Source: SAR202 cluster bacterium Casp-Chloro-G3 (GTDB lineage Bacteria > Chloroflexota > Dehalococcoidia > Lucifugimonadales > UBA3495). Taken from it: a DNA stretch of 46,986 nt. The notes below the pieces were generated by a model. That model was not told where the DNA came from. It saw only the letters and a list, made by a program, of their open reading frames with translations, and searched no databases. Both the position numbers and the translations under genes were made by a program. Of the stretch, positions 1 through 46,986 are shown piece after piece. Location of the stretch: positions 1 through 46,986 of the forward strand of contig MUCJ01000051.1 of assembly GCA_002816715.1 (NCBI GenBank). Direction: 5' to 3'. The number at the start of each line of letters is the position of its first letter. Position 1 is the stretch's first letter.

Positions 1-1035
1 GGGGTTTTTCTACAGTTCTTCAGTGCGCAATTGGGTTGGCGTCTGGTCTTTTTGACCTCGCTGCCCATCGGCTTGCTGGCCCTCAAAACCGGCTACCCAT
101 TGCTCAAGTATCAGGCGCAGCAGTTCACTGAGCAAGTTGGCAACATATCCATCAATTACATCGGCGCTGTCTTGATGGTGGTTACCTTAGGTGCCTTCGT
201 CCTGTCTGGCTTGCATATCCATGAAGGCGCAGAAGCCTTCACCACTCCAGAGGCCCTGGGATACCACCTGCCCATGCACCTGCTGTTCCTGGCGCTGCTG
301 GGTCTGTTCATTGTAGTGCAGGCTCGTAGCAGTAATCCCTTCGTTGATTTCCGGTATTTCAAGAAGAAATATTTCTCAACGGCCCTCTACAGCAACACAA
401 CCTTCCATTTTTCCATGCTGGCGGTCACTACCTTGATCCCAATCATGGTGGAAAATGGGCTGGGAAAACCTCCAATTTTCGTGACCATGGTGCTAATACC
501 CAACCAGTTGCTGGGACTGTTTTTGCCAACACTGGCCGGGTGGGTCTATGACCGGTACAATCCTAGGTGGCTCAGACCGGGCGCGCTGGCTAGTATCGCG
601 TTGGGATTCCTGCTGGTGGGCATATTCTCCACTCAGGTGGCCGTGTGGGGTATCCCGCTGTTGATGTTGCCCACCTATATTGGTGCCAACCTGTTCAACA
701 CTGCCAACAACGCTCTGGTGATGAACACCCTGCCGGAGAATCGCAGCTTTGCCTCCGGTATGTTGGAAACTACCAGGCAAATGGGGCATACCTTGGGTGC
801 TACCGTCGGTGCTACGGTATTGGGGTTGGCCCTGCCGGTGACCATCGCCTTCCTGCCCTTGGGTGAGTCGCAGGCATTGTATCGAGAAGGGTTCCGGTTC
901 GCGGCCCTGGCGGTAGTTTTAACCATTTTGTCGGGCAGCCTGGTGGCAGTTTTCCAGAAGATGCCGGAAACTATGGTGCGGCGGGCGGCGCCGGAGGCGG
1001 TGCCTCAGCCTCAAGCCACCGGTGGCGACGGCTAA
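1..1035 (+). CDS. MFS drug exporter, DHA2-like (5' end cut by window)
   Basis: The 3' part of a major facilitator superfamily transporter, probably a proton-driven drug or metabolite exporter of the DHA2 (EmrB/QacA) type in the inner membrane. The reading frame is open from base 1, so the gene starts upstream of the window; a TTG at 31 is internal. The visible N-terminal motif GWRLVFLTSLPIGLLA matches the loop and helix after the sixth transmembrane segment of DHA2 proteins (usually WRWIFxINxPIG). At least eight hydrophobic helices follow. A late SFASGMLETTRQMGHTLG stretch fits the conserved Gly-rich helix of this group. The C-terminus is hydrophilic (Pro, Gln, Ala). It is followed by a Rho-independent terminator at 1062-1086. 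The substrate cannot be read from the sequence. Confidence 0.85.
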   Translation, partial: GVFLQFFSAQLGWRLVFLTSLPIGLLALKTGYPLLKYQAQQFTEQVGNISINYIGAVLMVVTLGAFVLSGLHIHEGAEAFTTPEALGYHLPMHLLFLALLGLFIVVQARSSNPFVDFRYFKKKYFSTALYSNTTFHFSMLAVTTLIPIMVENGLGKPPIFVTMVLIPNQLLGLFLPTLAGWVYDRYNPRWLRPGALASIALGFLLVGIFSTQVAVWGIPLLMLPTYIGANLFNTANNALVMNTLPENRSFASGMLETTRQMGHTLGATVGATVLGLALPVTIAFLPLGESQALYREGFRFAALAVVLTILSGSLVAVFQKMPETMVRRAAPEAVPQPQATGGDG

Positions 1036-1061
1036 ACAACTCTACTGACTTACGAATTTTG

Positions 1062-1088
1062 AAGGACGGTCAATGGCCGTCCTTTTTA
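1062..1088 (+). terminator. Rho-independent terminator after the MFS gene
   Basis: An 8-bp perfect stem (AAGGACGG / CCGTCCTT) with a 7-base loop is followed by a run of T. It lies 26 bases after the MFS stop and ends that transcript. It also argues against any start for the next gene within the hairpin. Confidence 0.8.
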
Positions 1089-1123
1089 TATGTCAGCTAA
1101 AAGAGTCGGCAATCCCAAAACCG

Positions 1124-1152
1124 TTGCCACGTAAGTTAGGTCAAGTTAAACT
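1124..1152 (+). promoter_or_regulatory. Putative sigma-70 promoter for the OCD-family gene
   Basis: TTGCCA at 1124-1129 and TAAACT at 1147-1152 are separated by 17 bases, giving 5/6 and 4/6 matches to the -35 and -10 consensus. It sits between the terminator and the ATG at 1217. Confidence 0.4.
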
Positions 1153-1216
1153 AGCTATGTTTTGGCTCAAGGGCGATTTTGGTAATCAACTGGGAAGGAA
1201 TGAGGAGCACAGAATC

Positions 1217-2170
1217 ATGGCGCTGTTTCTACGGGACGAAGAGGTCAATCAGTGCGTATCAATTGACGAAATGCTGGAGGCCATCGAGTCGATGCAGCGT
1301 CATTTCGGGCAGGGAGAGGCGTGTAACCTGCCTCGCCGCAAGATAATTGGCAGTGGTGGATTGCTCGCCGTGATGGGCGGCGGGCTGTTCTACGAAGGCG
1401 TCTTCGGCGTCAAGACCTACACCGTGGTCAAGGGGCAATACTCGTTCCAGGTTAGCCTGTACGACGCCGATACCGGCAAACTGATCTGCTACACCCAGGC
1501 CAACCGTTTAGGCCAGTTACGCACCGGCGCAACCACCGGGATCGCGGTCAAGTATCTTTCTAATCCTGATGCCGCCACCGTGGGAATCATTGGCACGGGC
1601 TACCAGGCATCACCCCAGCTGGAGGCTTTATGTAAAGTACGGGAAGTCAGTCGTATCAAAGCCTATAGCCGCACCGCCGAGCGTCGGGACGCTTTTGCCA
1701 AGAAGATGGCTGACTCGCTAAGTTTGGACGTTGTGTCAGTTTCCAGCAATGAAGAGGCTGCGCGGGACAGCGACATTGTAATCTGCATCGCCGCAACTAT
1801 GGACCCCGTGTTGCAAGGTGATTGGTTGTCGTCCGGCACTACCGTGGTGGCCGCCGGGCCGACTACCTGGCGGGCCCGGGAGGTGGATGATGCTGTCTTG
1901 ACTCGCGCCAGCCAGATCATCGTGGACTCGTCGGACCAGGCCCAAGTGGAGTCAGGCGATATGGCCAGCGCCGCCGACCGGGGCATCTTGCAGTGGAGTC
2001 AACTCCTGGAATTGCGGCATGTAGTGGCAGGAAACATTAAGGGCAGGATTAGCCGCGCTGATATAGTCTACGCGAAGATGATGGGTACCGGCGTGGCGGA
2101 TGTAGCCGCCGCCAAGCTGGCTTATGACCGTGCCCTGGCCAAGGGGTTGGGCACCGAGATGGATTGGTAA
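1217..2170 (+). CDS. Ornithine cyclodeaminase / mu-crystallin family protein
   Basis: A 317-residue NAD(P)-dependent enzyme of the ornithine cyclodeaminase, alanine dehydrogenase and mu-crystallin family, which converts amino or imino acids. Family landmarks are visible: the VKTYT segment with the conserved Lys, the RTGATTGIA stretch with the conserved Arg, the GIIGTGYQA Rossmann loop, and the cofactor-binding YSRT strand. The start is placed at ATG 1217, not at the upstream in-frame ATG 1073. 1073 lies inside the preceding terminator, whereas 1217 has a GAGGAG ribosome site about ten bases upstream and begins the family homology. The gene is monocistronic and converges on the PrsW-like gene with a 9-bp gap. 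The exact substrate (ornithine, ketimine, alanine or other) is not predictable. Confidence 0.88.
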   Translation: MALFLRDEEVNQCVSIDEMLEAIESMQRHFGQGEACNLPRRKIIGSGGLLAVMGGGLFYEGVFGVKTYTVVKGQYSFQVSLYDADTGKLICYTQANRLGQLRTGATTGIAVKYLSNPDAATVGIIGTGYQASPQLEALCKVREVSRIKAYSRTAERRDAFAKKMADSLSLDVVSVSSNEEAARDSDIVICIAATMDPVLQGDWLSSGTTVVAAGPTTWRAREVDDAVLTRASQIIVDSSDQAQVESGDMASAADRGILQWSQLLELRHVVAGNIKGRISRADIVYAKMMGTGVADVAAAKLAYDRALAKGLGTEMDW

Positions 2171-2179
2171 CGGTGAGTT

Positions 2180-3037
2180 TCACCGCATCAATAGGTGGTC
2201 GCCGCATCCGGTGCAATAGGTGGCGTCGGCACGATTGCGATTTTGACAGCGCCCGCAGATTAGCTCGCGGCCTATCGGGGATGCTGACGCACCGCAGGAA
2301 GTACAGTGCCGGTCCAGCACTCTGACCAGGGCGTCGCAGGACCGACAGTGGGTGAAGGGATAATTTCGCCTGAGCCGGAAAGGCGACACCCGTTGGCCCC
2401 ACCGAAACCGTTTGAAAGACCAGATGCCTCCGGCCAAGACCAGTAAAACCGCCGCCCAGGGATAGAAAACCACGGTCACATTGAACAGGGCATGGGCCAC
2501 TGCCGCTAATGCCAGGCCACCAATTACCAGCCATAGCTTACCGAAATTTGAACTATGATGCTGGCCCAAGGCGTATCCCCAGATGCTGCCAAACACCAGG
2601 TGGGCGACGGTGCTCAGAGGGGCGCGCAGCAACATTACCTCTGGCCCGTAGCTCAGGACGTAGAAGAAGTTTTCCAAAGAAGCGAAACCCAGGCTGGCCG
2701 CCGCGCCATAGACCAAGCCGTCCATCGGCTCGTCAAAGTATTGAGACCTATAAGCAGCGAACCGCACTGCGCTGAATTTGCACAACTCCTCGACCGGGCC
2801 GACCACAAGAAGCATGCCGGTTGCCACGGTGGCCAGGTCGGTTTCGGCTTCTAGTAGACCGCCAAGGTTGAATATGCCTTCCAGGATTGCCGCCGGTATG
2901 GTGGACACGCAACCCAGCAAGAAGGTTAGCGCAATTAGCCGCTTGGGTGCTGGCCGCAATTTATTCTGTCGAAGGAAGAACCACAGCCAGAAAAACCCGG
3001 GAGAAAACGAAGCCAGCAGCAGAGTTTGAATGCCCAA
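2180..3037 (-). CDS. PrsW-like intramembrane metalloprotease with C-terminal zinc ribbons
   Basis: A 285-residue polytopic membrane protein of the PrsW family, glutamic-type/metal intramembrane proteases known for site-1 cleavage of anti-sigma factors. Seen in the sequence: about seven hydrophobic helices, the VEELCK motif (residues 82-87) with paired Glu, FDEPMDG (101-107), the FASLENFFY helix and a conserved His near 146. After the last helix come two Cys4 zinc ribbons (CxxC...CxxC) around residues 230-250 and 260-280, an unusual soluble tail that may bind nucleic acid or protein. The start codon is TTG, ten bases after the stop of the RDD gene, so both genes probably share one transcript. 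The substrate is unknown and no anti-sigma factor is adjacent. Confidence 0.82.
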   Translation of the reverse strand: MGIQTLLLASFSPGFFWLWFFLRQNKLRPAPKRLIALTFLLGCVSTIPAAILEGIFNLGGLLEAETDLATVATGMLLVVGPVEELCKFSAVRFAAYRSQYFDEPMDGLVYGAAASLGFASLENFFYVLSYGPEVMLLRAPLSTVAHLVFGSIWGYALGQHHSSNFGKLWLVIGGLALAAVAHALFNVTVVFYPWAAVLLVLAGGIWSFKRFRWGQRVSPFRLRRNYPFTHCRSCDALVRVLDRHCTSCGASASPIGRELICGRCQNRNRADATYCTGCGDHLLMR

Positions 3038-3047
3038 GATGGTGGCC

Positions 3048-3788
3048 TTACCGCCGGATGACTACCGTGTCGCAGATCAGATCATGCAGTCCACGTTTAT
3101 CCTGCCTGAAGGCGATCATAATAAAGCCGCCTCCCAAAATAATGGCTGACGGTACATAGGCTAAATACCTGGCCAATGCGCGACCAACTCCCACTTTGGA
3201 GCCATCGGTTCTGACCACGTACAACCCAAAAGGTCTTTTCCCGATCGTGGTTGCCCAATTCGCGACGGCTCCGGTGTAGTACACCAGGTTCAGGGCCAGG
3301 CTAAACAGGTCGCCCCAGGTCAGTTCTTCGCCGGAGGCAAAATAGTCCGTGAGAGATTCTCCGGAGACAATGGGCCACACTACGACGAACAATACTGTTA
3401 AGAGAACGGCGTCAATGAAATAAGCCAGTAAGCGTATCCAGAAACCACCCGGTCGGCCCATGGCGAAGGCCGGTAGCGAATTAACGACTCCTTGCCGGTG
3501 AGTGGTATCGTCTAGGGGCAGTCCGCAGGAGTAGCAATAAGTTGACGCAGGTTCGTTGCGCTCATGGCATCTGGGGCAAACCGGTCCGTTTTGCCCAGCA
3601 CCAGCTGAATGTGGTGCTGTGAACGCTGAAGGTTCAGAAGTTAAGCCGTTGCCACAGCTAAAACAGAAGCTGCTGCCCGCCGGGTTAACAGTCTGACAAG
3701 TCGGGCATTGTGGCTGTATTTGAGAACCGCAGGCGTGGCAGTAGCGCGCTCCGGGTAACAGTCCTATGTGACATTGTTGGCATTGCAT
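3048..3788 (-). CDS. RDD-family membrane protein with N-terminal zinc ribbons
   Basis: A 246-residue protein. The N-terminal 100 residues hold three zinc-ribbon-like Cys4 modules (CxxC pairs beginning at residues 3, 29 and about 72). The C-terminal half is an RDD domain: R-x-x-A-Y-F-I-D at the first helix, a TTIGKRPFGLYVV segment, and the late RQDKRGLHDLICDTVV motif that characterises the family. Three transmembrane helices are expected. RDD proteins are poorly understood; some act in ion exchange. It lies directly upstream of the PrsW-like gene with a 10-base gap, and both carry cytosolic zinc ribbons, which suggests a joint membrane function. No clear Shine-Dalgarno precedes the ATG. Confidence 0.8.
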   Translation of the reverse strand: MQCQQCHIGLLPGARYCHACGSQIQPQCPTCQTVNPAGSSFCFSCGNGLTSEPSAFTAPHSAGAGQNGPVCPRCHERNEPASTYCYSCGLPLDDTTHRQGVVNSLPAFAMGRPGGFWIRLLAYFIDAVLLTVLFVVVWPIVSGESLTDYFASGEELTWGDLFSLALNLVYYTGAVANWATTIGKRPFGLYVVRTDGSKVGVGRALARYLAYVPSAIILGGGFIMIAFRQDKRGLHDLICDTVVIRR

Positions 3789-3828
3789 TAAAGGACAGCT
3801 TGCTTCAATTGGCAGAGGTTTGATCTAG

Positions 3829-6800
3829 TCATTTAACCCTTGCACCATTGAGATACTCGATCATTGGCTGGATGTTGTAATTGCCTTGCGACATTAGCAG
3901 GCTCTCCACGGCGGCCCTGGCAGTGTCCAGAGAAGTGAAGCAAGGAATGCGTCGCTCCACTGCGGCCCGGCGAATGTCAAACCCGTCGCGCAGCACCGAT
4001 GTGGACTCGGATACGGTGTTAATTACCGCACCTACGCTGCCGTTCTCGATCACGTCAACCACGTTGGGGTGGCCTTCGCTGAGCTTTTTGGTGATCATAG
4101 TTACCGGCAAACCCAGAGCGTCAATCATAGCGGCGGTGCCTTCGGTGGCGTAGAGGCGACAGTCGGCGCGTAGCAGCTCTCGAATCAGCGGCAGCGACTC
4201 CGCTTTGTTGCGGTCGGCAATGCTCAACAGAACGCCCATACCTATACTGATGTTTAAATTGGCTGCCAGCAAAGCCTTGGACAGGGCGGCGGGAAAGTCT
4301 CGGTCGATACCCATTACTTCCCCGGTAGATTTCATCTCTGGTCCCAGGTACCAGTCAACGCCCACCAGCTTGGCCATTGAGAACACCGGGGCCTTGATGG
4401 CCACCAGTTTCTGCTTGGGCCACAGTCCGCCCGGGTAGCCCATATCCGCCAGGGTGCGGCCCAGCATGACGCTGGTGGCCAGTTTGGCTACCGGCACGCC
4501 CGTGACCTTGGAAATGAATGGGATGGTTCGGCTGCCCCGGGGGTTCACCTCCAAAACGTATACCGAAGTGGCCTCAGAATCCTCCACTTTTAAGTGCGGA
4601 CTACGGTAGGCGCTGCCACCCTGAATTACGAACTGGATGTTCATCAAGCCTCGGACGCCCATGGCCAGCCCGATGCGGGTGGTGTAGTCAACCAGCGTGT
4701 TTACTTCTGCATCAGACAGGTTAAGACCCGGGTAGATGGCCATAGAGTCGCCGCTGTGCACGCCGGCGCGTTCAATGTGTTCCATGATCCCGGGAATCAG
4801 CACCTGCTCGCCGTCGCAGATGGCATCGACCTCGCACTCCTTGCCTTCCATGTAGTGGTCAACCAGCACCCGCCGGTCGGGCGACACTTGCGTGGCCACG
4901 GTCAGATACCGGATTAGCTCAGTGGCGTTTTGGACGATCTCCATGGCCCGCCCGCCCAACACGTAGCTGGGGCGCACCACCACCGGATAGCCAATGTTCT
5001 GGGCAATTTGTAAAGCCTCAGATACCGATGTAACTGTCGCTCCCGGCGGTTGGGGGATACCCAAACGGGACAGGAACTCGTCAAATTTGTGCCGGTCGGA
5101 AGCAGTGTCGATCACCTCGGCGCTGGAACCCAGTATGGGAAGGCCGTTCCTGGCCAATATTTGAGAAAGGTCAATGGCGGTTTGACCGCCGAACTGCACC
5201 ACAGCGGGCGGCGGGTTATCATCAACCGTTTCGTTATCAATGATGTCTCTTACCGCTTCTTCGTCCAGCGGCTCAAAGTAAAGGCGGTCGCTGGTGTCGA
5301 AGTCGGTTGACACCGTTTCCGGGTTGGAGTTGATCATGATGCTCTTGACCCCGGCTTCCGACAAAGCCCAGGCGGCGTGGACACTGCAATAATCGAACTC
5401 GATGCCCTGTCCAATACGGATCGGCCCGCTGCCGATGACCACCGCCTTCTTGCCCGGCAGGGGTAACGCCTCGTTTTCCTGGTCGTAGGAACTGTAGTAG
5501 TAGGGGGTGATTGCCTCAAATTCAGCGGCGCAGGTGTCGACCATTTTGTATACCGGGCGCAAACCCCAGCTCAACCGCAAGTTCCTGACCTGCTCCGGCA
5601 GCATATCGGCCAGGGTACCCACCTGCTCGTCGGCAAATCCCAGCCGTTTGGCCTTTAGCAATAGCTCCGGCGTCAGGTTTTCGGACAGGAGTTGGTGCTC
5701 CATGTTAACTATGCGCTCCAGTGCGCTGAGGAACCAGGGATCGATGAAGCTTTTTCGGATCAGAGTCGCTTGGTCCACGTTGCGCCGTAAGGCCGTGGTC
5801 AAAGCCCATAGGCGCAAGTCGTTGGGATACAGAGGCAGCTTTTCCAGGTCAATCTCGCCGTCTTCTGCACCGCGCCAACTTGGGTCTTCCCACATCAGGC
5901 TGCGATTGCCCAGTTCCAGAGAGCGGGTGGCTTTTTGCAGGGCCGCCTCGAAAGACCGCCCAATTGCCATGACCTCGCCGGTGGACTTCATCTGAGTGGT
6001 GATGTGCCGGTCGCCGTGGGCGAACTTGTCGAAGGGCCAGCGGGGTATTTTCACCACACAGTAGTCCAGGGCGGGTTCAAATGCCGCGCCGGTCTTGCCG
6101 GTAACGGCGTTGGTGATTTCGTCTAATCTTTTACCCACGGCGATCTTGGCCGAAACCCTAGCGATGGGATAGCCGGTTGCCTTGCTGGCCAGGGCGGAGC
6201 TGCGGCTGACCCGAGGGTTGACCTCAATCACGTAGTACGGCGAGTCTGGCACCCAGTCAAAGGCGAGGACTTCCTCAACCTTAGGATGAGGGCGCAGCGC
6301 CAACTGGACGTTGCAGCCGCCTTCGATGCCCAGCCCCCGGATGATTTTAAGGCTGGCGGTGCGCAGCATCTGATACTCTTTGTCGGTCAGGGTCTGGCTG
6401 GGCGCTACCACTATGCTGTCGCCGGTGTGAGCGCCCATCGGGTCCAGGTTCTCCATGTTGCAGATGGTGATGCAGTTGTCCGCGCCGTCCCGCATCACTT
6501 CGTACTCGATTTCCTTCCAGCCCACCAGCGAGCGTTCCAGCAGCACCTGGGAAATCGGGCTCATCGCCAGACCCGACTGGACAATGGTCTCGAACTCGTC
6601 CCAGGTATTAGCGATACCACCGCCGGTGCCGCCCAGGGTGTAGGCCGGGCGTACCACCAGAGGCAGGCCCATCTCTAGGCCAAAACTGCGCGCTTCTTCC
6701 ACGGTACACACTGAGGCGTTGGGTGGCTCCGGCTCGCCGATTTCGTGGAGGAACTTGCGGAAAAAGTCCCGGTCTTCCGCCTTGCGGATGGTCTCTAATG

Positions 6801-7158
6801 GCGTGCCCAACAAACGCACCTGATACTTGTCCAGGATTCCAGCGTCGGCCAGGGCCACCGCCAGGTTCAGCCCGGTCTGACCGCCCAGAGTCGGCAAGAT
6901 GCCGTCGGGCCGCTCCCGCTGGATTATGCGTTCCAGCACCTCCACGGTCAGCGGTTCAATATAAACGCGGTCGGCGACATCCTGGTCGGTCATGATGGTG
7001 GCCGGGTTGGAGTTGACCAGAATGGTGAAAACCCCCTCTTCGCGGAGGGCTTTGCAGGCCTGGGTACCGGCGTAATCAAACTCGGCAGCTTGTCCAATAA
7101 CGATGGGGCCAGAACCAATCACCAGAACCTTTTCTGGCTTCTTTCTCCCATCTATCAC
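3829..7158 (-). CDS. carB: Carbamoyl-phosphate synthase large subunit
   Basis: The 1109-residue large subunit of carbamoyl-phosphate synthase. It makes carbamoyl phosphate from bicarbonate, two ATP and ammonia delivered by CarA, in the first step of pyrimidine and arginine synthesis. The length and duplicated architecture are typical. The two halves each begin with a GSGPIxIGQxxEFDY motif (near residues 15 and 580) and carry ATP-grasp domains with VRPxYxLGG and EVNPRxSR motifs. The last ~130 residues are the MGS-like allosteric domain, where UMP or ornithine bind in relatives. The GTG start at 7158 has an AGAGGAG ribosome site ten bases upstream. It is the last gene of the pyr operon, separated from carA by the unknown gene at 7210-7629. 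Confidence 0.97.
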
Positions 7159-7209
7159 GTTTTTAAGACTCCTCTGGTGAAAACGCCATCACCCAGGCCA
7201 ATCGCCTCT

Positions 7210-7629
7210 TCAGAATGTGGGAAGCACGCCGGGAAGCTGGATCAGCTTTCTCTCATGCAGCAGATTAAGCATCTGGTAGATAAATGAGCCGTAAAGGTGG
7301 CCCTCCCCGTCGAACTTGCTCATCCCGGGAAAGTCCTGCTCGGCCCTCGCTGGCACCCGAAAATTAACCTTGTTGTCGTCAATTTTTTCCAGTTCAACGC
7401 AGCCCACCGGTTCCTGGAATACCTCGTTGGTTTGTCGGTCCACCAGTTTAACCCAGAGCCCCCAACTGCTGCCCAGCTTGGCCCGATTCACCGAGCCTAC
7501 CTGGTAGCCGTAATGCTGACAGGTAAAGGTCGGAACCACCTCGTCCAACAGCCCCAGGGCATCCGACAAGCTCGCCGGAATCTCCATCTCGACCCCTTCC
7601 TCCAGTAGAACCCTGCTAAAAGATGACAT
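7210..7629 (-). CDS. Unknown protein between carA and carB
   Basis: I do not recognise this 139-residue protein. It is soluble and acidic, with no signal peptide or membrane segment. The first 25 residues look like an amphipathic helix rich in Leu and Glu. The middle resembles a small beta-rich fold (YGYQVG..., WGLWVKLVDRQTNEVF). The C-terminus is a Leu-rich helix. Expression looks solid: the ATG has a perfect AGGAGG ribosome site, and a TATAAT hexamer lies about 80 bases upstream. Its position between carA and carB, which are normally adjacent, suggests a role linked to CPSase or pyrimidine supply, but this rests on position alone. Confidence 0.7.
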   Translation of the reverse strand: MSSFSRVLLEEGVEMEIPASLSDALGLLDEVVPTFTCQHYGYQVGSVNRAKLGSSWGLWVKLVDRQTNEVFQEPVGCVELEKIDDNKVNFRVPARAEQDFPGMSKFDGEGHLYGSFIYQMLNLLHERKLIQLPGVLPTF

Positions 7630-7708
7630 ACAAACCTCCTAATAATGCAGCCGAGAATAAATCGGCATATAAAACAACACTAGAGTATATGGGTGTCCCG
7701 ATTCAACT

Positions 7709-7714
7709 ATTATA
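7709..7714 (-). promoter_or_regulatory. Possible internal -10 element upstream of orf-carB
   Basis: A perfect TATAAT on the reverse strand lies in the 123-bp gap between carA and the unknown gene, the only sizeable gap in the operon. No good -35 hexamer sits at 16-18 bases, so the promoter call is weak. It could give carB extra, PyrR-independent transcription. Confidence 0.3.
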
Positions 7715-7752
7715 AGATGGTCGATACGGCTGGTTTGCGAATACTTTGCCGT

Positions 7753-8862
7753 CTAGCCCCCTCGTCCAGCTTGGAATTTGCCAATCATCTCCAGAAAGTT
7801 GTCGAAAACATATTCGTTGTCTCTGGGGCCGGGTGAAGCTTCCGAATGGTATTGAATGGTCAAGAGAGGGATGTCCCGATGGGTCAGTCCCTCAACAGTG
7901 TTGTCGTTCAAATTTAGCAGGGAGACTTCCAGTCCGGCGGGTAGCGAATCAGCGTCCACGGCGTAACCGTGGTTTTGTGCAGTTATGTAAACTCTGCCTG
8001 TGATTAAGTCTTTCACCGGATGGTTGGCCCCCCGGTGGCCGAATTTCAACTTGTAGGTCTTGGCCCCCATCGCACGGGCGATCAGCTGGTGACCCAGACA
8101 GATACCCATCATGGGCACCCGACCCAGCAGTTGCTTCACGTTGTCGGTAACGTAGTCCAGAAGCTGCGGGTCGCCAGGGCCGGGGGACATCAGGACGCCT
8201 GCCGGCTGTAGCGAGAGTATCTCTTCGGCGGAAGTGGTGGCCGGTACAGCGATTACTTCGCATCCCCGCTGTTTCAAGAGTCTCAGAATGTTGTATTTGA
8301 GGCCGCTGTCGGTGACCAGGATGCGGTACTTGGGCGTCTCAGCAACTGAAGCATCACTGTCCCAGGTGTATCTTTTATCGGTGGTCACGGTGCTGACCAG
8401 GTCCAGGTCATCATAACGGGGGGCCTGGGCTAATTTGGCCTTTGCCGACTCTGGCGACTCGGTGGTAATCAGTCCCATCATCACGCCCTGATCGCGCAGA
8501 CGACGGGTGATGGCCCGGGTATCCACGCCGGCAATGCCGGGTATCCCCTGCGACTTCAGGTATTCGTGCAGGGTCAGTTCGCTGTTGCCGTGGCTCGGCT
8601 GATCACAGTGCTCCCGCACGATCAGGCCGCGCACTTGGATTCGGCGAGACTCAATATCTTCTCGATTAATTCCGTAGTTGCCCACCATTGGATAGGTCAG
8701 AGTGACCAACTGACCGGCATAGGAAGGGTCGGTCAGCACCTCCTGGTATCCGGTCATGCTGGTGTTGAAGATCACCTCACCATGTCCGGCGGTGTCGGCG
8801 CCAAATGTCTCACCTTGATGCACTGAGCCGTCTTCCAGTACCAAATATGCCAGGTCTGCCAA
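7753..8862 (-). CDS. carA: Carbamoyl-phosphate synthase small (glutaminase) subunit
   Basis: The 369-residue glutamine amidotransferase subunit that hydrolyses glutamine and channels ammonia to CarB. The N-terminal CPSase small-chain domain begins with LVLEDGSVHQGE and contains FNTSMTGYQE and DPSYAGQ. The C-terminal class I amidotransferase domain has the nucleophile motif MGICLGHQL. The His/Glu of the triad are in QYHSEASPGP, where most homologues have HPEASPGP, so one Pro is Ser but the catalytic His and Glu remain. The TTG start lies one base after the pyrC stop, with AGGTGAG just upstream, so the two genes are probably translationally coupled. Confidence 0.96.
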   Translation of the reverse strand: MADLAYLVLEDGSVHQGETFGADTAGHGEVIFNTSMTGYQEVLTDPSYAGQLVTLTYPMVGNYGINREDIESRRIQVRGLIVREHCDQPSHGNSELTLHEYLKSQGIPGIAGVDTRAITRRLRDQGVMMGLITTESPESAKAKLAQAPRYDDLDLVSTVTTDKRYTWDSDASVAETPKYRILVTDSGLKYNILRLLKQRGCEVIAVPATTSAEEILSLQPAGVLMSPGPGDPQLLDYVTDNVKQLLGRVPMMGICLGHQLIARAMGAKTYKLKFGHRGANHPVKDLITGRVYITAQNHGYAVDADSLPAGLEVSLLNLNDNTVEGLTHRDIPLLTIQYHSEASPGPRDNEYVFDNFLEMIGKFQAGRGG

Positions 8863-8863
8863 G

Positions 8864-10240
8864 TTAACTCACCTGCTCGGTCAAAGCTGATTCTTGAAAA
8901 ACGATCTCTCCGGCAACCATAGTAGCAACCACGCGCCCCTTGAGAGTTGTCCCTTCCAACGGAGTGTTCTTGCCTTTGGAGGCGAACTCCCGGGGGTCTA
9001 CGCGCCATTCCCGGTTGGGGTCGAAGAGAACCACGTCGGCGGGGGTGCCTTCCTTTAGGGTAGGCAATTCAGCGAAGTTAGGCCCCAAGATTCTGGCCGG
9101 GCCGACCGTCAAGCGTTCAATCAAAGTGCTGAGGCTGATTCGGTCTTGATGCACCAACTGCATCAAAGACCCCAGGGCGGTTTCCAGAACGCTGATTCCG
9201 AAGGACGCATCCTGATAGGTAACCTGCTTACTGGCCAGGTCGTGGGGAGCGTGGTCGGTGGCTACACAGTCGATCACGCCCTCGGCCAGGGCGTCCACCA
9301 GAGCTTCAACGTCGTGCTGGGACCGCAGGGGCGGGTATACTTTGGTGGACGTATCAAAGCTGAGCGGCCCAGCGACGTCATTTTTCGAGTCCTTGCCGCC
9401 CAAGGCCCACTGGTCGGTGATGGTCAGGTGATGGGGGCAAACCTCGGCGGTCACCGGGATGCCCCGCTCCTTGGCCTGCCGCACCAGGGCAACCGAGCCG
9501 CTGGTGCTCAGGTGAGCCACATGCAGCCGACCACCGGTTAGCTCAGCTAGCGCGATGTCCCGGGCGATCATTGCCTCCTCGGCGGCGGCGGGAATGCCGG
9601 GTAGCCCCAGCAGGGTGGCAACCCAGCCTTCGGCCATCACGCCGCCACGAGACAGGGAATGCTCCTGGCAGTGGTTGATGATGGGCAGTCCCAGGTCCTG
9701 ACTGTAGGCCAGAGCCAGCCGCATCAGGTTGTCATCGTATACCGGGTCGCCGTCGTCGCTAAAGGCCACCACTCCGGCGGAGGCCAATTCTTCCATCTCG
9801 GCCAATGTTTTGCCTTTGCGCTCCTTGGTGACGCAGCCGATGGGGAAGACTCTAACCACTCCCTGGTCTGCGGCGCGACGTTTGATGAATTCCACCACAG
9901 CGGCGTTGTCGATGGCCGGGTCGGTGTTGGGCATGCAGCAGAGCGAAGTGAATCCACCCCGCGCCGCCGCCTGAGTACCGGTGGCGATGGTCTCCTTGTA
10001 CTCGAAACCCGGTTCGCGCAGATGACAGTGCAGGTCGATGAATCCGGCGCAAGCCACCAGACCGTCGCCGGAAATGACCCGGCAGTTTTCCGGGATGTCC
10101 GCCGGGGCAATTAGGTTACCCACGGACAGTATCTTGCCGTCTTTAACCAACAGGTCGCCGACAACATCCAGCCCCTGGCTGGCGTCGATTATGCGGGGTC
10201 CTTTGATCAAAATGCTCTGCGGAGTCAAATTATTGCTCAA
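8864..10240 (-). CDS. pyrC: Dihydroorotase
   Basis: The 458-residue class I dihydroorotase, a zinc amidohydrolase that cyclises carbamoyl-aspartate to dihydroorotate in the third step of UMP synthesis. Metal ligands are visible: the HxH pair in DLHCHLREPG, His in INHCQEH and in HVAHLSTSG, and the catalytic Asp in CVATDHAPH. The closing segment on the beta-barrel (GTPADVVLFDPNREW) and the GKNTPLEGTTLKGRV C-terminus are typical. Because the metal sites are intact it is probably active and not a structural PyrC' partner. The TTG start overlaps the last 11 bases of pyrB, and GGAAG precedes it. Operon member: pyrB upstream, carA one base downstream. Confidence 0.95.
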   Translation of the reverse strand: MSNNLTPQSILIKGPRIIDASQGLDVVGDLLVKDGKILSVGNLIAPADIPENCRVISGDGLVACAGFIDLHCHLREPGFEYKETIATGTQAAARGGFTSLCCMPNTDPAIDNAAVVEFIKRRAADQGVVRVFPIGCVTKERKGKTLAEMEELASAGVVAFSDDGDPVYDDNLMRLALAYSQDLGLPIINHCQEHSLSRGGVMAEGWVATLLGLPGIPAAAEEAMIARDIALAELTGGRLHVAHLSTSGSVALVRQAKERGIPVTAEVCPHHLTITDQWALGGKDSKNDVAGPLSFDTSTKVYPPLRSQHDVEALVDALAEGVIDCVATDHAPHDLASKQVTYQDASFGISVLETALGSLMQLVHQDRISLSTLIERLTVGPARILGPNFAELPTLKEGTPADVVLFDPNREWRVDPREFASKGKNTPLEGTTLKGRVVATMVAGEIVFQESALTEQVS

Positions 10241-11279
10241 TTGATAATCTTCCCGATGCCTGTGATACTACGGTGGATACCTGATAAAGCAAAGCCATAC
10301 GCACCGCCACGCCGTTGGCGACCTGTTCCTCAATGACTGAACTGTCGCCGTGGGCCAGGCCGGAGCTGATTTCGATACCTTCGTTCATCGGGCCGGGGTG
10401 CATGACCAGGGCGTTGGGTTTGGCCGATGCTACCCTGCTCTCGGTCACCTGCCAGCGCCGGATGTACTCCCGCATGCTGGGCAGAAAGCCGCTGTCCTGC
10501 CGCTCTGACTGCAACCGGAGGGCCATCACCACGTCTGCGCCTTCGATAGCCCGGTCCAGGCTGGTATCAACTTTGACCGATGCCAGGCAATGGCCCTCCG
10601 GCAGGTGCCCATTGGGGCGCAGCAGGTCGAGGGGCAGCAGAGTTCCCGGTCCGCACAGCGTTACTTTGGCCCCCATTTTTGCGAATCCCCACATGGCGGA
10701 GCGGGCCACCCGGCTGTGCAGCACGTCGCCGACGATAACAATCTTGAGACCGGCCAGACTCCCTAGCTTTTCCTGCACGGTAAACAGATCCAACAGTGCT
10801 TGGGTTGGGTGGGCATGCAGGCCGTCTCCGGCGTTGATAATACTAACTTTGGGCAGGTGGCGGGCCAGAAAATTCGGCGCACCGGCATGGGGGTGACGAA
10901 CGACCAGAATGTCTACGCCCATCGCCTGGAGGGTCAGGCCGGTGTTCAGCAGCGACTCACCTTTCTCCACGCTGCTGCCGGAGCCACCCATGTTGATCAC
11001 GTCGGCGCTCAGTACCTTGCCCGCTTCTTCAAAGGAGATACGGGTGCGGGTGCTGGCTTCGTAGAAGAGGGTTACGACTACCCGGCCTCTCAGCGTCGGC
11101 ACCTTCTTGATGTCCCGCTTCAATACCTCTTTCATGGCGCGGGTGTTTTCCAAGACTGAAGCTATCTCCGACGGTAGGAAATCGTCCAGGTCCAGGACGT
11201 GCTGCCTGGGCTTAGTCTCGCCGTTGGCGTGTCCAGTTCCTGAATAAGCGCCGAAGGCGGCAGGGTGCGACAGACTCAT
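10230..11279 (-). CDS. pyrB: Aspartate carbamoyltransferase catalytic subunit
   Basis: The 349-residue catalytic chain of aspartate transcarbamoylase, joining carbamoyl phosphate and aspartate. The carbamoyl-phosphate loop FYEASTRTRISFE, the second-site region GSSVEKGES, the HPTQALLDL motif and the late HPGPMNEGIEI segment are all present. It is about 35 residues longer than the E. coli protein because of an N-terminal extension (Gly, His, Ala-rich) before HVLDLDDF. The ATG at 11279 follows the pyrR stop by a few bases with a GGAGGGAGG ribosome site. No pyrI regulatory chain is seen, in line with PyrR-type control. Confidence 0.96.
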   Translation of the reverse strand: MSLSHPAAFGAYSGTGHANGETKPRQHVLDLDDFLPSEIASVLENTRAMKEVLKRDIKKVPTLRGRVVVTLFYEASTRTRISFEEAGKVLSADVINMGGSGSSVEKGESLLNTGLTLQAMGVDILVVRHPHAGAPNFLARHLPKVSIINAGDGLHAHPTQALLDLFTVQEKLGSLAGLKIVIVGDVLHSRVARSAMWGFAKMGAKVTLCGPGTLLPLDLLRPNGHLPEGHCLASVKVDTSLDRAIEGADVVMALRLQSERQDSGFLPSMREYIRRWQVTESRVASAKPNALVMHPGPMNEGIEISSGLAHGDSSVIEEQVANGVAVRMALLYQVSTVVSQASGRLSIEQ

Positions 11280-11283
11280 CAGT

Positions 11284-11820
11284 TCAGTCCTCCCTCCGCA
11301 GAATGGAAACTTCGTCCACGCCGTCGATTTCGGTCAAGCGGACTTTCACCTGTTCTTCCAAGCTGGTGGGAATGTTTTTACCGATGTAGTCGGCCCGAAT
11401 GGGAAGCTCCCGGTGCCCCCGATCCAAGAGAATGGCGAGTTGCACCTGTCGGGGACGCCCAAAGTCGTTCATGGCGTCCATTGCCGCTCGGATGGTGCGC
11501 CCAGTGTATAGAACATCGTCTACCAGCACTACTTTCTTGTCGCGAATGTCCACTGGAAAGCTGGTCGGCTTGATCACGGGACGCGACCTATGTTGCAGGT
11601 CGTCTCGATACAAGCTGATGTCCAACTCAGCCACCGGCACTCGATTGCCTTCATATTCCTCGATGTTTCGCGACAGCCGATGGGCGAGAGTCACACCCCG
11701 AGTCTGAATCCCGACGATCACCAAATCCTCAATGCCGCGGTTGTGCTCCAATATTTCATGGGCAACCCTAACCAAGGCGCGACGGATGTCGTCTGGATTC
11801 ATTATCTGGTGCTCGGCCAT
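11284..11820 (-). CDS. pyrR: Bifunctional pyr operon regulator / uracil phosphoribosyltransferase
   Basis: PyrR, an RNA-binding attenuation protein with PRPP-dependent phosphoribosyltransferase fold, about 178 residues. Seen: the RxxxEIxEHN helix near the N-terminus, [17 protein letters not shown], and the 13-residue PRPP motif [13 protein letters not shown]. The C-terminal segment carries [10 protein letters not shown]-like [18 protein letters not shown], typical of PyrR. The start is set at ATG 11820 because homology begins there ([10 protein letters not shown]) and AGG lies five bases upstream. An upstream in-frame extension to 11952 would run through the attenuator terminator. First gene of the pyr operon. 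It should bind the leader RNA at 11976-12034 when UMP is high and so promote termination. Confidence 0.94.
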
Positions 11821-11879
11821 CAAAACCTGGTGCATGCCTGATTTTGCGATTGGGTATTCAGCGTAGGGCCTGGTTGCCG

Positions 11880-12036
11880 CGCAAAAAAGAACCCTTACCG
11901 GTATCCTGGCAAGGGTCTGCGTCGCAGAAACCGGCGTCAACCGGCTCCTCACGTATTAGCAGGGTTATACACTTTGCCAGCCTCACCGGGCTGCCTTAAA
12001 AGTAGGGCTAACCGGATCACCGGCCAGCCTCACCAA
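11880..12036 (-). promoter_or_regulatory. PyrR-dependent transcription attenuator with two binding-loop copies
   Basis: On the reverse strand, ahead of pyrR, the 12-mer GGTGAGGCTGGC occurs twice, at 12034-12023 and 11987-11976. It resembles the PyrR RNA motif ARUCCNGNGAGGYU. Downstream is a terminator hairpin: a 9-bp stem (one G-U) at 11891-11899 and 11908-11916 followed by TCTTTTTT. The second motif continues CTGGCAAAG, which can pair with CCTTGCCAG on the 5' arm of the terminator with one mismatch. That provides the antiterminator that PyrR binding would block. The layout (loop, antiterminator, terminator, pyrR) follows the Bacillus-type mechanism. The pairing is read by eye, not folded. 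Confidence 0.75.
11883..11916 (-). terminator. Attenuator terminator before pyrR
   Basis: The RNA stem ACCCUUGCC / GGUAAGGGU has an 8-base loop and is followed by a U-rich run (UCUUUUUU). It lies 63 bases upstream of the pyrR start and is the termination arm of the pyr attenuator. Confidence 0.8.
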
Positions 12037-12170
12037 CCCATCTATTCAATTGTTGTGTACCATGATACCAGACCTAGGCCCAACCGGGAAGATTTTCAGG
12101 CATGAGAAAATCCAAGTTTCACATTAACCAAGATACCAATGGATTGACCGCGACCTTATGGAGTCGCCAG

Positions 12171-12248
12171 ACCCTTCTCCCTCAATGGGAGAAGGTTGGG
12201 ATGAGGATGATACCACCCGCCTCAATCCTCTCCTTTTGTGGGAGAGGA
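12171..12248. repeat. Two hairpin-forming intergenic repeats
   Basis: Two perfect inverted repeats lie between the pyr leader and the VWA gene: CCTTCTCCC/GGGAGAAGG around 12174-12196, and CCTCTCC/GGAGAGG around 12227-12248. Their arms are related to each other (TTCTCCC..GGGAGAA and CTCTCC..GGAGAG). They resemble REP/BIME-like elements and may serve as terminators for the reverse-strand VWA gene. Confidence 0.5.
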
Positions 12249-12278
12249 AGCTAGCAATTAAAACAAGATTGACAGACC

Positions 12279-14309
12279 TTAAGCAGAAACGCGCTTCTTC
12301 CGATTATTGAGATAGTCAACCATCACGTACTGCCCCAGATTCTCGGCGCTGCTGTAGAATGCACGACCCCGATTGACGCGGGTCAACCGGTCGACAAAGT
12401 TAACCAACTGGTAGTTGTTCTTCAGCATGAAGGTGTTGATGACAATCCCTTCCTGAGTGCAGCGTTTCACCTCTTTCAGCGTCTCCAACTCGGTGCGGTA
12501 GCTGGGCGGGTAGCTAAAGTAGGACTGACCTCCTTCCAGATGAGCCGTCGGCTCGCCGTCGGTAATTAGCAAAATCTGGCGGGAGCCACCCTTTTCGTTG
12601 GCCAGCAGCTTGCGCGACAGCATTAGAGCGTGTTGTAAGTTGGTGCCCGACACCCAGGCGTTCCAGTTGACCTTGGCCAAATCCTCTTCCTTGATCTCCC
12701 GGGCGTAGTCGGAGAAGCCGATGACATGCAACGAGTCTCGGGGGTATTGGGTGCGAATCAAGGCGAAAAGGGCCAGGGTCACTTTCTTGGCCGCCTGGAA
12801 GTTGTTGAACAGTCCCATTGACTGGCTCTGGTCCAGCAGCACCGCGGTGGCCGCGCGCGTCATGTGCTCCTGCCGGTAAATTTCGAAGTCCTGAGGGGTC
12901 ATGCGGACGGGCACCTGAGGCCCGGCACGAAGTATGGCGTTCTTAATCGTGGACTGCATATCAAGCAGGAACGGGTCGCCAAACTCGTAGGGTTTGGTGT
13001 CGCCCAGCAGGTCGCCGCCCGCCCCTCGGTTGTCCATCTGGTGGTTGCCCAGCCGGTCTTTCTTCAGATGGACAAACACTTCCTTGAGGGCTTTCTGCCC
13101 AATGCGACGAATGCCCCGGGCGGTCAACTCCAGGTTGTCATCGCCGGTCACATAACCGGCTTCCTTCAAAAGTTGTCGCAGGCGGTCCAGTTGCTCCCAG
13201 GCCTGGCGGGCTTCTTCGCCGAGTAATTCGGCCAGCTTATTTGGGTCAACATCATCCAACTGTCCGGAGCGCATGGCGTCCTGCAACGACTGCTCCAGTT
13301 GGTCCAAGTCTTGCAGTTCACGCATCATCTCCCGGCCCTGCTCCATCGTCAGGCTGTCGTCGCCCAAAAACGGGTACTGGCGGCGCAGGTCGTCCATGGG
13401 CATTAGCTGTTCCAGCAGGCTGGCGAACTCGGCCATCGCCTGCTGGGTCTGCGGGTCCAGCGCTGCATTCAAGGCGTCTTCCAGTTCCTGACGCATTTCG
13501 GGAGACATGCTGTCCATCATCGACTGCATCTGGGCCAATTGCTGTTGCAGCCGCTCCATTAGCTCCTCAAAGTTCTGCGGTGGGTTAGGGCCGAACATCT
13601 CGCCAAACTGCTGCATGAACCCGTCAAAGTCAGGCTGACGACCGGCCATTTTGTCGCGCATCATCTGGTTGAGCTGGTTCATCATTTCGCGCATGCCAGC
13701 CATCTGCTCCGGCGACATGCCCTGAATCTGCTGCTGCATTTGCTGGGAGATGTTTTGCGCCATCTGGCCCTTGAGCTGGTCCAACAACTCTTGAAACATT
13801 TGCTGAGCCTCAGGACTGACGAAGTCGTACTCCATCAACTCCTGAATCTGCCCGCTCATGCTGTCGGGAAGGTCATCCAATTTGTCCAGATTTCGTTGAG
13901 TCCGCTGCTCCAGCAATTTGTAGAGGCTGTCCTGCTGGGACCGATCTTCATCGCTGGCCTGCGAGACCTGCTCCTGAGCTTCTTCCAGACGCTGGTCGAT
14001 TCCCTGTCGCTCAGTCTTGAGAATCTCCTCCAGCTTCTCCTTGAGATCATCCACCACCGAGTCCATGTTATGCTGCTGCAACTGCTGGCGGCGTTGGTTC
14101 TTGAGCCGCTCCATCAGTTCTTTCAGCCCGGTAAGCTGCTGGCCGTCCTGGTTCTGCACACCGTTGCGGAACATTTCCCGCAGCGCCCGCATAACATCGC
14201 CCTGTTTCAGGAGTTCTTCAGACAACTGCTCCATTATCTCGTTGGCGTCGATGTCGAAGATTTCTTGGGTGCCGTCCCAACTGGAGTAGCGGTAAGAGCC
14301 GAAAAGCAT
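12279..14309 (-). CDS. von Willebrand factor A domain protein with long Gln/Met-rich helical region
   Basis: A 676-residue cytosolic protein. Residues 30-410 are highly charged and rich in Gln, Met, Glu and Leu, probably mostly alpha-helical or coiled-coil. Residues 483-676 form a VWA domain with an intact metal-ion adhesion site: DQSQS (Asp493), a Thr near 555 in SGTNLQHAL and Asp584 in LLITDGEP. In related systems such proteins pair with a MoxR or Mg-chelatase-like AAA ATPase and act in cofactor insertion or complex remodelling. No such ATPase is adjacent here. The ATG has an AGAGG site five bases upstream. It seems to be transcribed alone, with hairpins behind its stop. The function is inferred only at the family level. 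Confidence 0.8.
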   Translation of the reverse strand: MLFGSYRYSSWDGTQEIFDIDANEIMEQLSEELLKQGDVMRALREMFRNGVQNQDGQQLTGLKELMERLKNQRRQQLQQHNMDSVVDDLKEKLEEILKTERQGIDQRLEEAQEQVSQASDEDRSQQDSLYKLLEQRTQRNLDKLDDLPDSMSGQIQELMEYDFVSPEAQQMFQELLDQLKGQMAQNISQQMQQQIQGMSPEQMAGMREMMNQLNQMMRDKMAGRQPDFDGFMQQFGEMFGPNPPQNFEELMERLQQQLAQMQSMMDSMSPEMRQELEDALNAALDPQTQQAMAEFASLLEQLMPMDDLRRQYPFLGDDSLTMEQGREMMRELQDLDQLEQSLQDAMRSGQLDDVDPNKLAELLGEEARQAWEQLDRLRQLLKEAGYVTGDDNLELTARGIRRIGQKALKEVFVHLKKDRLGNHQMDNRGAGGDLLGDTKPYEFGDPFLLDMQSTIKNAILRAGPQVPVRMTPQDFEIYRQEHMTRAATAVLLDQSQSMGLFNNFQAAKKVTLALFALIRTQYPRDSLHVIGFSDYAREIKEEDLAKVNWNAWVSGTNLQHALMLSRKLLANEKGGSRQILLITDGEPTAHLEGGQSYFSYPPSYRTELETLKEVKRCTQEGIVINTFMLKNNYQLVNFVDRLTRVNRGRAFYSSAENLGQYVMVDYLNNRKKRVSA

Positions 14310-14468
14310 GATTGCCTCTACTTGGCCCGCAACAAATCGCTGTCAGGCATAACAATAATGTGCGTTCATGATACTCCGCTGGCTGCGATGGCCGCAAGGC
14401 GGTAAAGACGGAGTTCGGTTGGTAAGGGTCTAAAAGAGAATACTTTTGCTTTGATCACTTTTGATCTC

Positions 14469-14990
14469 CTAGACCACCCGCGCTCCCAGAATCTTTTCTA
14501 GATGGCCTAATGCCCATAGGTGGGCATCCGGGTCGAAGGTGGCGACGCAATCGGCGGGCACCTCCACCGAATAGTCCCGATTGCGGGCGTCAGCAGTTGT
14601 GTGCAACACGCAGATGTCGGTGCAGACTCCGCAGGCGATGATTTTGTCCGGGTTGATGCTGGCCAGCCGCTGTTCCAGGTCGGTATTGAAAAATCCGCTG
14701 TAGCGGTTCTTGGCGATTACATTGGAGTCTGTCACGTACTCAGCTAGTTCGGGAATCACCTCCGGCTCTACAGTGCCGATCACACAATGTACCGGGAACA
14801 TCCGGAATTCCAGGTCGTCGGGAAGATGATGGTCGGACAGAAATATAATCTCCGAGCCGACCTCCTTTTCCTGCTTTAGCAAGTTTTGAACCTTGGGAAT
14901 AATAGTTCGAGAATCATCCCCGCAGTAGAGATTGTGGCCAGGCTCCAGAAATCCCCGAACCATATCGATCACCAAAACTACATTGGTCAT
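14469..14990 (-). CDS. Isochorismatase-family cysteine hydrolase (nicotinamidase-like)
   Basis: A 173-residue hydrolase of the isochorismatase superfamily. The catalytic triad is visible as Asp9 (VLVIDMVRGF), Lys94 (AKNRYSGFF) and Cys127 (GVCTDICVLHT). The SDHHLPDD segment supplies likely metal ligands and the cis-peptide VCTD motif is present, so nicotinamidase (nicotinamide to nicotinate, NAD salvage) is the most likely activity. Other amidases of the family remain possible. The start at ATG 14990 is preferred over upstream extensions because it has GAGGA four bases before it and begins the first beta strand. It stands alone between the VWA and DUF5671-type genes. Confidence 0.85.
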   Translation of the reverse strand: MTNVVLVIDMVRGFLEPGHNLYCGDDSRTIIPKVQNLLKQEKEVGSEIIFLSDHHLPDDLEFRMFPVHCVIGTVEPEVIPELAEYVTDSNVIAKNRYSGFFNTDLEQRLASINPDKIIACGVCTDICVLHTTADARNRDYSVEVPADCVATFDPDAHLWALGHLEKILGARVV

Positions 14991-15103
14991 TTTGTCCTCG
15001 CTGCTTCCGGTCGCAAACTCTACAGAAATACCGATATCGATGTATATGCACTGATAACTTGATTCAAGCGCGAACCACCAACCGGACGGTTGCATCTTCA
15101 GTA

Positions 15104-16942
15104 TTAGCTTTCCCGGTACGGCAACACTCTTATGCCGGAGGCATCTACTATCAGGAGCGCACGGCTTCCCGGCGCGTTTATGATCTCTTCCCGCACTGCA
15201 TGCAACTCTTCCACGGTCAAATTTGGGGCATCACCGCCGTCAAGTCTGCGCCAAACTAGGATGGGAACACCCAATAGAGATTCTAGACTCCGAACCAAAC
15301 CCTGGGCCGACTCGCCAGCCACGGCGATCAGGTCCTTGGTCACGGGAACTGCTGGTGCCGGAGTTTCTGCCGGCGCTGGCATTGCCCGTCGGTCTTCTTG
15401 CAGGATTAGCCAGTGATAAACGCTGACCGCACCAGCCATCAACAAGGTGCCAATGCTCCACTTGGCATACTGAAGCAATTGCAGGGACAACCCGCCTTCC
15501 AACAGGTCGCGGAGGAACATGTACAGCAGCGCACTCAGGTTTCCCAAGACCAACAAGGTCGCGATGCCAAAAACCCCGTAAATAAAGATCCGACGAGACT
15601 GAGCGGTGCGTTCCTGAGCTGGCCCAATTGCGACCGCTCTCTGCACTCCGAACCAGTAGTAACTCCAAATAGGGATTCCCACGACCAAGAGAGTGATACC
15701 CAGCACCAACGGGTTTCGCCACCACTGGGCGTCCAGCAACTGTGCCCCGGCCTGAGGTATCAGCACGCCCATCGCGACCAGGAACACCATAACCAGCCCT
15801 ACCGAGAGCGTAATCAGCCCCAACGCCGCCACCAGATATCGATAGACTCTTCGAGCGGCCTGCCATCTCTCGGCGGAGAGGAGGGATTCCTGTTGCACCA
15901 GCGCCAAATGGTAGCCCCACAATGCCGCCCCCGGCAACAGAGTGGCGATCATGCCCGGAAAGCTCCGGAAGTGGGCCGAGGCCCGGTCTGACCCCGGCTC
16001 CCCAATGAGCCACTGAAGCACATCGAAGAGAATCATACTCAGGGATATCACCACGGTGGCCGCCCCGCCTAGAATGGCGAACAGGTACAGATAAACCTGG
16101 CGCAACTGCGATTTGGCATCGCCCTTGGCTGCCTGATGCCAATGCCACCACCAAAGCAATCCACCTACCACCAGAATGGCTACCCCGGTGCGAGTGGTGT
16201 CGCTCCATAGAGAGTCCCAGAAATTCACTCCACCAGAGACCAAGAGTTGTGTGGTAAAGAGTGCTTCGTAGGCTTCTTTCAGGGGTCGCCAAATAACGAT
16301 TCCCACGCCCACCAGCAACATCACCAGGCTGTACAATGATGTTATGTAAACGTACAGCCGGCGTACTGTTGCGCCATCTTCGGTTCTCGGCACGTCCAAG
16401 CTTTGGAGGTGCCAGTGGTAACCCCAAATTCCAGCCCATACCAGGGGGAAGGCAATGTTAAAGCCGTTGAAGTCCCCCGAACCCAACAGCCAACGAAGTA
16501 GAGAAACCAGGCCGAAGGCGAATAGGGAAGCGGTTATCCCTAGCACCAGATAGATGTAGATTTGACGGGATAAAGCCTGCGCCTCCGTCGGAAGTTGCTG
16601 AACGGCCTTGAGCGCCAACCGCCAATGTAAGAACCAGATGGGTGTACCGACGATGGTCAGCGCCAGACCCAATGCCAGTTGGCCCTGGCCGCGTAAGAAT
16701 GCAGGCGGCCCAAAGAGATTGTCCAGCAGAAAGTCGATCAACAGGATCAGGCCGGGGGCGGCTACGCCCAAGGCGATAAATGAAATTCCATAGTAATACA
16801 GCCGCTTGAGGTTTCCAATTCCCGGGTCGGACTCCGTTTTTCCGCGACGGTGTACCAATACCACGACAGCGGCGATGATTCCGATAATCACCAGGAGGGG
16901 AATTATTCCGCTAAACAAGGGCAGAATGTTAAATATACCCAT
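15104..16942 (-). CDS. Six-repeat polytopic membrane protein (DUF5671-like)
   Basis: A 612-residue integral membrane protein built from about six tandem units of some 80 residues. Each opens with a basic-aromatic motif of the form [R/S]R-[Q/L/I/V]-[Y/F]-x-Y (KRLYYY, RQIYIY, RRLYVY, RQVYLY, RRVYRY, RRIFIY). Each passes through three hydrophobic helices and ends on a W/H pattern (WFLHW, WGYHW, WWWHW, WGYHL, WSYYW, VYHW). This is the style of DUF5671 proteins. A first helix precedes the repeats. The last ~110 residues form a soluble tail with a Pro/Ala linker followed by a small alpha/beta domain. The function is unknown. The ATG has AGGAGAGG upstream. Confidence 0.75.
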   Translation of the reverse strand: MGIFNILPLFSGIIPLLVIIGIIAAVVVLVHRRGKTESDPGIGNLKRLYYYGISFIALGVAAPGLILLIDFLLDNLFGPPAFLRGQGQLALGLALTIVGTPIWFLHWRLALKAVQQLPTEAQALSRQIYIYLVLGITASLFAFGLVSLLRWLLGSGDFNGFNIAFPLVWAGIWGYHWHLQSLDVPRTEDGATVRRLYVYITSLYSLVMLLVGVGIVIWRPLKEAYEALFTTQLLVSGGVNFWDSLWSDTTRTGVAILVVGGLLWWWHWHQAAKGDAKSQLRQVYLYLFAILGGAATVVISLSMILFDVLQWLIGEPGSDRASAHFRSFPGMIATLLPGAALWGYHLALVQQESLLSAERWQAARRVYRYLVAALGLITLSVGLVMVFLVAMGVLIPQAGAQLLDAQWWRNPLVLGITLLVVGIPIWSYYWFGVQRAVAIGPAQERTAQSRRIFIYGVFGIATLLVLGNLSALLYMFLRDLLEGGLSLQLLQYAKWSIGTLLMAGAVSVYHWLILQEDRRAMPAPAETPAPAVPVTKDLIAVAGESAQGLVRSLESLLGVPILVWRRLDGGDAPNLTVEELHAVREEIINAPGSRALLIVDASGIRVLPYRES

Positions 16943-16986
16943 GAAATGCCTCTCCTAGATTGTGATCGGTGCCAGTCGTTCCATGG

Positions 16987-17484
16987 TCACCGAAAGTTCG
17001 CTGGATCAGGACACCCATACATCGGCCAGGGTTCATCCACGAATCTCCAACCGCCGTCTAGCTCCTCCAGGAGAAAAACCTCGGTATGGGAATATTCATT
17101 CACGTCAAAGGGGGCGGAAACATTGAATTCGGTTATCAGAATTCGTACTTCCATTGCATTATCAACGGATTGTTCGCTTTCTAGAGAAATGCGGGTGTCC
17201 CGGTTATTGTTGGCGTCGCGCCGGTCAAGATACCGCGCCGTATCTCGGAAATGCTCCAAAGTGCACTTTTCCTGCAAATCGGCGCTGAGATATTCATACG
17301 CTTGCTGAGTTTCTCCAGCTTCAATCGCCACCAAGTATTGTTGGACTGCCGCGCCAGGTGTGCCCTCAGGAAGCAGAACGGCGTTTTGAGTGCGGTTCAA
17401 TAAGCCCACAACCACACTGGCAATTATGAGGGCGAGTATTAGCAGGCCTCCGCCCAACAACCATTTCGATGATGAACTTCCCAT
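16987..17484 (-). CDS. Membrane-anchored protein with NTF2-like ectodomain, unknown function
   Basis: A 165-residue protein with a short N-terminus (GSSSSKW), a single transmembrane helix (about residues 8-28) and a soluble domain outside. The domain begins GTPGAAVQQYLVAIEAGETQQAYEYLS, a pattern typical of NTF2-like/DUF4878 folds, and ends with a VFLLEELDGGWRFVDEPW strand pair. The start is placed at ATG 17484, which has a GGAGG site nine bases upstream; an extension to 17601 lacks any site. It lies 45 bases upstream of the DUF5671-like gene in the same direction, so the two may be co-transcribed. No enzymatic motif is visible. Confidence 0.65.
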   Translation of the reverse strand: MGSSSSKWLLGGGLLILALIIASVVVGLLNRTQNAVLLPEGTPGAAVQQYLVAIEAGETQQAYEYLSADLQEKCTLEHFRDTARYLDRRDANNNRDTRISLESEQSVDNAMEVRILITEFNVSAPFDVNEYSHTEVFLLEELDGGWRFVDEPWPMYGCPDPANFR

Positions 17485-17784
17485 TTTCAGTATCCTCCAA
17501 TTGCTACAAGTTGATGCTTCCAGAATCATGGGATGGTTCCAAGGTTGTCTTTGGCCTGGCATACAACATTCGCCAAATAGCGAAGTGGGACACAAACCCA
17601 TTATGGCGGTGGCGGCTTATCGAATGTAAGGTACGAACAGCCCAAAAATTGGTGGTACATTTGGTAATAACGGTGGAGGAACCTACCGCACTACCGGCTC
17701 CAGGTTGACTCGGTAAGGGGTGCGCAAGGCTAGGACTAGAGAATTGGTTGTGTTGGGATAGCTGGAATATCAGGGCATAATGGG
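17485..17784. other. Intergenic region, nothing recognised
   Basis: A stretch of 300 bases between fabG and the membrane-anchored gene. I see no convincing gene, RNA or hairpin; only the GGAGG ribosome site of the downstream gene at its left edge. Confidence 0.5.
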
Positions 17785-18540
17785 CTAGGCGATCAATCCG
17801 CCGTCAATGGTCAGCACCTGCCCGGTGATGTAATCGCCGCCCTTGCCGCACAGGAAGGCCACCACTTCAGCCACTTCATCGCCGCTGCCAAACCGGCCCA
17901 GGGGGATGCGGGACAATATTTGCTGACGGGCTTCTTCGGTCATCTGCCCCACCATGCCGCCGGTGTCAATGAACCCCGGAGCGACGGCGTTGACGGTGAC
18001 ATTTCTCGATGCGACCTCGCGCGCCACCGCTTTGGTGAACCCGATCAAGCCGGCTTTGGCCGCCGCGTAATTTGCCTGGCCCGGATTGCCGCCAATGCCA
18101 ACCACCGAGGAAATGTTGATGACGCGGCCCTGACGCCGTTTGATTAATTGAGGCATGACAAACTTGGTACAGAGGAATGCGCTGCGCAGGTCAACATCCA
18201 GAACCTGATCCCAGTCTTCCAGGGTCATGCGCAGCAACAGGCGGTCGCGGGTGATACCCGCATTGTTGACCAGGATGTCGATTTGGCCCCAGCGTTCGGT
18301 TGCCTGTTTGACCACGGCCTGCGCCGAATCTTCCTGAGAGACGTCGCCCGCCACCGCGAAAGCCTCCCCACCAGAGGCGACTATATTCGCTACAACCTGC
18401 TCCGCAGCGTCCTGGTTGGTGTTGTAATTGACCCCAATTTTGACGCCCGACTTGGCTAACCGGCAGGCGATGGAGGCCCCAATCCCCCGGGAAGACCCGG
18501 TGACCAGGGCGACTTTTCCACTCAGGGCAACATCTGGCAT
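17785..18540 (-). CDS. fabG: 3-oxoacyl-[acyl-carrier-protein] reductase
   Basis: A 251-residue short-chain dehydrogenase that reduces 3-oxoacyl-ACP with NADPH in type II fatty-acid synthesis. Seen: the cofactor loop GSSRGIG near residue 16, the NNAG motif (residues ~90-93), catalytic Ser in ISSVVG, the YAAAK form of the YxxxK motif, and the C-terminal GQVLTIDGGL. Its ATG overlaps the plsX stop by one base (TGATG), so translation is coupled. Being in a cluster with plsX and two MaoC-like subunits makes FabG more likely than another SDR. No acpP or fabF follows in the window. Confidence 0.92.
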   Translation of the reverse strand: MPDVALSGKVALVTGSSRGIGASIACRLAKSGVKIGVNYNTNQDAAEQVVANIVASGGEAFAVAGDVSQEDSAQAVVKQATERWGQIDILVNNAGITRDRLLLRMTLEDWDQVLDVDLRSAFLCTKFVMPQLIKRRQGRVINISSVVGIGGNPGQANYAAAKAGLIGFTKAVAREVASRNVTVNAVAPGFIDTGGMVGQMTEEARQQILSRIPLGRFGSGDEVAEVVAFLCGKGGDYITGQVLTIDGGLIA

Positions 18541-19571
18541 CAGATTACCTTGAGCGCGCCAGACTGATACATTTCGGCCAACTCCTGGCGCATGCCGCCC
18601 ACCAGGTCCAGATCAACACAGCGCACCCCGGTATTGATCGCGCCGGCAATGCCGTCCGATTTGGAGGAACCGTGGCCCAATATCACCGTCCCGTTTACGC
18701 CAAAGAGCGGGCCGCCCATCTTCCTGGGCAGATTCATTTCGGTCCATAGCTCGGAGATTATTGTCCCGGCTCCCTGCTCGGATATCGCTCGACTCAAGTG
18801 CTGCTTGAGATACTCGCCCAAGACGCTGCCCAAGCCTTCGGTAAACTTCATCAAAATGTTGCCGACAAAACCGTCACACACCACCACGTCGGCTTTATCG
18901 GTAAAGAAGTCCATACCTTCCACGTTGCCGACAAAGTTCAGGTGGCTTTGCTGGAACAGGTGATAACTCTCCTGCACTTGACGGTTGCCCTTGGCTTCCT
19001 CGGCGCCCACGCTGAGCAGGCCGATCCGGGGGCTTTTGATGCCCAAGAACTTCTTGGCAAACCCGGCCCCCAAAGCGGCGAAACTCAACAGTAAAGCAGG
19101 ACGGCAATCGACGTTGCTGCCCATGTCCACCATAACTGTGCGGGGAGCCAGACCCAAGAAAGGCCCGCCAATGCACGGACGCTCTAAGCCTTCCATCAAA
19201 CCCAACACCATTACCGAACTGGCCATCGACGCGCCGGTGGACCCCATCGAGACCAGGACATCACCTTTACCAGCCTTCAACAATTTGGTACCAACCAGAA
19301 TCGATGCCTCCGGCTTATGACGTAAGCCGTGAATCGGATGCTCGTCATCGCCGATTTTACCGACTGAGGGAACGACGGTGATCGGTTTGCCCGCAATGTC
19401 ATAGCGCGCTAGCTCGGCTTCTATCGGCCCTTGATCTCCGACTAGAATGATCTCAATATCTCCAGCATCAAGGGCTTCGATGGCCCCTTTGACCGGTTCA
19501 TGAGGCCCATAGTCCCCGCCCATTGCGTCAACGACGACGCGCACGGGAGTTGAATTTCCGTTCTTCTGCAT
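18540..19571 (-). CDS. plsX: Phosphate acyltransferase PlsX
   Basis: A 343-residue enzyme that makes acyl-phosphate from acyl-ACP, feeding PlsY for phospholipid synthesis. Typical features: VVVDAMGGDYGPHEPVKGA at the N-terminus, HKPEASI, GSTGA, the MVDMGSNVDCRP active-site segment, and late GTVILGHGSSK. The length is normal. The start ATG has AAGGATA eight bases upstream. The downstream fabG overlaps by one base, and upstream are the two dehydratase subunits, giving a lipid-synthesis operon. Confidence 0.95.
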   Translation of the reverse strand: MQKNGNSTPVRVVVDAMGGDYGPHEPVKGAIEALDAGDIEIILVGDQGPIEAELARYDIAGKPITVVPSVGKIGDDEHPIHGLRHKPEASILVGTKLLKAGKGDVLVSMGSTGASMASSVMVLGLMEGLERPCIGGPFLGLAPRTVMVDMGSNVDCRPALLLSFAALGAGFAKKFLGIKSPRIGLLSVGAEEAKGNRQVQESYHLFQQSHLNFVGNVEGMDFFTDKADVVVCDGFVGNILMKFTEGLGSVLGEYLKQHLSRAISEQGAGTIISELWTEMNLPRKMGGPLFGVNGTVILGHGSSKSDGIAGAINTGVRCVDLDLVGGMRQELAEMYQSGALKVI

Positions 19572-19595
19572 GTTTGCTATCCTTGGCGACCGGCA

Positions 19596-20024
19596 CTAAC
19601 CGTGGGGATTATCAATATCCTTCTCAATTTCCACGGTAGCGGTGCCGCTGATAATTTCTTGCCGGTTGTCCTGGTTCCGCACGCCCACTGAGCAGGTTAT
19701 TCGTTGTCGCGTTTCATGTTGCTCTCGCTTGGTGACCTGACCCCATGTTTCCACACGATCTCCGACGTACGCCGCCCCTTTGAACCTTACTCTCAGGGAA
19801 CCGCTCTCCAGCCAGCAGCGGCCATAGGCCGACACCATCATTTCCGAAACGAAGGCCAGGGTAAGCATCCCGTGGGCGATGATCCCGCCGAACTGGGTGG
19901 TCTGGGCGAACCGGGCATCCAAATGCAGCGGGTTGTGGTCGCCGGAAGCGTCGGCATACTGGTTCAGTTGCTCCTGGGTGATGGTTCTCACCACCGATGA
20001 CAAATTTTTAACGTCGGTTGTCAT
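19596..20024 (-). CDS. MaoC-like hydratase, catalytic (HadB-like) subunit
   Basis: A 142-residue single hot-dog domain. The hydratase 2 motif is intact: YADASGDHNPLHLD with catalytic Asp and His, followed by GGIIAHGML. It resembles the catalytic subunit of mycobacterial 3-hydroxyacyl-ACP dehydratase (HadB) or PhaJ. It lies 21 bases after the non-catalytic hot-dog gene at 20046-20459 and just before plsX, so it probably supplies the dehydratase step of fatty-acid synthesis as a heterodimer. A stand-alone (R)-enoyl-CoA hydratase is an alternative. Confidence 0.85.
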   Translation of the reverse strand: MTTDVKNLSSVVRTITQEQLNQYADASGDHNPLHLDARFAQTTQFGGIIAHGMLTLAFVSEMMVSAYGRCWLESGSLRVRFKGAAYVGDRVETWGQVTKREQHETRQRITCSVGVRNQDNRQEIISGTATVEIEKDIDNPHG

Positions 20025-20045
20025 GTTGACCTGAGCATCTCAAAG

Positions 20046-20459
20046 TTAGGCAACGCCGCTCACCGGCACCAACACAGTGGTCTTGCCGGTCTGCACCGGT
20101 GCTCCAGCGGAGTCGGTCAGTACATAGCTGACGGTGGTGAACTCCAAACCGCCACGCTGCCGGGGGCGTTCCAATTGGGCAGTCCCGGTTATTTGCTCAC
20201 CAAACGCCACCGAGCGTACTGTCGCCACTTCCTGAAGGCTGTGAATTGCGCCGGGAGCCAGGGCCAACTTGTCCAGCAATGCCCCCAAAGCATAAGCTGA
20301 TAATGCCAGCGGAGGCACCAGATGGAGGTCGAAATAGACCTGTTGGGAATCCCCCACCGCTGTCAGGTATTGGCCGACTGTTTCTTTGTTGAGCGTCCAA
20401 CAACCCAGTTTTATTTCCGACTCCAGAGATGTGGTTCCGGTGGTTCCGGTGGTTCCCAT
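20046..20459 (-). CDS. MaoC N-terminal-type hot-dog protein, non-catalytic (HadA/C-like) subunit
   Basis: A 137-residue protein of the MaoC-dehydratase N-terminal type. The region YLTAVGDSQQVYFDLHLVPP lines up with the substrate-binding helix of HadA/HadC but lacks the Asp...His pair, so it should be the partner that widens the acyl pocket of the downstream catalytic subunit. The N-terminus is odd: MGTTGTTGTT, encoded by three tandem 9-bp units (GGAACCACC). The ATG has GAGGAG five bases upstream. It is the first gene of the plsX-fabG cluster and starts about 45 bases after a good promoter. Confidence 0.75.
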   Translation of the reverse strand: MGTTGTTGTTSLESEIKLGCWTLNKETVGQYLTAVGDSQQVYFDLHLVPPLALSAYALGALLDKLALAPGAIHSLQEVATVRSVAFGEQITGTAQLERPRQRGGLEFTTVSYVLTDSAGAPVQTGKTTVLVPVSGVA

Positions 20460-20509
20460 CGATGCTCCTCGGTTCGCTCTAGTGACTTGAGGCCGACCCG
20501 GTGCGCTCG

Positions 20510-20538
20510 ATTATACTGACCGGGAGTCTAACCAGCAA
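20510..20538 (-). promoter_or_regulatory. Promoter of the dehydratase-plsX-fabG operon
   Basis: On the reverse strand TTGCTG (20538-20533) and a perfect TATAAT (20515-20510) are spaced by 17 bases. Transcription should start near 20503, leaving a leader of about 45 bases before the first ATG. Confidence 0.6.
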
Positions 20539-20728
20539 TATTATGGAAAGCGGAGAAAGGCCAGTTTGCCAGCGGTTTTGGATGTAGATCGCCAGGCATG
20601 GTTCAAAGTGCCTAAACAAAAGGGAGAAATATTATTCGTGATGCCACAGTCACCGTATTATCACCCCACCTCTAACCTAAACCATTCCGAAATTTGGGAA
20701 GAAGGAACGCCCATTGAATTACCCCCGT

Positions 20729-20815
20729 CGCTCCGGCGAAAGCCGGAGCCCAGAGACGGCCATGGTTGATGGCGAGACGCCACAGGATTCCGGCTTGCGC
20801 CGGAATGACGCTGCT
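20729..20815. repeat. Dispersed palindromic repeat, composite copy
   Basis: Two hairpin units face each other: GCTCCGGCGAAAGCCGGAGC near 20735-20754 and ATTCCGGCTTGCGCCGGAAT near 20789-20808, with about 35 bases between. The second unit is the same as that in the repeat at 33421-33540. These lie in the otherwise empty 390-base gap (20460-20849) downstream of lhgO; apart from the promoter on its right I see nothing else there. Confidence 0.7.
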
Positions 20816-20849
20816 CTGGACTTCAGTGGATTCATGTACGAAGTTGAAC

Positions 20850-22067
20850 CTATGCAGAAATCCCAAAGGACTCGACGGCCAGATCAACCAGGTGTTCGCC
20901 GATGGCCAGCGATGAGGTGGCTCCGGGTGACGGAGCGTTCAGGACATGCACAGCATTGCGTCCGCGCAGAATGCTGAAGTCGTCCAGTAGGGCGCCGTCC
21001 CGGGCGACTGCTTGGGCACGGACACCGGCGCCGCCGGAGGCCAGGTCTTCAGCGCGAATCTCCGGTATCAGCTTTTGCAAGTCGTTCACGAAGACGCTCT
21101 TGCTATAAGACCGGCGCATTTCCGAAACGCCGGTCTTCCAGTGCTTCATCGACATCTTCCAGAATCCCGGGAACGTGACTGCCCCCAATGTCTCGCCAAG
21201 ATTGAAGCTGCTCTTGGTGTACCCCTCTCTGGCCCAGGCCAGCACCGCGTTGGGGCCAGCCTCCACGCCGCCGTGGATGTTGCGAGTGTAATGGACGCCC
21301 AAGAAAGGAAATCTGGGGTCGGGCACCGGGTAGATTAGGCCCTTGACCAGATGGCGGCTTTCCGGGCGAAGCGTGTAATACTCGCCACGAAAAGGAATGA
21401 TTTGAACGTCGGTCTTTTCGCCGGTCATCTGGGCGACCCGGTCGGCGTATAGACCAGCGCAGTTGATGATATTCTTGGTGGTTAGCGTTCCTTTGCTGGT
21501 CTCCACTGCCAATGAATTGCTTGACGACGCCACGCTCTGCACCGCCGCGCCGGTGAAAATCTCACCGCCAGTCTCTTGAAAGCGACCGGCGTACGCATGC
21601 GCGACTTTAATATAGTCGACAATTCCGGTGTTGGGCGCCCACAACGCTTTGACCCCAACGGTGTGCGGTTCAATCTCCTTGAGCCGCTCCGGCCCGACTA
21701 ACTCCAGGCCCGCGACGCCATTCGCTACGCCACGCTCAAAAAGGTTTTGCAGCCGACCCAATTCCGACTCGTGGGTGGCGACAATGGCCTTGCCGCACCT
21801 TTCGTACTCAATCTCGTTTTCGTCGCAAAACTGAACCAGCTTTTGTACCCCAGCCACGCAGAACCGCGACTTCCAGGAGCCAGGCCGGTAATAGATACCA
21901 GAGTGAATTACGCCGCTGTTGTGACCGGTCTGGTGGGTCGCCAGAGTTTCCTCTTTTTCAACCACCGCAATCTTCTGAGCAGGATACCGTTGGCCAAGTT
22001 GCATCGCCGTGGACAGGCCAAGAATGCCCCCTCCAATTATGACTACGTCGTATTCCCTGGACTCCAT
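20850..22067 (-). CDS. lhgO: L-2-hydroxyglutarate oxidase (FAD)
   Basis: A 405-residue FAD oxidoreductase of the DAO superfamily. The dinucleotide motif is VVIIGGGILGLSTA. HQTGHNSGVIHSGIYYRPGSWK is the LhgO signature, and the FRGEYYTLRPE plus FLGVHYTRNIHGGVEAGPNA segments are also typical. It oxidises L-2-hydroxyglutarate to 2-oxoglutarate, passing electrons to the quinone pool in E. coli. The C-terminal GATSSLAIGEH closes the FAD site. ATG 22067 is preferred to GTG 22073 because AGAGG lies about five bases before it. The gene is isolated, divergent from the CNNM gene, and the dispersed repeat lies behind its stop. Confidence 0.92.
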   Translation of the reverse strand: MESREYDVVIIGGGILGLSTAMQLGQRYPAQKIAVVEKEETLATHQTGHNSGVIHSGIYYRPGSWKSRFCVAGVQKLVQFCDENEIEYERCGKAIVATHESELGRLQNLFERGVANGVAGLELVGPERLKEIEPHTVGVKALWAPNTGIVDYIKVAHAYAGRFQETGGEIFTGAAVQSVASSSNSLAVETSKGTLTTKNIINCAGLYADRVAQMTGEKTDVQIIPFRGEYYTLRPESRHLVKGLIYPVPDPRFPFLGVHYTRNIHGGVEAGPNAVLAWAREGYTKSSFNLGETLGAVTFPGFWKMSMKHWKTGVSEMRRSYSKSVFVNDLQKLIPEIRAEDLASGGAGVRAQAVARDGALLDDFSILRGRNAVHVLNAPSPGATSSLAIGEHLVDLAVESFGISA

Positions 22068-22177
22068 ATTCACCTCTGGCTGAAACCGGATCTAAAGCGC
22101 CGTCGAATCACTAAAGTTGCCCCGGTAGCTGTTCCAGCAATCTTCGCCGCGCATTTGTACCAGACGTAATGTTAACA

Positions 22178-22194
22178 TTGAGTGAACGTTGAGT
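22178..22194 (+). repeat. Direct repeat TTGAGT x2 with 11-bp period
   Basis: TTGAGT at 22178-22183 and 22189-22194 are one helical turn apart in the divergent lhgO/CNNM promoter region. It could be a protein-binding site; nothing further supports this. Confidence 0.3.
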
Positions 22195-22255
22195 AAATCT
22201 GAGCACAGCAGAGACATTGCCCCAGAGCGATTGCGGGTATTTTAAGGGAGGTTAA

Positions 22256-23536
22256 ATGGAATCGGGAGATTTATGGATGTTGGCTCTCTTGGCAGTATGC
22301 ATCATACTGTCCGCCTTCTTTTCCTCGTCTGAAACCGCGTTTATCGCCTTGTCCCGGGCGCGTCTGCTCCATTTGGTACACACCGGCCACCCCCGAGCCA
22401 ATCTTGTGTCCCGATTATCCCGACAGCCGGAAAGGCTCCTGGCCACGGTGCTATTGAGCAACAATCTGGTAAATACCGGGGCGGCAGCGTTGGGCACCGC
22501 TATTGCCATCGATTTAATTGATGATTCGACAATAGCGCTGCTGGTCTCTACCTTTGGGGTCACCGCCTTGCTGTTGGTGTTCAGTGAGACTCTGCCCAAG
22601 TCGGTAGCCTGGAAGCGGGCTGAGCTAGTCGCCTTCACCTTTGCCCGGCCGCTGGCTTTGGTGCAGTGGATACTATTCCCGGCGATTCAGGTGCTCCATT
22701 TGATGACTGTGTTGTTCACCAGAATGGTTGGCATATCCGATCCGGTCAGCAGAAACCGTGAGCAGGAGATTCGCACCATGATCCGGGCGGGAGTCCTAAC
22801 CGGTGAGGTTGAAGCCACCGAGGCCGAGCTTTTGGAAAAAGTATTCCATTTTGGGGATCAGCGGATGATGGCAATAATGACTCCCCGACCGGATATAGTT
22901 TGGGTGCAGCTGGGGACTACGCTAAGCGGGTTCTTGAGCATCTACCGGGAGAATCGCCATAGTAGATTTCCGGTATACGAAGGCACAACCGAAAACATCG
23001 TCGGCGTTCTGTCGGTTAAAGATTTGTTGCTTGGCATCGCAGAAGGCAAGTTCAAATCCGACGATGATGTTGTCACCGACCACATTCGTCCGGTCCTGTT
23101 TGTCCCGGAAACGAAACTAGTCAGGGACACCTTTGCTGAAATGCAGCGGGATAATCAGGGCTTGGTTCTTACGGTCGATGAATTTGGCGGCATTGCTGGT
23201 CTGGCCAGTCTGGAACAATTGCTGGAAGTCATTGTTGGTGACTTGGACGAAGACCGGCTGGTACCGGAAGAGTTATACACTGAGGTGAGTGAGAATGTTT
23301 ATCGAGTAGATGCCGGTGCTGGAATCTCGGAAATCAACGGTGACCTCAATCTAGATTTGCCCGAGGGTCAATATAGAACAGTAGCTGGTTTTATTCTGGA
23401 ACGCTTGGGACGGGTGCCCGTAGAGGGGGATTCAGTAGAATTTGAAGGCTTGACCTTGACTGTGCAGTCGATGGATGGCGTCAGGATTGAAGAAGTGGAC
23501 ATAGCAAGAAGAACCAATAACGGCCAGCCAACCTGA
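22256..23536 (+). CDS. CNNM/CBS-pair membrane protein (HlyC/CorC family)
   Basis: A 426-residue protein. Residues ~1-190 are the CNNM transmembrane domain with the FFSSSETAFIALSRARL signature (the conserved SETA) and the LLSNNLVNTGAAALGTA helix. Residues ~205-330 hold two CBS domains (TPRPDIVWV..., VKDLL, FVPETKLVRDTF, LTVDEFGGIAGL). Residues ~340-420 form the CorC/HlyC C-terminal domain. Relatives act in magnesium or sodium-linked cation efflux and Mg homeostasis. The old name haemolysin is misleading. The ATG has AAGGGAGG upstream. Monocistronic. Confidence 0.92.
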   Translation: MESGDLWMLALLAVCIILSAFFSSSETAFIALSRARLLHLVHTGHPRANLVSRLSRQPERLLATVLLSNNLVNTGAAALGTAIAIDLIDDSTIALLVSTFGVTALLLVFSETLPKSVAWKRAELVAFTFARPLALVQWILFPAIQVLHLMTVLFTRMVGISDPVSRNREQEIRTMIRAGVLTGEVEATEAELLEKVFHFGDQRMMAIMTPRPDIVWVQLGTTLSGFLSIYRENRHSRFPVYEGTTENIVGVLSVKDLLLGIAEGKFKSDDDVVTDHIRPVLFVPETKLVRDTFAEMQRDNQGLVLTVDEFGGIAGLASLEQLLEVIVGDLDEDRLVPEELYTEVSENVYRVDAGAGISEINGDLNLDLPEGQYRTVAGFILERLGRVPVEGDSVEFEGLTLTVQSMDGVRIEEVDIARRTNNGQPT

Positions 23537-23597
23537 GCATTTTAACCAGTCAGGTTCACTTAACGAAACATGGCGGGAAACCGTAGCGATATGATTC

Positions 23598-23626
23598 TTG
23601 ACCCATTGTGGGCACTATGTTTTACT
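23598..23626 (+). promoter_or_regulatory. Putative promoter of the luciferase-like monooxygenase gene
   Basis: TTGACC (23598-23603) and TTTACT (23621-23626) are separated by 17 bases, 111 bases ahead of the ATG at 23737. Confidence 0.4.
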
Positions 23627-23736
23627 GTAGCGGTTACCCAGCCAATCTATCCCAGCGAACTATCCCACTGAATATCGGACAGAGCAACTTTGCTGTTGCT
23701 CTGACTCGGTCCCAGGACAGGCAACAGGAGGAAACG

Positions 23737-24786
23737 ATGCAGTTTGGCATGTTTATGGAGTTTGGTATGCGCCAGGGCGGTACCCATGCCGAGGCTTTTC
23801 GTGAAGGCTTTGAGCTGGTGGACGCCGCTGAAGAATGGGGTCTGGACGGAGCGTGGCTGGCCGAACTGCATTTCAATCCAGGTCGGTCAGTGTTGGCGTC
23901 ACCAATAACCATCGCCAGTTCCATCGCCACCCGCACTAAACGGATGAGGGTTGGCATGGCGGTGTATGTCCTGCCTCTGAACAATCCTCTGCGCATTGCC
24001 GAGGAAGTCTGCACCGTGGACCAGATCAGCGAAGGCCGCCTTGAGTTGGGCATCGGGCGCAGCGGCTTCCCGGGGGCCTACGACAGGTACGGTATTTCCT
24101 ATAATGACAGCCGCCAGCGGTTCAAGGAAACCCTGGAAGTTCTGGAAAAGGTCTGGGAGGGAGAACCGTTTAGTTACCAGGGCGAGATGTACAACTTTGA
24201 GAACGTATTGGTCACCCCTGAGCCATATCAAAAGCCACATCCGCCAATACGCATTGCCGCCACCACAGCTGAGACCTTCCCTTACATGGGCCAGCAGGGA
24301 CGCCCCATATTTGTTGGCTTGCGCGGGATGAATATTCCTGAACTCAGCGTCTGTATTAAAGAGTACCGCAAGGCCTGGGAAGAAGCGGGCCATCCGGGCG
24401 GCGGAGATGTTTCGCTACGGATGCCGGTGTACGCTGGCGCCACTGAACAGAAAGGCATTGACGAGCCCTTCGACAGTATCAGCGCCTATTTTGGGCGCAT
24501 GGGAACCCTGTACCGGGAGTCGGCGGGCCGTGCCGGAATTGACGCCACCGAACTGCGTAATGATCGAGCGGAACGTTTGGCCGCTCTATCCTACGATCAA
24601 GTTCTCGAAACCAAGGTGGCCTTTGGCAGCGCTGAAGGCCTGGTTGATCGCTTCCATCAAATGGAAGAGGAACTGGGCATTAACAGCGTCGTTGCCGAGC
24701 TAAACGCTGGCGGCTTGATACCCGCCGATAAAGTGCAACAGAGTCTGAAAATCCTAACCCATAAGGTGATGCCGGCGTTCAAGTAA
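23737..24786 (+). CDS. LLM-class flavin-dependent oxidoreductase
   Basis: A 349-residue bacterial-luciferase-like monooxygenase (TIM barrel, FMN or F420). Typical features: MQFGMFMEFG at strand 1, WLAELHFNPGRSVLASP with the conserved His, GMAVYVLPLNNPLRIAEE, EGRLELGIGRSGFPGAYDRYGI, the catalytic region around FKETLEVLEKVWEGEPFSYQGEMYNF, and PHPPIRIAATT. The ATG at 23737 has an AGGAGG site; an upstream extension to 23608 would overlap the predicted promoter and has no homology. The substrate is unknown, possibly a small organic compound degraded with the neighbouring dehydrogenases. Confidence 0.9.
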   Translation: MQFGMFMEFGMRQGGTHAEAFREGFELVDAAEEWGLDGAWLAELHFNPGRSVLASPITIASSIATRTKRMRVGMAVYVLPLNNPLRIAEEVCTVDQISEGRLELGIGRSGFPGAYDRYGISYNDSRQRFKETLEVLEKVWEGEPFSYQGEMYNFENVLVTPEPYQKPHPPIRIAATTAETFPYMGQQGRPIFVGLRGMNIPELSVCIKEYRKAWEEAGHPGGGDVSLRMPVYAGATEQKGIDEPFDSISAYFGRMGTLYRESAGRAGIDATELRNDRAERLAALSYDQVLETKVAFGSAEGLVDRFHQMEEELGINSVVAELNAGGLIPADKVQQSLKILTHKVMPAFK

Positions 24787-24887
24787 GCTTTCCCGTTTCT
24801 TCCTGACAAAAATAGCCGTCCATCTCACTCTTGAGCGGTCGGCATAAACCAGGCATTGGCAGATCAACGACTTAAGGAGTTAGCTCT

Positions 24888-25877
24888 TTGAATATTTCGA
24901 TTCTGGACGATTACCAGGGCGTCGCACCTCAAATGGCCGAATGGTCCGAATTACCGGCGGACGCAGAACTACAGATTTTTCTGGATCACCTGGCCGACGA
25001 GGACGCTCTGGTGGAACGGCTGAAAGATTCCCATATCGTCATGGGAATGCGAGAGCGCACTGCCTTTCCCCGCTCGGTGCTGGAGCGGTTGCCGGAACTG
25101 CGCCTGCTGATTACCGCTGGCCGAAGAAACGCGTCGTTCGACGTGGAGGCCGCCACCGAGCTAGGCATCGTAGTCTGCGGCACCGACGGCGAAGGTGAAG
25201 GCCCCACTGAGCTAACCTGGGGGCTGATTATTGGGATGCTGCGCAGAATCCCTCAGGAAGACCAGCAGACCCGGAAGGGCAGTTGGGGCACGACCGTGGG
25301 CGTGGGGCTTAAAGGTAAAACTTTGGGATTGCTGGGCCTGGGACACATCGGATCACGGGTCGCTCGAGTGGCCAATGCCTTCGACATGAACGTAATCGCC
25401 TGGAGCCAGAACCTGACCGCCGAACGGGCCGCCGAGTGTCATGCCACCCTGGTCGATAAAGACACTCTGTTTACCGATTCGGACATCGTTTCGGTTCATG
25501 TGCGCCTCAGCGAGCGCACCAAGGGTTTGGTCGGAGCCAGGGAATTGGAACTGATGAAGCGCGATTCCTACATCGTCAACATTTCCCGCGGGCCGATTAT
25601 TGATGAGCCAGCACTGCTCAATGCGCTGCGTCGGCATACCATCGCCGGAGCCGCGCTGGACACCTTCGATATCGAGCCAATGCCAGCGGGCCACCCGTTT
25701 TTGAGCCTCTCCAACACGTTGCTCACGCCGCACATTGGTTACGTCACTGAAGAGGGTTACAAGTCCTTTTATGGCGGAGTGGTAGAGGACATCCGGGCCT
25801 ACGCTAGCGGAGAACCAATCCGAGTGATTAACCCGGAGGTGCTGGAGTCCTCCCAATTGAGAAAACCCATCGGGTAG
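24888..25877 (+). CDS. D-2-hydroxyacid dehydrogenase family protein
   Basis: A 329-residue NAD-dependent dehydrogenase of the D-isomer 2-hydroxyacid family. The Rossmann motif GLLGLGHIGSRVA is near residue 145. The catalytic Arg is in SVHVRLSERTKGL, with Glu following in the usual place, and the catalytic His is in LTPHIGYVTEEG. ISRGPIIDEPALL is the family signature. The start is TTG with an AAGGAG ribosome site eight bases upstream, and MNISILDDYQG fits the family N-terminus. It lies about 100 bases after the LLM gene and 60 before the MDR gene, so the three may form one operon. The substrate is unresolved (phosphoglycerate, glyoxylate or other). Confidence 0.9.
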   Translation: MNISILDDYQGVAPQMAEWSELPADAELQIFLDHLADEDALVERLKDSHIVMGMRERTAFPRSVLERLPELRLLITAGRRNASFDVEAATELGIVVCGTDGEGEGPTELTWGLIIGMLRRIPQEDQQTRKGSWGTTVGVGLKGKTLGLLGLGHIGSRVARVANAFDMNVIAWSQNLTAERAAECHATLVDKDTLFTDSDIVSVHVRLSERTKGLVGARELELMKRDSYIVNISRGPIIDEPALLNALRRHTIAGAALDTFDIEPMPAGHPFLSLSNTLLTPHIGYVTEEGYKSFYGGVVEDIRAYASGEPIRVINPEVLESSQLRKPIG

Positions 25878-25936
25878 CGACGAGATTAATTTTATTCACG
25901 GACATACGCTGATCAGGAGCATTACAGGAGCATTGA

Positions 25937-26902
25937 ATGAAAGCGGTGAGAATTCACGAATTCGGCGACCTGAATGTACTCAAATGGGAAGAGACTCCCA
26001 CGCCCAAACCCAGCCCGCACCAGGTCTTGATCAAAGTGGATTCCTCCGGGGTTAACTACGCTGATATCATGCGGCGCAAGGGGGGCTATCCGGGGCCAGA
26101 CTTGCCCTCAACGTTGGGGCTGGAAGCCGCCGGGACGATCGTGGAGTTGGGCGGTGATGTTACCGGCCTGACCGTAGGTCAGCGGGTGATGGCGATGGGT
26201 CCTCAGGGCAACGCCGAGTACGTGGCAGTGAACGCCAACCTGGTCTTTCCCTATCCGGAAACCACCGACCCAGTACAGGCGGGCGGAATGCCCCTGGTGT
26301 TTCTCACCGCCTACCACCTGCTCAAGTCTCGGGGCCAAATGCAGGCTGGGGACACGGTGCTGATTCAAGCGGGCGCTTCAGGGGTTGGCACCGTGGCGAC
26401 CCAATTGGCGAAAGCCTGGGGCGCGCGGGTTATAACCACCGCATCCACTCAAGACAAGCTGGACTTGAGCCGGTCGCTGGGCGCCGACGAGACCATCAAT
26501 TACACCACCGAAGACTTTGAGACAAAAGTGCAGGAATTGACCGGCGGCAAAGGCGTTGATCTGGTGCTGGAGTGTGTCGGCGGCCCGGTGCTGGAGAAAA
26601 GTGTCAAGTGCGTGGCAACTTACGGGCGGTTGATTAGCTACGGCAACGCCTCCGGGTCTCCGGCCAACATCCCTTCCGGCGATTTCACCTCGGCCAACCG
26701 CACCATCATCGGGTTCAGTATGGGTCGTTCCCCAGTGGGCAAACTGGATCACAAATCAGCGATGGCCGAGCTATTTCCAATGATTGCCAGCGGCCAGGCC
26801 AAGCTGATTGTCGACCAGGTTTTGCCCATGTCTGAAGTTGCCAAAGCGCACCAACATCTGTCAAATCGGGGAACCCGAGGAAAAGTAATTCTCGTCCCCT
26901 AA
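25937..26902 (+). CDS. Quinone oxidoreductase-like zinc-independent MDR
   Basis: A 321-residue medium-chain dehydrogenase/reductase of the NADPH:quinone oxidoreductase type. No structural or catalytic zinc cysteines are present. GroES-like N-terminal domain: VDSSGVNYADIMRRKGGYPGP, LGLEAAGTIVELG. Rossmann domain: IQAGASGVGTVATQLAKAWGARVITT and SLGADETINY. C-terminal: GRLISYGNASG, VDQVLPMSEVAKAHQHL and GKVILVP. Likely reduces quinones or enones with NADPH. AGGAG six bases before the ATG is duplicated in an 11-bp direct repeat. Confidence 0.9.
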   Translation: MKAVRIHEFGDLNVLKWEETPTPKPSPHQVLIKVDSSGVNYADIMRRKGGYPGPDLPSTLGLEAAGTIVELGGDVTGLTVGQRVMAMGPQGNAEYVAVNANLVFPYPETTDPVQAGGMPLVFLTAYHLLKSRGQMQAGDTVLIQAGASGVGTVATQLAKAWGARVITTASTQDKLDLSRSLGADETINYTTEDFETKVQELTGGKGVDLVLECVGGPVLEKSVKCVATYGRLISYGNASGSPANIPSGDFTSANRTIIGFSMGRSPVGKLDHKSAMAELFPMIASGQAKLIVDQVLPMSEVAKAHQHLSNRGTRGKVILVP

Positions 26903-26953
26903 ATGTTAGAATGGGCCAGTCGTTCACTAGTTGTTTAGGAGGGCAGAATCCTC

Positions 26954-28087
26954 ATGACTAACCGTACAACCGCCCGCCGTGGAGACGTGATTCTTCTGGT
27001 GGGCACCCGAAAAGGCTCCTTCATTCTTTCCAGCGACCCCACCCGCCGGAAATGGGAGATGTCTGAATTGCATAATGCCGGGGCGGATGTATTTCATCTG
27101 GCCTATGACCATCGTAACGCGGGCCGCATTTTCTCCGCCTCTAACTACATGATCTGGGGGCCGCAACTGGAATACACCGATGACCTGGGCGGCGCCTGGA
27201 CTCAATCTGAGGTACAGCCCCGCTTTTCCGGCGGAGATGACCAGACAGTCAAAAGGCTATGGCACATCGAGCCGGGGCGCGATGCCGAACCTGGTGTGCT
27301 TTACGCCGGGGCCGAACCAGCGTCTCTGTTCAAATCCGAGGACTCTGGCAACACCTGGCATGAAATTGCCGGCATTTCTCAGCACCCAACCAGGGAACAA
27401 TGGCAGCCTGGTCTGGGGGGACTGTGCTTGCACAGCATCGTGGTAGACCCAGCCGACAGTGCCCGAATGTGGGTCGGCGCGTCAGCGGTGGGCGTTTTCG
27501 GGACTACTGACGCTGGCGAAAGCTGGACGCCGCTGAACAAAGGTGTTCGCGCCGATTTCAACCCTGGCGACCGGTTCCCGGAGTTGGGAGTTTGCCCCCA
27601 CAAAGTGCTGTCGCCCAGGTCATCGCCGGGACTGTTGTACCAGCAGAACCACTGCGGCGTATTCCGGAGCGATAACGGAGGAGCCGAATGGCAGGACATG
27701 ACCGAAGGTCTGCCTTCCCGGTTTGGGTTCGTGCTGGGATTGCACTCGCAGGACCCGGCAACGATATATGTTCTGCCGGAAGACCAGGCGCTGGGTGAAG
27801 ACGTGGGCGGCGGCCAGCGGTACGTTACCGACGCCAAGTTTAGAGTGTATCGCAGTCGCAATGCTGGGCAGGACTGGGAGCCATTGTCTAAGGGACTGCC
27901 CCATCAAAACGCCTACCTGCATTCCTTACGGGAGGGTATGGCGACGGACAGCCTTGACCCGTGCGGAATCTATATTGGAACCACCACCGGGCAAATATTC
28001 TATAGCCGAGACAATGGTGATAAATGGGAACTGCTGGTGGACTATCTGCCGCCGATCAATTCGGTGGACTGCGCCGTGGTGGTCTAG
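26954..28087 (+). CDS. Sialidase-like beta-propeller protein with Asp-box repeats
   Basis: A 377-residue protein made of BNR/Asp-box units (S-x-D-x-G-x-x-W). At least six can be read: TDDLGGAW, SEDSGNTW, TTDAGESW, SDNGGAEW, SRNAGQDW and SRDNGDKW. This predicts a six- or seven-bladed propeller. No secretion signal is visible; the N-terminus is basic and short (MTNRTTARRGD), so it may be cytosolic. Classic sialidase residues (Arg triad, FRIP) are not seen, so it is not a sialidase by evidence. The gene follows the MDR gene by 51 bases. Its stop overlaps the stop of the convergent small gene. Confidence 0.8.
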   Translation: MTNRTTARRGDVILLVGTRKGSFILSSDPTRRKWEMSELHNAGADVFHLAYDHRNAGRIFSASNYMIWGPQLEYTDDLGGAWTQSEVQPRFSGGDDQTVKRLWHIEPGRDAEPGVLYAGAEPASLFKSEDSGNTWHEIAGISQHPTREQWQPGLGGLCLHSIVVDPADSARMWVGASAVGVFGTTDAGESWTPLNKGVRADFNPGDRFPELGVCPHKVLSPRSSPGLLYQQNHCGVFRSDNGGAEWQDMTEGLPSRFGFVLGLHSQDPATIYVLPEDQALGEDVGGGQRYVTDAKFRVYRSRNAGQDWEPLSKGLPHQNAYLHSLREGMATDSLDPCGIYIGTTTGQIFYSRDNGDKWELLVDYLPPINSVDCAVVV

Positions 28088-28332
28088 CTCAAGACTTCTT
28101 TTTTGAGATTCTCCAACAACCACCACAGTCGATCCCAGACCAACCTGCGCTCGATGTCTGCCAGAGGGCGATCAATCTGGGCACGGCAAGCGGCGACTGC
28201 CTGCCCCGCTAAGAATCCCCAGCACCCTGGTTCATCGCGCATCCATCCCACGACCTTTTCCTGATGCTCTCCTACTACCCGAATCAGCACCGGGTCGAGG
28301 GCCTCAACTGTTAGCGAGCCATCGTCGGCCAT
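28084..28332 (-). CDS. Small unknown protein at the end of the thi operon
   Basis: I do not recognise this 82-residue protein. It is Trp-rich (VGWMRDEPGCWGF, ERRLVWDRLWWLLENLKK) and has two Cys and a Leu-rich amphipathic C-terminal helix. No membrane segment is evident. It follows thiS by six bases with a GGGGGAT-type site before its ATG, so it is co-transcribed with thiG-thiE-thiS and under the TPP riboswitch. A role in thiazole synthesis or sulfur transfer is therefore possible but is inferred only from position. Its TAG shares a CTAG palindrome with the stop of the convergent propeller gene. Confidence 0.65.
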   Translation of the reverse strand: MADDGSLTVEALDPVLIRVVGEHQEKVVGWMRDEPGCWGFLAGQAVAACRAQIDRPLADIERRLVWDRLWWLLENLKKEVLS

Positions 28333-28338
28333 GCCGGG

Positions 28339-28542
28339 CTATCCCCCACCGACTGGCCGCACGATTTCCAGGGTGTCGCCGTCGTTCAGGGTGATGCCGG
28401 AGTAGCTCTCCTTCTTGATGACTTCGCCGTTGTAGCCCACCGCGACAAAGCGCAGGTTTACATCGAAGGTCGTCAGATACTTCTCCAGATTGACGTTTTC
28501 GTCAGCCTCTCTGGGCTTGCCGTTCACTACAAGATTAATCAC
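28339..28542 (-). CDS. thiS: Thiazole sulfur-carrier protein ThiS
   Basis: A ubiquitin-like sulfur carrier of about 67 residues. It carries sulfur as a C-terminal thiocarboxylate to ThiG. The family N-terminus INLVVNGKPRE and the C-terminus LEIVRPVGGG with the essential terminal Gly-Gly are both visible. The GTG at 28542 is chosen because GAGGAA lies nine bases before it and the first strand starts there. The TTG at 28551 is too close to that site. It lies directly after thiE. No thiF or thiI is in the window. Confidence 0.9.
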   Translation of the reverse strand: MINLVVNGKPREADENVNLEKYLTTFDVNLRFVAVGYNGEVIKKESYSGITLNDGDTLEIVRPVGGG

Positions 28543-28559
28543 TACAGGCAATTCCTCAA

Positions 28560-29210
28560 TTAGCTTGCCCTGGCGGCCAGCGAAGAAGCCACTATGGCGC
28601 GCTTGATTTGTCGGGCCGCCTCTTTTGGGCTGGGGGACGCCAGAATGCTGGTGATCACCGCCACGCCGCTGGCCCCAGCGTCCATGACATGACCAGCATT
28701 GGATGCGTCAATGCCGCCAATGCCGAACAGCGGCAAGGAACACCGGACTGTAATCTGCCGCACCAGTGCTGGCCCCGCTGGTTCTTCCCCGGGATGAGAC
28801 CGACTGGCAAACATGGTGCCCACCAGCAAGAAGTCGGCGCCCTGCTCTGCTGCCTGCAACGCCCCCTCCAATGAATGCACCGACCGCCCGATGAGGGTAT
28901 CATGGCCAAGAATCTTACGGGCTTCTATTGTCGGCAGGGCTTCCTCTCCCAATTGCACTCCGTTGGCGGCAATGGCGGCGGCCACGTCAACACGCTCATT
29001 GATAATGAGCATCGCCGAGTCACTGATAGCCTCTCTTATCCGTTGGGCCAACTCCAGCAATGGGCCACCGGGCAAGTCTTTCTCGCGGAGCTGCACCAGG
29101 TCCACACCACCGGACACCGCGTCAGCAATACGCGCTACCAGCGTGGCTTCATCGCAAATGCGTCGGTCAGTAACTAGGCACAGGCAGGGATTTGGTAAAT
29201 CGGGGCGCAC
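28560..29210 (-). CDS. thiE: Thiamine-phosphate synthase
   Basis: A 216-residue TIM-barrel enzyme that joins hydroxymethylpyrimidine diphosphate and thiazole phosphate. Motifs: LVTDRRICD at strand 1, VQLREKDLPGG, LIINERVDVA with GVQLGEE, GRSVHSLEGALQAAEQGADFLLVGTMFAS, FGIGGID and GASGVAVITSI. The usual INDRxDLA is INERVDVA, a mild change. The GTG at 29210 lies four bases after the thiG stop and gives the family length. An ATG at 29246, inside thiG, would add a Pro/Cys-rich stretch without homology and no ribosome site. Confidence 0.93.
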   Translation of the reverse strand: MRPDLPNPCLCLVTDRRICDEATLVARIADAVSGGVDLVQLREKDLPGGPLLELAQRIREAISDSAMLIINERVDVAAAIAANGVQLGEEALPTIEARKILGHDTLIGRSVHSLEGALQAAEQGADFLLVGTMFASRSHPGEEPAGPALVRQITVRCSLPLFGIGGIDASNAGHVMDAGASGVAVITSILASPSPKEAARQIKRAIVASSLAARAS

Positions 29211-29214
29211 GGGA

Positions 29215-30006
29215 TCAGCTTCGCACTGATGTCGGTTGCGGCACATCGGAGGTGGGGCTGCTGGCGGCGGCATTGGCCCGCAGCGGTATCCTTCCGGCCA
29301 GGTAGGATTTGCGGCCCGCCTCAACTCCCAACTTGAAGGCTTCAGCCATCAGGGCCGGATTTTCAGCTTGGGCGATGGCGGTGTTGACCAGCACTGCCGA
29401 TGCTCCCATTTCCAGCGCTTTCGAAGCGTCGGAGGGCACAGCTAGTCCAGCGTCTACCACCACCGGTATGTTGGCCTGTTCCAGAATTATGCGTATCTCT
29501 TCAACAGTGTGGATGCCTTGACCGGAGCCGATGGCCGAGCCCAGGGGCATTACGGTGGCGCAACCCACCTCTTCCAGCCGCATGGCCAAAACTGGGTCGG
29601 CGTGAATGTAGGGCAGGACTATGAAGCCATCTTTAACCAGCTTCTCGGCGGCTTCCAAAGTCGCCGCTGGGTCTGGGAATAGGTACTTGGCGTCGGGGAT
29701 CACTTCCAGCTTGACGAAATCGGTCTTGGTGACCTCCCTACCTAGCTGGGCTACGAACAGTGCTTCTGCCACCGTCTTGCATCCGGCAGTGTTGGGCAGA
29801 ATGTTGTAGCGGTCCCAGTCAATGTAGTCCAGAATGGTCTTTTGGTTGGGGTTGTCCAGATCCAAACGTCGAATGGCGACCGTGACCATCTCGGTACCAG
29901 AAGCGTCCAGGGCTTGCACCATGTCCTCCATAGTACGGTATCGCCCCGTCCCCACTATCAGGCGGGACTTGAAATGTTTGCCAGCAATTACCAGGTCATC
30001 CGACAC
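29215..30006 (-). CDS. thiG: Thiazole synthase ThiG
   Basis: A 263-residue enzyme that forms the thiazole phosphate carboxylate from deoxyxylulose phosphate, dehydroglycine/iminoglycine and ThiS-thiocarboxylate. Motifs: [12 protein letters not shown] at the start, VAIRR, LPNTAGC, and the Schiff-base Lys (Lys99) in [39 protein letters not shown] and [12 protein letters not shown] follow. The GTG start has an AAGGAG site eight bases ahead. First gene behind the TPP riboswitch. The last ~15 residues are a variable tail. Confidence 0.95.
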
Positions 30007-30134
30007 CGCAGCATCTCCTTATTAACCTACGTTAACCTACCTAAACTAAAGCCAAGGTGAAACCCGCACAGTTTACGCACGAATCCATGTAGATCCCATC
30101 TTGGTATGAGTTTAGTACATATCTTGCATAGTGC

Positions 30135-30168
30135 AAAAAACCGCCAGGTAGCTTTCCTGGCGGTTGCG
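30135..30168 (-). terminator. Riboswitch expression-platform terminator
   Basis: On the reverse strand a perfect 10-bp stem (AACCGCCAGG / CCTGGCGGTT) with a 7-base loop is followed by TTTT. It lies between the TPP aptamer and thiG and should terminate transcription when TPP is bound. Confidence 0.88.
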
Positions 30169-30182
30169 ATAGGCTTCTAGCG

Positions 30183-30280
30183 TCTGATTCCTGCGCCGGC
30201 ATTACCCAGATCAGGTGCAGACGGTCGGCGGCGATCTTTGGCCGCCCTCTCAGCCTGGCTTACCCAAGCTCCCGCCAGAA
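30183..30280 (-). ncRNA. TPP riboswitch (thi box) aptamer
   Basis: On the reverse strand, upstream of thiG, the conserved TPP aptamer parts occur in order: CTGGCGGGAGC (P1 side), CTGAGAGG, ACCGT, ACCTGATCTGGGTAATGCCGGCG and CAGGAATC. A terminator follows. It should shut off thiG-thiE-thiS and the small gene when TPP is high. Confidence 0.93.
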
Positions 30281-30304
30281 CGATGGCATTTGATTATTAA
30301 ACGA

Positions 30305-30333
30305 AGCTTAGCACTGCCAAAACCGTAAGTCAA
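30305..30333 (-). promoter_or_regulatory. Putative thi operon promoter
   Basis: TTGACT (30333-30328) and TAAGCT (30310-30305) on the reverse strand are 17 bases apart, just upstream of the TPP aptamer. The -35 is good, the -10 is weak. Confidence 0.4.
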
Positions 30334-30370
30334 CGAGGCCGTTTGCCCGGTAGTGGTTCAGTTTGGATCA

Positions 30371-30490
30371 TGTAATTCCGGCGCAAGCAGGAATCCATCA
30401 GGGAGTATCGGCCACCAGTCTATCTGGACACCGCCCTTCGCTGGTGTGACGAGCAGAGTCCCAATCCTGACCCGGCAAGTTGAACCGCTA
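30371..30490. repeat. Dispersed repeat copy A, inverted relative to copy B
   Basis: About 120 bases that align along their whole length with the reverse complement of 33421-33540. Shared blocks are ATTCCGGCGCAAGC, GGAATCC, TATCTGGA, GTGACGAGCAGAGTCCCA and CCTGACCC. The hairpin arm is damaged here (CAGGAAT where the other copy has CCGGAAT). It sits just upstream of the CoA-transferase genes. Confidence 0.8.
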
Positions 30491-30572
30491 CCGTCAAGAA
30501 CAGACCCTTCACCTGCCCTAAAATACCTGTTAAAATTCGCTGGCAAAGCTGGGAACGTATTGGGAGAGTGTA

Positions 30573-31259
30573 TTGCCCAGGGAAAAGGTTTATACCACTT
30601 GTGACGCCGCGCTGGCTGGCATCTCCAATGGTGACACTGTCCTGATCGGAGGTTTCGCCGGTTGTGGAGTGCCCAGAGGACTGATTGCGGCGTTGTGCCA
30701 AAAGCCAGTCAAGAATCTGACCTGCGTTTACTCCCCGGGGGCTTGGCCCGATTCTGCTAAACCCTCAGGCGTTGATCAGTTGGTGACCAACGGCCAGGTG
30801 AAGAAGCTGATCTCTGCCTTGCCCTTCCCACCAGCAAACGATGGAATAATCAAGAACGCCTGGGAGACCGGTCAACTTGAGATCGAGATTGTGCCTCAAG
30901 GGACTCTGGCCGAGCGGTTGCGCGCGGCCGGAGCGGGACTGGGTGGTGTGTTCATCTCCACCGGCGTTGGCACTCGTTTCGCCGATGGGAAAGAGTCACG
31001 CACCTTTGCGCAAGGCGACTGCATCTTGGAGTTGCCGCTAAAGGCCGACTTCGCGCTTTTCAAGGCGGATGCCGCCGACACCCTGGGCAATGTGGTCTAT
31101 CTAGGGGCAGGCCGCAACTGGGGGCCAGTGATGGCAATGGCGGCCACCGTCAGCATCGCTGAAGCAGACCGGGTCTGTGACCCGGGCGGCATCGACCCAG
31201 AGACGGTGATCTCTTCCGGAATATTCGTCAACCGGGTGGTACAGACTCCGGCGTCCTAG
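30573..31259 (+). CDS. CoA transferase subunit A (alpha)
   Basis: A 228-residue class I CoA-transferase alpha subunit (3-oxoacid / acyl-CoA type). Motifs: NGDTVLIGGFAGCGVPRGLI at the CoA-binding N-terminus, LVTNGQVKKLI, the EIEIVPQGTLAERLRAAGAG stretch, GVFISTGVGT, and KADTLGN-like ADAADTLGNVVY. The start is TTG with GGGAG six bases upstream; no ATG is available in frame. It is followed after 25 bases by the B-A fusion gene and then a B gene, with strand and spacing of an operon. The substrate acid is not readable. Confidence 0.9.
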   Translation: MPREKVYTTCDAALAGISNGDTVLIGGFAGCGVPRGLIAALCQKPVKNLTCVYSPGAWPDSAKPSGVDQLVTNGQVKKLISALPFPPANDGIIKNAWETGQLEIEIVPQGTLAERLRAAGAGLGGVFISTGVGTRFADGKESRTFAQGDCILELPLKADFALFKADAADTLGNVVYLGAGRNWGPVMAMAATVSIAEADRVCDPGGIDPETVISSGIFVNRVVQTPAS

Positions 31260-31290
31260 AGGTAGGTCGATATGACATCCATAAGTGACC

Positions 31291-32724
31291 ATGCCAGCAG
31301 CTAAAAAATTAGATTCCAACGCTCAGGCTAGGCGCGTCTCCCAAGAACTCAATCCTGGTGAGACCGTCGCCCTGGGTTCAGGTCTGCCTTCGCTGGTTCC
31401 TGGGGAGTTGCCGCCGGATGCAGCGGTCCAGTTTCTCACTGAGGGTGGGCTGTTGGGAAGAATTTCGTCGGGCGGCCAGTCATCCGCCCAGACTGGTTTT
31501 GTCGATTCCAATGGGTCGGGGATTAATCTCCAGCCGGGAGCATCAGTACACAGTACAGTAGACCTGGCGGCCATGCTGCGTGGGGGTCAGGTAGACGTGG
31601 CAATTATCCAGGCCTCACAGGTTAGTCGTAGTGGCGACTTTACCCACTGGACAACTTCAGAGACTCCGGGATTGTTCGGGCCAGGGTTTGCGGTGGATTT
31701 GGCCGCTGGTGCCCGTCGCGTCATTGCCATGATGCTCCATTCGAGGGACGATGGCTCGCCCAATATCGTGCCAGTTTGCTCCAATCCTATTGATGGCGTA
31801 GGATTTGTCGATCTGATCGTCACCGATATCGCGGTGATCAATGTTACAGCATCAGGGCTGGAACTACTGGAAGTTGCCGCAGGCTGGCGTGCCGATGATG
31901 TGATCGCTCTAACCGGAGCGCAGCTAGCCGTTTCACCGAACTTGCGCGAAATCGCCTTTAACTTATCTGACCTCAAATCACCGAGACTAAAAACTTCGGA
32001 GAAGGTCTTTGCCAGCGGGTTGCACGCCCTCAGTGATCTACCCGACGGCGCCATCGTGATGATCGATGGCTTTGCCGGGCCAGGTGGAACACCCCATTAT
32101 TTGCTGACCTCCCTGCGCGACCACGGGGCCAAGAATTTGACCATTATCAGCAACACCGCGGGCATCGCACGGGTCGTCAATTTTGGTACTCCACCGGGGA
32201 AGCAAGCCATTGACCACACTATTTTGATTGATAACCAGCAGGTCAAAAAGGCCATCGCCTCTTATCCAGTGTCACCCTCCGCGTCCCGCCCCACCGCCTT
32301 TGAGTTGGCCTATCGTCGGGGCGAGGTCGAACTGGAGTTAGTGCCCCAAGGCACATTGGCGGAGCGTTTGCGGGCAGGCGGGGCGGGCGTAGCCGCCTTT
32401 TATACCCCCACCGGCGTGGGCACGCTGATATCTGAGGGCAAAGAGACTCGCGTCATCGACGGCAAGGAGTACGTCCTGGAAGAGGCGCTTCGGGCCGATT
32501 TTTGCATCATACGCGGTCATAAAGCCGACACCCTGGGCAACGTGGTGTACAAAGGAACCTCTCGCAACTTCAACTCGGTGATGGCCCCTTCAGCAGATAT
32601 AACCGTGGTTGAGGTGGACGAACTGGTTGAGCCGGGAAAGCTAGACCCGGAGGCAATCATAACCCCCGGCATTTACGTCAATCGAATCGTAATTAGACCC
32701 AGCGACTTCTCGCCCTATGAATAG
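31291..32724 (+). CDS. Fused CoA transferase, B (beta) domain followed by A (alpha) domain
   Basis: A 477-residue protein with two CoA-transferase halves in the order B then A. This is the reverse of eukaryotic SCOT, which is A-B. Residues ~3-220: beta domain (SQELNPGETVALGSGLPSLV, catalytic Glu in FLTEGGLLG, GDFTHW, GLELLEVAAGW). Residues ~236-473: alpha domain (LPDGAIVMIDGFAGPGG, NQQVKKAI, VELELVPQGTLAERLRAGGAG, YTPTGVGT, HKADTLGNVVY). The beta domain is the more divergent, with TEGG where SENG is usual, but the catalytic Glu is kept. ATG 31291 or GTG 31285 may be the start. A separate ATG with a good ribosome site at 31272 opens a ten-codon frame overlapping it. Confidence 0.85.
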   Translation: MPAAKKLDSNAQARRVSQELNPGETVALGSGLPSLVPGELPPDAAVQFLTEGGLLGRISSGGQSSAQTGFVDSNGSGINLQPGASVHSTVDLAAMLRGGQVDVAIIQASQVSRSGDFTHWTTSETPGLFGPGFAVDLAAGARRVIAMMLHSRDDGSPNIVPVCSNPIDGVGFVDLIVTDIAVINVTASGLELLEVAAGWRADDVIALTGAQLAVSPNLREIAFNLSDLKSPRLKTSEKVFASGLHALSDLPDGAIVMIDGFAGPGGTPHYLLTSLRDHGAKNLTIISNTAGIARVVNFGTPPGKQAIDHTILIDNQQVKKAIASYPVSPSASRPTAFELAYRRGEVELELVPQGTLAERLRAGGAGVAAFYTPTGVGTLISEGKETRVIDGKEYVLEEALRADFCIIRGHKADTLGNVVYKGTSRNFNSVMAPSADITVVEVDELVEPGKLDPEAIITPGIYVNRIVIRPSDFSPYE

Positions 32725-32738
32725 CAGGCGTTGGCCCC

Positions 32739-33410
32739 ATGTTTGAAGACAAAGAGCGGTTAGACCGAGAGGTCGTCGCCATGCGGGTGGCTAAAGAGCT
32801 ACCGGACGGCGGCTACGTTAACCTGGGCATTGGCATCCCAACTCTGGTGTCCAACTTTGTGTCGGACGACAGCGTGGTGTTTTACCACAGCGAGAGCGGC
32901 GTCCTGAACTGCGGCCCGTTGGCGGAAGAAGGGGAGCAGGACATTGACCTGATTAACGCTGGCGGTCAGTTCCTGCAACCGGTTCCTGGCATGGCATTTT
33001 TCAGTTCCGTTGATGGATTCGCCATGATTCGGGGCGGCCACCTGGACGTAACGGTGCTGGGGGCGCATCAGGTTTCCGCCAAAGGAGACTTGGCGAACTG
33101 GATGCTGCCGGAGCGGGGCGTCGGCAACATCGGCGGGGCAATGGACTTGGCCGCCGGCGCCAAGACGGTGATCGTGGCCATGGAACATACCGACCGTCAG
33201 GGTCAGTCCAAAATAGTGGAAGAATGCACCTACCCGATCACCGGCAAAGAATGCGTGTCGTTGATCGTGACCGACGTGGCGGTCATGCAGCCCACCGCAA
33301 AGGGTTTGGTGTTGCTGGAAGTAGCACCAGGCTGGACTCCCGAAGCAGTGCAGCAGATTACTCAGGCCAAATTGATTATCCCCCATGACCTGAAGGAGTA
33401 CGAATTGTGA
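32739..33410 (+). CDS. CoA transferase subunit B (beta)
   Basis: A 223-residue class I CoA-transferase beta subunit. Motifs: YVNLGIGIPTLVSNF, catalytic Glu52 in YHSESGVLNCG (equivalent to SENG), MIRGGHLDVTVLGAHQVSAKGDLANWMLP, GGAMDLAAGAKTVIVAMEH and GLVLLEVAPGWT. It begins 14 bases after the fusion gene. Presumably pairs with one of the alpha domains of the same cluster. Specificity is unknown. Confidence 0.92.
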   Translation: MFEDKERLDREVVAMRVAKELPDGGYVNLGIGIPTLVSNFVSDDSVVFYHSESGVLNCGPLAEEGEQDIDLINAGGQFLQPVPGMAFFSSVDGFAMIRGGHLDVTVLGAHQVSAKGDLANWMLPERGVGNIGGAMDLAAGAKTVIVAMEHTDRQGQSKIVEECTYPITGKECVSLIVTDVAVMQPTAKGLVLLEVAPGWTPEAVQQITQAKLIIPHDLKEYEL

Positions 33411-33417
33411 CCGGGCA

Positions 33418-33540
33418 ATCAGTGGTGATTCAGCTTGCTGGGTCAGGGCTGGGACTCTGCTCGTCACAGCGGCGAAGGCCGGTTCCAGATACACTGGAAG
33501 TTGATATGCGCTGACGGATTCCGGCTTGCGCCGGAATGAC
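33418..33540. repeat. Dispersed repeat copy B, inverted relative to copy A
   Basis: About 120 bases with a clean hairpin at its right end (ATTCCGGCTTGCGCCGGAAT, 33518-33537). The rest aligns to the reverse complement of 30371-30490. It starts a few bases after the last CoA-transferase stop. Confidence 0.8.
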
Positions 33541-33571
33541 GAGATCCAAATTTGATCACTACTGCCAAGAC

Positions 33572-33604
33572 AAAAAAGACCGCCCCGTGTTCACGGGGCG
33601 GTCT
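33572..33604 (-). terminator. groSL terminator
   Basis: A perfect 12-bp stem (GACCGCCCCGTG / CACGGGGCGGTC) with a 2-base gap in the loop is followed on the reverse strand by TTTTTT. It lies 35 bases after the groL stop. Confidence 0.9.
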
Positions 33605-33637
33605 CGATGTCCAGTGTAACCGACTTTTACTAGCGGT

Positions 33638-35272
<1,635 letters not shown>

Positions 35273-35293
35273 TTAAAATACTATCTGGGTGCT

Positions 35294-35593
35294 TTAGGAT
35301 ATCTTGGCCAGGACATCGCTTTCGCGAAGTATCAGGTACTCTTCGTCGCCGTCCTTGTATTCGGTACCGGCATACTTTGAGTAAATTACTTTGTCGCCAA
35401 CGGCCAATTCCATTGGTATACGCGTCCCATCGTCGGTAACTCTACCTGGGCCCGCGGCAACTATTTCGCCCTCTTGGGGTTTCTCTTTGGCAGTGTCGGG
35501 CAAGTAGATCCCACCTTTAGTTTGCGCCTCTTGTTCTGAGGGCTTGATTACAATCCGTTCACCCAACGGCTGGAGTTTTACTTTAGTTACCAC
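35294..35593 (-). CDS. groS: 10 kDa co-chaperonin GroES
   Basis: A 99-residue GroES that caps the GroEL ring. [34 protein letters not shown] holds the mobile loop (GGIYLPD). [15 protein letters not shown] and [13 protein letters not shown] close the barrel. First gene of the pair, with AGGAGG upstream of the ATG and a CIRCE operator in the leader. Confidence 0.97.
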
Positions 35594-35653
35594 CTTCGCC
35601 TCCTATTCTGTTATGTTTCTCCGCACCAGTCTTTGATTGCTTTTTATTCAAAA

Positions 35654-35680
35654 TTAGCAGTCTCGGGCAGAGAGTGCTAA
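35654..35680 (-). promoter_or_regulatory. CIRCE operator (HrcA site)
   Basis: TTAGCAGTC-N9-GAGTGCTAA, a 9-9-9 inverted repeat with one mismatch to TTAGCACTC-N9-GAGTGCTAA. It sits just downstream of the groS promoter, so HrcA should repress groSL until heat stress. No hrcA in the window. Confidence 0.92.
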
Positions 35681-35683
35681 TTC

Positions 35684-35712
35684 ATCGTAAACATGCCAAT
35701 GACACTTGTCAA
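35684..35712 (-). promoter_or_regulatory. groSL promoter
   Basis: On the reverse strand a perfect TTGACA (35712-35707) and TACGAT (35689-35684) are spaced by 17 bases. The start point would fall at the CIRCE edge, the usual repression geometry. Confidence 0.82.
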
Positions 35713-35819
35713 GACAGAGTTGGCACCTTACCATTTAGCAATATTTGGGTGCCTGAGTAATTGCCATTCAGTACAAATTTCTAACCTACAAAAGCGACGG
35801 CGCGGTAGCTACTTTAACG

Positions 35820-36551
35820 TTGAACCGGCCCGACCAATGTAATCTGATTGATTGCTACCTGGCTGCGGAGATGCGTGACGCTTGCCATAAAGTTCGCCAG
35901 GACGACAATGTTCGGGTCTTAGTTTTAACCGGCGCCGGGGCCGCTTTCTCCCTGGGGCGAGAACCGCTGCCGACGGAGCTTGCCACCGGTTCGGCAATCC
36001 AGCGGCAAGCCTGGATTGAGCAGTTGCGGGTAGCGGACGCTCTGGCCAATTTGCCCATTCCAGTGATCGTTTCGATAAACGGCGACGCCCTGGATCACGG
36101 GTTGGAACTGGCCCTGGCGGGGGATATTCGCATCAGCGCGGAACCAGCAAGTTTTGGCTTAACTGATCTGTCGAAACCGGGTTGCTTCCCCTGGGATGGC
36201 GGGACGCAACGCCTGCCCCGATTGGTGGGGCCAGCCTGGGCTTCGGATCTGATGCTGACCTCATTGGTTATCGGTTCGGCAGAAGCGCTGAGCATCGGTC
36301 TGGTCAATCGCGTGGTGCCGCCTGGAGAATTGACGCGGGAGACTCAGCGGCTGGCCGAAGCGATTGCCGCCGGTGGACCCATTGCCGCCCGGTATGCCAA
36401 AGAAGCCATTACCAAAGGCGCAGACCTGAGCCTGGCTGAGGGACTGCGCCTGGAGGCGGACCTGAACATCATTCTGCAAAGTACCGATGACCGCGCCGAG
36501 GGGCTTCAGTCTTTTGTTGAGAAGCGTCCGCCCCGTTTCACTGGCCAATAA
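35820..36551 (+). CDS. Enoyl-CoA hydratase/isomerase family protein with atypical start and active site
   Basis: A 243-residue crotonase-fold protein when read from TTG 35820. Typical homology (LTLNRPD) already begins before that: the frame is open back to 35757 and would add YKFLTYKSDGAVATLT, yet contains no ATG, GTG or TTG. An ATT at 35766 is the likely ancestral start. The oxyanion-hole region is altered: AFSLGREPLP where AFCAGADL is usual. The first catalytic Glu survives (HGLELALAGD), but the second, normally in LPEVxLGIIPG, is Asp (GLTDLSKPGCFPWDGG). It may be non-hydratase, weak, or decaying. It is divergent from groSL. Confidence 0.7.
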   Translation: MNRPDQCNLIDCYLAAEMRDACHKVRQDDNVRVLVLTGAGAAFSLGREPLPTELATGSAIQRQAWIEQLRVADALANLPIPVIVSINGDALDHGLELALAGDIRISAEPASFGLTDLSKPGCFPWDGGTQRLPRLVGPAWASDLMLTSLVIGSAEALSIGLVNRVVPPGELTRETQRLAEAIAAGGPIAARYAKEAITKGADLSLAEGLRLEADLNIILQSTDDRAEGLQSFVEKRPPRFTGQ

Positions 36552-36633
36552 TGACTGTTAAAATGATTGCGCAACCGTCGTTTACATGGTCTAGGCTGTT
36601 GGCCAACAAGACTTTATAAAGGATACAAACCCT

Positions 36634-37176
36634 GTGAAGTTAAAGCTTGACCTGCACACGCACATTTGGGAAGCCTTTAATTTTCAGCCACCGTCGCTGG
36701 ATATTGCCGAGAAAGTGATCGCTCAGATCAAATCGCAAGGCATTGACGGCATTGCCATCACCGACCATCACAACAAGGACTGGGCCTTCGAGTTTCGCGC
36801 GTTGGTGGAAAAGCATTTCCCAGGCGAGGTGGTAATTATTCCGGGTTGGGAGATTGAAGTCCGGCCGGTGGAGAGTCCTTTTGATGAATACCAGGTTGCG
36901 GAACTGTTCCTGCCCAACGGTGGAATGTTCCGTATCTACTGCCACCCTGGGTATTACACACCCAAAATTATTATCGAAGAAAACATTCACGGCATCGAAA
37001 TCGACAATTACATCCACAACTGGCACATTCGCAAGGGGCAGGTGCAGACCGTGGCCGACACCCACTCGCTGATGACCTTCCAGGTTAGCGACGCCCACAA
37101 TCTGGAAAACATTGGTCTGCGTTACACCGAGGTTGAGTTGGACGACTTATATCGAAGAGCCGTACCGCTGGACTAG
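36634..37176 (+). CDS. PHP-domain metal-dependent phosphoesterase
   Basis: A 180-residue PHP-fold protein. Metal ligands visible in order: HTH in LDLHTHIWEA, DHH in ITDHHNKDW, Glu in PGWEIEV, His in CHPGYY and the D-x-H of VSDAHNL. These fit a trinuclear metal site of small PHP phosphoesterases. GTG start with AAAGGA about ten bases upstream. It lies between the two crotonase genes, six bases ahead of the second, so is probably co-transcribed. The substrate is unknown. A polymerase-type PHP is excluded by its size. Confidence 0.85.
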   Translation: MKLKLDLHTHIWEAFNFQPPSLDIAEKVIAQIKSQGIDGIAITDHHNKDWAFEFRALVEKHFPGEVVIIPGWEIEVRPVESPFDEYQVAELFLPNGGMFRIYCHPGYYTPKIIIEENIHGIEIDNYIHNWHIRKGQVQTVADTHSLMTFQVSDAHNLENIGLRYTEVELDDLYRRAVPLD

Positions 37177-37182
37177 CCGGTA

Positions 37183-37902
37183 ATGCCAGCCTTCGAAACT
37201 CTACTTTACAGCAAGGATCACGGCGTCGCGCATATTGCGCTGGACCGACCGAAGGTACGGAATGCCTTCAATATCCAGATGCGGGACGACTTCGCCGAAG
37301 TGCTGTCCGCCATTGACGATGACCCCGACATCAGGGCCGTGTTGATTAGCGGAGAGGGTCGGGCCTTCTGCGCCGGAGCCGACTTGACCGAATTCGGCAC
37401 CGCGCCTTCGCTGGTGAAAGCGCGGGAGGTACGGTGGGAGCGTGACGTGTGGGGCCAACTGCACTCACTATCCAAGCCGATAGTAACTGCGGTACACGGA
37501 TACTGCATTGGTTCGGGACTGGAAATTGCACTCCTCAGCGACGTTCGCGTCGCCGCTGCCGGAACGGTGTTTGCCCTGCCGGAAGTGCAGCTAGGTATCA
37601 TCCCAGCGGCCGGGGGTACCCAGACTCTGCCGCGGAATGTCGGGGCGGCGGTCGCTCTGGACCTGTTGTTGACCGGACGGCGCTTTGACGCAGCGGAGGC
37701 GTTGCGGTTCAAGCTGATCACCAGGATAATGCCAGAAGGCAGACTAATGGCTGAGGCTGACCAGATTGCTCAACTGCTGGCGCAGGTCGATGCAACCCGC
37801 ATGTTGGGTGCAATTAACGCGATGAAACAGGGGTCCGACTTGGCTCTTGACCAGGCTCTGCAGCTTGAAACCAGGGTTGCGGAGTTGGCCTTGGGCCAAT
37901 AG
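37183..37902 (+). CDS. Enoyl-CoA hydratase/isomerase
   Basis: A 239-residue crotonase-fold enzyme with intact motifs: IALDRPKVRNAFN, the oxyanion hole AFCAGADLTEF, HGYCIGSGLEIALLSDVRVAA with the first Glu, and FALPEVQLGIIPAAGGTQTLPR with the second Glu. Expected to hydrate or isomerise an acyl-CoA in fatty-acid or related degradation. It follows the PHP gene by six bases, and no clear ribosome site precedes its ATG, so it may be translationally coupled. A dispersed repeat and the acyl-CoA synthetase gene follow. Confidence 0.92.
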   Translation: MPAFETLLYSKDHGVAHIALDRPKVRNAFNIQMRDDFAEVLSAIDDDPDIRAVLISGEGRAFCAGADLTEFGTAPSLVKAREVRWERDVWGQLHSLSKPIVTAVHGYCIGSGLEIALLSDVRVAAAGTVFALPEVQLGIIPAAGGTQTLPRNVGAAVALDLLLTGRRFDAAEALRFKLITRIMPEGRLMAEADQIAQLLAQVDATRMLGAINAMKQGSDLALDQALQLETRVAELALGQ

Positions 37903-37944
37903 TCTATACTAATTCGCACGGTCCCGTCCCAAAATTTGTTTGCT

Positions 37945-38017
37945 TATGTCCCCCGACAAGCTCAGGCCGAGCGGATTTAGCCAGTTCATGGTGAGCTTGT
38001 CGAACCATGAATCTGTA
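37945..38017. repeat. Intergenic inverted repeat (GACAAGCTCA / TGAGCTTGTC)
   Basis: A palindrome-like element of about 70 bases in the gap between the hydratase and the acyl-CoA synthetase. GACAAGCTCA near 37956 and TGAGCTTGTC near 37992 are inverted, and TTCATGGT...AACCATGAA forms a second stem around the latter. Such sequences are common mobile-like intergenic repeats in many bacteria. Confidence 0.65.
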
Positions 38018-38087
38018 GAGCATCTGCTTTCGGGACAACCTCATAGATAGCTGAACTGCCCGGTGAAACCGTGCGAAGGGAAACTGG

Positions 38088-39650
38088 ATGAACACCACCG
38101 AATTTTTGATCATCGCCAGCGCGATAGTGCCAGAGCGGCCCGCCTTCATATTTGATGGCCAGCAGTTTTCCTTCGCTGACCTCCACCAGCGGGTCAACCG
38201 GTTGGCTAGTTCGCTGTCGCAGTTGGGAGTTGGCCCCGGCGACCGGGTGGCGACGATGCAGGTCAACAGTCACCAGAGCATCGAGATCTACTTTGCCGCT
38301 GCCCAACTCGACGCGGTCTATGTGCCGCTCAACTTCAGGGCCAAGGCCGAGGAATTACAGCAGATGCTAAGCATCGCTCAGCCCAGCATGCTGTTTACCG
38401 GAGAGAGATACCTGCCCCTAGTTCACGGCAGCATCGAAAATGGCATCCTGCCGTCTCAGCGAATAGTCCTGCTGGACGGCCCCGCCACCAACGGCCATCA
38501 CGCCTACGACGCGCTATTGCAATCGGGCGAAGCGGAGCAGATGCACTTCCCCGAAGCCGAGGGTGAAGACACCACAGTCATCATGTTCACCGCTGGCACC
38601 ACCGGATTGCCCAAGGGCGTGATGCTTACCCACGACAGCTTTTCGTCTTACCTGCTGTCCAACGTCTCGCCTGCCGACCCTGACCTGGAAGAGACCAATT
38701 TGTTGACCGTGCCTTTCTACCATATTGCCGGACTTCAGGCGGCATTGGCCGCAGTCTACGGTGGCAGGACGGTGGTGGTCATGCGTCAGTTCGAGCCGCT
38801 GGAATGGCTGAAATTGGCCCAGCGTCACCGGGCCAACCGGGCGATGCTGGTGCCGACGATGCTAAAACATTTGATGGATCATCCCCAATTTGGCGACTTC
38901 GACCTTTCGTCGCTGGACGTAATCACCTACGGCGCGGCCCCCATGCCGTTGCCGGTGATCCAGCAGGCGATCATAAAGTTTCCCAACGCCCGGTTTATCA
39001 ACGCCTTTGGCCAGACCGAGACTGCGTCCACCATCACCATGCTGCCCCCGGAAGACCACGTTTTGGAGGGAAGCCCGGAAGAGGTGGCCAAGAAGCTGAA
39101 GCGATTGACCTCCATTGGGGTTCCCCTGGAAGACGTGGAAGTTATGATCGTCTCAGAAGATGGCGAGACAGTACCCACCGGCAATGTTGGGGAAATTGTC
39201 GCGCGGGGCTCGCGCATGATGAAGGGATACTGGCGGCAGGAAGCCGCCACCGGCGATGCCATTCGTTCTGGCTGGGTTTACACCGGTGACTTGGCCTACC
39301 AGGATGAAGACGGCTACATATATCTGGCCGGGCGGGCTAAAGACTTCATCAAGCGGGGCGGCGAAATGATTTCGCCCGAAGAAGTGGAGCAAGTGCTGCT
39401 GTCCCACCCCGACGTGGATGATGCAGCGGTCATTGGCGTCCCCGACCTGGAATGGGGTGAAGCAGTTACCGCGGTGGTGGTAAGGCGATCACCGGCGGCG
39501 ACCGAAGCGGATTTGATTGAACATTGCCACCAGCGTTTATCCAGCTTCAAGCGTCCCAGTTCAGTGGTATTTGTCGATGAACTGCCCAGAAATGCGATGG
39601 GGAAAGTCCTGAAGCGAGACCTGCGAGAGCAGTTCGGAAAACCGTATTAA
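38088..39650 (+). CDS. Acyl-CoA synthetase (AMP-forming, FadD-like)
   Basis: A 520-residue ANL-superfamily ligase that activates a carboxylic acid with ATP and CoA. Core motifs: the P-loop MFTAGTTGLPKGVMLTH, YGAAPMP, FGQTET (A5), YTGDLAYQDEDG (A7), the hinge GRAKDFIKRGGEMISPEEVE, and PRNAMGKVLKRDLRE with the catalytic Lys (A10). The substrate acid cannot be read. With ECH and CoA-transferase neighbours it fits acyl-CoA entry into degradation. ATG 38088 with GAAGGGA upstream. Confidence 0.93.
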   Translation: MNTTEFLIIASAIVPERPAFIFDGQQFSFADLHQRVNRLASSLSQLGVGPGDRVATMQVNSHQSIEIYFAAAQLDAVYVPLNFRAKAEELQQMLSIAQPSMLFTGERYLPLVHGSIENGILPSQRIVLLDGPATNGHHAYDALLQSGEAEQMHFPEAEGEDTTVIMFTAGTTGLPKGVMLTHDSFSSYLLSNVSPADPDLEETNLLTVPFYHIAGLQAALAAVYGGRTVVVMRQFEPLEWLKLAQRHRANRAMLVPTMLKHLMDHPQFGDFDLSSLDVITYGAAPMPLPVIQQAIIKFPNARFINAFGQTETASTITMLPPEDHVLEGSPEEVAKKLKRLTSIGVPLEDVEVMIVSEDGETVPTGNVGEIVARGSRMMKGYWRQEAATGDAIRSGWVYTGDLAYQDEDGYIYLAGRAKDFIKRGGEMISPEEVEQVLLSHPDVDDAAVIGVPDLEWGEAVTAVVVRRSPAATEADLIEHCHQRLSSFKRPSSVVFVDELPRNAMGKVLKRDLREQFGKPY

Positions 39651-39686
39651 AGCCATTGTTTATCTAGTAATTTAGGAGTTAAAGCG

Positions 39687-40628
39687 ATGAAGGTTGCAGT
39701 TATGGGCACTGGCGGTGTCGGCGGGTATTTTGGCGGACTGTTGGCTCGCGGCGGGCACGATGTCACCTTCGTCGCCCGCGGCCCCCATCTGAAAGCAATA
39801 CAGCAAAATGGCCTGCGAGTGGAGAGCGTCAACAGCGGCACTTTCACCGCGCCCGGGGCGGCGGTCGAGGACACTTCTGGCGTAGGTGTTCAGGACCTGG
39901 TGCTGTTCAGCGTCAAGATGTATCACAACGACTCGGCCATCGACACGGTCCGTCCGATGGTCGGGCCGGACACCGTGATCTTGACCCTCCAAAATGGAGT
40001 CGATAACGGGGAGCATCTGGTCGAAGCTTTTGGCGAGTCCCGGGTGATGATTGGCTCCGTAATGCTGGAAGGCCGTATCAGCGAGCCGGGTGTGGTCGCT
40101 CAGGGAGGGCCGGGCCGGGCCAATTTCGGCGAGTTGAACCCCGGCATCACCGAACGCGGTCAGAAGCTGTTGGCTATTTTCCAGGAGGCGGGCTGGCAGG
40201 TGGAACTACAAGAAAATATGGTAGACATGCTCTGGAAGAAATTCGCCTACTTGTCGGCTTCGGCGGCAGTGTGCGCCGCCAGCAACTCCACAATGGGGGA
40301 GATGCGTTCGGTGCCGGAGACCCGCGAAGTCCTCAAGCAGGCCATTGCTGAGGGATTTGCCGTGGGACGCGCTCGCGGCGCGCCAATCAACGACGACGCC
40401 CTGGACTGGTCGATGAATTCTCTGGACAGTTTCCCGGCACTGGGCAGGTCATCAATGGCCAAAGACTTCACCGAAGGCAAGCCCGTGGAGTTGGAAGGTT
40501 TGATCGGCACTGTGGTCCGCATGGGTCGGGAAGTCGGCGTGCCCACTCCGGTCAATGACGTCCTCTACGCGGTGCTGCGGCCCTGGGCCGACCGCATTGA
40601 GCGGACACTGGCTGAGGCTGGCAACTAA
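39687..40628 (+). CDS. 2-dehydropantoate 2-reductase family (PanE/ApbA) protein
   Basis: A 313-residue NADPH-dependent reductase of the PanE/ApbA family. GTGGVGGYFGGLLARGGHDVTFVARG is the cofactor site, ILTLQNGVDNGEHL follows, and catalytic Lys lies in LWKKFAYLSAS. The usual Asn four residues after the Lys is absent (LSAS), so it may not be a true ketopantoate reductase; related family members act on other 2-ketoacids. TAGGAG upstream of the ATG. 36 bases after the synthetase gene. Confidence 0.85.
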   Translation: MKVAVMGTGGVGGYFGGLLARGGHDVTFVARGPHLKAIQQNGLRVESVNSGTFTAPGAAVEDTSGVGVQDLVLFSVKMYHNDSAIDTVRPMVGPDTVILTLQNGVDNGEHLVEAFGESRVMIGSVMLEGRISEPGVVAQGGPGRANFGELNPGITERGQKLLAIFQEAGWQVELQENMVDMLWKKFAYLSASAAVCAASNSTMGEMRSVPETREVLKQAIAEGFAVGRARGAPINDDALDWSMNSLDSFPALGRSSMAKDFTEGKPVELEGLIGTVVRMGREVGVPTPVNDVLYAVLRPWADRIERTLAEAGN

Positions 40629-40651
40629 CGTCGATAAAGCCGACTCTGTAA

Positions 40652-40683
40652 GGGTAGTGGCGCGGCATACCAGGCCACTACCC
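40652..40683. terminator. Bidirectional hairpin between panE-like and ThDP genes
   Basis: A 9-bp perfect stem (GGGTAGTGG / CCACTACCC) with a 14-base loop lies in the 76-bp gap between the convergent genes. T-runs are weak on both sides. Confidence 0.5.
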
Positions 40684-40704
40684 GATTTACTTGTCTTTCG
40701 GTGG

Positions 40705-42351
40705 CTAAAAAGCCCGCTTGTGGGAAGTGTCGATTTCCTGCGTGGTGATAAACTCCAACAGCACCGACCTACCATCTTCGTTCATCTGCCGCGCCCTCTG
40801 GAAGGCCGGGCCGATCTCAGCCGGGTCTTCGATCCGCTCGGCGTAACCGCCCATCGCCCTTCCCATGTCGGCATAGTTGCCGCCTAGGTCGCGGCTGTTG
40901 TAAAGCTGATGCGAGGTTTCCATGGCGTGAGTCTCCACCGCCATCGACGAGTTGTTCAGCACCACTGTGGTTATGGGTATCCCTGAACGCACCGCAGTCT
41001 CAAAGTCTAGCCCGGTCATACCGAAGGCAGCGTCGCCCATAAAGTTCACGCACATCTTTTCCGGCGCGGCCAGCTTGGCGCCGATGACCAATCCCAGCCC
41101 GGTTCCCAGGCCGTGCGACTTGCCCCAGCCCAGGTAAGTCCTGGGGCCGTTGGAGCGGTAAAAGGGCGTGATCTGGTCTCGGGGGCTGCCCGAATCGTGG
41201 GTGATGATGGCATCCTGCGGCGGCACCGTCTGCATGAACTCCCAGATCACCCGGTAAGGATTAATGGGCCGCCCGGCGGCGGTAATCTTGGCCGTCCACT
41301 GGGCCAGCCAGCCATCGCGCTCCGACTTGATCTCAGCAGCCACCGACTCGTTGCCCTTCCTGGTTTCGCCCACGATTTCCCGGCATGCCTCGATCATCTG
41401 CCGCAGCACCAGCTTGGCGTCGCCGATGATGGGGTGGTCGATGTCGTAGTCCTTATGCACATCGCGGGGGTCATTGGTCGCCTGAATCAATGTCTTGCCT
41501 GGCGGCAAGTTCATGGACATGCCGTGCTTGGTGAAGCTGCAACCAATGCCGAACACCACGTCTGAACGGCGCATGAAGTGGTACACCGGCCCAGACATTA
41601 CTCCGGAGCCGCTGCCCAGGGACAGGGGATGCATTTCCGGGAAGCCGCTTTTGCCCAATAGCGTGCTCATCACCGGTGTTGACAGCAGTTCGGCCAGTTC
41701 CACCAGTTCGTCGGTGGCCTGGGCCGCCAGAACTCCCTGACCGGCGTGGATTATTGGGTACTTGGCTTCGCACAAGGCCCGCGCCGCTGCTTCAACGTCG
41801 CGGGGGTCTCCCTGCGATCCGGTGTGCCGTACTTTCTTGCTCCAGAAAAACGATTCCTCGCCAACTTCTTCTAAGGCAATGTCGGCCGGAATTTCAACCA
41901 TCACCGGCCCAGGCCGCCCCTGATAGAGCGCAGCGAACGCCCGACGCATTACCGCCGATGTCTTGTCAGCGGAATTGATCTGCTCAATGTGCTTGGTCAC
42001 GCCGGCATAATTGGTCATAGATGAAAACAGGGGAAATACGCCCTGCCGGTCTGTGGGGTGGCCCAAGGGAAGCAGTAACATGGGCGTGGAGTCCGAGTAG
42101 GCCGTGGCCACTCCGGCGTAGGCATTTTCTGCGCCCGGGCCGTATTGCATAGCGAATACCGCTGGTTTTTCGCCGTTGGTGACCCTTCCATAGCCGTCGG
42201 CGATTCCTACGCCAACCCGTTCCTGGCGGCAGATTATGGGTCGTATTCCGGCCGCTGCTGCCGCCTCGATCACTGGTGTCGTGGGAAAGCAACTGAGGAA
42301 TTCTACGCCCTCCCTCTTCAGAATTTCTGCTATGGCATCAATCGTTTTCAT
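40705..42351 (-). CDS. Thiamine-diphosphate-dependent enzyme, acetolactate-synthase-like
   Basis: A 548-residue ThDP enzyme with the three domains of the ALS/POX superfamily. The catalytic Glu of the PYR domain is in ICRQERVGVGIADGYGR (residue ~44). The PP domain motif is GDAAFGMTGLDFETAVRSGIPITTVVLNN, with GDA instead of GDG before the terminal Asn-Asn. Central domain: PVMSTLLGKSGFPE, GIGCSFTKHGMS. No small regulatory subunit is adjacent, so it is unlikely to be the biosynthetic ALS; a decarboxylase, carboligase or oxidase is possible. ATG with AAAGGTGA upstream and an extended -10 promoter at 42420. Confidence 0.85.
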   Translation of the reverse strand: MKTIDAIAEILKREGVEFLSCFPTTPVIEAAAAAGIRPIICRQERVGVGIADGYGRVTNGEKPAVFAMQYGPGAENAYAGVATAYSDSTPMLLLPLGHPTDRQGVFPLFSSMTNYAGVTKHIEQINSADKTSAVMRRAFAALYQGRPGPVMVEIPADIALEEVGEESFFWSKKVRHTGSQGDPRDVEAAARALCEAKYPIIHAGQGVLAAQATDELVELAELLSTPVMSTLLGKSGFPEMHPLSLGSGSGVMSGPVYHFMRRSDVVFGIGCSFTKHGMSMNLPPGKTLIQATNDPRDVHKDYDIDHPIIGDAKLVLRQMIEACREIVGETRKGNESVAAEIKSERDGWLAQWTAKITAAGRPINPYRVIWEFMQTVPPQDAIITHDSGSPRDQITPFYRSNGPRTYLGWGKSHGLGTGLGLVIGAKLAAPEKMCVNFMGDAAFGMTGLDFETAVRSGIPITTVVLNNSSMAVETHAMETSHQLYNSRDLGGNYADMGRAMGGYAERIEDPAEIGPAFQRARQMNEDGRSVLLEFITTQEIDTSHKRAF

Positions 42352-42419
42352 GTCATCACCTTTCTTACGCTTGCTCCAGTAGTTCTGTGGGCCAGGGTGT
42401 TTTGTCCTAAATTAGACAG

Positions 42420-42428
42420 AGTATACCA
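42420..42428 (-). promoter_or_regulatory. Extended -10 promoter for the ThDP gene
   Basis: TGG-TATACT on the reverse strand is an extended -10 (TGn plus a 5/6 hexamer), about 70 bases before the ATG. No good -35 is visible, as often with extended -10 sites. Confidence 0.45.
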
Positions 42429-42458
42429 TCCGACTGCCCAATATGCGGACAAGAGAAA

Positions 42459-42480
42459 GCCCGCCTTAAATTTGGCGGGC
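42459..42480 (-). terminator. Terminator of the response-regulator gene
   Basis: A 7-bp stem GCCCGCC / GGCGGGC with an 8-base AT-rich loop and a TTTCTC tail on the reverse strand, 36 bases after the regulator stop. Confidence 0.75.
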
Positions 42481-42515
42481 GTTGCTGGATCAAAAACGAA
42501 ACGAGCGCATACGCT

Positions 42516-43205
42516 CTAGACGGTGGAGAATTTGTAGCCCAAGCCTCGTTCGCTGAGGATATAGTGAGATTCTCTGGCGGTGTCACCGAGTTTGTTGCGC
42601 AGATGCTGTATATGCACTTTCAGGGCATTTCGGGAGCTTTGCCCATCTTCGCCCCAGACCAGGTGAGATAGTTGGGAATGGGACATGACCCTTCTGGGGT
42701 TTTTTACCAAACAGCGGAGAATTTCGAATTCGGTGGTGGTGAGTTTTACTTCTTTGCCTTCGATTCTAACCTCATAAATGTCGAAATCTATGAACAGTTT
42801 TCCCGACACGAAGGGTTGCCCCTGACTGGTCAGCGGGAGCTTCTGGGCGCGGCGCAGCAGGGCGATGATACGGGCCAGCATCTCCAGCTGCCGGACTGGC
42901 TTGCTCATGCAGTCATCCGCTCCGGCGTCCAGCGCCCTGATAATTTCTTTTTCGGCTCCTGTGGAAGTGATCATGATCAGGGGCACGGCGGAAAAGTTGC
43001 GAATCTCACGGCAAAGGCCAACGCCCAACTCGGTGGAAAGTTCTGTTTCCATCACCACCAGGTCCGGGGCTTCCTGCTCGATCATTTGCATCAATTGGTC
43101 GGGGTCTTCAGTGGCAAGCAATTCCCGATGCGGCCAGCGAATGGCGCAGCAGCTCCCGACGGCTTCAATGGATTTGGGGTCTTTATCGCCGATCAGGATT
43201 TTCAC
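42516..43205 (-). CDS. Orphan OmpR/PhoB-family response regulator with Asp-to-Glu receiver
   Basis: A 229-residue two-domain regulator. Residues 1-120 form a receiver: acidic pocket GDKD, Lys102 in CMSKPV, but the phospho-acceptor position in PDLVVMETELS is Glu53 instead of Asp. Residues ~130-229 are a winged-helix DNA-binding domain (LTTTEFEILRCLVKNPRRVMSHSQLSHLVW, VHIQHLRNKLGD, RGLGYKF). Glu often mimics phosphorylation, so the protein may be constitutively on or respond to something else. No histidine kinase is nearby. GTG start. Divergent from the acyl-CoA-dehydrogenase-like gene, which it may control. Confidence 0.9.
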   Translation of the reverse strand: MKILIGDKDPKSIEAVGSCCAIRWPHRELLATEDPDQLMQMIEQEAPDLVVMETELSTELGVGLCREIRNFSAVPLIMITSTGAEKEIIRALDAGADDCMSKPVRQLEMLARIIALLRRAQKLPLTSQGQPFVSGKLFIDFDIYEVRIEGKEVKLTTTEFEILRCLVKNPRRVMSHSQLSHLVWGEDGQSSRNALKVHIQHLRNKLGDTARESHYILSERGLGYKFSTV

Positions 43206-43588
43206 TATAGCTTACTGGCTCCATCTTCAGATGTTCGCGAATCTATTACATGGTCGGCACTCTCACATCAAGAACGGCTTTTCAGGCACTCTCTGAAAAA
43301 GCTGTGACTTATTTGTTACAATACTTCTTATCACTCCTATTGAGCTAACAACAAGGAAAACAATCGAATCAATATTCATTCCACACCAGAACCACCGGTG
43401 TTCTGCGAAATTCGGTTGATTCTAGCGCCAACAGCGTTAGAACTTATCGTTGGTATCCTCGTCAGAATTAACCGGAAAACGTAGAATCTTTTGGCTGTTG
43501 GCACTCATCCAAAGCCTAGGATCGCAGATATTCGATTGCGTCCTTTTGCAAGACACATACTGGACGCAGGGCAGCACTGAGAGGGGAA
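43206..43588. other. Divergent intergenic region with inverted and direct repeats
   Basis: 383 bases between the divergent regulator and ACAD-like genes. It contains a direct repeat GGCACTCTC (43256-43264 and 43285-43293), an inverted repeat GCTTTTCAG-N7-CTGAAAAAGC (43277-43302) and a TACAAT hexamer (43317-43322). No gene or RNA is recognised. A likely place for control by the adjacent regulator. Confidence 0.45.
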
Positions 43589-44761
43589 ATGGATTTTGAA
43601 GTTTCCGCCGAGCAGCTTCATTTTGTAAGCCTGGCCCAGCGCTTGGCTAAAGAGTCGTTGGCGCCGCGAGCCGAACATTATGATGAGGCCGGTGTTCATC
43701 CCACGGAGAGCTGGCACGACCTGTGGCAAAACGGCTTTCTGGCGGCTGCCGTGCCCAAGGAATATGGCGGCTTGGGCCTGGACATGCTCACCTATTGCAT
43801 GGTGATGGAAAAGCTGGCTGAGGGCTGCACCAGCACCGCGATGACGGCGCATATGCATTCCACTGTAATGCGCTTTATCGACGCTTTGGGCACCGATCAA
43901 CAGAAATCACTCTACTTTTCTGAAGTAGTAAATCAGGGGGAGCTGTTCGGTAGCTGGGGCAGCGAACCGGAATCACGCGGCGGCGCAGTTCATCGCCAAA
44001 CCACGATCACGCCTAGTGGTGGCGGATATGTTATAGATGGCGAAAAGCACTTTTGCACCATGGCGGGCGGGGCGCACCGTTATATGGTTCATTGCAGCTT
44101 GGAAGATGCCGATCCTGAACAGGCTTTGTTGTTGGCTCTGGTGCCCCACGGCACTCCAGGACTGAATATAATCGGCGATTGGAACACCCTGGGCATGAGG
44201 GCCACCATCAGTCCCAGTGTGTCTTTTAAAGACTGCCGCGTTGGTGAGCAGGATGTGCTGGGGGAAGCCGGGCAGTCCCAACGGTTGGGCGTGGGGCTGG
44301 CCTTCGGACTGGGCTACGCCGCAGTTTATCTGGGGGCGGCCCAGGCAGCACTGGATTATACCGTTGAATATTGTAGGACTCACCACTTCGATCCCGACCC
44401 GGAACTGCTGGCGGAGAGCTTGATCGTGCAGCGAAACGTCGCGGAGATGACCATGTCCCTGGAGGGCGCTCACCTGGTGGTGTACCAAGCGGCGAGCCAC
44501 TGGGCCGAATCTAAAATCGCCGAGCGAGCGATCTGGGCGGCCCGCGCCAAGTATCTGGCGACTCAGGCATCTCTCTCGGTCACCGGCCTGGCCATTCAGA
44601 CGGTGGGAGGGCGCAGCGCCCACAAGCGCATGCCGCTGGAACGCATATTCCGAGATGTGCGCACCTGCACACTAATGCCGCCCAACCTGGACCAGACTAT
44701 GGAGATCATCGGCAAGGCGGAGTTGGGACTATTCGACGCCCTGGTAACTGCCCAGCGGTAG
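43589..44761 (+). CDS. Acyl-CoA dehydrogenase-like flavoprotein without catalytic Glu
   Basis: A 390-residue ACAD-fold protein with FAD. N-terminal helices (AKESLAPRAEHYDEAG, VPKEYGGLGLDMLTYCMVMEKLAEG), central beta domain (SWGSEPESRGG, VIDGEKHFCTMAGGA) and C-terminal helices (QTVGGRSAHKRMPLERIFRDVRT) are all there. The usual catalytic Glu loop (YEGTxEI) reads LMPPNLDQTMEI, with no Glu at the base position. Like ACAD-fold monooxygenases (DszC type), it may activate oxygen or have another reaction. ATG with GAGGGGAA upstream. It converges on leuD. Confidence 0.88.
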   Translation: MDFEVSAEQLHFVSLAQRLAKESLAPRAEHYDEAGVHPTESWHDLWQNGFLAAAVPKEYGGLGLDMLTYCMVMEKLAEGCTSTAMTAHMHSTVMRFIDALGTDQQKSLYFSEVVNQGELFGSWGSEPESRGGAVHRQTTITPSGGGYVIDGEKHFCTMAGGAHRYMVHCSLEDADPEQALLLALVPHGTPGLNIIGDWNTLGMRATISPSVSFKDCRVGEQDVLGEAGQSQRLGVGLAFGLGYAAVYLGAAQAALDYTVEYCRTHHFDPDPELLAESLIVQRNVAEMTMSLEGAHLVVYQAASHWAESKIAERAIWAARAKYLATQASLSVTGLAIQTVGGRSAHKRMPLERIFRDVRTCTLMPPNLDQTMEIIGKAELGLFDALVTAQR

Positions 44762-44800
44762 ACTAATGGCCTGAGGTGAGACCAATGACTGACTGGCAGT

Positions 44801-45388
44801 TTAGTGTCTGGCCTCAAACGCGCTGATTTCGTCCTCTTGCTGCATAGTCAGGCCAATCTCGTCCAGACCGTTGAGCAGGCACTCTTTGCGAAAGGGATCA
44901 ACCTCAAAGATCAGCACCACTTCTTCGTCCTCATCCCAGATGCGCTGGGCTTGCAGGTCTACAGTCAGCCGGGTGCCGGGGTCTTTCTCTAATTTGTCCA
45001 TCAACTGCTGCACCTGCTCCTCAGGCAACACCACCGGCAGCAGTCCGTTCTGGAAACAGTTGCTGAAGAAAATGTCGGCAAAGCTGGGCGCGATGATGCA
45101 CCGTATCCCAAAGTCCTGCAAGGCCCAGGGCGCGTGCTCGCGGGAGGAACCGCAGCCGAAGTTTCGTCCGGCCACCAGGATGCTGGGACTCTGGTATTTG
45201 GGGTCGTTGAGCACGAAGTCCGGGTTGGGACTGCCATCCTCTTTGAACCGCCAACTGCCGAATAGCCACTGTCCGTAGCCGGTGCGCTCAATGCGCTTCA
45301 AGTGGATGGCGGGAATGATCTGGTCGGTGTCGATGTTGACCCGGTTGATGGGTGCGGCGACGCCGTTTAATCTGACAAAGGGTTCCAT
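44801..45388 (-). CDS. leuD: 3-isopropylmalate dehydratase small subunit
   Basis: A 195-residue swivel-domain subunit of isopropylmalate isomerase (leucine pathway). Typical: NIDTDQIIPAIHLKRIERTGYGQWLFGSW, FNCGSSREHAPW-like NFGCGSSREHAPWAL, FADIFFSNCFQNGLLPV and FEVDPFRKECLLNGLDEIGLTM. ATG 45388 is preferred over 45409 because AAGGAG precedes it; it lies 11 bases after the leuC stop. Operon with leuC. Confidence 0.95.
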   Translation of the reverse strand: MEPFVRLNGVAAPINRVNIDTDQIIPAIHLKRIERTGYGQWLFGSWRFKEDGSPNPDFVLNDPKYQSPSILVAGRNFGCGSSREHAPWALQDFGIRCIIAPSFADIFFSNCFQNGLLPVVLPEEQVQQLMDKLEKDPGTRLTVDLQAQRIWDEDEEVVLIFEVDPFRKECLLNGLDEIGLTMQQEDEISAFEARH

Positions 45389-45399
45389 GGGATGCTCCT

Positions 45400-46803
45400 T
45401 TACTTCCACTCTCTGATGTCAACAAAGTGTCCAGCGATGGCGGCGGCGGCGGCCATTGGTGGGCTAACCAGGTGGGTGCGCCCGCCCTTGCCCTGGCGAC
45501 CTTCAAAGTTTCGGTTGGACGTTGAGGCGCACCGCTGGCCTGGCTGCAACACGTCCGGGTTCATGCCCAGGCACATCGAGCAACCAGCCACCCGCCAGTC
45601 GAAACCGGCGTCGGTGAAGATGCGGTCCAGGCCCTCTGCTTCGGCCTCCGCCTTGACCCGGGCCGAGCCGGGCACCACCATAGCGTACACATCCGGGTGG
45701 GCGTGCTTTCCCTTGATAACTTCAGCCGCGGCCCGCAGGTCTTCAATGCGGCTGTTAGTGCAAGCCCCCAGGAACACCCGGTCAATCTTGATGTCTTGAA
45801 TCGGAGTGTTCGGCTCCAGGCCCATGTAGGTCAAAGCCCGCTCCGCCGCTTCGCGCTCGTGGGGTTGGCTGAAGGACGCCGGATCGGGAACCCGACTGGT
45901 AATCTTGGTCACCATGCCCGGATTGGTGCCCCAGGTGACGAAAGGCTCCAGGTCAGAAGCTTCAATCTCCACCAGTTTGTCGAAGGTCGCCCCGGCATCG
46001 GTGGGCAGCTTGCGCCACTCCGCAACCGCTGCCTCGAAGTCCGCACCCTGGGGGGCAAACTGACGGCCCTTCACGTAGTCAAAGGTGGTCTGGTCAGGAG
46101 CGATCATGCCCGCCCTGGCCCCGCCTTCGATGCTCATATTGCAGACGGTCATGCGCCCGTCCATCGATAGGGAGCGAATCGCCTCGCCGGTGTACTCAAT
46201 GACATGGCCGATGCCGCCGTTTATGCCGATCTGCCCGATGATGCCCAGGATTACATCCTTGGCGACAACACCCGGCGGGAGGGGGCCGTTGACCCGCACT
46301 TCCATCGTCTTAGGCTTGAACTGGCGCAGCGTCTGCGTCGCCAGCACGTGCTCCACCTCGGAGGTGCCGATGCCCACGGCCAGGCAGCCCAACGCGCCGT
46401 GAGTGGAGGTGTGACTGTCGCCGCAAACCACTGTCTTGCCCGGCTGGGTGTATCCTAAATCCGGGCCGATAACGTGGACGATGCCCTGGTTGGGGCTGTA
46501 CCGGTCATAGAAAGCGATTCCGGTGCCTTTGAGGTTGTCCTCCAACGCGTCCAACTGACGCTTGGAGATTTCGTCGGTCACGGGCAAGGACAAATCCCAG
46601 GTGGGAGTGTTGTGGTCCACGGTAGCCACGGTCAGGTCAGGGCGACGCACCTTGCGTCCGGCCAGCCGCAGACCTTCAAACGCCTGCGGGGTGGTGACTT
46701 CGTGAATCAGGTGCAGGTCAACGTAAATGATCGAGGGTTGCCCTGGCTCTTCGTGAACGACGTGGGCGTCCCAAATTTTTTCAAACATTGTCTTGGGGGG
46801 CAT
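45400..46803 (-). CDS. leuC: 3-isopropylmalate dehydratase large subunit
   Basis: A 467-residue aconitase-type catalytic subunit that isomerises 2- to 3-isopropylmalate with LeuD. The three 4Fe-4S cysteines are visible: [11 protein letters not shown], and two in [51 protein letters not shown] and [14 protein letters not shown] are typical. ATG 46803 with GAGGAGAG nine bases upstream is preferred. A longer frame to 46881 would start inside the predicted promoter. No leuA or leuB is seen. Confidence 0.96.
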
Positions 46804-46881
46804 GGAATTTTCTCTCCTCGCAGCGTTGCAGGTAACTGGAATAAATCGCACGGCAGTCTGGCCGCTAGCTGAGTCGTCCAC

Positions 46882-46910
46882 ATTATAACATTGACCCTCA
46901 GCTTTGACAG
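46882..46910 (-). promoter_or_regulatory. leuCD promoter
   Basis: CTGTCA (46910-46905) and a perfect TATAAT (46887-46882) on the reverse strand with 17-base spacing, giving a leader of about 70 bases before the leuC ATG. Confidence 0.65.
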
Positions 46911-46965
46911 CTTATTGCAGAATGTTGAACGCGCGATCATATCTTACCCCGTAGGGAATCCCCGT

Positions 46966-46986
46966 CGCACCGGCGGAAGCCAGAAT
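46966..46986. repeat. Start of another dispersed-repeat copy at the window edge
   Basis: CGTCGCACCGGCGGAAGCCAG at the window end resembles the hairpin unit of the repeats at 20729 and 30371 (CGTCATTCCGGCGCAAGCCGG). The copy runs off the window. Confidence 0.45.

Follow-up and report, generated by a model that had tools for sequence, protein, structure and literature searches.

A three-gene locus of the SAR202 cluster bacterium Casp-Chloro-G3, an uncultured member of the Dehalococcoidia, probably encodes a single live class I CoA-transferase (A2-B2) that is tied, through a polypeptide carrying domains B1 and A2 in one chain, to a degenerate homologous half (A1-B1), so as to give an asymmetric complex. 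The locus lies in a stretch of 46,986 nucleotides (GenBank assembly GCA_002816715.1, contig MUCJ01000051.1; here called the window), and the source assembly comprises 1.36 Mb with an estimated completeness of 66.7%. On balance, and with less assurance, we favor the further reading that this is an obligately asymmetric class I CoA-transferase, in which fusion locked two live halves together and one of them then lost catalysis, becoming a structural or allosteric pseudo-half.

All three open reading frames are on the + strand. The first (30573–31259; 228 aa, TTG start) encodes an alpha-type class I CoA-transferase subunit, A1; after a gap of 25 nt follows the fusion frame (31285–32724; 479 aa), in which a beta-type domain, B1 (31285–31980), is N-terminal to an alpha-type domain, A2 (31996–32724), with their junction at approximately 31981–31998 and a linker of 17 aa between conserved marks; and after a further 14 nt follows the beta-type subunit B2 (32739–33410; 223 aa). 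Each of the three proteins has a match to Pfam family PF01144 (E = 2e-45 for A1, 4e-73 with two stretches for the fusion, 6e-40 for B2), giving four such domains in total. Among the NCBIfam models, TIGR02429 (A) matches A1 and fusion residues 240–470, and TIGR02428 (B) matches fusion residues 12–215 and B2; with the latter model B1 scores 153 bits, far under the curated cut-off of 243.6, and B2, at 282, is a full member. Frame positions and family matches agree exactly with the four CoA-transferase domains in the order A, B-A, B read by the first-pass annotation, and the domain assignment confirms that the fusion order is the reverse of that in SCOT (A-B). A second, ordinary A-B pair is present on another contig of the same genome.

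Active-site residues were called from MAFFT alignments, in which almost every sequence shows recognizable motifs at each of the sites, and are numbered after pig SCOT and Thermosipho CtfAB, the numbering being transferred through the alignments with the use of PDB sequence matches. The nucleophile of CtfAB is Glu46 of subunit B; its subunit A contacts the carboxylate through Asn50 and Gln98, and Lys120 is located close to a phosphate of CoA (PMC12400318). The external oxyanion hole of AarC is made by the amide of Gly388, a residue that has been called strictly conserved in the superfamily (PMC4876117). In the family of the window's genome (f1), A2 has Asn51 and Gln99 in 45 of 45 sequences each, and B2 has Asn281, Glu305 and Gly386 in 43 of 43 each; in the window both A2 residues are intact, as are Asn28, the catalytic Glu52 and the oxyanion-hole Gly133 of B2. 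The A2-B2 pair, that of the window included, therefore combines the PF01144 fold with the class I residue set (catalytic Glu, Asn281, Gly386, Asn51 and Gln99), and the position of the CoA-phosphate Lys/Arg is Arg in all 48 of 48 B2 sequences. Gly386 of SCOT is presumably the counterpart of AarC Gly388, an equivalence that draws on family background and on the GGAMDL motif.

The A1-B1 pair lacks the residue set of an active class I enzyme. Position 51 of A1 is Asn in none of 42 f1 sequences (Gln in 17, Asp in 14, Ser in 6, Arg in 4, His in 1), and position 281 of B1 is Asn in none of 45 (Ala in 39); Glu305 is lost in 36 of the 45 B1 copies (Asp in 22, Glu in 9, Ala in 6, Asn in 3, Thr in 2, and His, Gly and Pro in 1 each), Gly386 is lost in 39 (Gly in 6, Pro in 6, other residues in the remainder), and the CoA-phosphate position is mostly Pro. 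In the window A1 carries Ser in place of SCOT Asn51 (CtfA Asn50), and B1 carries N281A, G386F and Pro for the CoA-phosphate Lys/Arg; Gln99 and the catalytic-type Glu (residue 53) are retained, so that, as noted at first reading, both beta domains of this genome keep such a Glu (LTEGG in B1, HSESG in B2). Only one column is invariant specifically in B1, f1 as a whole conserves no alternative set of active-site residues, and most of the conserved positions of B1 are C-terminal (the L-E-APGW region). In the members of genus g2 that were inspected (L061–L065), B1 is without ~30 residues of the active-site segment that follows the catalytic loop, in frame, and yet the rest of B1 and the A1 gene are still present. 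A1-B1 is also degenerate in two genomes of other families, G095 and, strongly, G052. The full catalytic residue set is thus found only in the combination A2 + B2, and neither in B1 + A2 nor in A1 + B2.

Which A belongs with which B was assessed from phylogeny and from evolutionary rates. In trees that are FastTree approximations, rooted with ordinary paralogues, A1 forms one clade (46/46; support 0.905), as does B1 (52/52; 0.869), and these clades adjoin the upstream A and B genes of unfused A-B-A-B operons (L071 in genome G069 and L075 in G073), with backbone supports near this placement of 0.44–0.96, some of them weak; A2 and B2 group with the A and B of standalone two-gene pairs from other families. 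Over 41 genomes the distance correlation is 0.875 for A2-B2 and 0.85 for A1-B1, and is lowest, at 0.51, for the fused B1-A2. Mirror-tree partial correlations are 0.75 for A1-B1, 0.70 for A2-B2 and −0.24 for B1-A2 (0.84, 0.60 and −0.15, respectively, with one genome per genus); the pattern persists when genus g2 is left out, and weakens when genome G011 is left out as well, with values of 0.53 for A1-B1 and 0.17 for B1-A2. Part of the covariation between the A1 and B1 rates could stem from relaxation that the two share and not from contact. In G052, a single-contig assembly, no B2 adjoins the fusion (locus L060 on contig C1); the B2 orthologue lies ~1.6 Mb away, at C1:562980–563636, and is still 77% identical to B2 of the window. 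Taken together, trees and rates indicate that the true pairs are A1 with B1 and A2 with B2, and not B1 with A2. This pairing supports the earlier suggestion that one polypeptide provides half of each A-B pair and hence links the two pairs covalently.

The gene order of the window recurs in other genomes. A search of 250 genomes of the order turned up a frame that aligns across both B1 and A2 in 53, namely the window's genome and 52 others: 46 of the 50 genomes of f1, four of family f15, two of f10 and one of f4. The complete set of A1, B1-A2 and B2 was found in 46 of the loci read, and several of the exceptions sit at contig ends. The linker is 12 aa long in 43 of the 52 fused relatives; the intact outgroups G063 and G058 have this length too. 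Samples of the class (393 genomes) and phylum (400 genomes) yielded no further clear fusion; one match there (G738) spans both halves, at 40% identity and with an internal stop. A plasmid search gave best matches of 42–45% identity in two or three pieces, which fits ordinary adjacent A and B genes. A sequencing or assembly error at the junction, which the first-pass annotation had raised, is ruled out by this distribution and by the occurrence of the fusion in assemblies of one or two contigs (G012, G033, G025, G044, G003 and G063); nor do homologues always split the B-A pair.

The genes around the cluster were compared among the same loci. In the window thiE and thiG-like genes (28560–30006) lie on one side and groEL/groES (33638–35602) on the other, the names being taken from the sequences and not from a family search. 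Homologues of thi (thiG/thiE) and gro (groES/groEL) genes recur near the cluster in many relatives, a conserved chromosomal neighborhood without evident functional link, and two enoyl-CoA hydratases and an acyl-CoA ligase also recur there. Enoyl-CoA hydratase/isomerase genes (PF00378; 35820–36551 and 37183–37902 in the window) flank a gene for a 180-aa protein (36634–37176) that has no Pfam match at the threshold used and whose start, LDLHTH, resembles a PHP-type metal-binding motif; among the compared loci, homologues of this protein occur in 10 and of the hydratases in 21. A protein with a match to the Sortilin/Vps10-type repeat (PF15902, E = 3e-11) is encoded at 26954–28087. The neighbors of loci without f1-type fusions share no common theme that would point to a substrate.

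Comparison of relatives, which is a comparison of sequences throughout, indicates the following history. The starting state was four separate genes, A1-B1-A2-B2, which persist in two families; a single fusion with both sites intact came next and persists in other families; and A1-B1 then decayed under continuing purifying selection. Living relatives would accordingly represent every stage: four genes, a fusion with two intact sites, and a fusion with one. Where the genes are still unfused, the stop of B1 either lies 4 nt from the start of A2 (L071) or overlaps it (L075), and therefore loss of the stop with a small shift could create the fusion. On an A2 + B2 tree rooted with f15 the fused ancestor is reconstructed as intact (Asn, Asn, Glu, Gly), and fusion therefore preceded decay; the same order follows from the fused outgroups G063, G121, G119, G122 and G058 (f15 and f10), which keep an intact B1 and, where it is available, an intact A1. 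Because A1 and B1 are both intact in G063, G121 and G119, these fused relatives likely have two live sites. Parsimony requires at least 18 changes at Gly386 and at least 13 at Glu305; the losses of A1 Asn51 and B1 Asn281 extend throughout f1.

The degenerate half has nonetheless been kept. In genera g5, g8 and g2 median dN/dS is 0.13–0.22 for A1 and 0.15–0.28 for B1, compared with 0.04–0.08 for A2 and B2, values that are rough because median dS is ~0.9–1.6; mean depth is 2.17 for B1 vs 0.35 for B2. A1 has a gene of its own, which is intact at almost every locus whose contig extends far enough, and the B1 reading frames remain open. A1-B1 thus has the sequence characteristics of a pseudoenzyme, being an enzyme homologue that has lost active-site residues and is under purifying selection, and the low dN/dS together with the retention of a separate A1 gene suggests a retained, probably non-catalytic role. 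In the window genome, where the catalytic Glu of B1 is still present, A1-B1 is presumably inactive.

In the mechanism that we propose, A2 and B2 would form a functional acyl-CoA:carboxylate CoA-transferase of the OXCT1/CtfAB type, with ping-pong chemistry via Glu52 of B2 and, judging from the family, a 3-oxoacid or short acyl-CoA as substrate. A pseudo-twofold axis has been reported for the AarC dimer (PMC4876117), and the CtfAB crystal contains two heterodimers (PMC12400318). Since class I enzymes are dimers of A-B units, the simplest particle would pair a live unit with a degenerate one, most likely with each heterodimer as one half of the usual (alpha-beta)2 arrangement. A1-B1 would then be a non-catalytic pseudoenzyme half that stabilizes or tunes the live half, most likely as a structural or regulatory partner. 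An AlphaFold single-chain model, made from 7 sequences, is modest (pLDDT 65.8, pTM 0.67), and its best Foldseek matches cover ~240–260 columns at TMq 0.39, i.e., one domain.

A counterpoint to a silent A1-B1 is that B1 of the window retains its Glu and that Glu or Asp occurs in 31 of 45 f1 copies, so A1-B1 may have residual or altered chemistry; moreover, AarC N347A, in which the internal oxyanion-hole Asn is replaced, has considerable activity left (PMC4876117). One such alternative, which we consider unlikely, is that A1-B1 is a second enzyme of altered chemistry, for example an acyl-CoA hydrolase, beside the A2-B2 transferase. The E46D mutation makes CtfAB a hydrolase, in which Asn22 of B holds Asp46 (PMC12400318), 22 of 45 f1 B1 copies likewise have Asp at the catalytic position, and purifying selection continues. 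However, E46D is one change in an otherwise intact site, whereas B1 has also lost supporting residues: the Asn that holds Asp in the mutant is gone from 45 of 45 copies, the CoA-phosphate Lys/Arg is lost, and in place of the Gly of the oxyanion hole there is often a bulky residue and in 6 copies Pro, which has no amide NH. Nor does f1 conserve another set of active-site residues. In addition, 14 of 45 copies have Ala, Asn, Thr, His, Gly or Pro at the catalytic position, and B1 of the window has Glu, not Asp.

The first-pass reading, in which each A-B pair is a live transferase with a substrate of its own and the two are locked into one assembly, draws on the Glu in B1 of the window and on the intact sites of the five fused f15 and f10 relatives, which are likely the ancestral state; within f1 it is improbable, as A1 and B1 lack residues that are invariant in A2 and B2, and two active-site types are not supported there. 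Still less probable is plain decay, in which a functionless A1-B1 is carried along by fusion and operon: fast evolution of B1 and the deletions in genus g2 would fit, but dN/dS well under 1, open B1 frames and an intact separate A1 do not. The idea that B1-A2 is a self-contained, permuted SCOT, with A1 and B2 as a second enzyme, would be permitted by the fused order alone; it is rejected on residues and rates and is the least credible of these readings, for each of its pairings joins one degenerate and one intact subunit, B1 is without Asn281 and Gly386, B1-A2 rate covariation is absent or negative, other families encode A2-B2 orthologues simply as a pair of genes, and B2 of G052 is unlinked yet conserved.

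With A2-B2 as the live transferase and A1-B1 as its pseudo-half, the system resembles CtfAB, AtoDA, ScoAB and PcaIJ (TIGR02429 + TIGR02428) in fold, in the active-site residues of A2-B2 and in having the A and B genes side by side, and in other families of the order A2-B2 by itself is a pair of precisely this kind. What CtfAB and its like do not have is the extra degenerate A1-B1 pair that is joined here to A2 through B1. SCOT (OXCT1) has homologous domains and is likewise a class I fusion, but its order is A-B and both domains form one site, whereas here the order is B-A and the domains come from different pairs, only one of which is intact. NAD-dependent isocitrate dehydrogenase (alpha2-beta-gamma), an enzyme with catalytically silent homologous subunits, follows the same logic of a live subunit and a homologous regulatory or structural one (PMC5282582), although its fold is unrelated, it belongs to another family and no covalent fusion joins its halves.

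Several enzyme classes are known to include pseudoenzyme partners; a search of the open-access literature found neither a CoA-transferase pseudoenzyme partner nor this arrangement described. Annotators should note that, of the two copies that these genomes carry, one needs a test before it is counted as a CoA-transferase. The intermediates are alive in genomes, from the four-gene tandem through the intact fusion to the loss of A1 Asn51 and B1 Asn281 in f1 and the repeated loss of Glu, and it is therefore testable how one half of a symmetric enzyme turns silent, and whether fusion comes first.
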